A DNA stretch of 64,000 bases. Source: Rhodospirillales bacterium BBD 1991-14. Its GTDB lineage: Bacteria; Pseudomonadota; Alphaproteobacteria; Kiloniellales; Kiloniellaceae. The position numbers and the translations under genes were made by a program. The stretch lies in the NCBI GenBank assembly GCA_001657395.1, contig LYSY01000001.1:744001-808000 (forward strand), written 5' to 3'. The notes under the pieces were generated by a model. The model saw only the letters and a list, made by a program, of their open reading frames with translations. It made no database searches and was not told the origin of the DNA. This document shows positions 1-64,000 of the stretch, in pieces. The stretch's first letter is position 1. Each line of letters starts with the position of its first letter.

Positions 1-383
1 CCGACGCAGACGATGGGAACCAGACCGGCGGCCAGTGCCGCCTCGGCCTTCGCCCGCACCAGGGCGTTGTCCTCGCCGTGGTCGGCCCGCCGCTCGGAAT
101 GGCCGAGAACGACGTATCCGCAGCCGAGATCGCGGAGCATGCCTGCCGAAACATCGCCGGTGTGGGCGCCCGCCGCGGCCGTATGGCAGTCCTGCCCGCC
201 AAGCCGCACGACGCCCTGGCCGAGGGCATCAGCGACAGCGGAAAGATGCACGAACGGCGGGCAGACCAGCAGCTCGCAGGGCAGAGCGCGCCCGTCCACA
301 CCGCTGAGCACCTCCTGCGCCAGGGACCGGGCCTCGGCCAGCGTGCCGTTCATCTTCCAGTTTCCAGCGATCAGCGGCGTCAT
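1..383 (-). CDS. tpiA: Triosephosphate isomerase (N-terminal part; cut by the window edge)
   Basis: Interconverts dihydroxyacetone phosphate and glyceraldehyde 3-phosphate in glycolysis and gluconeogenesis (cytoplasm). Read on minus, the protein begins MTPLIAGNWKMNG, the classic TIM start with the phosphate-binding Asn8 and catalytic Lys10. The electrophile His95 lies in LGHSERR, the canonical position. About 127 of roughly 250 residues are in the window; the catalytic Glu and the phosphate-gripping loop lie outside. The ATG at 383 is chosen because it gives the family N-terminus directly. The gene is divergent from ppiD. The identification is secure although the gene is partial. Confidence 0.95.
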   Translation of the reverse strand, partial: MTPLIAGNWKMNGTLAEARSLAQEVLSGVDGRALPCELLVCPPFVHLSAVADALGQGVVRLGGQDCHTAAAGAHTGDVSAGMLRDLGCGYVVLGHSERRADHGEDNALVRAKAEAALAAGLVPIVCV

Positions 384-671
384 TCCCCAAGGCCCCCATT
401 CCACGGTTGTGTGCTTTTTTGCGGGAGGTTGTCCTAACACAGGCGCTTGCGCCCGGCCAATCCCCGGGGGCAATCTCCGGTGGCCGATCCCCCGCAGCCG
501 GCGGCGGCTGCCGGGCGGCTGCATGCCACCGCCGCCCCCGCCACCTCAAGTGTCTGAGAAGAACCGGATTTGCCTGTTGCCCGCCTGGGGGCGGGTTTCT
601 AAACTGCCGCCGCTTTCACAGCCGCCGAAACCCGAGCATAAGGCCCCCAACGGAAGACCCAGGCGCAAGCG
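384..671. other. Intergenic region between divergent tpiA and ppiD
   Basis: This 288-bp spacer should carry the promoters of both flanking genes. A GC-rich hairpin (CCCGCC 580-585, loop TGGG, GGCGGG 590-595, then TTTCT) lies about 75 nt before ppiD. It resembles a weak terminator or a leader structure on the plus strand. I see no convincing -35/-10 pair and no RNA gene. Confidence 0.4.
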
Positions 672-2558
672 ATGAAAAACCAGAAGCTTATCGTCAAGAT
701 CGTGATGTTCCCCCTGTTCGCACTGCTGATCCTCAGCTTTGCGGTCTGGGGCATCGGCGACATCTTCCGGCCCCAGGGCCACAACCAGAGCGTCGCGGCG
801 GTGGGCGACACGCTGATCGACCAGCGCAGCTTCAGCCAGGAGTTGTCACGCGAGATCGCCACCATGAGTCAGCGCTTCGGGACTCAGCTCACCCCCGAAC
901 AGGCGCGGGCCTTCGGCATTCCGCAGCAGGTGCTCAACCGCATGATCAGCCGGGCGCTGCTCGACGAAGCGGCGAACGAACTGGGCCTGATGATCACCGA
1001 AGAGCAGATGCGGTCGCAGATCCTGGACAACCCCACCTTCCAGGGCCCGACCGGCGGCTTCGACCGCAACCGCTTTGCCCAGGCGCTCCAGTTCAGCGGC
1101 ATGAGCGAGGCGCAGTTTCTGGCCATCCTGTCCGGCGACACCAAGCGCCAGCAACTGACCCAGGCGGTGACGGAGGCGGCGGTCGCGCCGCAGAGCATCA
1201 CCGAACGCCTCTTCGCCTACCGTGAGGAGCGGCGAACGGCCGACTACCTCGTCATCCCGAATGACAGCCTGGGAGAGCCGGGCGAGCCCGACGGCGCGGC
1301 GGTCCAGGAAACCTACGAAAGCGCTTCGGGCAGCTTCATGACGCCGGATTACAAGGAGATCACCCTGGTGCATCTGCGCGTCGCCGACGCCATGGACGGG
1401 ATTGCGGTTTCCGAAGAGGTGTTGCTGGAAGAATTCGAATCGCGCCGTGACGAGCTTTCCCAGCCCGAGCGGCGGGACGTGGTCCAGGCCGTGCTGCCGG
1501 ACGAAGCCGCGGCCCAGGCTCTGGCCGATCGGCTTTCCGAGGGGGCTGACTTTGCCGCGGCGGCTGAGGCCGCGACCGGCCGGGCTCCGGTTTCCCTGGG
1601 CTTCATTCCGCAATCGGCTCTGCCGGCCGAACTCGGCGGGCCGGTCTTCGACCTGGAGCCCGGCATGCCGAGCGCGCCGCTCCAGAGCCCGCTCGGCTGG
1701 CACGTCGTGGTCGTCAACGAGGTTGAAGAGGGCCAGGAGGCCGAGCTCGAAGACCTGCGTGGCCAGCTCAGCGAGCAGATCGCCCAGGCGCAGGCGATCG
1801 ACCTCGTCATCGAGCAGGCCAACCGCTATGACGAGGCCATTGCCGGCGGCATCGCCATCGAAGACGCAGCTGCGACCCTTGGGATCGAGGCGCGCCGGAT
1901 TGATGCCATCGACAGCCAGGGCCGCGACGCCGCTGGCAGCCTGGTCGAGAGACTGCCCGCCCTCGACGAGTTCCTCGAGCTCCTCCGCACCACGGCCATC
2001 GGCGACACCAGCCTGCTGACAGAGACCCTGGACGGCGATTACTTCATTCTGCGTGTCGACGGTGAAATCCCGGCGGAGCTGCGCCCGCTGGAAGACGTTC
2101 GCGACGACGTCATCAGCCTCTGGAAAGCGCGCGAGCGCGGCCGCATGGGCCAGGAAAAGGCCGAGGCGGTGGCCGATCGGCTGCGCAACGGCGAGGACTT
2201 CGCCGCCGTGGCGGAGGCCGAGGGGCTGCCGGTGCAGCGGACCGAAGCCATCACCCGCTTCGAAACCGACCCCGCGCGCACGCCTGCGCCCGCGCTCTCC
2301 CAGCAGCTCTTCGAGGTCGCGGAGGGCGACGTCACCCTGGTCCCGATGCCGGGAAGCCAGATCGTTGCGCGTCTCGTTGAGGTCCAGGGCGCGGAAGCAG
2401 AAGGTCAGGACGCGCGTCTGGAACAGCTCTCCAACCAGCTTGCCGGGTCGATCCGCGACGACATTTTTCAGCAGTTCCTGGCATCGCTGGAGAGCGAGCT
2501 GGACGTCACGGTCAACCAGCGCCTGATCGACGAGACGCTCACCGGCGCTGCCTATTAG
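672..2558 (+). CDS. ppiD: PpiD/SurA-type peptidylprolyl isomerase, membrane-anchored periplasmic chaperone
   Basis: The 628-residue protein has a short cytoplasmic start, one membrane anchor (about residues 9-31, LIVKIVMFPLFALLILSFAVWG) and a large periplasmic part. It matches PpiD-like foldases in length and layout. A SurA_N-like helical region covers roughly 35-200. A parvulin (rotamase) domain lies around 265-365 (GFIPQSALPAELGGPVF, then SPLGWHVVVV), followed by a long helical C-terminus. PpiD assists folding of proteins leaving the Sec translocon. The start ATG leads straight into the anchor. trpE follows after 8 bp, so the two are probably co-transcribed, an arrangement common in Alphaproteobacteria. 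The catalytic quality of the parvulin domain is not judged here; in some PpiD proteins it is inactive. Confidence 0.9.
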   Translation: MKNQKLIVKIVMFPLFALLILSFAVWGIGDIFRPQGHNQSVAAVGDTLIDQRSFSQELSREIATMSQRFGTQLTPEQARAFGIPQQVLNRMISRALLDEAANELGLMITEEQMRSQILDNPTFQGPTGGFDRNRFAQALQFSGMSEAQFLAILSGDTKRQQLTQAVTEAAVAPQSITERLFAYREERRTADYLVIPNDSLGEPGEPDGAAVQETYESASGSFMTPDYKEITLVHLRVADAMDGIAVSEEVLLEEFESRRDELSQPERRDVVQAVLPDEAAAQALADRLSEGADFAAAAEAATGRAPVSLGFIPQSALPAELGGPVFDLEPGMPSAPLQSPLGWHVVVVNEVEEGQEAELEDLRGQLSEQIAQAQAIDLVIEQANRYDEAIAGGIAIEDAAATLGIEARRIDAIDSQGRDAAGSLVERLPALDEFLELLRTTAIGDTSLLTETLDGDYFILRVDGEIPAELRPLEDVRDDVISLWKARERGRMGQEKAEAVADRLRNGEDFAAVAEAEGLPVQRTEAITRFETDPARTPAPALSQQLFEVAEGDVTLVPMPGSQIVARLVEVQGAEAEGQDARLEQLSNQLAGSIRDDIFQQFLASLESELDVTVNQRLIDETLTGAAY

Positions 2559-2566
2559 ACCGCGCC

Positions 2567-4078
<1,512 letters not shown>

Positions 4079-4116
4079 CGCAACCGATAACCGGCCTGCT
4101 TGTGAAAGGGTCTGTC

Positions 4117-4767
4117 ATGGCCGATCTGACGCTCTGGGGAAGGATCTCCTCCTGCAACGTGCAGAAGGCGGTCTGGGTGCTTGAGGAGTTGGGTCTTCCC
4201 TATCAGCGGATCGATGCCGGGGGTCAGTTCGGCGGGCTCGACGATCCGGCCTACCGCGCCATGAACCCGCACGGCAAGGTGCCGACCCTGCGCGACGGCG
4301 ACACGGTGGTCTGGGAGAGCGATGCGATCATCCGCTACCTGGCCGCCCGTTATGGTGACGGCGGCCTCTGGCCGGCGGACCCGGCGCAGCGGGCTGCTGC
4401 CGATCAATGGCTGGCCTGGGCCAACGCCACGCTCTACCGCGATTGGATCGACCTCTTCTGGATGTGCGTGCGCACGCCCGAAGAAGACCAGGATGCCGTG
4501 GGTATAGAGGCCCGGCGCACACGCACCGCCGAGCGGCTAGCGCTCTTGGATCGGGAACTTGCCCGGCGTCCCTGGCTTGCCGGTGCGGACTTCAGCCTGG
4601 CCGACGTCGGCGCCGGCATGACCCTCTACCGCTGGTACCACATGCCGATCGAACGCCCGAAGCTGCCGAATCTGGCCGCTTGGTACGAACGGCTGCGGGC
4701 GCGGCCGGCCTACGTCACGGCCGTCTGCATCCCCTTCGACGATCTGGCGGGCCGGCTAGCCTATTGA
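4117..4767 (+). CDS. Glutathione S-transferase family protein
   Basis: The 216-residue protein has the two-domain GST layout. A thioredoxin-like N-terminal half (about 1-80; ISSCNVQKAVWVLEELGLPY, the cis-Pro region NPHGKVPTLRDGD, and the ESDAIIRYLA motif that contacts the glutathione gamma-glutamyl group) precedes an all-helical C-terminal half. The likely catalytic residue is Ser or Cys in the first turn (SSCN). An upstream GTG (4102) is in frame, but the ATG at 4117 has a GAAAGGG ribosome site at proper spacing. The substrate cannot be told from sequence. It starts 38 bp after trpE and may be read through from it. It belongs to the accessory insert between trpE and trpG. Confidence 0.85.
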   Translation: MADLTLWGRISSCNVQKAVWVLEELGLPYQRIDAGGQFGGLDDPAYRAMNPHGKVPTLRDGDTVVWESDAIIRYLAARYGDGGLWPADPAQRAAADQWLAWANATLYRDWIDLFWMCVRTPEEDQDAVGIEARRTRTAERLALLDRELARRPWLAGADFSLADVGAGMTLYRWYHMPIERPKLPNLAAWYERLRARPAYVTAVCIPFDDLAGRLAY

Positions 4768-4804
4768 TTGCGTTCATATAATCGTAACGTTCTGTGGATT
4801 TTTC

Positions 4805-4834
4805 TTGCCGCCTGCCGCGAATCAGGGCGATAGT
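4805..4834 (+). promoter_or_regulatory. Candidate sigma-70-type promoter for the small ORF
   Basis: TTGCCG (4805-4810), 18 bp, GATAGT (4829-4834). Each hexamer matches the consensus at four of six bases. Starting near 4841, the transcript would have a roughly 30-nt leader ending in the strong ribosome site and would stop at the terminator at 5005-5036. A perfect TATAAT at 4777-4782 lacks a spaced -35 partner. Confidence 0.35.
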
Positions 4835-4856
4835 CGAAGTCCTGTTTCAACAGCTG

Positions 4857-4870
4857 AAAGGAGGTGATCC
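4857..4870 (+). promoter_or_regulatory. Full-length Shine-Dalgarno sequence AAAGGAGGTGATCC
   Basis: These 14 bases are the exact complement of the conserved 16S rRNA 3' end (GGATCACCTCCTTT). The core GGAGG is 7 nt from the ATG at 4872. No other gene in the window has anything comparable; most show only 4-6 matching bases. Confidence 0.75.
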
Positions 4871-4871
4871 A

Positions 4872-4952
4872 ATGTCTCATGAGATTTCGGTGAAGTCTGA
4901 AGGCCTTGGATGTTCATGGGGTTTGACGGAGCAGCCTTCGTCCGACACATGA
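4872..4952 (+). CDS. Small ORF of 26 codons with perfect ribosome site; unknown function
   Basis: It encodes a 26-residue peptide starting MSHEISVKSEGLGCSW and ending SSDT, with one Cys and one Trp and no signal or membrane segment. I do not recognise a family. Support for translation is the 14-base Shine-Dalgarno match immediately upstream and the compact transcription unit around it (candidate promoter 4805-4834, terminator 5005-5036). A hairpin (GACGGAG 4925-4931 with CTTCGTC 4936-4942) lies inside its 3' part. It could be a leader peptide, a free small protein, or an RNA whose ORF is incidental. It is not positioned to attenuate a downstream gene, because the next gene is on the opposite strand. 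Confidence 0.5.
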   Translation: MSHEISVKSEGLGCSWGLTEQPSSDT

Positions 4953-4964
4953 CACCTTCGGAGC

Positions 4965-4984
4965 GGGACCCCGTTTCGGGGCCC
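4965..4984 (+). other. GC-rich hairpin between the small ORF and the terminator
   Basis: GGG-A-CCCCG (4965-4973), loop TTT, CGGGG-CCC (4977-4984). The stem has one bulged A and no T-tract follows. It may protect the 3' end or alternate with other structures in the short transcript. Confidence 0.4.
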
Positions 4985-5004
4985 TAAGACTCACCAGCTC
5001 ATGG

Positions 5005-5036
5005 GGGGCCGCAGCGATGCGGCCCCTTTCATTTTT
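5005..5036 (+). terminator. Rho-independent terminator of the small-ORF transcript
   Basis: Perfect 9-bp stem GGGGCCGCA (5005-5013), loop GCGA, TGCGGCCCC (5018-5026), then TTTCATTTTT. The T-tract is on the plus-strand side only, so it does not serve the kinase gene that ends at 5100 on minus. Confidence 0.85.
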
Positions 5037-5099
5037 GCCTCCGGCTGGCGGGTCATGCAGGAGAGTGGAACCGGCCCTCTACCAGGCTCTGCAAACAGG

Positions 5100-6602
5100 C
5101 TAGGCCAGACGCTTCTGGCGGATCGCGCGCTCCGGCGGGAAGCTCACCGTCACCGTCGTGCCCTCGCCGAGTGCGCTCTCGATCGTCATGGCGCCGCCAA
5201 ACAGCTTCATGAAGTTGTCGCAGAGATGCAGGCCGAGGCCCGTGCCCTTGTGCTCGCGGGCGCGTGGATTGTGGGCCTGTTCGAAGGGCTTGAGGGCTTT
5301 CTTGACGCCCTCGCTGGTCATGCCGATCCCGTTGTCCGCAACACTGAGAAAAACGCAGTCGCTGTCATCGCACCAGGACTTCACCTGGATCAGACCGCCT
5401 TCGGGCGTGAACTTGACCGCATTCGACAGCAGGTTGTTCAGGATCTGCGTCAGCACCCTCTCGTCGCCTCTGAGGACGGGCACCTTCCCGTCGACCTCCG
5501 CTTTCAGCCGGTGGCCGGCGGCCTCGGCGCCGGCGGCGACCTGGCGGATGCAGCTTTCGATGAGGGCGCGCATGTCGACCGGCTCTTCCACCAGCTCGTA
5601 CTTGCCCGCCTCGACCTTTGAAATGTCGAGCAGGTCGTTGATGAGGCTGATCAGCAGCGATCCGCTGTGGTGGATGTCTTCGATGTATTCGTCATAGCGC
5701 GGGTCGCCCAGCGGGCCGAAGGCATGGGCGCGCATCATTTCACTGAAGCCCAGGATGGCATTCAGCGGGGTGCGCAGGTCGTGGCTCATGTTGGCCAGGA
5801 ACTCGGTTTTGGCCCGGTTCGCCTCGACCGCCTGCTGGCGTGCGCTCTCCAGCTCCGCCGTCCGCTCGGTGACGCGCTGTTCCAGATTGGCGTTGGCACG
5901 GCGCAGTTCCCGCTCCACCTGCTCGACGCGCAAGCCCTTTTGCCGCAGCCGCTCCAGGGCCTCGGCCATCCGGCTGACCTCATCGTCGCGGCCGCGCTCG
6001 GGAACCGGCGTGTCGAAGGCCCCCTCGCCGATCCGGATCATCGCTGCCGTGACCCGCGACAGCGGACCTGAAATCAGGTTTACCCCCAGAAAGACCACAA
6101 CGGCTGTGATCACCGCCAGGGTGGCCGCGGTGGTCGCATCGTGGCGAACCACACTCCAGACGGTTGAAGAGACGCCGGCGGTCGAAACCCAGAGAAAAAG
6201 CGTTCCGACCCGTTCGCCGCCCTCAGCCGTGATGGTGCGGTCGAAGACCAGATAGTCGCCCGCGACCTGCGGATCGAACGTATCCACCAGCACTTCGGCC
6301 AGTTTCTCACCCTGATTGTCGAAGACGCGGGCGCCGGTGATCGCGCCGGTGGCCGCCAGACGGTCCAGACGCTGCTGAACCATTTCGTAGTCATAGTCCC
6401 ACAGGGGATCCGAGAGGGTGTCGCCGAAGACGCTGGTAAGGACCTGAGATTCCGCCTTCAGGTCATTGAGCTGTCGCGTTGCCTGATCGCGGCCCGACAA
6501 TGCCGTGCCCAGCATCGACACCAGGACCACTGTCGCCAGCACCGTTACCACGATCCGGTTCCGGATCGAATTGCCCGGAAGTTTCAGACGCTTGAGCTGC
6601 AT
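5100..6602 (-). CDS. Orphan membrane sensor histidine kinase (HAMP-HisKA-HATPase)
   Basis: The 500-residue inner-membrane kinase has a TM segment at about 17-36, a periplasmic sensor of about 120 residues, a second TM at about 158-178, a HAMP linker (about 179-225) and a short coiled coil. The HisKA box FLANMSHDLRTPLNA puts the phosphoacceptor at His274. The ATPase domain has its N-box at about 385-400, DNGIGM at 423-428 and GTGLGL at 453-458. All catalytic motifs are intact. It has no receiver domain and no response regulator lies within the window, so its target is unlinked. It is divergent from a solute-binding protein gene (start 6839), which could be a ligand partner or a target; that link is inference. 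The sensor region is not one I recognise. Confidence 0.88.
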   Translation of the reverse strand: MQLKRLKLPGNSIRNRIVVTVLATVVLVSMLGTALSGRDQATRQLNDLKAESQVLTSVFGDTLSDPLWDYDYEMVQQRLDRLAATGAITGARVFDNQGEKLAEVLVDTFDPQVAGDYLVFDRTITAEGGERVGTLFLWVSTAGVSSTVWSVVRHDATTAATLAVITAVVVFLGVNLISGPLSRVTAAMIRIGEGAFDTPVPERGRDDEVSRMAEALERLRQKGLRVEQVERELRRANANLEQRVTERTAELESARQQAVEANRAKTEFLANMSHDLRTPLNAILGFSEMMRAHAFGPLGDPRYDEYIEDIHHSGSLLISLINDLLDISKVEAGKYELVEEPVDMRALIESCIRQVAAGAEAAGHRLKAEVDGKVPVLRGDERVLTQILNNLLSNAVKFTPEGGLIQVKSWCDDSDCVFLSVADNGIGMTSEGVKKALKPFEQAHNPRAREHKGTGLGLHLCDNFMKLFGGAMTIESALGEGTTVTVSFPPERAIRQKRLA

Positions 6603-6838
6603 GCTCTCGACGACGGCCTCAGACTTTCCCCTTATGGTACTGCGGTTTTGTCTTCATCTTTTCTTTACCACTGCACCCCTCGGGCAACGGTATCCGCCTT
6701 CTCTTAAGTAACCATTTACGCGTATCCCGTAGTTTCTAATCACGCCAGCGGTGTGTACTTGCCTTTACTCAACCCTGTAGAAGGGTCTGGAGCGAGCGCG
6801 CCAGCCGAAAGCAAGAGACGGTTACCTGGAGAGACATC
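6603..6838. other. Shared upstream region of the histidine kinase and solute-binding protein genes
   Basis: This 236-bp divergent intergenic region is noticeably more AT-rich than its surroundings (for example around 6640-6740). It ends in the ribosome site CCTGGAGAG for the gene at 6839. I see no clear operator dyad or unambiguous -35/-10 pair. Confidence 0.4.
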
Positions 6839-7582
6839 ATGACGCGGATGACCAATGCCCTTGCCGCAGTTGCTTTGCTCTCAGCCTGTGTTCTCAGCCC
6901 AAGCCTGTCTGGCGGCAGCGAGGCCAAGGCCACCGAAGTTCTTCAACTGACGACCGAGCAGTACGCCCCCTTCAACTTCGAACAGGACGGCGACATCGCC
7001 GGGCTTGGCGCCGATCAGGTCCGGGAGATCATGCGCAGGACCGGTATCGCCTACGAGATGACGCTGTTGCCCTGGTCGCGGGCGATCGGCCTGGCCGGCA
7101 GCCAGCCGATGACCTGCGTCTTCACGACCGCCCACACCGTGGACCGCGATCAGCGCTTCAAATGGGTGGAGCCCCTGCTGCTCGAGCGCACGCTTCTGAT
7201 CCGCGCCGCCGGGTCGGGCATCGACCCCCAGGACGTCGAGAGCGCGACAGGCTATCGCACCGGCACGCAGACCGGCGACTACACCGTGGAGCTGCTGCGC
7301 AACGCCGGTTTCAACGATATCGATCTGGCGCGCGATCTGGATCTCACCCTACGCAAGCTCCTGAACGGCCGGGTGGATCTCATGGCGGTCTCGGAATCCT
7401 ACTTCCACCAGCTCAAGCGTACGGGCGTTCCTGTGGAGGACGTCGCCGTGCTCTACGAGCAGGTCTTCTCCATCGCCTGCTCGCCGCAGACCCCCGATGA
7501 CATCGTTGAGCGCATGCAGGCGGCCCTCACCGCCATGATCGAAGACGGCACCCAGGCGGAAATCCACTCCCGCTATAACTAA
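6839..7582 (+). CDS. Periplasmic solute-binding protein, family 3 (amino-acid-binding-like)
   Basis: The 247-residue protein has an export signal. LLSAC at residues 13-17 fits a lipobox, so it may be a lipoprotein; otherwise signal peptidase I would cut near residue 31. The mature part has the SBP_bac_3 pattern: TTEQYAPFNFEQDG at the start, GLGADQVREIMRRTG, YEMTLLPWSRAIGL, then GYRTGTQTGDYTVELL and LLNGRVDLMAVSES. No permease or ATPase gene is near, so it may be a stand-alone sensor component, possibly for the divergent kinase at 6602, or share a transporter encoded elsewhere. The ligand is unknown. GGAGAG 8 nt upstream supports the ATG. Confidence 0.85.
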   Translation: MTRMTNALAAVALLSACVLSPSLSGGSEAKATEVLQLTTEQYAPFNFEQDGDIAGLGADQVREIMRRTGIAYEMTLLPWSRAIGLAGSQPMTCVFTTAHTVDRDQRFKWVEPLLLERTLLIRAAGSGIDPQDVESATGYRTGTQTGDYTVELLRNAGFNDIDLARDLDLTLRKLLNGRVDLMAVSESYFHQLKRTGVPVEDVAVLYEQVFSIACSPQTPDDIVERMQAALTAMIEDGTQAEIHSRYN

Positions 7583-7597
7583 GCGGGGGCAAATGAG

Positions 7598-7620
7598 GCG
7601 GCGGCGTCAGCCGTCGCCGC
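7598..7620. terminator. GC-rich hairpin between convergent genes
   Basis: GCGGCGGCG (7598-7606), loop TCAGC, CGTCGCCGC (7612-7620), with one G-T pair. It lies between the binding-protein stop (7582) and overlaps the stop of the deacetylase gene (7607). It has no T-tract, so termination is only a possibility. Confidence 0.3.
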
Positions 7621-8758
7621 TGCCGGCGAGTGCCAACCGATGACGCACCACCGCTGAGATCGGCACCAGGTCGAAGCCCCGGGCCCGCATCTCCGGAATC
7701 CAGGCCATGAGTGCCTCAACCGTCGCCGGATGGGGATGGCCGATGCCCACGGCATAGCCGCGGTCCCGTGCGATCTGCTCAAGCAGCGCAAGCTGCCGTT
7801 CGATCGCCAGGCGGTTTTTCGGCTCGTTGTCCAGAAAGACGTCCCGCTCCGCGAAGGGCACGCCGGCGCGCCGCGCTAGGCTGCCGGCCACGGACTCCTT
7901 GGCCGTCAGAGAGTCGAGAAACAGAAGCCCCCGCGCCTTCAATTCAGCCATCACCATGGCCATGCCTTCAGGCGAGGCGGTAAAGCTGCTGCCCATGTGA
8001 TTGTTGATCCCGACGTAGCCCTCGAAGCGATCGAGGCCCCAGGCCAGGCGCTGCGCCAGCTCCGCCGCCGGCAAGCCCTGGGCCAACACGTTGGGGCCCG
8101 GATCGATGGCGGGATTGCGCGGCTGCATAGGCACATGCAGCATCAGTTCGTGGCCCGCCGCCCTTGCCGCGGCGGTCATGTCAGGCAGTCCCTCGGCATA
8201 GGTCATGAAGGCAAGCGTCAGCGGCCCCGGGAGCCCAATGGCCCGGCGCGCGTTGCGCCGGTTGACCCCGATGTCGTCGAGAACGATGGCCACCATAGGG
8301 CGGCCCGTCTCGGGAACGGTCGCCACGGCGTGAAGCTGCCAGGCCGCCGGTTCGGCAAGGCCCTGGTCGCTGCTGAAAGCCGGCGGCAGTGCAGCGCTCT
8401 CATCGACATCCGCTTGTTCTTCCGCGCGTTCGACCGGCTCGTCCTCGGCGGCACGCTGGAACGCCGCCTCCAGCGCCTCCCGATCAACGGAATCTTCCCA
8501 GGCGGCCGGCGGCCTGCCGTCGGCCTGCGCAGCGGCCCCGCCCCGCTCCGGCGCCGGTGCGGCGTCCGCCGCTTGTTCGGTGAGCGGCGGTGTATCGCTG
8601 CCGGGCCCATGGCTGCCGAGGAGGCCGCTGCGGTCGAGGACCACGCCCGCGACCCCGCCGACCAGGATGCCAATGCACAGCAGGCCCGCCACGGCGGCGA
8701 CATTCCAGGCGGCGTCGCTCCGGCGGGCTTGGGACGGTTTCGAATCGTTTCGGACCAT
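7607..8758 (-). CDS. Divergent polysaccharide deacetylase family protein (YibQ/DUF610)
   Basis: The 383-residue protein has an N-terminal membrane anchor (about residues 19-42, AAVAGLLCIGILVGGVAGVVL), a low-complexity Ala/Glu/Asp-rich spacer (about 50-125) and a C-terminal NodB-like deacetylase fold. Expected motifs are present: VAIVLDDIG, HVPMQP, GINNHMGS with the metal-ligand His, LFLDSLT, and IGHPHP near the end. Relatives are exported or periplasmic and are often encoded beside cell-wall hydrolase genes (ctpA, envC), which are absent here. The substrate is not established. It is convergent with the binding-protein gene and 78 bp downstream of cueR on the same strand. Confidence 0.85.
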   Translation of the reverse strand: MVRNDSKPSQARRSDAAWNVAAVAGLLCIGILVGGVAGVVLDRSGLLGSHGPGSDTPPLTEQAADAAPAPERGGAAAQADGRPPAAWEDSVDREALEAAFQRAAEDEPVERAEEQADVDESAALPPAFSSDQGLAEPAAWQLHAVATVPETGRPMVAIVLDDIGVNRRNARRAIGLPGPLTLAFMTYAEGLPDMTAAARAAGHELMLHVPMQPRNPAIDPGPNVLAQGLPAAELAQRLAWGLDRFEGYVGINNHMGSSFTASPEGMAMVMAELKARGLLFLDSLTAKESVAGSLARRAGVPFAERDVFLDNEPKNRLAIERQLALLEQIARDRGYAVGIGHPHPATVEALMAWIPEMRARGFDLVPISAVVRHRLALAGSGDG

Positions 8759-8836
8759 GGCCGGCGGACCCTAACACGGCATGGTTAACGAAGCCCCCGG
8801 GTTAACGACGCTCTGGCCGAAGCGGGCCGGCCCGGG

Positions 8837-9241
8837 CTAGTCCGAACCCTCCCGGTTCCCTGCCAGGCCGTTCAGGATCGGACAGTCCGGCCGCTGGTCG
8901 CCGTGGCAGCGGCGCATGAGGTCCTTGAGGGTGGCCCTCATTTCGGTCAGTTCCGCGATCTTGCGGTCGATGTCGGCGACCCGGCGCCGGGCCAGCGCCT
9001 TCACCTCGGCGCTGCTCCGCGCGCGGTCCTGCCAGAGGGCGAGGAGGCTGCCCACGTCCTCGACCGAGAATCCCAGGCTGCGGGCCCGCTGGACGAAACG
9101 CAGCGTTTCGACATCGCTCTGGCTGTAGACGCGGTAGCCGGCCGCCGTCCGCTCTGCGGCGGTAATGAGCCCGACCGCCTCGTAGTAGCGGATGGTCTTC
9201 GCCGGCACACCGGACTGGCGGGCGGCAGCACCAATGTTCAT
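8837..9241 (-). CDS. cueR: CueR-type copper-responsive MerR regulator
   Basis: The 134-residue regulator has an N-terminal MerR winged helix (MNIGAAARQSGVPAKTIRYY), a dimerisation coiled coil, and a C-terminal metal loop with Cys112 and Cys120 (CHGDQRPDCPIL). These are the same positions as in E. coli CueR. Ser77, the residue linked to selectivity for +1 ions, is also present. CueR activates copA and other copper-export genes by twisting a promoter with a long spacer. No copper ATPase, chaperone or oxidase gene is in the window, so its main targets are elsewhere. The AGGAGG ribosome site is 5 nt before the ATG. A matching dyad lies 58 bp upstream. Confidence 0.85.
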   Translation of the reverse strand: MNIGAAARQSGVPAKTIRYYEAVGLITAAERTAAGYRVYSQSDVETLRFVQRARSLGFSVEDVGSLLALWQDRARSSAEVKALARRRVADIDRKIAELTEMRATLKDLMRRCHGDQRPDCPILNGLAGNREGSD

Positions 9242-9298
9242 GACAGCCTCCTGGCGGCTGGTTTCCGTCTGGCAGTATCACCGCCCATCGTAAGCAAT

Positions 9299-9317
9299 GC
9301 TTCCAGTGACTGGAAGC
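9299..9317. promoter_or_regulatory. MerR/CueR-type dyad operator
   Basis: GCTTCCAGTGACTGGAAGC is an 8-bp inverted repeat with a 3-bp centre, in the shape of CueR operators (CTTCC...GGAAG). It sits between cueR (start 9241) and trpG (start 9421). Autoregulation of cueR is the likeliest role; the hexamers flanking it are poor on both strands. Confidence 0.6.
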
Positions 9318-9340
9318 TGTGTTGGCGGCATCTGACTGCT

Positions 9341-9369
9341 TTCCGATGGCTCGGGCGACCTGCTATAAG
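9341..9369 (+). promoter_or_regulatory. Weak candidate promoter for trpG
   Basis: TTCCGA (9341-9346), 17 bp, TATAAG (9364-9369). The -10 is good and the -35 poor. It would give a roughly 45-nt leader for trpG. Confidence 0.3.
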
Positions 9370-9420
9370 AAGAGCCAAAGAACGAGGCGATCACTCAGGA
9401 AAACGGCGCAAGCATCTGAA

Positions 9421-10008
9421 ATGTTTTTGCTAATCGATAACTACGACAGCTTCACCTACAACCTCTACCACTTCCTGGGAGAGCTGGGTGCGACGATCGA
9501 GGTGCGGCGCAATGACAAGGTCAGCGTGGCCGAAGCCCTCGCCCTTCAGCCTCAGGGGATCATTCTGTCCCCGGGTCCCTGCGACCCCGACCGCGCGGGC
9601 ATCTGCCTGGATCTGGTCAAAGCAGCCGCCGGAAAGCTGCCGGTCCTCGGCGTCTGCCTGGGCCACCAGGCCATCGGGCAGGTCTTTGGCGCCGCCGTGG
9701 TGCGCGCACCGGCCCCGATGCACGGCAAGCTGAGCGCCATCACGCACAAGGGCCAGGGCGTCTTCGCAGGCCTTGCCTCGCCGCTGACCGGCACCCGCTA
9801 CCACTCGCTGACCCTCGACCCCGGGAGCTTCCCGCACGACACGCTGGAGGTTACGGCAGAGACGGAAGACGGGGTCATCATGGGGTTGCAGCACCGCGAG
9901 CTGCCGCTTCATGGCGTGCAGTTCCATCCCGAGAGCATCGCTTCGGAGCAGGGCCACGCGCTGCTGCGCAACTTCCTGAGCCTTGCCGACCAGGCCGTCG
10001 CCGCCTGA
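9421..10008 (+). CDS. trpG: Anthranilate synthase component II (glutamine amidotransferase)
   Basis: The 195-residue class I amidotransferase supplies ammonia to TrpE (or, if dual-use, to aminodeoxychorismate synthase PabB). The start [18 protein letters not shown] is diagnostic. The nucleophile Cys is in [11 protein letters not shown], and the catalytic His/Glu pair in GVQFHPESI. The reading frame is open further upstream to 9319, but the family N-terminus fixes the ATG at 9421, which has no strong ribosome site. It heads trpG-trpD-trpC-moaC-moeA. trpE lies 5.3 kb away across the accessory insert. Confidence 0.96.
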
Positions 10009-10051
10009 CGGCGCCCCGCGGCCCCTTTCCCATGCGTTGCAGGATCCCGGC

Positions 10052-11089
10052 ATGAGCGGCAGTCCCCAGGTCTTCAAGGATCTCATCGCCAAGGCGGCGG
10101 CCGGCCGGAGCCTGAGCCGCAGCGAGGCGGAGGCTGCCTTCGACATCATGATGTCCGGCGACGCCACGCCGGCGCAGATGGGCGGCTTCCTGATGGCGCT
10201 CAGGGTACGCGGCGAGACGGTGGAGGAGATCACCGGGGCCGCAACCGTGATGCGGTCGAAGATGACCACCATCAAGCGCCCCGAGGGCGCCATCGACATC
10301 TGCGGTACCGGCGGCGACGGCAGCGGCACCTACAACATCTCGACCGCCAGCCAGTTCGTCGTCGCGGCCTGCGGCGTGCCGGTCGCCAAGCACGGCAACC
10401 GGGCGGCTTCGTCGAAGAGCGGCGCCAGCGACGTGCTCGAAGCGCTCGGGGTCAACATCGAAGCCGACTTCCGTCTTGTGGAGCGCGCCCTTGCGGAGGT
10501 CGGGACCTGCTTTCTCATGGCCCAGCGCCACCACAGCGCCATGCGCCACGTCGGCCCGAGCCGTGTCGAACTCGGCACGCGCACGCTGTTCAATCTTCTG
10601 GGGCCGCTGTCCAATCCGGCCAAGGTCCGCCGCCAGCTGATCGGCGTCTTCGCACCGGAGTGGATCGTCCCTCTGGCAGAGGTGCTGCGCGACCTGGGCC
10701 ATGAGCGAGCCTGGGTGGTCCACGGCGCCGGCGGTCTGGACGAGGTCTCGACCCTCGGACCGACCCAGGTTGCCGAGCTCAAGGACGGCAGGGTCTCCAC
10801 CTTTGAAATCAGCCCGGCCGACGCCGGACTGCCCACTGCGACCCTGGACCAGATCGTCGGCGGTGACCGCGATCACAACGCCGCCAAGCTGCGCGGGCTC
10901 CTTTTAGGCGAGCCCGGCGCCTATCGCGATATCGTGGTGCTGGGCAGCGCGGCGGCGCTGATCGTGGCCGGACGCGCCGGCGACCTGAAGGAAGGCGCTG
11001 CCATGGCCGCCGAAGCGATCGACGAAGGTGCTGCCATGAAGGTGCTGGAGGAACTGGTGCGGGTGACCAACGAGGAGGTATCGCCATGA
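10052..11089 (+). CDS. trpD: Anthranilate phosphoribosyltransferase
   Basis: The 345-residue enzyme transfers phosphoribosyl from PRPP to anthranilate, the second committed step of tryptophan synthesis. The hallmark PRPP loop is [17 protein letters not shown], followed by [21 protein letters not shown]. The anthranilate site region [15 protein letters not shown] and the acidic metal motif GLDEVS are also present. The ATG at 10052 is preferred over upstream in-frame starts because [15 protein letters not shown] matches the usual N-terminus. Its stop overlaps the trpC start by 4 bp (ATGA), indicating translational coupling. Confidence 0.96.
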
Positions 11090-11919
11090 CCGTGGCTGCG
11101 ACGGCAGCGGGCGGCGACGTTCTGCAACGCATCTGCGCCGACAAGCGGGAGCACATCGCGTCCGCAAAGCAGGCTGTAAGCCTCTCGGAACTGGAGAGCC
11201 GCGCGCGGGCCGCCGAAGCGCCGCGCGGTTTTCGCCGGGCCCTCGAGCACAAGGCCGCAGAGGGCCGCTTCGCCCTTATCTGCGAGATCAAGAAAGCATC
11301 GCCGAGCAAGGGCCTGATCCGCGCGGATTTCGACCCGCCCCGCCTCGCCGAGGCCTATCGTGCCGGCGGGGCCGCCTGCCTCTCCATCCTGACCGATGCA
11401 CCCTATTTCCAGGGATCGGACGCCTTCCTTGAGGCGGCGCGGGCGGCGGTCGCCCTGCCCTGTCTGCGCAAGGATTTCATGCTGGACCCTTACCAGATCG
11501 TAGAGTCCCGCGCTCTCGGCGCCGACTGCATCCTACTCATCATGGCCGCCCTCGGCGACGATCAGGCCGCCGAACTGGAGGACGCCGCGCTGGACCTGGG
11601 GATGGACGTGCTGATCGAGGTTCACGACGGCGCGGAACTGGAGCGCGCGCTCAGGCTGCGCTCGCCGCTGCTGGGCATCAACAACCGCAACCTGAAGACC
11701 CTGACCGTCGATCTTGCTACGACGGAGGCCCTGGCTCCAAACCTGCCGCCAGACCGCCTGCTGATCGCCGAGAGCGGTCTCTATGCGCCCGCGGACCTGC
11801 AGCGCATGGCCAAAGCCGGCGCGCAGGCCTTTCTGATCGGAGAGTCTCTGATGCGCCAGGACGATGTTACCGCCGCCACCGCCGCCTTCGCGGAGGCCCC
11901 TCTCCAGCCCGGTTCCTAG
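11086..11919 (+). CDS. trpC: Indole-3-glycerol phosphate synthase
   Basis: The 277-residue TIM-barrel enzyme closes the indole ring. Visible motifs are the catalytic-lysine segment [14 protein letters not shown], the second catalytic lysine in [34 protein letters not shown] and IAESGL. It is a stand-alone TrpC with no fused TrpF. trpF, trpB and trpA are not in the window, consistent with the split trp operons common in Alphaproteobacteria. It starts inside the trpD stop codon and is followed 9 bp later by moaC. Confidence 0.96.
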
Positions 11920-11928
11920 GCGCGGACG

Positions 11929-12405
11929 ATGGGCGGCTTTACCCACTTCGACGCGGAGGGCAAGGCCGTGATGGTCGATGTCTCCGACAAGGACGTGACC
12001 GAGCGCGTTGCCGTCGCCAAAGGTTCGATCGTGATGCAGCCGGAGACTCTCGCCAGGATCCGCGACGGCGCCGTGGAAAAGGGCGACGTGCTCTCCGTCG
12101 CGCGGCTGGCCGGCATCATGGGGGCCAAGCGGACTCCGGACCTGATCCCGCTCTGCCACCCGCTGGCCCTCACCTCCGTCACCCTCGACCTTACCCTCGA
12201 CGAGGCGCGATCGGCCGTCGACATCACCGCGCGCTGCAAGCTCAAGGGCCGCACGGGGGTGGAGATGGAGGCGCTGACGGCGGTCAGCATCGCCGCGCTC
12301 ACCGTCTACGACATGTGCAAGGCGGTCGACCGCGGCATGCGCGTCACCGATATCCGCTTGGTTCGCAAAGAAGGCGGTAAATCAGGAATCTACGAGGCTT
12401 CTTAA
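11929..12405 (+). CDS. moaC: Cyclic pyranopterin monophosphate synthase
   Basis: The 158-residue enzyme makes cyclic pyranopterin monophosphate from the MoaA product in molybdenum cofactor synthesis. Family signatures: [19 protein letters not shown] at the start, [13 protein letters not shown] in the middle, [20 protein letters not shown] and [10 protein letters not shown] at the end, with the conserved catalytic Lys there. It is a single-domain protein, not the MoaBC fusion. Its TAA overlaps the moeA ATG by one base. Confidence 0.96.
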
Positions 12406-13619
12406 TGATCTCAGTCGAAGAAGCCCTGAACCGCATCCTCGACCACTTCCAGCCGCTTCCCGCGGAAACCGTCAGCGTCAACGAAGCCTATGGCCGGGTG
12501 CTGGCGGAAGACATCCACGCGCGCCTGACCCAGCCGCCCAAGGCCGTTTCGGCGATGGACGGCTATGCCGTGCGGGCCGCCGACGTGGCCCGGGTGCCGG
12601 CCGACCTCACGGTGATCGGGGCCGCCCCGGCGGGCAATCCTTTCGGCGGCCGGGTCGAACCCGGCGAGGCGGTGCGCATCTTCACCGGGGCGCTGCTGCC
12701 TGACGGGGCCGATGCCATTGTCATTCAGGAGGATACCGAAGCGTCCGGCGACACCGTAACAGTGAAGGAAAGCTGCGCAGAGGGAAACTATGTGCGGCCT
12801 GCCGGCCTGGACTTCAAAGAAGGCGACCCGGGGCCGCGCGCCGGCCGGGCCCTCACCGCCCGCGATGTCGGGCTGATCGCGGCGATGAACCATCCCTGGG
12901 TGCCGGTCCGCCGGCGGCCCCGCGTGGCCATCCTGTCGACCGGCGATGAAGTGGTGATGCCCGGGGAGCCGCTGAAGCCGGGACAGATCGTCAGTTCCAA
13001 CGGCATCGCACTCTCGGCTTTTGTCCGGGCCTGCGGCGGCGAGCCGATCCAGCTGGGGATCGCGCCGGACCGCAGCGACCAATTGGGCGCCTTGGCGGCG
13101 GGTGCCAAGGGCGCAGACCTGCTGCTTACCGCCGGCGGCGCCTCGGTCGGCGAGCATGACCTGGTGCAGACTGCGCTCCAAAAGGAAGGGCTGGAACTCG
13201 ATTTCTGGCGCATTGCCATGCGCCCGGGCAAGCCCTTGATGTTCGGTCGCCTGGGCGAAACCCCGATGCTGGGCCTGCCCGGCAATCCCGTCTCGGCGCT
13301 GGTCTGCGCCACCCTCTTCGCGCGCCCGGCGCTGCACCGGCTGCAGGGGCGACGTGAGCCTGCACATCCCGTGGAATCCATGGTTCTGGGCGCGGACCTC
13401 CGGGCCAACGACCGGAGGCAGGACTACCTGCGGGCCACGATTTCCACCGATGGGGAAGGCCGCAAGATCGCCACCCCTTACGTCACGCAGGATTCGTCGA
13501 TGCTGGCGATGCTGGCGGCTGCTGACGGCCTGATCCTGCGGCCGCCGCAAGCGGCTGCGGCGGCGCAGGGCAGCCTCGTCCCGGTGCTCGAACTCCGAAG
13601 TTTGGCAGAGGGGCTTTAG
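12405..13619 (+). CDS. moeA: Molybdopterin molybdotransferase
   Basis: The 404-residue enzyme inserts molybdate into adenylylated molybdopterin. Layout matches MoeA: an N-terminal elongated domain (VSVNEAYGRVLAEDI, SAMDGYAVRA), the central MoCF-biosynthesis fold (VAILSTGDEVVMPGE, LLTAGGASVGEHD, MRPGKPLMFGRLG, GLPGNPVSALVC) and a C-terminal beta-barrel. MoaC and MoeA follow the trp genes in many Alphaproteobacteria. It is probably the last gene of the trpGDC-moaC-moeA unit, since lexA has its own promoter 110-140 bp beyond the stop. Confidence 0.96.
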   Translation: MISVEEALNRILDHFQPLPAETVSVNEAYGRVLAEDIHARLTQPPKAVSAMDGYAVRAADVARVPADLTVIGAAPAGNPFGGRVEPGEAVRIFTGALLPDGADAIVIQEDTEASGDTVTVKESCAEGNYVRPAGLDFKEGDPGPRAGRALTARDVGLIAAMNHPWVPVRRRPRVAILSTGDEVVMPGEPLKPGQIVSSNGIALSAFVRACGGEPIQLGIAPDRSDQLGALAAGAKGADLLLTAGGASVGEHDLVQTALQKEGLELDFWRIAMRPGKPLMFGRLGETPMLGLPGNPVSALVCATLFARPALHRLQGRREPAHPVESMVLGADLRANDRRQDYLRATISTDGEGRKIATPYVTQDSSMLAMLAAADGLILRPPQAAAAAQGSLVPVLELRSLAEGL

Positions 13620-13729
13620 GGGCCCTCGCCGCTGCATCCAAGGCGCTGAAGGCAGAGCAGTGCGCATGCCGTTGTCTACAACCATAGATATCGTCGGCTA
13701 TCTCATAGGTAGTTCTCGCGACAAATTTC

Positions 13730-13758
13730 TTGACCACAAACAGGAACCAAACTAGAAC
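13730..13758 (+). promoter_or_regulatory. lexA promoter
   Basis: TTGACC (13730-13735), 17 bp, TAGAAC (13753-13758). The -10 element lies within the SOS box, so bound LexA would block RNA polymerase. The leader is about 75 nt. Confidence 0.6.
13744..13758. promoter_or_regulatory. SOS box (LexA operator) GAAC-N7-GAAC
   Basis: GAAC (13744-13747), CAAACTA, GAAC (13755-13758). This is the alphaproteobacterial direct-repeat LexA site, unlike the CTG-N10-CAG site of enterics. It lies 80 bp before the lexA start and overlaps the predicted -10, indicating autorepression. Confidence 0.85.
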
Positions 13759-13838
13759 ATGTGCTGAGGTTTTTGTTTTGTTCCATATCTTGTGTCGTGA
13801 CCGAGGCCGCAGACGACACCCTGAGGGTCTTACAGCAA

Positions 13839-14588
13839 ATGCTAACGAAAAAGCAGCACGAGCTACTTCTGTTCATCCACGGGCATCTCCAGCGCCATGG
13901 CGTCTCGCCCTCCTTCGACGAGATGAAGGATGCGCTGGCGCTGAAGTCGAAGTCGGGCATTCACCGTCTCATCACCGGCCTGGAGGAGCGCGGCTTCATC
14001 AAGCGCCTGCCGCACCGGGCCCGGGCGGTCGAGGTGACGCGCCTGCCGGAGGATCTGGGCACGGCGCCGCAGGTGGCGAGCAGCCAGCCCGGGCTCGGCC
14101 AGGCGGGTCCCATCATCGGAGACCAGAAACCCGGCTTTGCGCCAAGGGTGATCCAGGGCGATTTCTCCGGCTCTCTGCCCGGCGCCCAGCCCGCCAACGA
14201 CAGTGAGGCCCTGCAGCTTCCGCTTTATGGCCGCATCGCTGCGGGTACGCCCATCGAGGCGCTGCGAGATTACTCCACCCATGTCGACGTGCCCTCGGCG
14301 ATGATCGGCACCGGCGAACACTACGCCCTGGAGGTCGACGGCGATTCCATGGTGGATGCCGGTATCCTGGACGGCGACACGGTGCTGATCGAGCGCTGCG
14401 ATTCCGCCGACAACGGGGCCATCGTGGTGGCTTTGATCGACAAGGAAGAAGCGACCCTGAAGCGCCTGCGCCGCAAGGGCGGCGCCATCGCCCTCGAGCC
14501 GGCCAACCAGGCCTACGAGACCCGCATCTTCCCGCCGGAGCGGGTCACCATCCAGGGACGCCTCGTCGGGCTGCTGCGCCGCTACTGA
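13839..14588 (+). CDS. lexA: SOS repressor LexA
   Basis: The 249-residue repressor has an N-terminal winged helix ([20 protein letters not shown], then [20 protein letters not shown]) and a C-terminal S24 peptidase fold. The self-cleavage bond is Ala135-Gly136 in [10 protein letters not shown]. The catalytic Ser170 is in [10 protein letters not shown] and Lys208 in EATLKRL. The hinge is longer than in E. coli LexA (202 residues), as is usual in Alphaproteobacteria. The frame is open upstream to 13761, but the ATG at 13839 gives the family N-terminus. It is controlled by the SOS box at 13744-13758 and convergent with comEC. Confidence 0.96.
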
Positions 14589-14607
14589 AGTCTGGTTCCC
14601 CTATACT

Positions 14608-16794
14608 CTAATCCTCTGGCCGCTGACGGTCTTTGAGGGCCGACCAGGGCCGCAGGCCCTGCGTATCCAGCACGGTGGTCCGGCGCAGGCCGCCGCCGTC
14701 CAGCCAGAGCGCCTGGGCACCCTCGCGCCACAGGTCAAAGCGGTCGACAACCACCTGCGGGCCGCTGCAGGCTTGGCGTCTGAGAGGCTCCAGGCTGACC
14801 ACGACATCGGCCACCGCGCAGTCCGCCGCGACGCCGCGCGGGTCCCAGGAGATGGCCAGAAGCATTCCCTCTTTGCGGTAGAGGCAGCCGAGCGGATCAC
14901 AGCGGAGCGCGCCCTCCGCCGCCTGACCCGACCGGGGCCAGCGGACAACATCCCGGGCATAGCTGCCGCGCTGCCAGGAATCGATCACGAAGCGGTTGCC
15001 ACGCCGGTCGGCCACCCAAAGACGGTGCCCGGCATCGCGTAGCGCGGCCAGCCGGCCATCGCCGCTGACCAGCAGGTCCGGCGGCTGGAAAAGTGCCGGG
15101 GACAACGCGCCGGCAATGGCCAGAGGCAGGCCCCAATACCGCCATGACCCGCGCCAGAGGCACAGCCAGAGCCCACCCAGGGTGACGCAGACAAGGCCCC
15201 AGAGCGGCATCGGGGGAACCGCAATCAGGGCCCCCGGGAGGCCGGCAACCCAGGCTGCGATGAACAGCAGCGCGTCGATGCCCCAGCCCATGGGGACGAA
15301 CCCCAGCGCCTCGAGGCCAAAGGGCATCAGCATCACGCCGATCACCGCTGCGGGCATGATGACAAAAGCCGTCAAGGGGACGGCAACGAGATTGGCCAGC
15401 AGGCCGAAGGCGGCCAGCCGCTGGAAATGAAAGGCGGCAAACGCACTGGTCGCGAGGATTGCCACCAGGGAGGTCAACGCAATCCCCAGCACATAGAGGG
15501 CCAGCCGGCCGGCCAGGCGCCGCCGCATCTCCAGAGATGCGGGGGACCGCTCCCAGCCCTCGTAGACGCTGACCAGTGCGACCACCGCCGCAAACGACAT
15601 CTGAAAGCTTGCGGAAACCAGGCTTTCGGGAGCGGCCAGAAGGACGGCAAGGGCCGCCCAGGCGACCAGCCGCAGCGAGATCGCGCGCCGGTCCAGCAGC
15701 ACGGCCAGCAGGACGATGGAGACCATGATGAAGGCGCGCTGGGCGGGGATGGTGAAACCGACAAGGCAGAGATAAAGCAGCCCCCCGAGGCCGGCGGCAA
15801 CGGCCGCCCACTTCTTGATCGGCCTGCGCAGCGCCAGCCCGGGCATCAGGGCAAGTCCCGCCCGCACCGCGAAGAACAGCAGGCCGGTCACGAGCCCCAT
15901 GTGCAGCCCGGAGATCGCCAGCAGATGGGCAAGTCCCGCGGCCCGCATGTTCTCGCGGGTCTCCTCGGCAAGGGCGGAGCGCTGCCCGGTTACCAGGGCG
16001 GCGGCGACCGCGCCGGACTGGCCCGGCAGACGGCTCTGGATCCGCGCGGCGATGCGGTGGCGGGCGTCCGCCCAGAACAGGCTCCAATGCTGCTTCAGGC
16101 TTGCTGCATGACGGTGTTCGAGCGCGGGATCCACCTCGACACGGTGCACCGGCCCGAGAGTGAAGCCGATGCCGCCCAGCTGCTGGAAGTAGGCCTGGCG
16201 GGCGAAATCGAAGCTTCCCGGCATCGTGGGTGCCGAAGGCGGCCGCAACCTGGCGCGCAGGGTCACCGTGTCGCCCGGACTCAGCCCGTCATCGGTCGCG
16301 GCGGCAGTGACGCGGACCCGCGCCGGCAGGTTCTCCGCCGCGAGGCCTGCCATGGCCAGAGGCCTCAGCAAGAGGCGGCGGCCGCTCGGCCTGGTCTCGA
16401 GTTCCAGCACTTCGCCGGTGAGCTGCCCAGGACCCCAGGACCTTTCCAGCCGCGGCGCCTCGACCCAGGCGCTGCGCAGTTGGGCCGTCGCAAAGCCGAC
16501 GCAGACCATCGTGAACACCAGGGCCATAAGACGCGGGCCTGCGGCACTGCGCCAGCGCCACAGGAGCCCCAGCGCTACGAGGCTGAGTCCCGGGCCGGTC
16601 CAAAGCGCAGGTTCCTGTCCTGCCGCGAAGTAGAGCGAGATGCCGAGGGCAAAGAACACGGAAAGCCAGAGAATCCAACGCTCCCGCTCCGCCAGCAGGG
16701 CGGCGTGAGGAATGCTGATAAGGTGTTGCCAGGACGCAGAGGGCCTCCTCGACGCGTCCCACGGCGCTTTGCCTGCTTGGCCGATAGGCTCCAC
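14608..16794 (-). CDS. comEC: ComEC/Rec2 family DNA-uptake channel protein
   Basis: The 728-residue inner-membrane protein starts with GTG. It has the ComEC plan: N-terminal hydrophobic segments, a DUF4131 OB-like region (about 100-200; GEVLELETRPSGRRLLL), then the multi-helix competence domain (GLAHLLAISGLHMGLVTGLLFF, VAVPLTAFVIMPAAVIGVML). The C-terminal tail (about 600-728) is short and lacks the HxHxDH metallo-beta-lactamase nuclease motif of full-length ComEC, so only the channel part is clearly retained. Whether the organism is transformable cannot be judged, as no other competence genes are present. It is divergent from gltX and convergent with lexA. Confidence 0.88.
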   Translation of the reverse strand: MEPIGQAGKAPWDASRRPSASWQHLISIPHAALLAERERWILWLSVFFALGISLYFAAGQEPALWTGPGLSLVALGLLWRWRSAAGPRLMALVFTMVCVGFATAQLRSAWVEAPRLERSWGPGQLTGEVLELETRPSGRRLLLRPLAMAGLAAENLPARVRVTAAATDDGLSPGDTVTLRARLRPPSAPTMPGSFDFARQAYFQQLGGIGFTLGPVHRVEVDPALEHRHAASLKQHWSLFWADARHRIAARIQSRLPGQSGAVAAALVTGQRSALAEETRENMRAAGLAHLLAISGLHMGLVTGLLFFAVRAGLALMPGLALRRPIKKWAAVAAGLGGLLYLCLVGFTIPAQRAFIMVSIVLLAVLLDRRAISLRLVAWAALAVLLAAPESLVSASFQMSFAAVVALVSVYEGWERSPASLEMRRRLAGRLALYVLGIALTSLVAILATSAFAAFHFQRLAAFGLLANLVAVPLTAFVIMPAAVIGVMLMPFGLEALGFVPMGWGIDALLFIAAWVAGLPGALIAVPPMPLWGLVCVTLGGLWLCLWRGSWRYWGLPLAIAGALSPALFQPPDLLVSGDGRLAALRDAGHRLWVADRRGNRFVIDSWQRGSYARDVVRWPRSGQAAEGALRCDPLGCLYRKEGMLLAISWDPRGVAADCAVADVVVSLEPLRRQACSGPQVVVDRFDLWREGAQALWLDGGGLRRTTVLDTQGLRPWSALKDRQRPED

Positions 16795-16856
16795 TGGCTT
16801 CCCCTGGCTGTTCCTCTGCCTGCTTCCCTGCCCTGCCGCCGTGTAAACGGATTGCG

Positions 16857-16884
16857 ATTATAGACCCTGGCCGGGAACACGCAA
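16857..16884 (-). promoter_or_regulatory. Candidate promoter for comEC
   Basis: On minus: TTGCGT (16884-16879), 16 bp, TATAAT (16862-16857). The -10 is perfect. It would give a leader of about 55 nt before the GTG at 16794. Confidence 0.5.
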
Positions 16885-16997
16885 AAAGAGAGCCGGCGGG
16901 GCTTCACTCGGGGCCGAACTGGCCGTTTGGACTGCCCGGGCCGCTGTGCTAAACCCCGGCCCACAGTTTCCATCGTTTCGGACCTGATCCCGCAGAC

Positions 16998-18419
16998 ATG
17001 AACTCAGCCCCTTCGTCCGTCGTGACGCGCTTTGCGCCTTCGCCCACCGGGTTCCTCCACATCGGCGGAGCCCGGACCGCCCTCTTCAACTGGCTGTTCG
17101 CCCGGCATCACGGCGGGAAGTTCCGGCTGCGGATCGAGGACACCGACCGCAAGCGGTCCACCCAGGAAGCCATCGACGCCATCCTGGACGGCATGCGCTG
17201 GCTGGGACTGGACTGGGACGACGACGTGGTCTTCCAGTTCTCCCGGGCCGAACACCATGCGGAACTTGCGCGCCGGCTGCTTGCAGACGGCAAGGCCTAT
17301 CCCTGTTATGCCTCGCCGGAGGAACTGGAGGAGATGCGCGCCCGCGCGCGTGCCGAGAGCCGCCCGATGCGCTACGACGGCCGCTGGCGCGACCGCGACC
17401 CGGCAGAGGCACCACCCGGCGTCGACCCGGTGATCCGCCTGAAGATGCCCCAGACGGGCGATACGCAGATCGGGGATCTGGTCCAAGGGCCCGTCACCGT
17501 CGCCAACGACCAGCTCGACGACATGGTGCTGCTGCGCGCCGACGGCACCCCGACCTACATGCTGTCCGTCGTCGTCGACGATCACGACATGGGCGTTACG
17601 CACGTGATCCGCGGTGACGATCACCTGACCAACGCCTTCCGGCAGACGCAGCTCTATCGCGCCCTGGACTGGGAACCGCCGGCCTTCGCTCACATCCCGC
17701 TTATCCACGGTGCGGACGGCGCAAAGCTCTCCAAGCGCCACGGCGCACTCGGTGTCGAAGCCTACCGCGACATGGGCTATCTGCCGGCGGCTCTGCGCAA
17801 CTATCTGCTGCGCCTCGGCTGGGGGCATGGCGACGACGAGATCATCTCCACCGATCAGGCAATCGGCTGGTTCGATCTGGACGGTGTCGGAAAGTCGCCG
17901 GCCCGCTTCGACTTCGTGAAGCTGGACAACCTCAACGGCGTTTACATGCGCGAGACGGACACTGCGGTGCTGCTCGACGCCGTGCGGCCGATCATTGAGG
18001 ACAAGATCGGGGGAGAGCTCTCCGCGGCTGCGGCCGAACGTCTGGAGCGCGGCATGGAAGGTTTGCGCGCCCGGGCAAAGAATTTGGTGGAACTGGCGGA
18101 AAATGCTATGTTCTACGTGATTGATCGGCCGCTTCCGCTGAATGCCAAGGCCGAGAAGATCCTCAAAGATGAAGCGCGACAGCGGTTGGACCGTCTACAG
18201 GCGGCCCTGAGCGCGATCGAAGAATGGAGCGAATCCGCACTGGAGTCCGCGGTACGCGCTTTCGTTGAGTCGGAGGGGTGCAAACTGGGCGACGTGGCAC
18301 AGCCGCTTCGTGCTGCCCTCTCCGGGTCGAACACCTCACCCGGGATCTTTGAGGTTATGGACATCCTGGGGCGCGACGAGTGCCTCGCCCGGATCGCCGA
18401 TCAGGCCGGCACGGCCTAG
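16998..18419 (+). CDS. gltX: Glutamyl-tRNA synthetase
   Basis: The 473-residue class I aminoacyl-tRNA synthetase charges tRNA-Glu. The HIGH signature is in [19 protein letters not shown] (around residue 20) and the KMSKS-equivalent is KLSKRHG (around 245). The C-terminal helical anticodon-binding domain is present. Alphaproteobacteria often have two GltX copies, one of which charges tRNA-Gln for amidation by GatCAB; which this one is cannot be told here. It is followed after about 95 bp by gltA, which has its own promoter. Confidence 0.96.
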
Positions 18420-18441
18420 GCTCCTTGCTGCACCGCGGCAA

Positions 18442-18470
18442 TTGATTGAAGGGCGCAGTTTCTCTATGCT
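18442..18470 (+). promoter_or_regulatory. gltA promoter
   Basis: TTGATT (18442-18447), 17 bp, TATGCT (18465-18470): four of six matches in each hexamer with ideal spacing. The predicted start is about 40 nt before the gltA ATG, which is preceded by GGGATGGGAAG. Confidence 0.6.
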
Positions 18471-18515
18471 CCCGGCCAAACGAGCACACCTATTGAACGT
18501 CATGGGGATGGGAAG

Positions 18516-19832
18516 ATGAACGATGTAGCGCGCGACAGCAGTACCAACCAAACCGTCACCGTGACCGACAATTCCACCGGCAAAAGCGTGGAACTTCCGA
18601 TCCTCGGCGGAACCGTTGGGCCTCGTGCCATTGACGTGCGTCGGCTCTATGCGGAGACCGGCTGCTTCACATATGACCCGGGCTTTACTTCAACGGCAAG
18701 TTGTGAGTCCGCCATCACCTACATTGACGGCGAAGCCGGCATTCTGATGCACCGCGGTTACATGATTGAAGACCTGGCCGAGCACAGCGACTTTATGGAT
18801 GTCTGCTACCTGCTGCTGCACGGCGAGCTTCCGAAGGTCGAGGAAAAAGAGGCCTTCGAGCACTCGATCACCTACCACACCATGCTGCACGAGCAGATGA
18901 ACTACTTCTACCGTGGCTTCCGCCGGGACTCCCATCCCATGGCGATCATGGTGGGCGTTGTCGGTGCCATGTCGGCGTTCTATCACGACTCCACGGATAT
19001 CAGCGATCCGCACCAGCGCATGGTCGCCTCTCACCGGCTGATCGCCAAGATGCCGACCATTGCGGCCATGGCCTACAAGTTCTCCATCGGCCAGCCCTTC
19101 GTCTATCCGCGCAACGATCTGAACTACGCCGAGAACTTCCTCAACATGGTGTTCTCGGTTCCCTGCGAGGAGTACAAGATCAGCCCGGTATTGGCGCGCG
19201 CCATGGACCGGATTTTTATCCTCCATGCCGACCACGAGCAGAACGCGTCGACTTCCACGGTGCGCATCTCCGGCTCCAGCAACGCGAACCCCTTCGCCTG
19301 CATCGCTGCCGGGATCGCCTCGCTTTGGGGGCCGGCCCATGGCGGAGCCAACGAGGCGGTGCTGCAGATGCTGCAGGAGATCGGCAGCAAGGACCGCATT
19401 CCCGAGTTCATCGAGCGCGCCAAGGACCGCGACGATCCCTTCCGCCTGATGGGCTTCGGACACCGAGTCTACAAGAACTACGATCCCCGCGCCAAGGTGA
19501 TGCAGAAGTCCTGCCATGAGGTTCTCGGCGAGTTGGGGGTCAAGGACCCGCTGCTGGGCATCGCCATGGAGTTGGAGCGCATCGCGCTGGAGGACGAGTA
19601 CTTCGCCGAGAAGAAGCTCTTCCCCAACGTCGACTTCTATTCCGGCATCATCCTGAAAGCGATGGGCTTCCCGACGTCCATGTTCACGGTGCTTTTCGCA
19701 CTGGCGCGCACGGTCGGCTGGGTCGCGCAGTGGCGGGAGATGATCGAGGACCCGAGCCAGCGGATCAGCCGCCCGCGTCAGGTCTACAACGGGCATACCG
19801 AGCGCGAGTACGTCCCGCTCGACCAGCGCTAG
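18516..19832 (+). CDS. gltA: Citrate synthase (type II)
   Basis: The 438-residue enzyme condenses oxaloacetate and acetyl-CoA at the entry of the TCA cycle. Length and motifs fit the NADH-sensitive hexameric type [21 protein letters not shown], catalytic-His segments [10 protein letters not shown] and [28 protein letters not shown], and a catalytic Asp in [13 protein letters not shown]. It stands alone between its promoter at 18442 and the palindromic repeats just after its stop, and is convergent with lpxB. Confidence 0.96.
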
Positions 19833-19892
19833 AGCAGATCCGGGTTTGATGGAATCGCGGAAGCGATCCATCAAACCCGGTGAATCCGCTCT
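19831..19892. repeat. REP-like palindrome 1 after gltA
   Basis: The core arms 19840-19852 (CCGGGTTTGATGG) and 19868-19880 (CCATCAAACCCGG) are perfect 13-bp complements. They are extended by ATCGC/GCGAT (one bulged A) around a GGAA loop. AGAGC (19831) and GCTCT (19888-19892) bracket it. The element begins inside the gltA stop codon and probably also stabilises or ends the gltA mRNA. Confidence 0.75.
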
Positions 19893-19904
19893 AATTCTTA
19901 AGTG

Positions 19905-19969
19905 TAGAGCGGATTCACATCTTTGGACGCAAACACGAAAGTGTTTCCGTCCAAACATGATCCGCTCTA
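19905..19969. repeat. REP-like palindrome 2 after gltA
   Basis: The outer arms TAGAGCGGAT (19905-19914) and ATCCGCTCTA (19960-19969) are perfect 10-bp complements. Inner arms TTTGGACG/CGTCCAAA and AAACAC/GTGTTT close on a GAAA loop. The TAGAGCGGAT...ATCCGCTCTA ends match those of palindrome 1 with one change, so the two belong to one dispersed family. I recall similar palindromes scattered between genes of other Alphaproteobacteria. Confidence 0.8.
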
Positions 19970-20011
19970 GGCGGACCGGCGAGCAACAGAGGGGCGCCTG
20001 GACCTTCGTGT

Positions 20012-21211
20012 CTAGGCGCCCTTTTCCTTTTGCGGCAGAAGAGCCAGCACTTCGCGGGCCGCACAGAGGCTGGGGCTCTCACCCGATGCCGGCTGAAGGG
20101 CCCGCACCACCTCGAGGCAGGCTTCGCGCTGGGCCTGGCGGGCCGCGGGATCGCTCAACAGGCGGTCGATGGCCTCAAGGATCTTGTCAGTCCTGCAGTC
20201 GCGCTGCAGCAGCTCCGGCTGGACCATTCGATCTGCCATGATGTTGACCAGGCTCGCATAGGGCACGTCCAACCAGCTGAAAGGCAGCAAGCCGGTGACC
20301 CCGCTCAGCCGGTAGGCGATGACCGTCGGAACGCCGGCCACTGCCAGTTCGAGTGCGACGGTGCCCGATGCTGCGATGGCCGCCTGCGCACGGGCGAAGG
20401 CTAGGCGCTTGGCCTCCATGCCCCGCGTCACCTCCACGGGAACCGGCCAGGATGCGGTTGCGGCCCGCACCGTGGCGTCCACCGTCTCGACCGTGGGCAC
20501 AACGACCCGCAAGCCCGGATGCTTTCGGGCCAAGGCAGCGACGGTCCGCTCAAAAACCGGCAGCAGCTTGCCCACCTCGCCTTTGCGGCTGCCGGGAAGA
20601 ACGGCGAGCAGCGGCCCCTCACCCGGTGCCTGAGGCCGGTCAGCCAGACGCTCTTTCTCCGCTGCCGCCCCCTCGACGGCGGCGTGGCCGACAAAGGGCG
20701 CGCGCAGGCCGTGGACTTCGAAAAGCGGCGGTTCGAAGGGAAGCACGGCCAAAACGGCGTCGAGGTAGCGTGCCATGCGTTTGGCCCGCCTGGCCTTCCA
20801 GGCCCAGACCTGGGGTGCCACGTAATGAACCAGTGGCATGCCCGCGCCCTTCAGGCGCTGAGCGACTTCCAGCGTAAACGACGGCGAGTCGATGGTCACC
20901 ACGATGTCGGGTCGCTGCGCGCGGACTGCAGCAACGGTCTGGCGGATGCGCTTGATGATATGGAGGACATGGGGCAGCACCTCGAGGAAGCCCATGACCG
21001 CGAATTCCTGGATCGGAAACAGGCTTTGCAGGCCTTCGCGCGTCATTTCCTCGCCGCCGATGCCGGCAAAGCGCACCGCGCCGCCGCGCTCGGCCTTGAC
21101 GGCCCTCATCAGGCGAGCCCCCAGAACGTCTCCCGATGGCTCCCCGGCGATCAGGAAAATCAACGGCCCTGCGCTCCCGCCGGGACCGTGTCCCTCGCCC
21201 GACGCAGTCAT
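20012..21211 (-). CDS. lpxB: Lipid-A-disaccharide synthase
   Basis: The 399-residue GT-B, family 19 glycosyltransferase joins UDP-2,3-diacylglucosamine and lipid X into the lipid A disaccharide at the inner membrane. Signatures: FLIAGEPSGDVLGARLM at the start, FAGIGGEEM, DSPSFTLEVAQRLK, VHYVAPQVWAWK and LAVLPGSRKGEV. It is the last gene of the lpxD-fabZ-lpxA-lpxI-lpxB run and overlaps lpxI by 4 bp. It is convergent with gltA, with the REP-like palindromes between. Confidence 0.96.
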   Translation of the reverse strand: MTASGEGHGPGGSAGPLIFLIAGEPSGDVLGARLMRAVKAERGGAVRFAGIGGEEMTREGLQSLFPIQEFAVMGFLEVLPHVLHIIKRIRQTVAAVRAQRPDIVVTIDSPSFTLEVAQRLKGAGMPLVHYVAPQVWAWKARRAKRMARYLDAVLAVLPFEPPLFEVHGLRAPFVGHAAVEGAAAEKERLADRPQAPGEGPLLAVLPGSRKGEVGKLLPVFERTVAALARKHPGLRVVVPTVETVDATVRAATASWPVPVEVTRGMEAKRLAFARAQAAIAASGTVALELAVAGVPTVIAYRLSGVTGLLPFSWLDVPYASLVNIMADRMVQPELLQRDCRTDKILEAIDRLLSDPAARQAQREACLEVVRALQPASGESPSLCAAREVLALLPQKEKGA

Positions 21212-22029
21212 GCCGGTCGGTCGATCCCGACCAGGAAGAGGCCCGCCCGGTCAGCGGTGCGCGCAACGGCATCGGTGTCGATCACGAGGGTGTGGCCGGC
21301 TTCGATGGCGATGCCGCGCAGGCCGGCCGCGGCGGCGCCCTCGACTGTCTTGACGCCAACCGTCGGAAGGTCCGCCCGCCGCTCCTGCCCCGGCTTGCTG
21401 AGCTTGACCAGGACTCCTCCCAGGCCGCTGCGTTTCAACGGACCGCACCGTGCCAGCAGGGCATCGGTCCCTTCGACTGCTTCAACGCCCAGAACGATGC
21501 CGTCCTGGATGACGGTCGCCTGCCCGACGTCGGCTGCCCCCATCGCCTGCAGCACCGCCACCCCGCGGGCGATGTCGGCCTCGGCCTGCGTATCCGGCAC
21601 AAGGCGGCCATAGGGCCCTTTGACGGCCAGCAGGTCTCCCATCAACTCATCCACGCCGCGGACAGTGAAGCCCTCCTGTTCCAGGGTCTTGACCAGAGCC
21701 CCAAGCAAGCCGTCGTCGCCGAGGCTGTTGAACTTGAGCTTCGTCAAGGCCTTCAGGGTATAGCCGTCCGGCCGCAGTTCAGACAGCGATGGGCGCTTGA
21801 CCGGACCGATCAGGACCAGTTCGACCACGCCTGCTCCGCGGAAGGCATCCATGGCCCGCTTGGTCTGGCCCAGCTTGACCCAAAGATGGTCGACGCCATC
21901 CACCGTGGAGGGTTCGGTGTTGCCCTCGACGGCCACCACAAAGACGCCACGGCCCTGTGACTGGCAGTGCTCGATCAGCCGGCGGGGAAGGTGTCCGCCG
22001 CCAGCAACAATGCCAAGCGGCCCCGGCAT
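21208..22029 (-). CDS. lpxI: UDP-2,3-diacylglucosamine diphosphatase LpxI
   Basis: The 273-residue enzyme cleaves UDP-2,3-diacylglucosamine to lipid X, the step between LpxD/LpxC chemistry and LpxB. It is the DUF1009 (LpxI) type used by Alphaproteobacteria in place of the metallophosphatase LpxH. Recognisable parts are LGIVAGGGHLPRRLIEHC at the start, GQTKRAMDAFRGAGV, VLIGPVKRPSLSEL, and the catalytic domain with GVKTVEGAAAAGLRGIAIEAG. Its position between lpxA and lpxB confirms the role. Confidence 0.94.
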   Translation of the reverse strand: MPGPLGIVAGGGHLPRRLIEHCQSQGRGVFVVAVEGNTEPSTVDGVDHLWVKLGQTKRAMDAFRGAGVVELVLIGPVKRPSLSELRPDGYTLKALTKLKFNSLGDDGLLGALVKTLEQEGFTVRGVDELMGDLLAVKGPYGRLVPDTQAEADIARGVAVLQAMGAADVGQATVIQDGIVLGVEAVEGTDALLARCGPLKRSGLGGVLVKLSKPGQERRADLPTVGVKTVEGAAAAGLRGIAIEAGHTLVIDTDAVARTADRAGLFLVGIDRPA

Positions 22030-22062
22030 CAGTACGGACCCACCATCACTGCGGAACCACCA

Positions 22063-22860
22063 TCAGTAGTCTTGCGGGCGCAGGATGGGGCGGCCCGTTT
22101 CAACACGCAGGAAACCCAGCAGATTGCGCACCGTGTCCAGTTCGCCAAAGTCGGCTTCGATAGCATCCATGCGCTCGGACAGGGTGCCGCCCTCCTCCAC
22201 GAACAGCCGGTCGAAGACTTTCAGGAGCGCCTGGATCTCTTCACTTGCGATGCCGGCGCGCTTGAGCCCGATCAGGTTCAGCCCGTCGAGGCGTGTCGGG
22301 CGGGCCATGACGATGCCATAGGGAATGACGTCATGCTTGGTGCCGACCATGGCGCCCAGAATGGCATTGCGGCCGACCCGAACGAACTGCTGCACGCCTG
22401 TAAGGCCGCCGAGTATCACGTTGTCCTCGATCGTGACATGCCCGGCGAGGGTGCAGTTGTTGGCCATGATGACGTTGTTGCCGATCTGGCAGTCGTGCGC
22501 CACATGGGACCCCGGCATGAAGAGGCCGCCATTGCCGACGCGCGTGACCATGCCGCCGCCTTCGGTGCCGATGTTCATCGTGACATGTTCACGGATGATA
22601 TTGTCGGTCCCGATCTGCAGTTCCGAGGGTTCACCGCGGTACTTCAGGTCCTGGGGGCCCTGGCCGATGGAACTGAACGGCAGTATCTGCGTCCGTGCCC
22701 CGATCGTCGTTCGCCCGTCGATCACCACATGGCTGTGAAGCTTGACCGCCTCGCCCAGCTTCACGTGCCGCCCGATGATGCTATAGGGTCCGATCTGGCA
22801 TCCGTCGCCGATCTGGGCGCCGGACTCGATAATCGCTGTAGGGTGGATGTCCGGCATCAA
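22063..22860 (-). CDS. lpxA: UDP-N-acetylglucosamine O-acyltransferase
   Basis: The 265-residue left-handed beta-helix acyltransferase catalyses the first step of lipid A synthesis, moving a 3-hydroxyacyl chain from ACP to UDP-GlcNAc. Hexapeptide repeats run from residue 6 ([20 protein letters not shown]) to about 185. The catalytic His is in the [14 protein letters not shown] region, and the C-terminal helices bind ACP. It overlaps fabZ by 4 bp and is followed by lpxI. Confidence 0.96.
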
Positions 22861-23327
22861 TAATCCATGATCATCGCGGAGTAACTTGCGCTCGCGACCA
22901 GGGTGCCATTGACTTTCGCTTCGCCGGAGAACTTCCAGACGTTGCGGCGGTTTCGTACGCGTGTGACGTGGATGTTCAGAACGTCGCCGGGCACTACGGG
23001 CTTGCGGAACCGTGCGTCGTCGACAGTCATGAAGTAGACAGGCTTGCCGTGGGCATCCTCGCCCAGCGTGTACATCACCAGAGCCGCCGCGGTCTGGGCC
23101 ATGGCCTCGACGATAAGAACGCCCGGCATGACGGCCCGCTCGGGAAAGTGACCAAGGAAAAACGGTTCGTTGATGGTGACGTTCTTCACCCCGGTTGCCG
23201 ACTCGTTGGGGACGATGTCTTCAACCTTGTCGATCATCAAGAACGGATAGCGGTGCGGCAGCAGCTCCATGATGTCCTGGACATCGAGGCTGACGGTACC
23301 CTCCTGTTCACTGGTTTCTTCACTCAT
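22857..23327 (-). CDS. fabZ: 3-hydroxyacyl-ACP dehydratase FabZ
   Basis: The 156-residue hotdog-fold dehydratase of type II fatty acid synthesis competes with LpxA and LpxD for 3-hydroxyacyl-ACP, which explains its place in the lpx cluster. Hallmarks: [18 protein letters not shown], catalytic His in [16 protein letters not shown], and catalytic Glu in [12 protein letters not shown]. The N-terminal extension of about 12 residues is acidic. It overlaps lpxD by 8 bp and lpxA by 4 bp. Confidence 0.96.
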
Positions 23328-24354
23328 CCTTCTTCCTACCTCTTGCCTTCAGCTGGCGGTCCCAGAGTGCACACAGCCGAAAGAACTCCCTTGCCGGCCG
23401 GGCCGGGCTGCCCAACACAGTCATACCCTCAGGAATGTCACGCATGACGCCCGACTTCGCACCGATTCTGGCTCCCGCACCGACCTTCAGGTGGCCGGAT
23501 ACCCCGGCTTGTGCAGCCACCGCCACGAAATCCTGCAGGACGGAGCTGCCGGCTACGCCAGACTGAGCCACAAGCACGCAGCCGCGACCGATGCGCACGT
23601 TGTGCCCGATCTGTACGAGATTATCAATCTTTGCCCCCGCCCCGATGACGGTGTCAGGCCCCGCCCCGCGGTCGATCGTGGAGTTAGCACCGATTTCGAC
23701 GCCATCCTCGACGATCACCCGGCCGAGCTGTGGGACGTCGACAAAGCCCTCCGGGTCCATGGAAAAGCCAAAGCCCCGGGTTCCAACCCGGGCGCCGGCA
23801 TGGATCTGGCAGGCTCGCCCGATAACGCAGAACTCCAGGGAGACGTTCGCTCCGATGACTGTTCCGTCGCCGATTTCGACGCCCTGGCCGACAACCGTGT
23901 TGGCGCCCAACCGGCAGCCGCGGCCTATCTTTGCCCCGGGGCCTACGGCTACGCCGGCGCCCAGTTCGCTGCCCTCCCCGACGCTGGCGCTCTCGTCAAC
24001 GACGGCGGACGGATGAGCGCCGGGGACCGGCGCCTGAGCCGGATAGAAGGCCTGGGCCACCTTGGCGTAGCCCCGATAGGGCCGCTTGGTCAGGATCAGC
24101 TTCATTCCTTCAGGGGCACGCTCGGCAAACTCCGGATCGACGATGCAGGCGCCGGCCTTGCTTTGCTCGAACTGCTCGATGTAGCGCCGGTTGTCGAGAA
24201 AGCTCACGTCCTCAGGACCGGCACTGTCGAGGGGGGCCACGTCCTGGAACTCCATCGCCGGATCGCTGCCGGACTGAAGCTCCGCTTCGGCCAGTTCGGC
24301 CAGCTGCGAGAGACTGAAAGGTCCTGAACGTCTGAAGAATCGGCTGTCCGCCAT
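23320..24354 (-). CDS. lpxD: UDP-3-O-(3-hydroxyacyl)glucosamine N-acyltransferase
   Basis: The 344-residue enzyme adds the N-linked 3-hydroxyacyl chain in lipid A synthesis. The N-terminal uridine-binding domain (about 1-110) is followed by a left-handed beta-helix of hexapeptide repeats ([18 protein letters not shown] onward) and a C-terminal ACP-binding helix. The catalytic His region reads [14 protein letters not shown]. It sits between skp (56 bp gap) and fabZ (8 bp overlap) in the usual alphaproteobacterial order. Confidence 0.96.
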
Positions 24355-24410
24355 ACCACCACCCCTTTGGGTTCGCCGTCGCTGAAGGGGACGGCCTTGC
24401 CCGCCGCTCC

Positions 24411-24974
24411 CTAGTTACCTGCCGTTCCCGAGGAGACATCGACGAGGCGGCTGTTCAACCGCCTGAGCGCCTCCTCCGTAAGGTCGAACTCGGACTTCAC
24501 GATAATGACGGTGGTCTTCGCGAGGATCAGATCCAGCTCTCGCTCGACGGCGATCTCCTGGGAGATTGACTGAAGCACCTGCTGGACCTGCGCCATGCCC
24601 TGGCTGAAGAGTTGATCGAGGCGCCGCCGCTCGGCCTGCATCTCCCGCTGCAGAGCCACGCCTTCGGCTTCGAGGCTGCTGCGTTCCTGACGGTAGTCGT
24701 CGGTGGATAAGCTGGCCCGGCGCTGGGCGAGATCAAGATCGGCCTCGCGGAGGGCCTCTTCCCGGTCCCGCATGGTCTGCTGGGCGGCGATCCGCGCGGC
24801 TTCCACCCGCTCAGCCAGGGTCTTCACCGCGACCGATTCCCGAAGCACGGCCTGAACATCGATGACCCCGATGAGCGGAGCCCGCTCAACCTGCGCATCG
24901 GCCGCAACCGGAAGCAAACTCAGGAATACAAGGGCAGCGGCGAAGCGCAATGGCCAGCTGCATTGACGCGTCAT
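24411..24974 (-). CDS. skp: OmpH/Skp family periplasmic chaperone
   Basis: The 187-residue protein has a Sec signal (about residues 1-28, hydrophobic core AAALVFLSLLPVAADAQ) and the OmpH fold: IGVIDVQAVLRES, then a long charged coiled-coil arm (about 50-130) and LILAKTTVIIVKSEFDLTEE closing the trimer body. Skp holds unfolded outer-membrane proteins on their way to BamA. The frame is open upstream to 25088, but the ATG at 24974, 5 bp after the bamA stop, gives the signal peptide directly. Coupling to bamA is likely. Confidence 0.9.
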   Translation of the reverse strand: MTRQCSWPLRFAAALVFLSLLPVAADAQVERAPLIGVIDVQAVLRESVAVKTLAERVEAARIAAQQTMRDREEALREADLDLAQRRASLSTDDYRQERSSLEAEGVALQREMQAERRRLDQLFSQGMAQVQQVLQSISQEIAVERELDLILAKTTVIIVKSEFDLTEEALRRLNSRLVDVSSGTAGN

Positions 24975-24979
24975 TTTGC

Positions 24980-27283
24980 CTAAAACTGCGTTCCGAAACT
25001 GAAGTTCAGGATTTCGGTTTCGTCGAAATCCTCCTTGATCACTGCAAAGCCCAAGTCTATGACGACTGGCCCGAAGGGCGAGTTCCACGAAACACCGGTA
25101 CCCACGGTGACTCTGGGCGCCGAAGAATCTTCCACGTCCACGTTCAGACTGTCGTTCTCGTCCAGGTCCCAGGCAGCGCCAACATCGGTGAAGACGCGCC
25201 CGCGAACGTCGAGATCGAAGGGCAGCTCAATGGGAAAGGCGACCTCTACGGTGCCGGTGTAGAAGTGCTTGGCACCCAGGGCGTCGCCCGTCCGCTCGTC
25301 GCGCGGCCCGATGCCGCCGAACTCAAACCCGCGTGGATTGCCGCCGCCGCGGAAGAAGCGGTCGGAGATCCGCGTGTCCTCGCCGATACCGACAACGGTA
25401 CCCGCCGAACCCCGCAGGCTGGCGGTGTAATCCTCGAAGATCGTATGGAAGTAACCGCTGTTGACGGATGCTTTAAAGAAGCTCACATCGCCGCCGAGAC
25501 CGGTGACCTCCGTCCGCAGGCGCCCGATCACACCCTCCCGAGGATCGAAGCGCGAGTCTCTGGTATCATAGGTCAGCTCGTTGCTGACGCCGGAACGCAG
25601 GGTTTCGCCCTCTTCCGATTGCACGAGCAGAGAGGCATCACTGCCAACGTCGGTGATGTCGCGGTTCTCGATGGTGTAGCGCACGACATTGCGAATCTCT
25701 TCGGTGAGGTTGAAGCCTGCCCGCAGCGATCCGCCGAGACGTTCTTCCTCGAAAGAGCTTTCGTCGTCCCGGTCATCGGTGGTTCGGAAGAGATCGAAGC
25801 CCGCAGCCAGGTTCCGGTCGAGGAAGTAAGGCTCGGTAAAGCTGAAATCGATCTCGGAAGCCTCGCCGGCCAAGGTGAAGCTGAGGCGCAGATCCTGGCC
25901 GCGGCCCAGCAGGTTGCGCTCGCGGATACCGATATTGCCGATGGGGCCGTCGGTTGACGAGAAACCTGCACCGAAGGTCAGATCGCCCGTCGACTGCTCC
26001 TCGACCTCCACCTTGACGACCGTGCGGTCCGGGGCGCTGCCCGGTTCGTTCTCCACGGTCACCGTTTTGAAGAAGCCGAGGTTCTGGACCCGCTGGCGGG
26101 AGCGGCGCAGCTTGGAGCTGTTGAAGGCATCGCCCTCGACCAGCCGGAACTCCCTGCGAATAACACGGTCCAGGGTGCGAATGTTGCCCTCGATGTCGAT
26201 ACGCTCGACGAAGACCTTGGGGCCTTCCTGAATGTCGAACACGAGATCGATGGTAAGGTTTTCACGGTCGCGCTGAACGCGGGGACGGATGTCGACAAAG
26301 GCAAAGCCGAGATCGCCGACCGCCTCCGTCAAAGCTTCGATGGTGTTGTCGACTTCACTGGCGTCGTACCAGTCGCCCTCGGAGGTGGTGAGCTCGTCGC
26401 GCAGCGACTCCGGGTCCAGATTGCGCAGGGTCGTCTCGATGCCGATCGCGCCGAAGCGGTAGCGAGGGCCCTCTTCAACGGTGAAGGTGACGATGAAGTC
26501 CTGGTTGTCGGGTGTCAGCTCCGCAACCACTGAGACCACCCTGAAGTCGGCATAGCCCTCGTTCAGGTAGAAGCGGCGCAGCAATTCCCGGTCGAAGGTC
26601 AGCCGGTCCGGGTCGTAGGTGTCGGTTGTGGTGAAGAAGTTCCAGAATGACGCCTCGGACGTGGTCACCTCGTCACGCAGGGTCGAATCAGAAAACTCAC
26701 GATTGCCGATGAAGTTGATCGAACGGATACTCGTGAGCGGTCCTTCCGAAATCTCGAAGGCCAGATCGACCCGGTTCTGCTCCAGCTGAATTACCTTGGG
26801 TTCCACCGTGGTGGCGAAGCGTCCGGAGCGGCGATAGATCTCCAGAATGCGGTCGGCATCGCTTTGAACCTTGGTGCGCGTGAAGACGACGCGCGGGCGC
26901 AGCTCGATTTCCTGCTGCAGCGTCTCGTCGTCAATGCGCCGGTTGCCCTCGAAAGCGATGCGGTTGACGATCGGGTTCTCGGCGACCACCACGATCAGAA
27001 CGTTGCCCTCGCGCCGCAGGGTGACGTCGGCGAAGAGGCCGGTGGAAAAGAGGTTCTTCAGAGAGCGGTCTAGGCGAACCGGATCAAAGGGATCGCCGGG
27101 CGTGACCCGCATGTAGGAGCGCACGGTTGTCGCTTCGATGCGCTGTGTGCCTTCGACCCGAATGGCCTCGATTCGGCCGCCTGAGAGCAGAGACTGCGCC
27201 TGGATAGGCTCCGGCAGGCTGACGCATACTGTACCGGACAGCAGGCACGCCAAGGCGACGACGAACAAGCGTCCGCGAAACAC
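24980..27283 (-). CDS. bamA: Outer membrane protein assembly factor BamA
   Basis: The core of the BAM machine in the outer membrane. About 767 residues: a signal peptide (VFRGRLFVVALACLLSG), five POTRA repeats (about 35-400; IRVEGTQRIEATTVRSY opens the first) and an Omp85 beta-barrel whose end FGTQF carries the aromatic C-terminal signal. A surface loop has the conserved FFRGGGNPRGFEFGG. Start choice: the frame extends to a TTG at 27346 inside rseP, but the GTG at 27283 begins a normal signal peptide and is preceded by GGAAGGATCGAGGG, so it is preferred. It lies between rseP and skp. Confidence 0.92.
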   Translation of the reverse strand: MFRGRLFVVALACLLSGTVCVSLPEPIQAQSLLSGGRIEAIRVEGTQRIEATTVRSYMRVTPGDPFDPVRLDRSLKNLFSTGLFADVTLRREGNVLIVVVAENPIVNRIAFEGNRRIDDETLQQEIELRPRVVFTRTKVQSDADRILEIYRRSGRFATTVEPKVIQLEQNRVDLAFEISEGPLTSIRSINFIGNREFSDSTLRDEVTTSEASFWNFFTTTDTYDPDRLTFDRELLRRFYLNEGYADFRVVSVVAELTPDNQDFIVTFTVEEGPRYRFGAIGIETTLRNLDPESLRDELTTSEGDWYDASEVDNTIEALTEAVGDLGFAFVDIRPRVQRDRENLTIDLVFDIQEGPKVFVERIDIEGNIRTLDRVIRREFRLVEGDAFNSSKLRRSRQRVQNLGFFKTVTVENEPGSAPDRTVVKVEVEEQSTGDLTFGAGFSSTDGPIGNIGIRERNLLGRGQDLRLSFTLAGEASEIDFSFTEPYFLDRNLAAGFDLFRTTDDRDDESSFEEERLGGSLRAGFNLTEEIRNVVRYTIENRDITDVGSDASLLVQSEEGETLRSGVSNELTYDTRDSRFDPREGVIGRLRTEVTGLGGDVSFFKASVNSGYFHTIFEDYTASLRGSAGTVVGIGEDTRISDRFFRGGGNPRGFEFGGIGPRDERTGDALGAKHFYTGTVEVAFPIELPFDLDVRGRVFTDVGAAWDLDENDSLNVDVEDSSAPRVTVGTGVSWNSPFGPVVIDLGFAVIKEDFDETEILNFSFGTQF

Positions 27284-27323
27284 GTTCCCTCGATCCTTCC
27301 CCCGTGGCGCTGGTGCTTGTGTT

Positions 27324-28460
27324 TTAAGTGACCAGGCCTTTGACAAAATTCACTAAGCCCTCGAAGCGGAGCAGGTCATTCCAGGTGACGAAGACCATCA
27401 ACGTCAATACCAGAGCGAGTCCGATCCTGAAACCGTATTCTTGGGCTCTTTCGCCCAGCGGACGGCCCCGCAGGGCTTCAATGGCGTAGAACAAAAGATG
27501 GCCGCCGTCGAGCATCGGCACCGGAAAAAGATTAATCAGGCCCAAGTTAATCGAAAGAACGGCGGCGAAGAAAATCGCTTGAGGAATACCGTGCTCGGCA
27601 ACCTGGCCCGACATCTGCGCAATGCGGATCGGCCCGCCCAGTTCATCGGCGCCCCGGTCGCCCCGGATGATCTGTCCCAGGGCGGTGAATGTCTGGTTGA
27701 TGATCGAGACGGTCTCTCGCGTCGCCTGCCAGACCGCCGTGGCCGGATCGTGGCGAATGAAGTCGCTGCTGGAGCGGGTTATCCCGAGACGCCCAACTTC
27801 CTGGACCTCTCCCAGCGCATTTTGGACTTCTGCGCGCGAGGGCGTCGCGACCAGATCGACCTCCTGGCCGTCGCGCAGGACGACGACCTCCAGGCGCTCT
27901 TCCGGGCGCAAGCCGACAATCCGCTGCAATTCCTCGAACCGTGCGATTGACTGGCCGTTGACGGAGAGCACTTCGTCTCCGGCCTCGAAACCGGCCGCTT
28001 CCGCGGCGGAGTCCGGCATCACCTCGCCCACGACGGCCGGCGTGAAGGGCTGGCCGATCATGCTGAACAGCCCCGCCAGCAGAACGATGGCGAAGAGGAA
28101 GTTTGCGATCGGCCCGGCGGCCACGATCCAGGCCCGCTGTCCCAGGCGCTTGTGCGGAAAGGCCACCGCCTTCTCGGCGGGGCTCAGTTCAGCAACGCTG
28201 CCGTCAGGCATGCTGGCAGCGTTGGCATCGCCGAACATCTTCACATAGCCGCCGAGCGGGATGATGCTGAACTTCCAGCGCGTGCCGGCCTTGTCCGTCC
28301 AGCCGAACAGCTCCGGCCCAAAGCCGATGGAGAAGATCTCGACCCGGACGCCGTTCCAGCGGGCCACCAGGTAGTGGCCCAACTCGTGGATGAAGACCAG
28401 CGCGGTCAGGATGACCAGAAAAGGAATGCCAAAGCCGTAGAGGCCGCCAGAAAAATCCAT
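27324..28460 (-). CDS. rseP: RseP family site-2 zinc metalloprotease
   Basis: The 378-residue inner-membrane protease cuts substrates within the membrane, typically an anti-sigma factor in envelope stress. The zinc site HELGH is in the first TM segment (VFIHELGHYLVARW, residues 22-35). A periplasmic PDZ domain covers about 125-215 (GEVMPDSAAEAAGFEAGDEV). The third ligand motif LFPVPMLDGGHLLFY lies at about 310. It ends in two TM segments. It sits upstream of bamA as in most Proteobacteria. The rpoE/rseA-type partners are not in the window. Confidence 0.95.
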   Translation of the reverse strand: MDFSGGLYGFGIPFLVILTALVFIHELGHYLVARWNGVRVEIFSIGFGPELFGWTDKAGTRWKFSIIPLGGYVKMFGDANAASMPDGSVAELSPAEKAVAFPHKRLGQRAWIVAAGPIANFLFAIVLLAGLFSMIGQPFTPAVVGEVMPDSAAEAAGFEAGDEVLSVNGQSIARFEELQRIVGLRPEERLEVVVLRDGQEVDLVATPSRAEVQNALGEVQEVGRLGITRSSSDFIRHDPATAVWQATRETVSIINQTFTALGQIIRGDRGADELGGPIRIAQMSGQVAEHGIPQAIFFAAVLSINLGLINLFPVPMLDGGHLLFYAIEALRGRPLGERAQEYGFRIGLALVLTLMVFVTWNDLLRFEGLVNFVKGLVT

Positions 28461-28599
28461 AACTTACAGATAGTTCCTAAGTTTTGGTCTGAACTTCGGG
28501 CGGCTCTTCAGCGCCGTCGGCTCGCAGCCCGAAACCGTCGTTTCCTAGCCGCGCCAACCGCCCCTGGTGATACTCCAAAACCGCTGTCAAGAAAAGGAC

Positions 28600-29802
28600 T
28601 TAGGCCCGGCCGCCCCGTTCTTCAAGCAGCCTGGTTGCGGTCTCCCGCGCGCGGTCATCGGCCTCCTCAACGCCCTCCAGGGACGTCAGGGGCGTACTGG
28701 GGTGGCGCTCCAGGGTCTCCTCGACCACCGCGGCGATCTCCACGAAGCCGATCTGTCCCGCGAGGAACGCGGCCACGGCGACCTCGTTGGCTGCGTTGAG
28801 CGTGGTCGCGGCCGTGCCCCCGGCCCGGAGCGCGGCGCGCGCCAGGGCCAGGGCGGGAAACCGCTGGGGATCGGGTGCTTCGAAATCCAGCCTTGCGATG
28901 GCGGCCAGGTCCAGGCGGTCCACCGGGGTCGCCATGCGCTCAGGCCAGGCCAGGGCATAGGCGATCGGGGTTCGCATGTCCGGCTGCCCCAGCTGCGCCA
29001 GGACCGATCCGTCAACGTAGGACACCATGGAATGGATTACCGATTGCGGATGAACCAGGATGTCGATGCGATCCTCCGGCATCTCGAAGAGGTGATGCGC
29101 TTCGATGAGCTCAAGGCCCTTGTTCATCATGGTCGCCGAATCAACGGAGATCTTGGCCCCCATGTCCCAGTTCGGATGAGCCACCGCCTGTTCCGGGGTC
29201 ACGGCCCCCATCTCTTCCAGCGACCAGGAGCGAAAGGGCCCGCCCGAGGCGGTCAGCACAAGGCGGTCCACGGTCTGGCGGTTTTCCAGGTCGAGGACCT
29301 GAAAGATGGCGTTGTGCTCGGAGTCCACAGGCAGGAGCTGCGCATCGCAGCGTGTCACCTCGCCGGTCATAAGGCCCCCGGCGCAGACCAGGGTTTCCTT
29401 GTTGGCGAGCCCGACCACGCGGCCCTGGCGGATCGCCGACAGAGTGGGCGCCAGCCCGGCCGCGCCGACAATGGCGGCCATGACCCAGTCACAGGGCCGG
29501 GCCGCGGCCTCGGCGACCGCCGCCGGCCCCGCGGCGGCCTCAATGCCGCTGCCGCTGAGCGCCTCCTTCAGGTCCGCGTAGCAGGTTTCGTCAGCCACGA
29601 CGGCCAGCCGGGCACCGAAACGCTTTGCCTGAAGTGCCAGACGGGAAACCGAACGGTTCGCGGTCAGGGCCTCGATCTGAAAGGCTTCGGGATTGCGCTC
29701 GACAAGGTCCAGGGTGCTGCAACCGATGGATCCGGTCGACCCCAGGACTGTCAGGCGCTTGGGCTGGGTCGCGGTTTTCAGGGAGGGCGTTGCCAAGGAC
29801 AT
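28600..29802 (-). CDS. dxr: 1-deoxy-D-xylulose-5-phosphate reductoisomerase
   Basis: The 400-residue enzyme makes 2-C-methyl-D-erythritol 4-phosphate, the committed step of the MEP isoprenoid pathway, using NADPH. Signatures: [19 protein letters not shown] near the start, metal-binding [21 protein letters not shown] and [20 protein letters not shown]. The frame is open upstream through cdsA, but the ATG at 29802 gives the family N-terminus and lies 8 bp after the cdsA stop. It supplies precursors used by UppS two genes upstream. Confidence 0.96.
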
Positions 29803-29810
29803 CTGTGATC

Positions 29811-30587
29811 TCAAACCTCTAGGACCCGTACAAACACGAAGACGACGGGCAGCACCGCCAGCAGGCCGTCGACACGATCCAGGATACCACCATGACCGGG
29901 AATCAGGTGACTGGAATCCTTTACCCCGAAATGGCGTTTGCAGAACGACTCCAAAAGGTCGCCGCCCTGCGCCACGACCGCCATCGCGAGGCCGGCCAGA
30001 AACAGCGTGAGCGCTTGCTGATCGAGCCAGGGGGCCGCCAGCGCGCTGACCAGGCCGGCGGCCAGGGCGCCGCCGATCAGGCCGGCCCAGGTCTTGTTCG
30101 GGCTGATCCTCGGCGCCAGCTTCGGCCCGCCGATCCCGCGGCCCGCGAAATAGGCGCCGATATCCACCGTCCAAACCACCGCCAGGATCCAGAAGATCAG
30201 TGTGCGCCCCTGCTCCGGCATATGTCTCAACCAGAGGAAGGATACCACCGCGAGCCCTATATAGAGCGTGCCCGCGGCGAACCACAGCGCCTGGCGCCGG
30301 TGCAGCAGGAGGTTCACCAAAAGCACCGCGAGCGTGCCGATCAGCAACTCCAAAAGGACGTATTGGGAGACGTCGAAAGCGAACGACAACGGCAATGCGA
30401 TCAGCACGAGGATGACAAGATATCCGCCCGGAAGGAGTCTGCCGCCGGCGCAGAGCCGTGCCCATTCCCACCCCATCAGGCCGGCGGCGACGAACATCAA
30501 AGCATCCAGCCAGAGGCCGCCGACATAGATATCCACCAGCACCAGCGGCGCCAGCACCAGCGCGGAGAGGATGCGGACTTTCAACAA
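29811..30587 (-). CDS. cdsA: Phosphatidate cytidylyltransferase
   Basis: The 258-residue polytopic inner-membrane enzyme makes CDP-diacylglycerol from phosphatidate and CTP, the branch point of phospholipid synthesis. Many TM segments start at residue 4 ([20 protein letters not shown]). The CDP-alcohol-type signature is in the C-terminal half: [15 protein letters not shown] followed by [18 protein letters not shown] and [14 protein letters not shown]. It lies between uppS (9 bp) and dxr (8 bp), a tightly packed set. Confidence 0.95.
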
Positions 30588-30596
30588 GCCCGCTGC

Positions 30597-31334
30597 CTAT
30601 TGGGATTCGGCGGCGGCGCCGTAACGGCGGTCGCGGCGGAGGTATTCCTCAACGGCGGCCATCAGATCGGCCTCTTCGAAGTCCGGCCAGAGCTTGTCGA
30701 CAAAGACCAATTCGCTGTAGGCCGCCTGCCACAGGAGAAAGTTGCTGAGGCGCTGCTCGCCGGAGGTCCGGATCAGAAGGTCGGGATCGGGAATCCCGGC
30801 CGTCAGCAGTCCCCGGGCGAAGAGATCCTCATCGATCATCGCCGGGTCAAGCCGACCTGCGGCTGCCTCCTCGGCCAAGCGGCGTGCAGTGGCGGCGATC
30901 TCCTGGCGGCTGCCGTAGCTGAGGGCAATTATCAGGTTCAGCCCGGTGTTGTCCCTGGTGCGCGCCTCCGCATCGTCGATCAGGCGGGCGATGTCGCCGG
31001 GCAGGCGATCCCTCTCCCCGATGACAAGCAAGCGGATGCCTCTCTCGTGCAGTTCCGCCAGTTCGCTCTGCAGGTAGCGGCGCAGCAAGCCCATGAGGTC
31101 TTCGACCTCGGTCATCGGGCGCCGCCAGTTCTCGGACGAGAAGCCGTAAAGGGTGAGATAGGGAATACCCATCTCCGCTGCGCCGGCTATGCAGCGGCGT
31201 ACGGCCTCGGCGCCCTGGCGATGGCCCAGCGTGCGCGGCAGGCCGCGCGCGTTCGCCCAACGCCCGTTTCCGTCCATAATGATCGCCACGTGCTGTGGCA
31301 GCGCCGGGGCGGCTGAGAGGCGAGACTCATCCAT
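30597..31334 (-). CDS. uppS: Isoprenyl transferase (undecaprenyl diphosphate synthase)
   Basis: The 245-residue cis-prenyltransferase extends farnesyl diphosphate with isopentenyl diphosphate to the C55 carrier for peptidoglycan and LPS assembly. The diagnostic start is [20 protein letters not shown] with the catalytic Asp. Others are [49 protein letters not shown] and [12 protein letters not shown]. It starts 5 bp after frr and precedes cdsA. Confidence 0.96.
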
Positions 31335-31339
31335 CGCAA

Positions 31340-31897
31340 TCAGACCTGGAGTATCTCCTCTTCCTTCTGCGCGAGGGTGTCATCGACCTTCTTGATGTGG
31401 CTGTCCGTCAGGGTCTGGATCTCTTCCGACCACTGGTGATGCTCGTCTTTGGAGATTTCGGAGTCCTTTTCCATCTTCTTGAGCATCTCCATGCCGTCGC
31501 GGCGCACATTGCGGACGGCAACCCGCGCCTGCTCGGCATACTTGCCCGCAATCTTCGTCATCTCGACGCGCCGCTCCTCTGAGAGCGGTGGAATGGGCAC
31601 GCGGACAAGCTGTCCGTCGGTAGCGGGATTGAGGCCCAGACCCGAGTCGCGGATCGCCCTTTCCACGGCACCCACAAGACTGCGGTCCCAGACCTGAACG
31701 GTCACCATGCGCGGCTCCGGCACCGAGATGCTGCCAACCTGGTTCATCGGCGTTGCGGCGCCATAGGCATCCACGGTGATCGGCTCCAGGAGGCCGGCTG
31801 AGGCACGGCCGGTCCTGAGCCCGGCGAACTCCTTGTGCAGGGCATCGATGGCGCCGTCCATCCGGCGCTTGATGCCGCTTAGGTCTGGGTCTGCCAC
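31340..31897 (-). CDS. frr: Ribosome recycling factor
   Basis: The 185-residue factor splits the post-termination ribosome with EF-G. It has the standard length and tRNA-mimic layout: a helical bundle starting [20 protein letters not shown], a domain II hinge, and the C-terminal helix with [17 protein letters not shown]. The invariant RTGRAS loop is present. It lies 3 bp after pyrH, the near-universal pairing. Confidence 0.97.
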
Positions 31898-31900
31898 GTC

Positions 31901-32647
31901 TTAGTCCTCGTTTCTCACCAATGTATAGCGCCCGTTGCCGGCCAGGACCTCGGCGAAAGCTCCCGGCCGATAGATCGAAAAGACCAGGATCGGGATCTTG
32001 TTCTCGCGGGCCAGAGAGATGGCCGCATGATCCATCACCCCCAGGTCGTCGGTCAGCACGGTCATGTAGTCCAGGCGCTCGTAGCGCGTCGCATCCGGCG
32101 ACTTCTCCGGATCGGCATCGTAGACGCCGTCGACCTTGGTCCCCTTCAGCAGGACGTCGCACCCCATCTCCGAGGCCCTGAGGGCTGCCGCTGTGTCGGT
32201 CGTGAAATAGGGGTTTCCGGTGCCGGCCGCAAAGATGACAACGCGGCCCTTTTCCATGTGCCGCTCCGCGCGCCGGCGGATGTAAGGCTCGGCGATCGTG
32301 TCCATCGGAATGGCCGACTGGACGCGGGTATCGACGCCGATCTGCTCCAGGGCGTTCTGCAGGGCCAGCGCGTTTATTACCGTCGCCAGCATTCCCATAT
32401 AGTCGGCCGAGGCCCGTTCCATGCCTGCAGCCGCGACCGAGACGCCGCGGAAAATGTTTCCGCCGCCGACCACGAGGCAGACGTCGACGCCCAGGGCCCT
32501 GACCTCGCCCACGTCTCGGGCGATCTGGGCCACCATGTCCTTGTCCATGCCATACTCGCGATCACCCATCAGGGCTTCGCCGGAGATCTTCAACAGCACG
32601 CGCTTGTAGCGCGGTGCGGGGTGCAGCTGGGTTTGCGTCTCAGACAT
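31901..32647 (-). CDS. pyrH: UMP kinase
   Basis: The 248-residue hexameric amino-acid-kinase-fold enzyme phosphorylates UMP to UDP. Motifs: [58 protein letters not shown] and a C-terminal region binding GTP/UTP effectors. The reading frame is open far upstream, across the 12-bp repeats, but [16 protein letters not shown] at 32647 is the expected start, with AGAGG just before it. It has its own predicted promoter at 32762-32790, separating it from rpsB-tsf. Confidence 0.96.
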
Positions 32648-32761
32648 GAGCCTCTGTGGAGCCTTGCGACGGGTAGGTGTCGGCGGGAATGAAGCGGGCC
32701 GTATGGTAATGCGCCCAGGGCCTTCGCGCCAGTGGCCCGAGGCCCCCGGAGGCGGGAGAAA

Positions 32762-32790
32762 TCTATAGCCGAGAAAGCTATGCGCGACAA
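32762..32790 (-). promoter_or_regulatory. pyrH promoter
   Basis: On minus: TTGTCG (32790-32785), 17 bp, TATAGA (32767-32762). Four to five matches per hexamer with ideal spacing. The leader would be about 108 nt. It suggests that pyrH-frr-uppS-cdsA-dxr form an operon separate from rpsB-tsf. Confidence 0.6.
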
Positions 32791-32825
32791 TTGTGACTAA
32801 ACAGCGGCGCTGTAAAGGGCGCGCG

Positions 32826-32885
32826 CCAGAGCCCATACCTGAGGCTACACCAGAGCCTACACCAGAGCCTACGCCAGGGCCTGCC
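32826..32885. repeat. Five 12-bp tandem repeats between tsf and pyrH
   Basis: Units on plus: CCAGAGCCCATA, CCTGAGGCTACA, CCAGAGCCTACA, CCAGAGCCTACG, CCAGGGCCTGCC. On minus the phase reads as Gly-Val-Gly-Ser-type repeats in the open frame upstream of pyrH, but they lie upstream of the pyrH promoter and are unlikely to be translated. Confidence 0.8.
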
Positions 32886-32886
32886 C

Positions 32887-32911
32887 CGGGCCCGCCCTGA
32901 CGGAGGGCCCG
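32887..32911 (-). terminator. GC-rich hairpin downstream of tsf
   Basis: CGGGCCC (32887-32893) and GGGCCCG (32905-32911) are perfect 7-bp complements; an alternative inner stem GCCCT/AGGGC exists. It starts about 33 nt after the tsf stop. It has no U-tract, so it may need Rho or act only as 3' protection. Confidence 0.35.
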
Positions 32912-32943
32912 GAAGGGCAGCGCAGGAAGCCGAGGAGCCGTGT

Positions 32944-33870
32944 TTAGCCGCCGAGGGTGGCTGCCACTTCCGCGGCGAAATCGGCTTCTTCCCGTTCGAC
33001 GCCCTCACCAAGCTGGAAGCGGTGGAATCCGGCAATCTTGACCGGAGCACCGGCGTCCTTCGCTGCAGCTTCCAGCACCTTGGAGACCTTGTTCTCGCCG
33101 TCGATGACGAAGACCTGCTCCAGCAGGCAGACCTCCTCGTAGAACTTCCGCAGGCGGCCCTCGACCATCTTTTCGATGATTTCCTCGGGTTTGCCGCTGG
33201 CACGGGCCTGCTCGCTGAGTACGCTGCGCTCGCGCTCCAGGGACGATGCGTCGACGCCGTCGCGGTCCACGGCCAGCGGCTGGGCCGCGGCGACATGCAT
33301 GGCAAGCTGACGCCCAAGGGCCTCCAGCTTGGCCGTGTCGCCCTCGGATTCCAGACCGACCAGGACGCCGATCTTGCCGAGCCCCGGTGCCGTCTGATTG
33401 TGGATGTAAGAGCAGACCACGCCCTTGCCCACGGAAATCCCTGCGCTGCGCCGCAGGGCCATGTTCTCGCCGATCTTGGCGATCATGTTGGTCAACTCGT
33501 CGGCGACGGCGTTGCCGGTGGACGGAAAACTCGCCGCCTTGACCTGTTCCAGATCGCCGCCGACGCCGAGGGCGATCTGGGCGCAACTGCGCACGAAATC
33601 CTGAAAGGTCTCGTTGCGGGCAACGAAATCGGTCTCGGAGTTCACCTCCACCACTGCACCGGCGGTTCCTTCGGACGCGACTCCGACAAGCCCCTCTGCT
33701 GCCACGCGGCCTGCCTTCTTGGCCGCAGCGGCCAGCCCCTTCTTGCGCAGCCAGTCGACCGCAGCCTCCAGATCGCCGTCCGTCTCGGTCAGCGCCTTCT
33801 TGCAGTCCATCATCCCCGCGCCGGAGGATTCGCGCAGCTCCTTCACGAGTGCCGCGGTAATCTGAGCCAT
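32944..33870 (-). CDS. tsf: Translation elongation factor Ts
   Basis: The 308-residue factor recycles EF-Tu by exchanging GDP. Signatures: an N-terminal UBA-like segment with [20 protein letters not shown], and [13 protein letters not shown] for EF-Tu contact. The two C-terminal subdomains follow, with the coiled-coil insert. AAGGGA lies about 10 nt before the ATG. It follows rpsB after 86 bp, the conserved S2-Ts pair. Confidence 0.97.
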
Positions 33871-33956
33871 GACTCGTTCCCTTTTCTTGGAGTCCAGTGT
33901 CGCCTGAAAGCCCGGCGGCGGGCGCCGCCGGGACCGATCCTCAAGTACCGAAAGCC

Positions 33957-34853
33957 TCAGCCGCCTGTGGTGGCTTCCTTGGGCGCCTCGCTCTCAGAGG
34001 CGGCCTCGGCCGCTCCGGTGACGGGCTCTGCAGTGGCTTCCGGCGCTGCTTCCGGTGCCGCTTCTGCAGGCGCCGCGGCCGGCGCCTCGCCGGCTGCCGG
34101 CGCTTCGGGCAGGACCTCCACGGGGGCCTCTTCCGCTGCCCCGGCGTCACCGCCGGTCGCCGTGAGCTCGGCCTGAATGCCGTCCAGGACCGCATCGGCG
34201 ATCAGATCGCAGTAGAGGCTGATGGCGCGCAGCGCATCGTCGTTTCCGGGGACCGGGAAGGTCACGCCCTTGGGATCCGAGTTGGAGTCCAGGACACCGA
34301 TGACGGGGATATTCAGGTTCGTGGCCTCGTCGACGGCGATGTGCTCCTTGTTGGTGTCGATCACGAAGATGACGTCCGGCAGCCCGCCCATCTCCTTGAT
34401 CCCGCCAAGGGCGCGCTCCAGCTTGTCGCGCTCGCGGGTCAGGTTAAGCAGTTCCTTCTTGGTCAGCCCGATGTGTTCTTCAGCGAGCTGGTCCTCGACC
34501 GTGCGAAGCCGCTTGATGGAGTTGGAGATGGTCTTCCAGTTGGTCAGCATGCCGCCCAGCCAGCGGTGGTTCACATAGTACTGACCGCAGCGCTTGGCCG
34601 CCTCGGCCACCTTTTCGCTCGCCTGACGCTTGGTGCCGACGAAGAGCACGCGGCCGCCGCCGGCCACGATGTCGCGCACTGCGACAAGGGCCTGGTTCAG
34701 CAGCGGCAGGGTCTGCTCCAGATCGATGATGTGAACGCCGTTGCGGGCCCCGAAAATGAACGGGGCCATGCGCGGATTCCAGCGGCGGGTGGTATGTCCA
34801 AAGTGGACGCCAGCTTCCAACAGCTGACGCATCGAGGGGCTCGGAAGCGCCAT
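33957..34853 (-). CDS. rpsB: 30S ribosomal protein S2
   Basis: The 298-residue protein is longer than the roughly 240 residues of E. coli S2. The core reads [15 protein letters not shown]-like ([20 protein letters not shown]) through the coiled-coil region and [21 protein letters not shown]. The last about 60 residues are a low-complexity Ala/Glu/Pro-rich acidic tail (from about 235). Such tails are common in alphaproteobacterial S2. GGAGAAG before the ATG is a good ribosome site. It is transcribed with tsf from the promoter at 34998-35026. Confidence 0.97.
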
Positions 34854-34997
34854 GAGATCTTCTCCGGTTGGTCCACCGCGGGCCTGTCATCGGGGCGCTG
34901 CCAAGGTTGGGCCAAGGCAGCGACCTGACACCGGAGCGACGGTCGGGATGTCTCCCCGCCAGCCGCAATGCCCGCGTGTGAGATTGAAAACGTGGGG

Positions 34998-35026
34998 GAT
35001 GTAGCCGTCGGCAGCACAAAAATCAA
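34998..35026 (-). promoter_or_regulatory. rpsB-tsf promoter
   Basis: On minus: TTGATT (35026-35021), 17 bp, TACATC (35003-34998). The leader of about 135 nt before rpsB could hold autoregulatory structure, as S2 represses its own operon in E. coli, but I see no proven fold. Confidence 0.5.
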
Positions 35027-35093
35027 GCACAAACAGGCCGATTCGGCCTCTGCCCACACCCGTCTGCCAGCGCCCCTTTCCCCGCCGCCGGCG

Positions 35094-36257
35094 CTATGGC
35101 CCCGGCCTGCTGCCTGCTCCTGGGGCCAGATAGCGGCCGACGAGAGCCTGAGCGGACTCCTGCATCGCCGCCTCCGCGGCCTTCAGGTCGCCATCGTTGC
35201 TGGCGAATAGGATCGCCATCCTATGTTCCGGCAGGATCAGCATCAGGGCGTACCACATCGTGTTGGAGCCGTTGTGCCACAGCAGCGGCCCCCGCGCGCC
35301 CAGTTCGCCAGGATCGCCCGCCACCCAGCCATAGGCATAGTCCTCCAGCAGGGGCCGGTGCAGGCGCCGAAAAGTCTCGGGCTGCAGTAAGGCGCTTTCG
35401 CCGCGGGGCCCCGCCAGATGCGCCTGCACGAAGCGCGCCCAGTCCTGCAGCGACATGTGCAGCGTGCCCGCCGGCCCCAGGATCGCGTTGTTGTCCGCGT
35501 TGGGGCCTGGGGCGGTTGCCCGTTTCATCAGGCCCAGGACTGTCTGGTGGCCCCAGGGCTGCTCGATGCCGCCGGCCCGGCCCGGCGCCCCGAAACCGGC
35601 GGAGGTGATTCCCAGCGGCGTGAAGACCTCGCGCCGCATCAACTCTTCCCAGGAGGCCCCGGTTGCCTGCTCGGCGACGACGCCGGCCAGGGTATACCCC
35701 ACGTTGGAGTAGAGATGGGCGCTGCGTGGCGGGTGGACCGGCGCTTCCGTGAGGATCCTCATCACCGCCTGCAGCCGCCTGCTCGGGAGTTCGCCGTCAA
35801 CGGGCGGACGCTCGAAGTTGGAGAAGAAGGAGAAGTTCGCCGGCAGGCCGGCCCGGTGGGTCAGGAGGTCCTCCAGCGTGACCGAATGGTAGCCGCTGTG
35901 AATGCTCTCGGTTTGGGCCGGCAGCAGATCGGATAGGGGCGTTGTCCAGTCCAGAACCCCGCGCTCGACCAGGCGGGCGATCATGGTCGCCGTCATGGCC
36001 TTCGTCACCGACCCCAGATGCCAGAGGTCTTCCGTGGTTACAGCGATCGGGTGGCCCTTGCGCCTCAGGCCGACCGCAGCAACCTCTCGAACCTCCCCGT
36101 CCTTCAAAACCAGCCCACCCAGGCCAACGAGACCATGTTTCTCGCGTTGGGCCTCCAGCATCTGCTCCAAAGATGTCGCCTCCACCGGATAGCCTGCGCA
36201 AGGCCAGGCAATGCCCAGCAGGGCAATCGCCAGGATGCGCCGAATGCCCCTCAACAA
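35094..36257 (-). CDS. Beta-lactamase-fold serine hydrolase (class C / esterase EstB-like)
   Basis: The 387-residue exported protein has a signal peptide at residues 1-22 (ILAIALLGIAWPCAG). The penicillin-binding fold motifs are S83-V-T-K86 (SxxK nucleophile and base) and Y183-S-N185 (YxN). A C-terminal LWHNGSN fills the HxG/KTG position. The family includes class C beta-lactamases, D-peptidases and esterases. The His-Asn-Gly third motif points to an esterase or peptidase rather than a resistance enzyme, but this is inference. It is an apparently single gene between rpsB and the DUF2059 gene, both on the same strand. Confidence 0.85.
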   Translation of the reverse strand: MLRGIRRILAIALLGIAWPCAGYPVEATSLEQMLEAQREKHGLVGLGGLVLKDGEVREVAAVGLRRKGHPIAVTTEDLWHLGSVTKAMTATMIARLVERGVLDWTTPLSDLLPAQTESIHSGYHSVTLEDLLTHRAGLPANFSFFSNFERPPVDGELPSRRLQAVMRILTEAPVHPPRSAHLYSNVGYTLAGVVAEQATGASWEELMRREVFTPLGITSAGFGAPGRAGGIEQPWGHQTVLGLMKRATAPGPNADNNAILGPAGTLHMSLQDWARFVQAHLAGPRGESALLQPETFRRLHRPLLEDYAYGWVAGDPGELGARGPLLWHNGSNTMWYALMLILPEHRMAILFASNDGDLKAAEAAMQESAQALVGRYLAPGAGSRPGP

Positions 36258-36333
36258 CGGTGCCCACGGCTGGACGCCCGTTGTCCGGGCGGACAGATGC
36301 CGCAGGCGCCGGAAACTGCAGCGCTCGAGAGCT

Positions 36334-36831
36334 TCAGATCTTGTACCCTTCGTCCTGGAGCTTGGAGATCATGCGTCTGTTGATCTCCTGCCCGACGGCC
36401 ATGCCCCACCGCTGGCCGATCATCATCGACTCTGTGGTCACCTGCGGCAGCTTCTTCACCACGCTGCGACCAACCGGCGTGCGGTAGAAAGCCAGCATGC
36501 CGTCAATCTCCTCTTCGGTGAAGATGCGGTCGTAGACGGGAACGGTCTGTTCGATAAAGGCATCGAGCGATTCCATGAAGGCCGCTTCACCTTCCTTGAT
36601 CACCAAGGCCCAGATCTCCTCCGGAACGTCAGGACGCAGCCTTTTCAAGGTACCGGTGCTCTGCTTGATCGCCAGCGGCAAGACCTCCTGCAGCAGGCTT
36701 TCCATCTGGCTGATCTCCAGCAGGTCTCTGATCTTGTCTGTCTTGTCCTGCGCCTGGGCCGCATGCGCGCCGGCGGCAAGGCCGGTAAACGCGACTGCGA
36801 CCACGAACACTGCCCTCACTGTGCCAAGCAT
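36334..36831 (-). CDS. DUF2059 domain-containing secreted protein
   Basis: The 165-residue protein has a signal peptide (residues 1-28, VFVVAVAFTGLAAGAHAAQAQ). The rest matches the DUF2059 layout: a helical start KTDKIRDLLEISQMESLL, then FTEEEIDGMLAFYRTPVGRSVVKKLP, the motif that defines the family. Function is unknown. The frame stays open upstream through the 15-bp repeats to 37059, but the ATG at 36831, with GAAAGGATC before it, yields the signal peptide and is preferred. It is likely a single gene. Confidence 0.85.
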   Translation of the reverse strand: MLGTVRAVFVVAVAFTGLAAGAHAAQAQDKTDKIRDLLEISQMESLLQEVLPLAIKQSTGTLKRLRPDVPEEIWALVIKEGEAAFMESLDAFIEQTVPVYDRIFTEEEIDGMLAFYRTPVGRSVVKKLPQVTTESMMIGQRWGMAVGQEINRRMISKLQDEGYKI

Positions 36832-36855
36832 GACGTGATCCTTTCCATTGAGGCC

Positions 36856-36945
36856 CTGACCATCGGAGTCCTGACCATCGGAGCCCTGACCATCGGAGCC
36901 CTGACCATCGGAGCCCTGACCATCGGAGCCCTGACCATCGGAGCC
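36856..36945. repeat. Six 15-bp tandem repeats upstream of the DUF2059 gene
   Basis: Six near-identical copies of CTGACCATCGGAGCC (the first has GAGTC) run without gaps. The 15-bp period keeps every frame open: on minus it would read Gly-Ser-Asp-Gly-Gln repeats and on plus Leu-Thr-Ile-Gly-Ala. It lies in the probable 5' leader of the DUF2059 gene, 25 bp before its ATG. Confidence 0.95.
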
Positions 36946-36973
36946 CGGCGTGCCTGGTGCGATGGTTTCGAAA

Positions 36974-36996
36974 TCCGGCACATGAACTGTGCCGGA
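36974..36996 (-). terminator. Hairpin downstream of dnaE (candidate terminator)
   Basis: TCCGGCACA (36974-36982), loop TGAAC, TGTGCCGGA (36988-36996) is a perfect 9-bp stem. On minus it is followed by TTTCG. It lies about 85 nt after the dnaE stop. The short T-run makes it a moderate candidate. Confidence 0.4.
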
Positions 36997-37082
36997 CTTT
37001 GAAAGCTGAATCACACCAGAATCATACATCCAGTGTCCTTGCGATTCCGGAATCCGCACCCGCGAATTTCAGAATCACGGCA

Positions 37083-40544
<3,462 letters not shown>

Positions 40545-40580
40545 TCAAGTCTGCCTCCGGGCCGGGAGTCGCGTCATCGC

Positions 40581-40595
40581 GAACAGGTCGCGAAC
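40581..40595. promoter_or_regulatory. SOS-box-like site upstream of dnaE
   Basis: GAAC (40581-40584), AGGTCGC, GAAC (40592-40595), reading GTTC-N7-GTTC in the gene direction. It has the same form as the lexA operator at 13744 but a GC-rich spacer. It lies in the 110-bp gap between lolD and dnaE. By chance about one or two such sites are expected in 64 kb, so position is the main support. Confidence 0.4.
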
Positions 40596-40654
40596 CCCTG
40601 TGGGTAACTCCGCGCCCTGCCCCGCCCTGCGCCGCCTTGCCCCGGGGGGCTTCA

Positions 40655-41380
40655 TCAGGCTTCGACGATATGCCCGTGCTCCAGGCGCAGGATGCGGTCC
40701 ATGCGCCGGGCGAGGTCCATGTTGTGGGTGGCGATAAGGGCCGCCAGGCGGCCGCTGCGGACCAGCCCGACAAGCTGCGCGAAAACGCCGTCGGCTGTGT
40801 CGGGATCCAGGTTGCCGGTGGGCTCGTCGGCCAGCAGGACAGAGGGATCGTTGGCGAGGCCCCGCGCAATGGCGGCACGCTGCTGCTCGCCGCCCGAAAG
40901 GCGGGCGGGCCGGTGGTCCGCGCGCGGCGTGAGGCCGACGGAGTCCAAAAGCGCTGCAGCACGGGCTTTCGCATCCGACCGCCCCGCCCCGGCGATCATC
41001 TGCGGCAGGATCACATTCTCCAGGGCCGAAAATTCCGGCAGCAGGTGGTGGTACTGATAGACAAAGCCGATGGCCCGGCGGCGCAGCGCCGTGCGCGCAT
41101 TGTCGGAAAGCTTCAGGCAGGGTTCGCCATCGATCAGCACTTCGCCATCGTCCGGCTTCTCCAGCAGGCCGGCGATGTGCAGCAGCGTCGATTTGCCGGC
41201 ACCGGACGGGCCGACCAGTGCCACCATCTCCCCTGCTCGCAGCGCGAAGGAGGCGTCGTTCAACACCTCCAACGCGTTGCGGCCCTGCCGGAAGACACGC
41301 TTGACCTGCCGCAGTTCCAGGTTCGGGGCCGCATTCCCGCCACGCGTTCCAGCGGCAGCGCTCTTTGAGGCCTCATTCAT
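40655..41380 (-). CDS. lolD: LolD-type lipoprotein-releasing ABC transporter ATPase
   Basis: The 241-residue ATPase powers release of outer-membrane lipoproteins from the inner membrane to LolA. Motifs: Walker [14 protein letters not shown]-loop [17 protein letters not shown], signature [16 protein letters not shown], Walker [13 protein letters not shown] and the H-loop IATHNMDLA. The LPEFSALEN segment is typical of LolD and MacB relatives. It overlaps lolC by 8 bp. Confidence 0.94.
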
Positions 41381-42620
41381 AGCGCAGGGCCTCGACCGGA
41401 TCGAGGCGCGCCGCCCGCCAGGCGGGATAGAGCGGCGCCAGGAACGAGAGCGCCAGAGCGAAGATCACCACAACGACGACCTCTGCCGGGTCGACCACCG
41501 CCGGCAACTGCGAGAGGAAATAGATTTCCGGGTCGAAGATGGTCCGCCCGGTGAGGTTCTGAAGGCCTTCGCGCAGGGTTTCGATATTGGCGGCAAAAGC
41601 CAGCCCCAGGCAGAAGCCCGTCACCGTGCCGATTACTCCTGTGCTGGCGCCGCTCAGCAGGAAGATGCGCAGGATCATGCCACGGGTCGCGCCCATGGTG
41701 CGCAGGATGGCAATGTCACGCCCCTTGTCCTTCACCACCATGGTCTGGCCTGAAATGACATTCAGCGCCGCGACGACGGTGATCAGTGAAAGAATCAGCG
41801 CCATCACGTTGCGCTCGATCTGAATGGCGTTGAAAAAGCCGGCATTGGTCTGCTGCCAGTCCACGGTTCGAAACCCGGGACCGAGGGTACGCTGAAGGTC
41901 GTAGCGCGCTTCCGACGCCTCATCCGGATGGCCGACGAAGACCTCCAGGGCGTTCACCGCTTCGGGCAGGCGAAAGAAAAGCTGTGCTGCCTCCAGCGGC
42001 ATGTAGATGAAGCTGTTATCGTACTCGTACATCTCAACGTCGAAGAGCGCGGCGACCCGATAGGTCTTCATGCGCGGCACGGTCCCGACGACTGTCGTCG
42101 TTCCCTGCGGTGCCACGAGGCGCACGCTGTCGCCCACCCTGAGCCCCAGTTGCCGCGCCAGCCGGTACCCCATCAGGACGCCGCCGTCAGCGCTGTAATC
42201 GTCGAGGCTGCCGGCGATGATGTTTTCGGCCAGGATCGGCCGAGCCTGGACGTCCGCGCGGCGCATGCCCCGGACCAGCGCGCCGGTTGCGGCGCCTTGC
42301 GCCGTGACCATCACCTGCCCTTGGATCTGCGGGGTCGCCGTAGCGATGCCGTCCATCGCCAGCAGGCGCGTTGTCAGGTCGTCGAAGCCCGGCATTGCGC
42401 CGCCGTCCGCATAGACGGTCAGGTGGCCGTTGACGCCCAGGATGCGCGACAGCAGTTCCTGGCGAAAGCCGTTCATCACCGCCATCACGATGATAAGCGC
42501 CGCAACGCCGATGGCAATCCCGAGGATGGAGAAGGCGGCGATCAGCGAGACCGTCCCTTCTTGCTTGCGGGCCCGCAGGTAGCGCAGCGCCACCATGCGT
42601 TCGAAAGAGTCGAAGACCAT
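41373..42620 (-). CDS. lolC: Lipoprotein-releasing ABC transporter permease (LolC/LolE)
   Basis: The 415-residue permease has the MacB/LolCE plan: an N-terminal TM segment (about 22-48, [22 protein letters not shown]), a large periplasmic domain (about 50-270) and three C-terminal TM segments (from about 275). The start [20 protein letters not shown] is typical of LolC/E. Only one permease gene is present; Alphaproteobacteria usually use a single LolF-type homodimer in place of LolC plus LolE. Its ATG overlaps the proS stop by one base. proS-lolC-lolD-dnaE is a conserved order. Confidence 0.93.
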
Positions 42621-43957
42621 CAGGTGACCGTACCGGCCAGGCGGGCAACGGCGGCATCGGGCGAGAGTTCCTCGCGCTCCTCGTTGCCGCCGCGGCGCTT
42701 GATCTCGACGACGCCGTTCTTCAGGCCGCGGGGCCCCACCACGAGCTGCCAGGGCAGACCGATGAGATCCATGGACGCGAACTTGGCGCCGGCGGGCATG
42801 TCGCGGTCGTCGTAGAGCACCTCGACCCCCGCTTCGACGAGCTGCCCGTAAAGCCTGTCGCAGGCCGTCGTGCAGTCCGTGTCGGTGGCCCGCAGGTTGA
42901 TCAGGCCGAGCTTGAAGGGCGCTACGGACTCCGGCCAGATGATACCGTTGTCGTCGTGGCTGGCCTCGATGATGCCGCCGACCAGCCGCGACACGCCGAT
43001 GCCGTAAGACCCCATGTGAATCGGCACGGTCTGATCGTCCGGCGTCGTCACCAGCGCGCCGAGGGGTTCCGAATACTTGGTGCCGAAGTAGAAGATGTGA
43101 CCGACTTCGATGCCGCGCCCGACATAGCGCCGTGCATCCGGCACCTCGGCCTCGAAGAGGGCCTGGTCGTGCTTCTCGTCGGTGCGGGCATAGAGATTGG
43201 TGAAGTAGTCCACCACCTTCTGAACCCCGCCGTCATCCTTGTAATCGAAGTCCTCGCCCAGGACATCGTGATCGAGGAAGTCGCGGTCGCAGTAGACCTC
43301 GGACTCGCCGGTCTCCGCCAGCACGATGAACTCGTGGCTGAGGTCGCCGCCGATGGGCCCGGTGTCGGCCTCCATGGGAATTGCCTTCAGTCCGAGGCGC
43401 GCAAAGGTCCGGAGGTAGGCAACGAACTGCCGCTGATAGGCCCGCCGGGCTCCGTCGTAGTCAAGGTCGAAGGAATAGGCGTCCTTCATCAGGAACTCCC
43501 GCCCGCGCATAACGCCGAAGCGCGGCCGCACTTCGTCGCGGAACTTCCACTGGATGTGATAGAGCCCCTTCGGCAGGTCGCGGTAGCTCTTGGCGCCGTT
43601 GCGGAAGATCTCGGTGATGAGTTCCTCGTTCGTCGGCCCGTAGAGCATCTCGCGCTCGTGCCGATCCTGGATGCGCAGCATCTCCTTGCCGTAGTCGTCA
43701 TAGCGCCCCGACTGCTTCCAGAGATCGGCCGACTGGATGGTCGGCATCAGCAGCTCCTGGCAACCGGAGGCGTCCTGCTCTTCGCGCACGATCTGCTCGA
43801 TCTTGCGCAGGACGCGATAGCCCAGCGGCAGCCAGGAGTAGATCCCCGCCGAGGCCTGGCGGACCATCCCGGCCCGCAGCATCAGACGATGGGAGACGAT
43901 CTCCGCTTCCTTCGGGGTCTCCTTCAGGGTGGGCATGAAATACTGCGAAAGGCGCAT
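42620..43957 (-). CDS. proS: Prolyl-tRNA synthetase, short form without editing insertion
   Basis: The 445-residue class II synthetase starts [20 protein letters not shown]. Class II motifs: [17 protein letters not shown] (motif 1), [20 protein letters not shown] (motif 2) and [16 protein letters not shown] (motif 3). At 445 residues it lacks the editing insertion of about 180 residues found between motifs 2 and 3 in the 570-residue bacterial type. This short form is usual in Alphaproteobacteria, where editing is done by a separate protein. The frame is open upstream to 44653, but the family start fixes the ATG at 43957. Confidence 0.95.
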
Positions 43958-44112
43958 GCGATACTCTGGCGGTAAGCTCTGACAGTGAATACAAGGCCCG
44001 CGGCGACCGGGGCCGGACCGGCCGGGGCCAAAGCGGGGGTGAAGGTTGTATATGGGAAGCCCCGGGGCTTGTCCATGCCGCGACGGCCCGGCCCTGTCCT
44101 TGCCGAACCGCC

Positions 44113-44616
44113 TTATTTGGCCTCTTCCGCGCTCCGAAGGATGCGCTGGCAGCGGGCGGCCAGCTCGGCCTCGGCCTCGGACTGCAGCGGCTGGCCGTTG
44201 AAGAAGGCCTCTCCCGTCGCAAGATCGACTGTCACCTCGCCAATAAAGGCATCGGCTTCGAAGTTCACACCGCCGGCGGGAATGCCGAAGCGGTCGAAAA
44301 GATCGACCTCGATGGGGATGATCACGGCCTGCGGTAAGGCAAGCGGCGGCGCTGCCCCCGGCTCGGCAGCGCCCAGGTCGGCTGGCGCAACAGGCCGGCC
44401 CCGCACATCCACGCCCGGCTGATAGGCGACGTCGGCCGCCGGCAGATGCCGGACCAGCCGCTGGCAGTCGTCCTGGGTGATCGTGACATAGGGCTGCTCG
44501 GCCCAAGCCGTGCCGGTGCTCGCCGCCGCGACAAGCCAAAGCCCGAGGATGACGGCCAGCAGGCCTGCGACCGACGTCTTGGCGGTCAGGGGCATGGAAA
44601 TCGGGGGCGAAGCCAT
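44113..44616 (-). CDS. Secreted or periplasmic protein of unknown function
   Basis: The 167-residue protein has a signal peptide (about residues 1-39, hydrophobic core [18 protein letters not shown], probable cut after AWA). The mature part has two Cys (in DDCQRLV and ARCQRIL), perhaps a disulfide, a Pro/Ala-rich stretch, and the segment [18 protein letters not shown] do not recognise a named family. Its ATG at 44616 has no clear ribosome site. It stands between proS and the non-coding stretch at 44617-44957 and is divergent from the sRNA candidate there. Confidence 0.7.
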
Positions 44617-44723
44617 GGACCGACCCTAGGCGGGAGCGGCTTAAGAAAGCCATAAGGATTTCCGGTGCAAGTCCGGGGCTTCGGACCCGGATACCAGAAG
44701 CAATTCCGTGTCATGTGCCCATT

Positions 44724-44738
44724 TGTTGCAATGCAACA
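44724..44738. promoter_or_regulatory. Palindromic operator-like site TGTTGCA-A-TGCAACA
   Basis: A perfect 7-bp inverted repeat with a 1-bp centre, in the intergenic region between the secreted protein gene and the sRNA candidate. It looks like a dimeric repressor site. The TGC/GCA core recalls PhaR-type sites of Alphaproteobacteria, but I do not assign a regulator. Confidence 0.5.
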
Positions 44739-44939
44739 TGGACTTACGCGCGGAACCTGATAGAAAAAAGATGACGGATGATCCCGCTTACGCTAACAAT
44801 GATCCCCCGTAAGAACTGCCTAATTAAAGGCAGCGCGGCCCAGGTTTAGGGTGGAAACGCCTGATAGACGGCACAATGGGCCGTCCAATAAAATGAGGGT
44901 TCTGCAAGGAACCCCGCAACCTGACAGGGAACTGGCAAC

Positions 44940-44967
44940 GGCAAGCCTCGAGCTTGCCTATTTTTTT
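44940..44967 (+). terminator. Rho-independent terminator of the sRNA candidate
   Basis: GGCAAGC (44940-44946), loop CTCGA, GCTTGCC (44952-44958), then TATTTTTTT (44959-44967). Perfect 7-bp stem and a seven-T tract. The T-tract overlaps the last codons of tag on the other strand. Confidence 0.85.
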
Positions 44968-45518
44968 GTCCTTTTGGCCGTTCCCGGGCCCATCCACGGC
45001 GGGCTCAGGCGGGCGATCTTCTTGTAAACCGGGCAGTTTTCACGGTGGGCGCCGGGCAAATACCCGATGCTCATCAGAAACTCGCCGACAATCTCGCCCC
45101 CGGTGAACTTGAAGGTCTTGCGGAAGAGCTTCACCCAGTCCTCCTTGGACAGGGGGTGGTGGGCGACGATCCAGCCGCCAAAGGACCCGTAGTCGGCCCG
45201 CAGGGCAACGATGCGCTGGGCATTCTCGATGGCCGCATTGACCTTCAACCTGTTGCGGATGATGCCGGCATCAGCCAGCAGACGCGCCCGGTCCTTCTCC
45301 CCATAGGCTGCCACGCGGTCGATATCGAAACCGCTGTAAGCGGCACGAAAGTTGTCCCGCTTCTTCAGCATCAGTTCCCAGGACAGCCCGGCCTGGTTGA
45401 TCTCCAGGATCAGCCGCTCGAAGAGCACCGCCTCATCGTCGACCGGAAAGCCGTATTCCCGGTCATGGTAGTGGGCGTGAATGGGGTTGCCTGGCGCAAA
45501 ATCGCAATAACTGCTCAT
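44958..45518 (-). CDS. tag: DNA-3-methyladenine glycosylase I
   Basis: The 186-residue base-excision-repair enzyme removes 3-methyladenine. The Tag zinc site is visible: Cys5 and His18 at the N-terminus (SSYCDF, HYHDREYG) and a His/Cys pair near the C-terminus (GAHRENCPVYKK). The core has FERLILEINQAGLSWELMLKKR and FRAAYSGFDIDRVA, the substrate pocket region. The stop and last Lys codons lie in the T-tract of the opposing terminator at 44940-44967. The ATG at 45518 is the family start; the frame is open further upstream. Confidence 0.93.
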   Translation of the reverse strand: MSSYCDFAPGNPIHAHYHDREYGFPVDDEAVLFERLILEINQAGLSWELMLKKRDNFRAAYSGFDIDRVAAYGEKDRARLLADAGIIRNRLKVNAAIENAQRIVALRADYGSFGGWIVAHHPLSKEDWVKLFRKTFKFTGGEIVGEFLMSIGYLPGAHRENCPVYKKIARLSPPWMGPGTAKRTKK

Positions 45519-45565
45519 GGCAAGGAATCCGGTGAAATCCGAAAGTGGCGGCAGTCCGCAGGACC

Positions 45566-45805
45566 TCAGGCATTCGGGCGAAAGCTGATCCAGTCCTGCT
45601 CGATGATGAAGTAGATGATGGTGGTGATGACGGCGGAAATCAGGGTCGTGGCCAGGACCTTGCGCCACAGCATGGGGCGCTCCGGCGCCCCCACCTCATG
45701 GCCGGGGGGTGGGTTCTCGAGCCGCTTTACCCCGAACGGCAGCGTGGTCAGAAAGACCACGCACCAGACCATGCAGTAGACCAGGATGCCGGTGAACCAG
45801 TTCAT
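45566..45805 (-). CDS. DUF1467 family inner-membrane protein
   Basis: A 79-residue protein with two TM segments (about 5-25, TGILVYCMVWCVVFLTTLPFG, and 50-68, VLATTLISAVITTIIYFII). The segment between them carries the DUF1467 pattern FGVKRLENPPPGHEVGAP. Function is unknown. It is almost always found between mce and proS in Alphaproteobacteria, as here (9 bp after mce), with tag and the sRNA candidate inserted before proS. Confidence 0.9.
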   Translation of the reverse strand: MNWFTGILVYCMVWCVVFLTTLPFGVKRLENPPPGHEVGAPERPMLWRKVLATTLISAVITTIIYFIIEQDWISFRPNA

Positions 45806-45814
45806 CGCCTGCCC

Positions 45815-46219
45815 TCAGGCCTGCTCCAGTTCGACCAGGGTTCCGCAGAAGTCCTTGGGATGCAGGAACAGTACCGGCTTGTCGTGGGCGCCGATCTTGG
45901 GCTCGCCGTCGCCCAGAACGCGGGCCCCCTCCGCCTTCAGATGATCACGGGCGGCGAGAATGTCGTCGACCTCGTAACAGACGTGATGCATGCCGCCGGA
46001 GGGATTGCGCTCCAGGAAGGCGGCGATGGGCGAATTGTCGCCCAGGGGATGGAGAAGCTCGATCTTGGTGTTCGGCAGGGTGACGAAAATCACTGTCACG
46101 CCGTGGTCCGGCTGCGGCACGGGCTCGGAAACCTCGGCACCCAGCATGCTGCGGTAGACCGCGGCGCCTGCCTCCAGGTCCGGCACGGCAATGGCGATGT
46201 GGTTCAAGCGGCCGATCAT
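45815..46219 (-). CDS. mce: Methylmalonyl-CoA epimerase
   Basis: The 134-residue vicinal-oxygen-chelate protein interconverts (R)- and (S)-methylmalonyl-CoA in propionyl-CoA assimilation. Two beta-alpha-beta-beta-beta modules carry the metal ligands: NHIAIAVPDLE at the start, KIELLHPLGD, GGMHHVCYEVDDI and GTLVELEQ at the end. It lies 32 bp after rnj. The mutase genes are not in the window. Confidence 0.93.
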   Translation of the reverse strand: MIGRLNHIAIAVPDLEAGAAVYRSMLGAEVSEPVPQPDHGVTVIFVTLPNTKIELLHPLGDNSPIAAFLERNPSGGMHHVCYEVDDILAARDHLKAEGARVLGDGEPKIGAHDKPVLFLHPKDFCGTLVELEQA

Positions 46220-46251
46220 TCTGCATCTCCTCTCGTCATCGACATCCCAGA

Positions 46252-47931
46252 CTACTCGAAGCGGATCACGTGGACCATCGTCACCGGTTTCTTGCCCAGC
46301 AGGCGATTGACCGTGCGGCGGACGGCCTGTCCAACCACTTCCTCCACAGCCATATCGTCACGGCGCTCGCGCTTGCCAAGGCGCTGGACCGCATCCCGCA
46401 CGGCCCGGTCGAGCTCTTCCAGTTCCTCGCGCTCCTCCTGCGGCTCGAAAAGCCCGGCAGTGCTGATTTCTGGGTCGCCGTCCAGTTGCCCGCGCTCGTC
46501 CAGCACCACCGTCACGGCGGCGGCCCCGTTGAAGACCATCTTCTGGCGGCTCTTCACCACCGGGCTGTTGAGCGGCAGGAGGCGCCGCCCCTCATAAGCC
46601 AGACGGCCTGCGGGCACCTGATCGACGATCCGCGCCTCCCCCGGCGCGAGCTGGATCATCGCCCCGTTGCGCGCCACGATCTGCTGCGGGACCTGGCACT
46701 CCTTGGCGATCTGGGCGTGGGCGGCCAGATGGCGAGGCTCGCCATGCACCGGCACCGCGACCCGCGGGCGCACCCACTGGTACATCTGGATCAGTTCTTC
46801 GCGCCCTGGATGGCCGGAAACGTGAATGTCGTGATCCCGGTCGTCGATGATGTCGATCCCCGCTTCGACCAGGGCGTTCTGCAGCTCGAGGATCTTGGTC
46901 TCGTTGCCGGGAATGACCCGCGACGAGAAGACCACCGCATCGCCGCGGTCCAGGGCGACGGTGGGATGATCGCCGCGCGCCAGGCGCCAGAGGGCGGCCC
47001 GCGGCTCCCCCTGGCTGCCGGTGCAGAGCAGCATCACTTCATCGCGCGGCAGGTAGTCGATCTCGTCGTCGGACAGGAAGGGCGCATGTCCCTTCAGGTA
47101 GCCGCTTTCCTCCGCGCATTCGACGATGCGGTGCATGGAGCGGCCAAGCAGGCAGACCCGCCGCCCGGTCTCTTCCGCCACGCGGATCACCGTCTCCAGC
47201 CGGGCGACGTTGCTCGCGAAACAGGCGACGGCGACCCGCTGCTTGAGGCCGGAGATCACGGCACGGAGGTGTTCGCGCACATCGGACTCGGAACCGGCCT
47301 CGCCGGGAACCATGGCGTTGGTGGAATCGCCGACCATGGCCAGAACGTCTTCCTCGGCGAGGGCCTTCAGGCGCAGTTCGTCGTAGTTGTCGCCGACCAG
47401 AGGGTCGGGATCCAGCTTCCAGTCGCCGGTGTGAAGAACGGTTCCGGCGCCGGTGCGGATCACCACGGCATTGGGCTCCGGAATGGAGTGGGTCAGCGTG
47501 ATCAGCTCGATCTCGAAGGGCCCGACGGAAAACTGGCCGGACAGCGGTACCTCCGTGAGCGGCACCTCATCGAGCAGACCGAACTCAGCCAGCTTGCGCC
47601 GCAGCAGCGCGGCGGTGAAGCGCGTGGCGTAGACCGGGCAGCGCAGCATCGGCCAGAGGTAGGGCACGGCGCCGATGTGATCCTCATGGGCATGGGTCAG
47701 CACCAGGCCGGCGAGGTCCTCGCGCCGCTCCTCGATGAAGAGGGAGTCCGGCATCAGCACGTCGATGCCCGGCAGGCGGCCGTCCGCGAAGGTGATGCCG
47801 AGGTCCACCATCAACCAGGCGCCCTTGTGGCCGTAGAGGTTGAGGTTCATGCCGATTTCGCCGGTACCGCCGAGCGGCAGGAAGTAAAGGCTCTCGGCGC
47901 CGAGATCGGCGGCGGCGTAATCGCCCTCCAT
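46252..47931 (-). CDS. rnj: Ribonuclease J
   Basis: The 559-residue metallo-beta-lactamase/beta-CASP nuclease has 5'-exo- and endonuclease activity on RNA. The zinc motif is LTHAHEDHIGAVPYL. Others: LHTGDWKLDPDPLVGD, VGDSTNAM, the beta-CASP segment FSSRVIPGNE, and DIHVSGHPGREEL with the third-motif His. The C-terminal domain follows. An upstream in-frame start (47958) lies within coaX, but MEGDYAAADLG at 47931, 4 bp after the coaX stop, is preferred. Confidence 0.95.
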   Translation of the reverse strand: MEGDYAAADLGAESLYFLPLGGTGEIGMNLNLYGHKGAWLMVDLGITFADGRLPGIDVLMPDSLFIEERREDLAGLVLTHAHEDHIGAVPYLWPMLRCPVYATRFTAALLRRKLAEFGLLDEVPLTEVPLSGQFSVGPFEIELITLTHSIPEPNAVVIRTGAGTVLHTGDWKLDPDPLVGDNYDELRLKALAEEDVLAMVGDSTNAMVPGEAGSESDVREHLRAVISGLKQRVAVACFASNVARLETVIRVAEETGRRVCLLGRSMHRIVECAEESGYLKGHAPFLSDDEIDYLPRDEVMLLCTGSQGEPRAALWRLARGDHPTVALDRGDAVVFSSRVIPGNETKILELQNALVEAGIDIIDDRDHDIHVSGHPGREELIQMYQWVRPRVAVPVHGEPRHLAAHAQIAKECQVPQQIVARNGAMIQLAPGEARIVDQVPAGRLAYEGRRLLPLNSPVVKSRQKMVFNGAAAVTVVLDERGQLDGDPEISTAGLFEPQEEREELEELDRAVRDAVQRLGKRERRDDMAVEEVVGQAVRRTVNRLLGKKPVTMVHVIRFE

Positions 47932-47935
47932 GGCC

Positions 47936-48709
47936 TCAGTCCCCCGTGTTCGCGGCATGGATCAGGCAGAGACCGCGGAGGGTCAGGTCCTGATCGACGG
48001 CCTCGATGACCGAGGTCGCTTCGGCATAGACCGGAGCGAGGCCGCCGGTGGCGATCACCTTCATGGGCTGACCGTACTCTTCGCGGATGCGTGCAACCAG
48101 CCCTTCGATCAGCCCGACATAGCCCCAGTAGATCCCGGACTTCATCCCCGGAACGGTGTCCTTGCCGATCACATGTTCCGGCCGTTCGATCTTGACCCGC
48201 GGCAACTGTGCGGCGGCGCGGTAGAGTGCCTCGCTGGAGTGCTGGGCCGAAGGCGCGATCACGCCGCCCTCGTAAGCGCCGTCGGGGCCGATGATGTCAA
48301 AGGTGGTTGCCGTCCCGAAGTCGATGGCGATCAGCGGGCCGCCGTAGCTGTGATGGGCGGCCACGGCGTTGACGAGGCGGTCGGCGCCGACGTTTTCCGG
48401 CCTGTCCATGCGCACCTCTATACCAAGGTCGACCTGGGGATCGCCGATCACCATGGGTTTGGCCTGAAAGAACGACTCGCAGAGCGCCGTCAGATGATAG
48501 GCGGCGGCGGGCACCACGTTGGCAATGATCGCCTGCGTGACGTCAGCGGGCCGCAGATCCTCCAGGGTCATGAGCTGGGTAAGCCAGACCGCATACTCGT
48601 CGGCGGTGCGCTTGGAGTCGCTGGACGCGCGCCACTTCGCCCGCAGCGCCTCTCCATCGAAAATAGAGAAGACCACATTGGTGTTTCCGGCATCGACGGC
48701 AAGCAGCAT
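47936..48709 (-). CDS. coaX: Type III pantothenate kinase
   Basis: The 257-residue ASKHA-fold kinase phosphorylates pantothenate, the first step of CoA synthesis. Signatures: MLLAVDAGNTNVVFSIFDG with the catalytic Asp and phosphate loop, GADRLVNAVAAHHSYGGP, IDFGTATTFDIIGPDG and KVIATGGLAPV. It needs a monovalent cation and resists CoA feedback, as known for the family. It is between birA (23 bp) and rnj (4 bp). Confidence 0.96.
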   Translation of the reverse strand: MLLAVDAGNTNVVFSIFDGEALRAKWRASSDSKRTADEYAVWLTQLMTLEDLRPADVTQAIIANVVPAAAYHLTALCESFFQAKPMVIGDPQVDLGIEVRMDRPENVGADRLVNAVAAHHSYGGPLIAIDFGTATTFDIIGPDGAYEGGVIAPSAQHSSEALYRAAAQLPRVKIERPEHVIGKDTVPGMKSGIYWGYVGLIEGLVARIREEYGQPMKVIATGGLAPVYAEATSVIEAVDQDLTLRGLCLIHAANTGD

Positions 48710-48732
48710 GGGCTCTCCTTCTCCGGCCCGCG

Positions 48733-49518
48733 TTACGGGGCCTCGGGGAAGTAAACCTCCCCCGCCGCGATGCTGCGCTCGCTGCCGTCCGGCAACGTCA
48801 GGCGAAGGGCGCCCTCCGCGTCAAGATCCTCGAAGCGGCCGGTCAGCGTCTCCCGCGGCAGGCGCACCTCGATGTCCTTCGACAGTCCTTCGGCGTGGTT
48901 GAGCCAGGCCTGGCGGATCGGTGCGAAGCCGTCGTCGAGCCAGCGGTTGATCCAGGAGAGGCAGTGACGACTGAAGGCTTCAAGAAGGTCGACAGCCGTC
49001 ACACTGGCGGGACAGCCCTCGAAGTGCAGGCTGGTGGCCGGATAGCGCGCCTGGGTGGGAAAGGACGTCACGTTGGCGCCGAGGCCGATCACCAGCCAGT
49101 CAAGGCTGCCGTCGGGCCGGCCTTTGGATTCCAGCAGAATGCCTGCCCCCTTGCGGCCGTTGAAAAGCACGTCGTTCGGCCACTTGTAGGTCACCTCGAT
49201 CAGCGGCGGGGCGACACTGCCGACGGCGTCCCCCAGCGCCAGAGCCGTCAGGAAACTCAGTTGCGCGGCCTGATCCAGCCGGCAGTCGGGCCGGACGATG
49301 AGGGAGAGAAAGAGATTGCCCTGGTCGCTGTCCCAGCCGCGCTCCTGACGGCCGTAGCCGGCGGTCTGGCGCTGCGCCCAGATCAGAGTGCCGTCCTCGG
49401 CGCCCTCGTCCGCACGGCGCTTGGCCTCGCTGCTGGTGCTGTCGATCTCCTCCAACTGAACCAGGCGGTAAGCCGGGGGCAGCTTCGGCACACGGTCCTT
49501 CGATGCTGCGGGTGTCAT
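48733..49518 (-). CDS. birA: Biotin--[acetyl-CoA-carboxylase] ligase, monofunctional
   Basis: The 261-residue enzyme attaches biotin to the acetyl-CoA carboxylase carrier protein. Motifs: [13 protein letters not shown], the biotin loop [17 protein letters not shown], and [19 protein letters not shown]. It lacks the N-terminal winged-helix repressor domain of E. coli BirA, so it cannot repress biotin genes. The ATG at 49518 overlaps the nuoN stop by 4 bp (ATGA). Its place after nuoN is conserved in Alphaproteobacteria. Confidence 0.95.
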
Positions 49519-50969
49519 CCCTCGAACAGCGAGGCCGCCGCAAAGGCCGTACCGTCGCCCAGGGGTGCGAACCACACGGTGGTCAGCAGGATCAGCAGGC
49601 TAGCGCAGGCGACGATCGCCGTCATTTCTCGGCCGATGGGCCGGTCGAACGCCTCAACCGGGTCATCGAAGTACATCAGCTTCACGATCCGCAGGTAGTA
49701 GAAGGCGGCGACCACGGAACTGAGCACGCCGGCCACGGCCAGAACATAGAGCTGAGCCTCGATGGCAGCCAGGAAGATGTAGAACTTGCCGAAGAAGCCG
49801 ACCAGCGGCGGAATGCCCGCCATGGAGAACATGAAGGTGGCGAGCGCGAAGGCCATGCCGGGGTTGGTCTTGCTGAGACCCTTCAGGTCTTCGATCCCCT
49901 CCACCATCACATCCTTCTGGCGCATGCAGAGAATGCAGGCGAAGGTGCCGAGGTTCATGACCAGGTAAATCGTCAGATAGATCAGGATCCCCTGGACCCC
50001 CTGCTCCGTGCCGGCGGCCAGCCCGATCAGGGCGTAGCCGATGTGACCGATGGAGCTGTAGGCCATCAGGCGCTTGATGTTGGTCTGGCTGATTGCCGCC
50101 ACGGCACCCAGGACCATGGAGGCCAGGGCGACGAACCAGATGATCTGCTGCCATTGCGCCACCAGGTCGCCGAAAGGCTCGATCATCACCCGCACGATCA
50201 GCGCCATGGCGGCCATCTTGGGGGCGGTGGCGAAGAAGGCCGTGACCGGCGTCGGCGCCCCCTCGTAGACATCCGGCGTCCACATGTGGAAGGGCACGGC
50301 CGAAACCTTGAAGGCAAGGCCCGCGGCCAGGAAGACAATGCCGACGATGAGGCCGATGGGCGGCGCCTCGTCAGCCGCGTTCATCTGCGCCATGAGGCCG
50401 GCCAGGCCCTCGAAGGAGGTCGTCCCGGCAAAGCCGTAGACCATCGACATGCCGTAAAGCAGCATGCCGGAGGACAGAGCGCCCAGGACGAAGTACTTGA
50501 GTCCGGCCTCGCTGGAGCGCAGGTGATCGCGGCGGAAGGCCGCTACGACATAGAGGGAAAGGCTCTGCAGTTCGAGGCCGAGATAGAGCGAGAGCATGTC
50601 GTTGGCCGAAATCATCAGCAACATGCCAAGGGTCGCAAAGAGGATCAGCACCGGATACTCGAAGCGCGCCATCCCCTCCCGCTCGATGAAGCGGATGGAC
50701 ATGATCAAGGTGACGGCGGAGCCGACCAGCGCCAGCAGCTTCATGAAGTCCCCAAAGGCATCGGCCACAAAGAGCCGGTTCAGGGCAACCTCGTCGCGGC
50801 CCATGGTCGCGAGGATCATGATGAAGGCCACGGCAAAGACCCCGACGGTCAGCCAGAGCACCAGACGGGTGCTGCCGTTGCCGCGGAAGACGCCGAGCAT
50901 CAGCAGGGCCATGCCGCCGATGGCGAGCAGGAGTTCCGGCAGGACCGCCGTGAGGTTCAGTTCGTTCAT
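49515..50969 (-). CDS. nuoN: NADH-quinone oxidoreductase subunit N
   Basis: The 484-residue antiporter-like proton-pumping subunit of the complex I membrane arm. It has about 14 TM segments from residue 9 ([19 protein letters not shown]). The proton-channel region has [20 protein letters not shown] and [17 protein letters not shown] with the conserved Lys and His. It is the last nuo gene, 9 bp after nuoM, and overlaps birA by 4 bp. Confidence 0.96.
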
Positions 50970-50978
50970 CGCCCTCTC

Positions 50979-52511
50979 CTACCGCGACGGCCAGAGGCCG
51001 GCCAGCAGCGGGCCCTCGGCGCTGGCAAGCGCAAGCTGATAGTTCTCGACCAGGCGCTCGACCGAGGGCGCCATCACATCGATGAAGGAGGCGGGATAGA
51101 TCCCCATCCACAGCACGAGGATGATCAGCGGCGCAAAGACCGCCTTTTCCCGCCAGTCCATATCCAGGATCGACTTCAGGTCGTCCTTGGTGATCTTGCC
51201 GAAGATGATCCGCCGGTACAGGTAGAGCATGTAGGCGGCGCCCAGCACCATGCCGGTGGCGGCCAGCAGCGCCACCCAGGTGTTGACCTGGAAGGCCCCG
51301 ACCAGCACCAGGAACTCGCCGACGAAGCCGCTGGTCCCCGGAAGGCCAACCGAGGCCAGCATGAAGAGCATGAAGACCAGGGCATAGGCGGGCATGCGCT
51401 CGACCAGGCCGTCATAGCGCTCGATCAGGCGTGTATGCATACGGTCGTAAACAACACCGACGATGAGGAAGAGCGCGGCGGAGACGATGCCGTGGGAGAG
51501 CATCTGGAAGATCGCGCCCTCGATGCCCTGCTGATTGGCAACGAAGATGCCGATGGTCACGAAACCCATGTGGGCAACCGAGGAATAGGCGATCAGCTTC
51601 TTCATGTCCTCCTGGGCCAGCGCCACGAGGGAGGTGTAGATCACCGCGACGACCGAGAGGCCGAAGACCAGGGGGGCAAAGAAGTCGGATGCGAGCGGCA
51701 TCATCGGCAGCGAGAAGCGAATGAACCCGTAGCCGCCCATTTTCAAGAGCACGCCCGCCAGGATGACCGAACCGGCCGTCGGGGCTTCCACGTGGGCATC
51801 CGGCAGCCAGGTATGAACCGGCCACATCGGGATCTTCACCGCAAAGGAGGCGAAGAAGGCCAGCCACAACCAGGCCTGCATGGAGGCCGGGAAGCCGTGG
51901 GCCAGAAGCGTCGGGATGTCGGTGGTGCCGGCATCGAAGTACATGGCGAGAATCGCCAGGAGCATCAGCACCGACCCCAGCAGGGTGTAGAGAAAGAACT
52001 TGAAGGCCGCATAGACCCGCCGGCCGCCGCCCCAGATGCCGATGATCAGGAACATCGGGATCAGCACGCCTTCGAAGAAGATGTAGAAGACGACGAGATC
52101 GAGCGCGCAGAACATGCCCACCATCAGCGTCTCGAGCACGAGGAAGGCGACCATGTACTCCTTCACCCGCGTCTGGATGGCGTTCCAGCTGGCCAGCACG
52201 CAGAGCGGCGTCAGCAGCGTGGAGAGCAGGACGAACATCATCGAGATGCCGTCGACGCCCATGTGGTAGCTGATGTTGAAGGCCGGGATCCAGTCGACCC
52301 GCTCGACAAACTGGAAGTCGGCCGAGTTGCGGTCGAACTCGGTCCACAGGAAGAGCGAGACGACGAAGGTGACGAAGGATGTCCAGAGCGCCATGTAGCG
52401 GGCGTTCTTCGCCACCACGGCCTCGTCCTCGTGACGCCCGATCAGAAGAATGATGAGCGCCCCCGCCAGCGGCAGAAAGGTGATCGTCGAAAGAAGCGGC
52501 CAGCCCGTCAT
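50979..52511 (-). CDS. nuoM: NADH-quinone oxidoreductase subunit M
   Basis: The 510-residue antiporter-like membrane subunit of complex I. Typical pieces: [19 protein letters not shown], the essential Glu region [40 protein letters not shown] and [18 protein letters not shown]. It lies 7 bp after nuoL and 9 bp before nuoN. Long open frames on the plus strand across this gene and nuoN are codon-bias shadows. Confidence 0.97.
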
Positions 52512-52518
52512 CGTATGA

Positions 52519-54468
52519 TCACCCCAACTGACTCAAGACGTACCAGGTGACCAGGATCACGACCCCGATCAGCATGGCGAAGGCATAGTGGTAGACGTAG
52601 CCGCTCTGCAGCAGCGAAGCGCGGCGCGCGAGGTTGCGGGTCGTCGCCGCGATGCCGTCGGGGCCAAATCCGTCGATGATGGCCCCGTCCCCGCCCTTCC
52701 AGAGGCCGAAACCGATCAGCCGTGCCGGGCGCACGAAAACCCGATCGAAGAGCTCGTCGAAGTACCACTTGTTGAAGGAGAAGAGATAGAGCGGCCGCAG
52801 CGAACGCGCCAGTTGACCGGGCAGTTCCGGCGAACGGATGTACATCAGCCAGGCAATGGCGATGCCGATGAGACCGGCCACCAGCGGTGAGGCCTTCACC
52901 CAGAAGGGCACGTGATGCGCCTCTTCCACCGTGTTGTTGCCCGGCAGCACCAGCAGGGACTCGCCCCAGAAGGCCTCCATCCCGTCGCCGACGAAGAAGT
53001 AGTACATCCCGCCGCCGGCGATCACCGCGCCCAGCGCCAGGAAGTAGAGCGGCATCAGCATGACCTGCGGCGATTCGTGGATATGGCTCATCACTTCCTG
53101 GGAGGCGCGTGGCTTGCCGTGGAAGGTCATGAACATCAGGCGGCAGGAATAGAAGGCCGTCATGGCGGCGGCAGACACGCCGACGATGAAGGCGAAGGTG
53201 CCGTGGCCGGAGTGATCGGCATAGGCCGCCTCCACCACGATGTCCTTTGAGAAGAAGCCGGCAAAGCCGATCGGTGTTCCCGGAATGCCGATCCCGAGCA
53301 GCGACAGCGTGCCGATCCACATCAGGATGTAGGTCATGGGGATCATCTTGTAGATGCCGCCCATCTTGCGCATGTCCTGCTCGTCGGACATGGCGTGGAT
53401 GACCGAACCGGCGCCGAGGAACAGCAGCGCCTTGAAGAACGCATGGGTCATCAGGTGGAAAATCGCCGCCGAGTAGGCCGAGACGCCGATGGCGAAAAAC
53501 ATGTAGCCGAGCTGCGAGCAGGTCGAATAGGCGATGACCCGCTTGATGTCGTTCTGGGTCAGGCCGACGCTGGCGGCGAAGAACGCGGTCAGCGCGCCGA
53601 TGTAGGTGACCAGCTCGAGCGCGGTGGGCGAATACTCGAACATGGGCGACAGCCGCGCCACCATGAAGACACCGGCGGTGACCATGGTGGCGGCATGGAT
53701 CAGGGCGGAGACCGGGGTCGGGCCCTCCATCGCATCCGGCAGCCAGGTGTGCAGCCCGAGCTGCGCCGACTTGCCCATGGCACCGATGAACAGAAGAATG
53801 CAGATGATCGTCAGCGCGTGGCCCTCGATGCCGAAGGCGACGAACTGGGCATCCGCCATGCCTGGCACGGCGGCGAAGACCTCGTCGAAGCCGGCGGCGC
53901 CGAAGAGCACGAAGGCGCCGCAGATGCCGAGCGCGAAGCCGACGTCGCCGACACGGTTCACCAGGAAGGCCTTGATGGCCGCCGCGCAGGCGCTGGGCCG
54001 CTCGTACCAGAAACCGATCAGCAGATAGGACGCCAGACCGACACCTTCCCAGCCGAAGAACATCTGCAGGAAGTTATCGGCCGTCACCAGCATGAGCATG
54101 AAGAAGGTGAAGAGGCTCAGGTAGGCGAAGAACCGCGGCTTGGCCTTGTCGTGCGACATGTAGCCAACGGAGTAGATGTGCACCATGGAAGAAACCCAGG
54201 TGACAACCACCAGCATGACCGCCGTCAGGGTGTCGACCCGCAGTGCCCAGCTCACCTCGAAGCTGCCGGAGTCGATCCAGGTGAAGAGTTCCGTGGTGCG
54301 CGCGTTGCCGGCGATGGCGACATCGTAGAAGACGATGCCGGAGAGGATCGCCGAGATCACCAGCAGGCCGCAGGTGACCAGCATGGAGATCCGGTCGCCG
54401 ATCCAGGCACCGAAGAAACCGGCAATGATTGCGCCCAGGAGGGGCAGCAGGACGATGAGTTGATCCAT
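52519..54468 (-). CDS. nuoL: NADH-quinone oxidoreductase subunit L
   Basis: At 649 residues the largest membrane subunit of complex I, distal in the arm. The antiporter core ([58 protein letters not shown]) is followed by the long amphipathic lateral helix and a final TM anchor. It sits 10 bp after nuoK. Confidence 0.97.
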
Positions 54469-54478
54469 GGCCCCTGCC

Positions 54479-54790
54479 CTAACCCTTCATCATGTTGATG
54501 TCTTCGACCTCGATGGAACCGCGGTTGCGGAAGTAGACCACGAGGATGGCCAGGCCGATGGCGGCCTCCGCCGCAGCGACAGTCAGGACGAACATGGCGA
54601 AGACCTGCCCCACCAGATCCTGCAGGTGGGTCGAGAAGGCAACGAGGTTGATGTTGACCGCCAGCAGCATCAGTTCGATGGACATGAGGATGATGATGAC
54701 GTTCTTGCGGTTCAGAAAGATGCCGAAAATCCCCAGGGTGAAGAGGATAGCGGCGACGGTCAGATAGTGGCCAAGCCCGATTTCCAGCAT
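54479..54790 (-). CDS. nuoK: NADH-quinone oxidoreductase subunit K
   Basis: A 103-residue membrane subunit with three TM segments (about 3-22, 28-48, 60-84). The conserved membrane Glu residues are in [20 protein letters not shown] and [16 protein letters not shown], part of the proton path next to NuoA, NuoJ and NuoH. It lies 4 bp after nuoJ. Confidence 0.96.
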
Positions 54791-54794
54791 CCGC

Positions 54795-55409
54795 CTAGAC
54801 CCCGCTGCCTGTCGGAATCTGCTTCACCTCGACCGCTTCCTCGCGGGTACGACCGGTCTGCGCGGCGATGGACTGGCGGCGCACGCCTTCGCGCTGACGC
54901 AGCGTGAGGACGATGGCACCGATCATCGCCACCAGCAGGATGAGGCCGGCCGCCTGGAACAGGTAGACGTACTCGGTGTAGATGACGTTGCCCAGGGCCC
55001 GGGTGTTGTGCAGCTCGCCCGCCGGGGCGGCCGGAACGGCGGCAAGGGTCTCGGCCTCCGGCGCCACCACCCAGGCGGCGCCGACCAGGACGAGTTCCGC
55101 CAGGAGGATCAGCCCGATCATCGCCCCCAGCGGGAGATACTGCATGAAGCCTTCGCGCATCTGCACGAAGTTGATGTCCAGCATCATCACCACAAAGAGG
55201 AAGAGAACGGCGACGGCGCCCACGTAGACGACCACCAGGATCATGGCGAGGAACTCGGCCCCCATCAGCACGAAGAGGCCGGCCGAGTTGAAGAACGCCA
55301 GAATCAGGAAGAGAACGGAGTGCACCGGGTTGCGCGAGGTGATCACCATCACGCCGGCAGCCACGGTGACGGCCGCAAAGAGGTAGAAGGCCAGGCCCTG
55401 CAGGATCAT
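54795..55409 (-). CDS. nuoJ: NADH-quinone oxidoreductase subunit J
   Basis: A 204-residue membrane subunit with five predicted TM segments. The pi-bulge TM3 region reads [20 protein letters not shown], conserved in the complex I coupling site. The C-terminus is a soluble tail of about 35 residues. It follows nuoI after a 110-bp gap, the widest in the operon; I see no gene or clear promoter there. Confidence 0.95.
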
Positions 55410-55519
55410 CGCCGGCCTCCTTCCGCCATCGCCCTGGGGCTCCCGCCCAGGGCACTCGCTACTGCGCGCAAGCTACTTCCCCCAATCACATGCCCATTCG
55501 ATGCGCCCCAGGCCGCGTC

Positions 55520-56008
55520 TTAGCGGTACGGCGCATCCAATTCAAGGTTCTGGGCGATCTCGGTTTCCCAACGATCGCCGTTATCCAGCAGCTTTTCCTT
55601 GTTGTAGAAGAGCTCCTCGCGGGTTTCCGCCGCGAACTCGAAGTTCGGCCCCTCCACAATAGCATCCACCGGGCAGGCTTCCTGACAGAAGCCGCAGTAG
55701 ATGCACTTGGTCATATCGATGTCGTAGCGCGTCGTGCGCCGGCTCCCGTCGGCGCGCGGCTCGGCCTCGATGGTGATGGCCTGCGCCGGACAGATCGCCT
55801 CGCAGAGCTTGCAGGCGATGCAGCGCTCTTCGCCGTTGGCATAGCGCCGCAGCGCATGCTCGCCGCGGAACCGCGGGCTCAGCGGCCCCTTCTCGTGCGG
55901 ATAATTCAAGGTCACCTTCGGCTTGAAAAAGTACCGAAGCGTCAATGACATGCCTGAGACCAGCTCGCTGAGCAAAAGGCTCTTCAGGCCACGCTCCATC
56001 ATGCCCAT
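55520..56008 (-). CDS. nuoI: NADH-quinone oxidoreductase subunit I
   Basis: The 162-residue ferredoxin-like subunit holds clusters N6a and N6b in the connecting arm. Two 4Fe-4S motifs are intact: [16 protein letters not shown] and [16 protein letters not shown]. The N-terminal amphipathic helix that anchors it to the membrane arm is present. It lies 70 bp after nuoH. Confidence 0.97.
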
Positions 56009-56078
56009 GTCGTTGCTCCTGCCATCATGGCGTGATCACTGTCGGCGCGCCGCGGGCCGGCTCTTTCACATCCGCCTC

Positions 56079-57119
56079 TCACGACTGGGGCACCAGATCG
56101 AAGGTGATGAGCACACCCGCGGTCAGAACCACCCAGAACAGCGAGAAAGGCAGAAACACCTTCCAGCCCAGGCGCATCAGTTGGTCGTAGCGGTAGCGCG
56201 GGAAAGTCGCCCGCACCCAGAGGAAACAGAACAGAACGAAGGCGATCTTCAGGGCCAGCCAGATCGGCCCGGGAATCCAGTTGAAGGGCGCGATATCGAA
56301 CGGCGGCAGCCAGCCGCCGAGGAAGAGGATCGCCGTCATCGCGCTCATCAGGATCATGTTGGCGTACTCGCCGAGGAAGAAGAGCGCGAAGCTCATGGAG
56401 GAGTATTCCACCATGAAGCCCGCCACCAGCTCCGACTCGCCTTCCGGCAGGTCGAAGGGGGAGCGGTTGGTCTCGGCCAGGACCGAGATGAAGAAGATGA
56501 CGAACATCGGGAACATCGGCAGCCAGAACCAGCTGAAGATCCCGTAGGCCCCGTCCTGGGCGCGCACGATCTCGGTGAGATTGAGCGAGCCCACCAGCAG
56601 CAGCACGGTGATGATGACGAAGCCCATGGAGACCTCGTAGGACACCATCTGCGCCGCCGAGCGCAGGGCGCCGAGGAAGGGGTACTTCGAGTTGGAGGCC
56701 CAGCCCGCCATGATGACGCCGTAGACGCCGAGCGACGAGATCGCGAAGAGGTAGAGAATCCCGACGTTGATGTCGGCCAATACCAGGCCGTAGTCGAAGG
56801 GGATCACCGCCCAGCCGATCAGCGCCAGGATGAAGGTCAGCATGGGCGCCATCAGGAAGACGATCCGGTTGGCGCCGGACGGCAGGATCGTTTCCTTGAA
56901 CAGCAGCTTCACCGCATCGGCGATGGGCTGCAGCAGACCGAAGGGACCGACGACATTGGGCCCCTTGCGCAGCTGCATGGCGGCGATGACCTTGCGCTCC
57001 GCATAGGTCAGGTAGGCCACGCCCAGCAACAGCGGCACCAGAATCGCCACGATCTTGCCGAGCATGAAAATGCCCTGGCCGAGCGGATCGGTGGTGAGGA
57101 ATTGCATCAGCTCAGCCAT
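56079..57119 (-). CDS. nuoH: NADH-quinone oxidoreductase subunit H
   Basis: The 346-residue, eight-helix subunit forms the quinone chamber with NuoB and NuoD. Signatures: [39 protein letters not shown], and [20 protein letters not shown] with the conserved acidic E-channel residues. Its start overlaps the nuoG stop by 8 bp. Confidence 0.97.
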
Positions 57120-59190
57120 GGGTCCCGGTCGCCTCCCCCTTGGCGCCCAGACCGAAGGCCTCGGTGCATTCGGCCATGGTCTCCGACGCCCGGCTGATCG
57201 GGTCGGTCATGTAGAAGTTGCCGATCGGCGAGACGAAGGGCTCGCTGCCCATCGCACCGGCCTGCCCGAAGTCGCCCCAGGCCGCGGGCTCGATCTGATC
57301 GATGGCCGCGAAGAGCGGGTTGGCCTCGATCAGGGCCTGACGCAGTTCACCCAGATTGTCGTAGGGCAGGCGCTGGCCGAGCGCTTCGGAAAGCGCGCGC
57401 AGGATCGTCCAGTCCTCCCGCGCCTCTCCGGGCGGGAAGCTGGCCAGGCGCGCGAGCTGGACGCGCCCTTCGGTGTTCACGTAGGTGGCGTTCTTTTCGG
57501 GATAGGCTGCGCCCGGAAGAATCACGTCGGCACGATGAGCCCCGGCATCGCCGTGATGACCCTGGTAGATCACGAAGGGACCCCCGCCCGGACGGCCGAG
57601 GCGGTTCATGTCGATCTCGTCGGCCCCCAGCAGATAGACGGCGGCAATGGTGCCGTCGGATGCCCCCTGAAGGATGCCCTCCAGGTCGCGGCCGCCAGAG
57701 CCAGGCAGGAAGCCGAGGTCGAGGCCGGCCACGCGCCCGGCCGCATTGTGCAAGACGTTGAAGCCGTTCCAGCCCTCGCCGACCATGCCGAAGCGTTCGG
57801 CCAGCTTGCGGGCTGTCGCAAGGACCGCTGCGCCGTCGTCGCGCGCCAGAGCACCCATCCCGAGGATCAGCATCGGCCGCTCGGCCTTTTCGAGGACCTC
57901 GGCGAACGCGCCGCGTCCCTCGGCAAGCTCGGCCAGGCTGTCGGGGCCGGCGCCAAGATAGTCGTAAGGGAAGGTCAGGTCGACCCGCTGGCCGATGAGG
58001 CCCGCCTTGACCCCGCCTTGCAGGAAGCGCTTGCGCAGCCGCGCATTGACCATGGCCGCTTCCCAGCGCGGATTGGTGCCGATCAGCAGCACCGCGTCGG
58101 CCTGCTCGATCCCGGCGATGGTGGTGTTGAAGAGGTAACCGGCACGGCTCGATGCATCGAGCTTCGCGCCGTCCTGGCGGCAGTCCAGGTTCTGCGAGCC
58201 GAGGCCGGTCATGAGCTGCTTCAGCGCGAACATGGACTCGGCATCGCAAAGGTCGCCGGCGACCGCGGCGATCTTGCCGCCGTCCAGGCCCTTCAGGCGC
58301 TCGGAAATCGCCCTGAAGGCCTCCGCCCAGGAAACCGCCTCCAGGCGTCCCTCGCCGTTGCGCAGATAAGGACGGTCAAGCCGCTGCCGGGCCAGCCCGT
58401 CGCAGGCATGGCGCGTCTTGTCGGAGATCCACTCCTCGTTGATGTCCTCGTGCAGCCGCGGCAGGACGCGCATCACTTCGCGCCCGCGGGTGTCGATGCG
58501 CACGTTCGATCCGACGGCATCCATGACGTCGATGGAATCGGTCTTGCGCAGCTCCCAGGGCCGCGCCGAAAAGGCGTAGGGCCGGGACGTCAGGGCGCCG
58601 ACCGGGCAGACGTCGACCATGTTGCCCGAAAGCTCGGAATTGACGGCCTTCTCCAGCGTCGTGATCTCGGCATGTTCGCCCCGGTTCACCAGCCCGATCT
58701 CCTCGACGCCGGCCACCTCGGTGGCGAAGCGCACACAGCGCGTGCACTGGATGCAGCGCGTCATGATGGTCTTGATGAGCGGGCCCATGTACTTCTCGGT
58801 GACCGCGCGCTTGTTCTCCTGATAGCGGCTGCGGTCGAAGCCGTAGGCCATGGCCTGGTCCTGCAGGTCGCACTCCCCGCCCTGATCACAGATCGGGCAG
58901 TCGAGCGGGTGATTGATCAGCAGGAACTCCATCACGCCGTTGCGCGCCTTGCGGACGGTGTCCGTGTTGGTCTTGATGACCATGCCTTCGCCCACCGGCA
59001 TGGCACAGGACGCAATCGGCTTGGGCGCGCGTTCCATCTCAACCAGGCACATGCGGCAGTTCCCCGCGACCGAAAGACGGTCGTGGTAACAGAATCGCGG
59101 AATCTCGACGCCGGCAAGCTCGCAGGCCTGCAGCACGGTGAGACCGTCTGCGACCTCGATTTCCTTGCCGTCGATCGTCAGCTTCGGCAT
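57112..59190 (-). CDS. nuoG: NADH-quinone oxidoreductase subunit G
   Basis: At 692 residues the largest peripheral-arm subunit, with a molybdopterin-oxidoreductase fold but no cofactor. N-terminal 2Fe-2S ([15 protein letters not shown]), the His-Cys3 cluster ([16 protein letters not shown]) and 4Fe-4S ([15 protein letters not shown]) motifs are clear. The ATG at 59190 gives [16 protein letters not shown]; the frame is open further upstream. It starts 10 bp after nuoF. Confidence 0.96.
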
Positions 59191-59200
59191 TGCTCTTCCC

Positions 59201-60487
59201 CTACTCCGCCGCCTGCTGGGTTTTCTTGAAATCCAGGATGCGCCGCTCGACTTCCGGTCGGAAGTGACGCAGCAGGCCCTGGATCGGCCAGGCCGCCGCA
59301 TCGCCCAGTGCGCAGATCGTATGTCCCTCGACCTGATAGGTCACGTCCAGGAGCGTGTCGATCTCTTCGACTTCCGCATCGCCGCGGATCATGCGGGTCA
59401 TCACCCGGTACATCCAGCCCGTCCCTTCGCGGCAGGGCGTACACTGGCCGCAGCTTTCGTGCATGTAGAAGTGCGACAGGCGGGCAATGGCCGCCACGAT
59501 GTCGGTCGACTTGTCCATGACGATGACGGCGGCGGTTCCGAGGCCCGACTGCGCTTCGCGCAGCGAGTCGAAATCCATCAGGATGGTGCTGCAGGTGCTG
59601 GCCGGCAGGCAGGGAACGGAGGAGCCGCCGGGAATCACCGCCAGCAGATTGTCCCAGCCTCCGGTCACGCCGCCGGCATGTTTCTCGATGAGCTCCTTCA
59701 TCGGGATGCCCATCTCCTCCTCCACATTCAACGGCTTGTTCACGTGGCCGGAGATGCTGAAGATCTTGGTGCCGGTATTGTTCGGGCGGCCGAGCCCGGT
59801 CCACCACTCCACCCCGCGGCGCAGGATCTCCGGCACCACGGCGATGGTTTCGACGTTGTTGACGGTTGTGGGGCAGCCGTAGAGGCCGACGGCCGCCGGG
59901 AATGGCGGTTTCAGGCGCGGCTGGCCCTTCTTGCCTTCCAGGCTTTCCAGCAGCGCCGTCTCCTCGCCGCAGATGTAAGCACCGGCGCCGCGATGGAGAT
60001 AAATGTCATAGTCATAGCCGCTGCCGGCGGCGTTCTTGCCGATCAGCCCGGCCTCATAGGCCTCGTCGATGGCCTTCTGAACCTGGGAGCCCTCGTGGAA
60101 GTACTCGCCGCGGATGTAGATGTAGCAGGCCTTGGCCCCCATGGCGAAGCCGGCCACCAGACAGCCTTCGAGGAGGCGGTGCGGATCGTTGCGCAGGATC
60201 TCCCGGTCCTTGCAGGAGCCCGGCTCGGACTCGTCCGCGTTGACCACCAGATATGCGGGACGGCCGCCGCTCTCCTTGGGCATGAAAGACCACTTGAGGC
60301 CGGCCGGGAAGCCGGCGCCGCCGCGCCCGCGCAGGCCCGACTCCTTCACCATCTCGATGATGTTTTCGCGGCCCAGTTCCACCAGCTTCTTGGTGTTGTC
60401 CCAGACGCCGCGCTTGCGGGCACCGGCAAGGCTCCAGTCGTCCTGGCCGTAGAGGTTGGTGAAGATGCGGTCCTTATCGCTCAGCAT
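59201..60487 (-). CDS. nuoF: NADH-quinone oxidoreductase subunit F
   Basis: The 428-residue subunit binds NADH, FMN and the N3 4Fe-4S cluster at the tip of complex I. Motifs: [16 protein letters not shown] (nucleotide loop), [43 protein letters not shown], and the cluster [12 protein letters not shown]. The true start is [14 protein letters not shown] at 60487, overlapping the nuoE stop by one base, although the frame is open far upstream. Confidence 0.97.
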
Positions 60488-61131
60488 CAGTCGGCCTCCC
60501 CCGGATTGGGCCCCGGATTGGCACCCGGATTGGCGGCATCCAGAAGGGTCTGCGGGCCGCCCTCGGGCGCCGAGCTCAGCCGCCCGGTCTGAGACCCGAC
60601 CGGCACGTCGTCTCCGGCGCGCAGTTGATCGATGATCTCGGCCATGCGTTCCGGCGTCAGGTCCTCGTAGTAGTGGTCGTTGATCTGAACCATCGGCGCG
60701 TTGGCGCAGGCGCCGAGACACTCGACCTCGATCACACTGAAGAGGCCGTCCTCGGAGACCTCGCGCAGCCCGACGCCCAGTTTCTTCTTGCAGGTCTCGG
60801 TGATCCCGTCGGAGCCGCGCAGCCAGCACGGCGTGGTCCGGCAGACCTGGATGAAGTACTTGCCGACCGGCTTCTCGTTGAACATCGAGTAGAAGCTGGC
60901 CACTTCGTGTGCGCGGATCGGCGCCACGTCCAGATAGTTGGCGACATACTCGATGGCCGGGACCGAGAGCCACCCGCCGTTCTGGCGCTGTGCCAGATCG
61001 AGCAGCGCGATCATTGCGCTGGACTGACGGCCCTCGGGGTAGCGGGCCATGATGGTCTTGGCGCGCTCGTCGTTCTCCGGCGTAAAGGCGAAGTCGGCGC
61101 TGTCGCCTGCGGGAAAGCTTGTCGTCCTCAT
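60487..61131 (-). CDS. nuoE: NADH-quinone oxidoreductase subunit E
   Basis: The 214-residue thioredoxin-like subunit carries 2Fe-2S cluster N1a. The four Cys are in [11 protein letters not shown] and [11 protein letters not shown]. The C-terminal tail (from about 180) is low complexity and ends in three Asn-Pro-Gly units. These come from a 12-bp repeat at 60501-60536, an unusual tail for NuoE. It overlaps nuoD by 4 bp. Confidence 0.96.
60501..60536. repeat. Three 12-bp repeats encoding the NuoE tail
   Basis: CCGGATTGGGCC, CCGGATTGGCAC, CCGGATTGGCGG in tandem. On minus they encode the Asn-Pro-Gly-Ala/Pro units just before the NuoE stop. Confidence 0.8.
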
Positions 61132-62306
61132 CGGTCCACCTCACCGAAGACGATGTCCATGGACCCCAGGATGGCAACGCTGTCGGCCAGCATGTGTCCC
61201 TTGCACATGTAGTCCATGGCCGCCAGATGCGCGAAGCCCGGCGCCCGGATCTTGCAGCGGTAGGGCCGGTTGGTGCCGTCGGACACCAGATAGACGGCGA
61301 ACTCGCCCTTCGGCGCCTCGACGGCGGCATAGGTGTCGCCCGGCGGCACGTGATAGCCTTCGGTATAGAGTTTGAAGTGATGGATCAGCGCTTCCATGGA
61401 GCGCTTCATCTCGCCGCGCTTGGGCGGCGTGATCTTGTGATCGGCGACCTGCACCGGCCCCACCGGCATCTTCTCGATGCACTGGCGCATGATCCTCAGG
61501 CTCTGGCGCATCTCCTCGATACGGACCAGATAGCGGTCGAAGCAGTCGCCGTTCTTGCCGACGGGAATGTCGAAGTCGAGATCCGCATAGCAGTCGTAAG
61601 GCTGCGACTTGCGCAGGTCCCACGGCACCCCGGAGCCCCGCAGCATGGCACCGGAGAAGCCCCAGTCCTCCGCCTCTTCGCGGGAGACGATGCCGATGTC
61701 GACGGTGCGCTGGCGGAAGATACGGTTCTCGGTCAGCAGACCCTCGATGTCGTCGATGACGCTGGGGAAGGTTTCGCAGAACGTTGCGATGTCCTCCAGC
61801 AGCCCGGCCGGCAGGTCCTGGTGCACGCCGCCCGGCCGGAAGTAGGCCGCGTGGAGGCGCGCGCCGCAGGCCCGCTCGTAGAACTCCATCAGCTTCTCGC
61901 GCTCTTCGAAGGCCCAGAGAATGGGGGTCATGGCGCCCACATCGATGGCGAAGGTGGTGATGTTCAGGAGGTGGTTGAGGATGCGCCCGATCTCGCAGTA
62001 GAGCACGCGGATGTACTGGCCGCGCAACGGCACCTCGATCCCCAGCAGGCGCTCGACGCCGAGAGCAAAAGCGTGCTCCTGGTTCATCGGCGCGACGTAG
62101 TCGAGCCGGTCGAAGTAGGGCACGGCCTGCAGATAGGTCTTGTACTCAATCAGCTTCTCGGTGCCCCGATGCAGCAGCCCGATGTGCGGATCGGCGCGCT
62201 CGATTATCTCGCCGTCCATCTCCAGGACCAGGCGCAACACGCCGTGGGCGGCAGGATGCTGTGGGCCGAAGTTGAGCGTCAGCGGCTTGATCTGGACTTC
62301 ACCCAT
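61128..62306 (-). CDS. nuoD: NADH-quinone oxidoreductase subunit D
   Basis: The 392-residue subunit lines the quinone-binding cavity with NuoB and is related to hydrogenase large subunits. Signatures: [20 protein letters not shown] with the quinone-site His, [32 protein letters not shown], and C-terminal [19 protein letters not shown]. It is 1 bp overlapped with nuoC (62306), and separate from it, not the NuoCD fusion of enterics. Confidence 0.97.
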
Positions 62307-62929
62307 CAGGCGCCCTCCTCCTGGGTCTTCTCGGCCTCGGCCTTTTCATCGCCCGGCAGGCGCAGCATGCCCTCCCAGGGGCTGAGGAAGTCGAAGTGCC
62401 GGAACTCCTGCGGCAGTTTCACGGGCTCATAGACAACCCGCTTTTGCTGTTCGTCGTAGCGCACTTCCTTGAAGCCGGTAAGCGGGAAGTCCTTGCGCAG
62501 CGGATGTCCCTCGAAGCCGTAGTCGGTCAGAATGCGGCGCAGGTCGGGATGGCCGGCGAAGAACACTCCGAACATGTCCCAGGCCTCGCGCTCCAGCCAG
62601 ATCGCCGAGGAGAACACGCCCGCCACAGAGTCGACCGGGCTGCGCTCGTCCGTGGTCAGCTTGACGCGAATGCGCTGGTTCAGCTTCAGGGACAGCAGAT
62701 TGTAGACCAACTCCAAGCGGTCCGGCTGTTCCGGGCGGTCGACGGCCGTGATGTCCATAAGCTGCTTGAACTGACAGTTCTGGTCGTCGCGCAGAAGCGT
62801 CAGCACCTTTATCAGCGATGCCCGGGTGGTCAGCAGATTCAACTGACCGTGCCCGATCTCCTGACCCTCCAGGTCATCGGCCAGGGCCGTCGAAAGGTAT
62901 TCGCCAAGATCCCGCAGCGCTTCGATCAT
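62306..62929 (-). CDS. nuoC: NADH-quinone oxidoreductase subunit C
   Basis: The 207-residue 30-kDa subunit of the connecting arm. Signatures are [20 protein letters not shown] and the family motif [20 protein letters not shown], followed by [17 protein letters not shown]. It begins 42 bp after nuoB and shares one base with nuoD. Confidence 0.97.
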
Positions 62930-62971
62930 CGGACTTCGGCTCTTCCTCTTAAAGACAGTGTCGTCTGCCGC

Positions 62972-63541
62972 TCAGCGAACGATGGCTGCAGAGCGTTTGA
63001 TCTTCTTCTGCAGCTGAATGATGCCGTAGAGCAGCGCTTCGGCCGTCGGCGGGCAGCCCGGAACGTAGATGTCCACCGGCACGATCCGGTCGCAGCCCCG
63101 CACCACCGAGTAGGAGTAGTGGTAGTAGCCGCCGCCGTTGGCACAGGAGCCCATGGAAAGCACCCAGCGCGGCTCGGGCATCTGGTCGTAGACCTTGCGC
63201 AGCGCGGGGGCCATCTTGTTGGTGAGCGTTCCGGCAACGATCATCACGTCTGACTGCCGCGGGCTGGGGCGGAAGAACATGCCGAAACGGTCCAGGTCGT
63301 AGCGGCTGCAGGCGGTGTGCATCATCTCCACAGCGCAGCAGGCCAGCCCGAAGGTCATGGGCCAGAGAGACCCGGACTGGGCCCAGGCGGCCAGCTTGTC
63401 CATCTGCGCGACCACGAAACCCTTGTCGGAAATCTCCTCGGCAACCCGGCTGATCACGGCATCCTGTGCGGCCCCTGGGGCCAGGGGCGAGTCGCTGCGG
63501 GCAGCGGCGGCGGCGGAGGGGTCCAATCGCTCTACTCCCAT
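62972..63541 (-). CDS. nuoB: NADH-quinone oxidoreductase subunit B
   Basis: The 189-residue subunit carries the terminal 4Fe-4S cluster N2 that reduces quinone. The cluster Cys are in [23 protein letters not shown] and [14 protein letters not shown]. The ATG at 63541, with GGGAG 8 nt before it and overlapping the nuoA stop, is preferred to an in-frame GTG at 63562. The N-terminus has an Ala/Ser-rich stretch of about 35 residues before the conserved core. Confidence 0.96.
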
Positions 63542-63897
63542 TCCAAGGCTCCCTTCTTCCACTCGTAGATGAAGCCGATCGTCAGGATCCCCAGGAAGAT
63601 CACCATGGACCAGAACCCGAAGAGCCCGATGTCGCCCAGGGCCACGGCCCAGGGAAAGAGAAAGGCGACTTCAAGATCGAAAATGATGAAGAGGATGGCG
63701 ACGAGATAGAAACGGACGTCAAACCGGCTGCGGGCGTCATCAAAAGCCTCGAAGCCGCACTCGTAGGCCGAGACCTTCTCGGAGTCCGGGCGCTGCCGGG
63801 CCAGAATGTAGGAGGCAGCCACGATCAGCACCGCAAGAGCCACTGCGATCCCGAGAAACATCAGGATCGGCAGGTACTCAGCCAACAAAGCATTCAT
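63532..63897 (-). CDS. nuoA: NADH-quinone oxidoreductase subunit A
   Basis: The 121-residue membrane subunit has three TM segments (about 8-30, 65-85, 90-112) and the conserved loop [24 protein letters not shown] next to the quinone entrance. It is the first gene of the 14-gene operon. AGGAGAG 7 nt before the ATG is a good ribosome site. Its stop overlaps the nuoB start by 10 bp. Confidence 0.96.
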
Positions 63898-64000
63898 GCT
63901 TCACTCTCCTGCCCGCCATTGAAGGCGTGTCTTTCCGGCCGGCTTTGTGATGATTTTGGTGCAGCAAACCAGCGAAGGTTTACTGCCGCAAGCAATGCTG
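63898..64000. other. Upstream region of the nuo operon, cut by the window edge
   Basis: It holds an imperfect inverted repeat, AGCAAACC (63963-63970) and GGTTTACT (63977-63984), spaced by 6 bp. It could be an operator or a hairpin of an upstream gene. No clear promoter can be called in the 103 bp available. Confidence 0.35.

Follow-up and report, generated by a model that had tools for sequence, protein, structure and literature searches.

Within a 64,000-nt stretch of the genome of Rhodospirillales bacterium BBD 1991-14, referred to below as the window, the following parts of a putative small transcription unit were identified:

4805–4834, + strand: promoter-like site with TTGCCG (4805–4810), 18 nt and GATAGT (4829–4834), recognized in the sequence by eye
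4841–4871, + strand: short 5′ UTR, from an inferred transcript start, with a TTCAACA block (CAACA at 4848–4852)
4856–4871, + strand: extended Shine-Dalgarno (SD) sequence of 16 nt, complementary to the general alphaproteobacterial 3′ tail of 16S rRNA
4872–4952, + strand: 26-codon open reading frame (ORF), MSHEISVKSEGLGCSWGLTEQPSSDT, with ATG at 4872 and stop codon TGA at 4950–4952
4906–4911, + strand: TTGGAT, the first arm of a predicted lock, whose predicted partner is ATCCAA (4867–4872), which covers the end of the SD and the start codon
4928–4940, + strand: 16S-tail look-alike, GGAGCAGCCTTCG, of which GCCTTC is predicted to pair with the SD core GGAGGT
4964–4985, + strand: GC-rich hairpin 3′ of the stop codon, ends approximate
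5003–5036, + strand: intrinsic terminator, consisting of an 11-pair stem (5003–5028) and a T-rich tail

The compact order given in the original prediction, in which the ORF is followed by a GC-rich hairpin and then by a terminator, is present in the sequence. The next gene on the 3′ side encodes a histidine kinase and lies on the minus strand (5100–6602). The unit is therefore delimited downstream by a terminator and an opposite-strand neighbor, and its promoter is placed by eye and by position only: a scan for sigma-70 promoters gave no match in the unit, and TTGCCG occupies the same position as the TTG that is enriched among related units (see below). An overlapping frame, beginning with ATG at 4910 or 4949, is open through the GC-rich hairpin to a TAA at 4985–4987. 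Elsewhere in the window, positions 34850–34980 on the minus strand match the Rfam rpsB sRNA (RF01815) with 57 bits against a cut-off of 40.

The SD contains AAAGGAGGTGATCC, an exact 14-base complement of the 16S 3′ end as predicted, at 4857–4870, and no second exact copy turned up in the 5.5-Mb genome. The predicted spacing of 7 nt holds for the GGAGG core, which lies 7 nt before the ATG, and not for the 14-mer, which ends 1 nt before it. The eight genomes of the genus yielded no 16S gene (0/8), so that the general alphaproteobacterial 16S tail was used in place of the genome's own; with this tail the complementary run reaches 16 nt (GAAAGGAGGTGATCCA, 4856–4871), and the unit then has the arrangement of the rreB/rreR kind, namely a 16S complement of at least 16 nt directly before a tiny ORF. 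With up to two mismatches allowed, chance alone would give 0.28 matches per window, and at least one match was obtained in 24 of 100 shuffles; a chance origin of the SD match was rejected on the basis of the shuffles, the sole copy in the genome and the pattern's near-restriction to the class. An isolated 16-bp duplex of the SD with the 16S tail has a computed energy of −29.6 kcal/mol, and the cost of opening the SD in the 5′ part was computed as 5.9 kcal/mol for the window, 5.6 to 12.0 for the other seven genus members and 8.9 as the mean of the related units. The very high expression that had been expected from so extended a ribosome site is unsupported, the SD being mostly paired in the predicted folds of the 5′ part.

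Conservation in relatives, on which the original prediction had been staked, was confirmed, the unit being kept in all eight genomes of the genus searched, its own included, with 88–100% identity. Within the taxonomic family of the window, a search that allowed up to two mismatches gave matches in 8/8 genus members and in 4/4 genomes of genus g4, one of which has an additional second place with two mismatches; genus g3 gave one single-mismatch match among nine genomes, and genera g2 and g5, with two genomes between them, gave none. A relaxed pattern matched 33 of the 61 genomes of the order, and a strict CAACA pattern 22 of 385 genomes of the class. Across the phylum, a pattern of SD plus start codon matched 37 of 249 genomes: 36 among the 67 from Alphaproteobacteria and one among the 182 from elsewhere in Pseudomonadota, counts that represent pattern matches of which only a part was inspected; in the single match outside Alphaproteobacteria, GATCG replaces GATCC. 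One copy per genome is the rule, with two places in one genome (G052). Among the matches listed, named contigs include those of Sphingomonas, Novosphingobium, Bradyrhizobium, Mesorhizobium, Microvirga, Bosea, Brevundimonas, Roseomonas and Salipiger. Units were also observed on contigs labelled as Phycisphaerales (L048) and Ramlibacter (L160), outside the class, which are possibly mis-binned.

For comparison, 121 units that are less than 80% identical over the 80 nt after the SD were chosen by greedy selection; since the loci had been collected, among the matches listed, by the SD pattern itself, the SD length and the conserved block in these units are partly given by construction. A −35-like TTG was identified 38–43 nt upstream of CAACA in 59 of the 121 units (with no such match in 43), and CAACA is preceded by T in 77% of them. 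Between +45 and +260, a scan of 113 of the 121 units identified a terminator-like site in 78, versus three sites in the same scan at +400 to +615 of those loci, which served as a control. The position of the TTG and the enrichment of terminators over the control suggest an independent transcript of roughly 150–200 nt. As read from the sequence, the unit is a putative assembly of promoter-like site, leader of approximately 30 nt, 16-nt SD, tiny ORF and terminator that is usually present in single copy and is class-wide. At two Rhodobacterales loci (L051 and L054), a near-full anti-SD (CCACCTCCTT and CCACCTCCTG) lies between the ORF and the terminator.

Secondary structure prediction for the first 91 nt indicated that the SD tends to pair with downstream sequence (hereafter the lock). 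This pairing amounted to 0.70, versus 0.54 in dinucleotide shuffles (121 units, Wilcoxon P 1.7e-14), and to 0.71, versus 0.55, in codon-order shuffles (115/121 units, P 2.7e-14); the units are related by descent, so that these and all other P values given here are too small. At the level of single units, p 0.05 was reached by 17/121 in the dinucleotide test, with 0.13 for the window and 0.02 to 0.35 for the other genus members. A test for contiguous stems, from which three of the 121 units were left out on account of short flanks, gave p ≤0.05 in 36 of 118 units and 0.21 for the window. In the predicted 91-nt fold of the window, GGAGGU pairs with GCCUUC and AUCCAA with UUGGAU; the lock arms, TTGGAT included, are invariant across the eight genus genomes, which leaves no variation within the genus.

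Variation is found among the more distant units. The SD reads GATCC in 120 of the 121. In 48 of these 120, GG[AG]TC lies between +26 and +56; two 30-nt stretches further downstream gave counts of 12 and 11. The base after GATCC and the base before GG[AG]TC form a Watson–Crick pair in 33 of the 48 units, where 15.7 are expected, a result seen in 0 of 5000 permutations, and the pairs comprise A-U (16), G-C (14), U-A (2) and C-G (1). The next base in the same stem pairs in 31/48 versus 24.3 expected (P 0.015), and the two control stretches gave 6/12 versus 6.0 expected and 5/11 versus 3.4. Within Acetobacteraceae alone, the same position is A-U in four units (L065, L126, L140 and L141) and G-C in three (L092, L094 and L121). 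In 15 of the 48 units, Bradyrhizobium loci among them, the covarying position is not Watson–Crick, two being G-U. These predictions support a model in which the 5′ part alone would lock the SD against segments within the ORF, some of which resemble the 16S tail.

The second arm in the window belongs to a segment that resembles the 16S tail GGATC-ACCTCC. A sequence like GGAGCARCCTCY was identified inside the ORF in 22 of the 121 units, versus a mean of 0.64 and a maximum of 2 in shuffles. It is read in frame 0 in 14 units (as EQP, EQS or GQP; the window has EQP), in frame 2 in seven (SSL, SNL or SSF) and in frame 1 in one. GGAGGU folds onto the look-alike in 32 of 35 distinct sequences (not in L050, L101 or L132), which is a measure of consistency and not of enrichment, as the 35 were picked for having a look-alike, and no significant covariation of the base after GATCC was detected in the look-alike group (13/21, P 0.15). 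The ORF resembles a repository for a segment that imitates the 16S tail. Because the lock segments either covary or are used in different frames, the model that they are constrained as nucleotides more than as peptide is supported.

Folding at full length gave a different picture. When the 3′ part up to +165 was included, the lock fell to 0.28 with the natural 3′ part, versus 0.45 with a shuffled one (117/121 units, 1.1e-8), and the SD was free at 0.35 versus 0.28 (117 units, 1.7e-6), all of these values coming from folds computed at equilibrium on stretches of fixed length, which may extend beyond the terminator. The modelled folds thereby support the view that the natural 3′ part would release the lock to a greater degree than expected by chance. 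In the genus consensus fold the 3′ part pairs with the ORF and the lock does not appear, nor does it appear in the minimum free energy (MFE) fold of 4830–5040; when 195 nt were folded, the SD paired chiefly with the ORF region in 38 of 117 units only, with the window at 0.02. Over the full length, the SD was locked a little less by natural ORFs than by shuffled ones (0.28 vs. 0.33, P 0.04). A static lock of the whole transcript was accordingly rejected on the MFE fold, the genus consensus, the 195-nt folds and the ORF shuffles at full length, and because it was not borne out, a two-state reading was adopted.

The best explanation, to which we assign a probability of about one half, is that the window RNA would be a two-state small mRNA of the extended-SD kind in which translation matters and the peptide does not. 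The RNA would have two states. A 30S subunit would have to catch the SD either ahead of the emergence of the look-alike or once the 3′ part had displaced the look-alike, and the translating ribosome would itself hold the lock open. The functional event would then be translation of the ORF rather than its peptide, and this translation would link what becomes of the RNA, be it its stability or an activity in trans, with free 30S subunits and with the transcript being completed. In hok-type mRNAs, a metastable fold of the nascent 5′ part differs from the fold at full length and gates the ribosome site; the comparison concerns the manner of working only, the window unit being without a toxin-like product. 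An extension of the model to the whole class is possible, if somewhat on the unlikely side: there, a 16S-tail look-alike in any frame of the ORF would compete for the SD and later be removed by the 3′ part, so that the RNA would measure free 30S subunits or the rate of initiation, with a throw-away peptide and translation as the readout.

By its sequence features, the window unit is regarded as one more example of the extended-SD small mRNAs (rreB, rreR and Rfam CC2171), a kind that has been described in part. The rreB and rreR RNAs are reportedly tiny monocistronic mRNAs with an SD of at least 16 nt, and similar sites are said to occur in Rhodospirillales, among others. The rreB RNA is reported to co-sediment with 30S subunits, with which the earlier idea of an RNA engaging them is in line; it is also said to be weakly translated, with the extended SD and the GTG hampering translation, and to be stabilized by mutation of the start codon to a stop codon. 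The window unit shares with these RNAs a tiny ORF behind an SD of at least 16 nt, but differs in its 26 codons, its ATG start, an unrelated peptide and the look-alike GGAGCAGCC near the end of the ORF. Bradyrhizobium loci encode VS(F/Y)TKRCHLAGIAR in 14 codons from GTG, and Rhodobacterales loci have ORFs of 18 codons, which agrees with what is reported for rreB and rreR; the window encodes neither the 14-aa peptide of rreB proper nor the 18-aa Rhodobacterales peptide of rreR proper. A passage of PMC7298713 cites Hahn et al. (2017, RNA Biol 14:1353) for the rreB/rreR small mRNAs, and a table in PMC7217052 lists two small proteins, one of 14 aa from Bradyrhizobium and one of 18 aa from Dinoroseobacter, as unstructured; these are probably the rreB and rreR products. 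The unit itself is undescribed in passages of these two articles and of PMC5082802, PMC4117421, PMC12559287, PMC10117765, PMC12218461 and PMC13009471, and the terms sought for it are absent from PMC4842269.

The statement that no family exists stands for the peptide, for which a known family was rejected (0 Pfam and 0 NCBIfam matches), and fails for the transcript, CC2171 and rreB/rreR being of the same kind. Rfam CC2171 (RF01867), a Caulobacter sRNA, matches the window with 48.2 bits (E 3.2e-9), under the gathering cut-off of 75; 9 of 17 related loci scanned are above it. The window aligns over the whole model and has the CAACA–SD–start block in common with it, but the middle part aligns poorly, and Rfam files CC2171 as a non-coding sRNA. 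Two further Rfam families, BjrC68 and mmgR (suhB), overlap the unit at the hairpin and terminator only (4952–5042), with 19.9 and 14.3 bits versus cut-offs of 39 and 41, and their matches lack the SD and the ORF start. These comparisons suggest that CC2171 and rreB/rreR form one alphaproteobacterial kind; no paper linking them was found in the open-licence literature, outside which the key papers lie. The filing of CC2171 and the scores of the related loci and of the window favor a trans-acting sRNA, in which the SD-like and hairpin regions would pair with other RNAs and the ORF would be secondary. This is nevertheless unlikely, given that the window falls short of the CC2171 cut-off, that the ORF length is tight, and that ATG, GTG or TTG stands directly behind the SD in the 188 loci compared.

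Another alternative is that the 26-residue peptide itself would be functional, its optimal ribosome site giving high expression. The ORF has 26 codons in 8/8 genus genomes, ending in TGA (4), TAA (3) or TAG (1), and pN/pS in the genus is 0.46, which leaves room for a peptide. Across 12 equal-length groups, defined by the analyst as sequence patterns, pN/pS ranges from 0.34 (Bradyrhizobium, with very few changes) to 1.55 (Mesorhizobium, with few changes); it is at least 0.70 in 11 of the 12 and amounts to 0.77 (EQP, 26 codons), 0.94, 0.92 and 1.36 (Sphingomonadales) in the larger groups. The interquartile range of ORF length is 19–26 codons versus 7–50 and 2–43 in the other frames, and all three stop codons are used at the same codon in 9 of 12 groups. 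In most groups the peptides show little coding constraint, and the ORF length is tight. An exception is family f7, in which the same leader drives a secreted-looking protein of 59–63 aa with pN/pS of 0.42 (seven sequences). A functional peptide, although favored by this family and by the value for the genus, is decidedly improbable in view of the 11 groups with high ratios, the remaining one having very few changes, of the reading of one nucleotide motif in different frames, and of the listing of the probable rreB and rreR products as unstructured (PMC7217052). At L012, L017, L018, L169, L171–L175, L060 and L115, the same CAACA-extended SD block drives a secreted-looking protein of 56–63 aa, its signal peptide judged by eye; at L012, L017 and L018 the locus lies, again by eye, between leuB-like and asd-like genes.

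It is very improbable that the RNA acts as a sponge, in which the 16-nt SD would hold free 30S subunits and lower initiation elsewhere, with translation incidental. The length of the complement and the reported co-sedimentation of rreB RNA with 30S subunits are consistent with it; a sponge, however, needs neither a tight ORF length nor a complement within the ORF, and it would demand great abundance from a gene present in single copy.

A leader or attenuator of a neighboring gene, for which trpE upstream in 6/8 genus loci might speak, can hardly be entertained and was rejected, as the original prediction had also concluded, since the terminator follows the unit and the next gene, found at 1/8 genus loci, is on the opposite strand, so that no same-strand regulated gene lies downstream. 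A GST-like stretch is likewise found in 6/8 loci, each locus having covered at most approximately 1.5 kb of upstream sequence, and clustering of neighbors, which takes in antisense and spurious ORFs, gave no cluster covering more than 9 of 157 loci. In seven Microvirga loci (L082, L096, L106, L112, L127, L146 and L154), the unit is, by eye, divergent from prfC (release factor 3), and in L154 a distance of 42 nt separates the end of the prfC-like gene from that of the SD.

In adding one more member to a kind already described in part, the unit is ordinary, and its interest looks to lie in the apparent store for a look-alike and in the apparent two-state RNA. The extended-SD small mRNAs gain from it a testable mechanism, with a 16S-tail look-alike in the ORF and two predicted RNA states. 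If this is true, the cell would read ribosome availability by letting an RNA compete directly with the ribosome, and the act of translating may outweigh the little peptide in importance.
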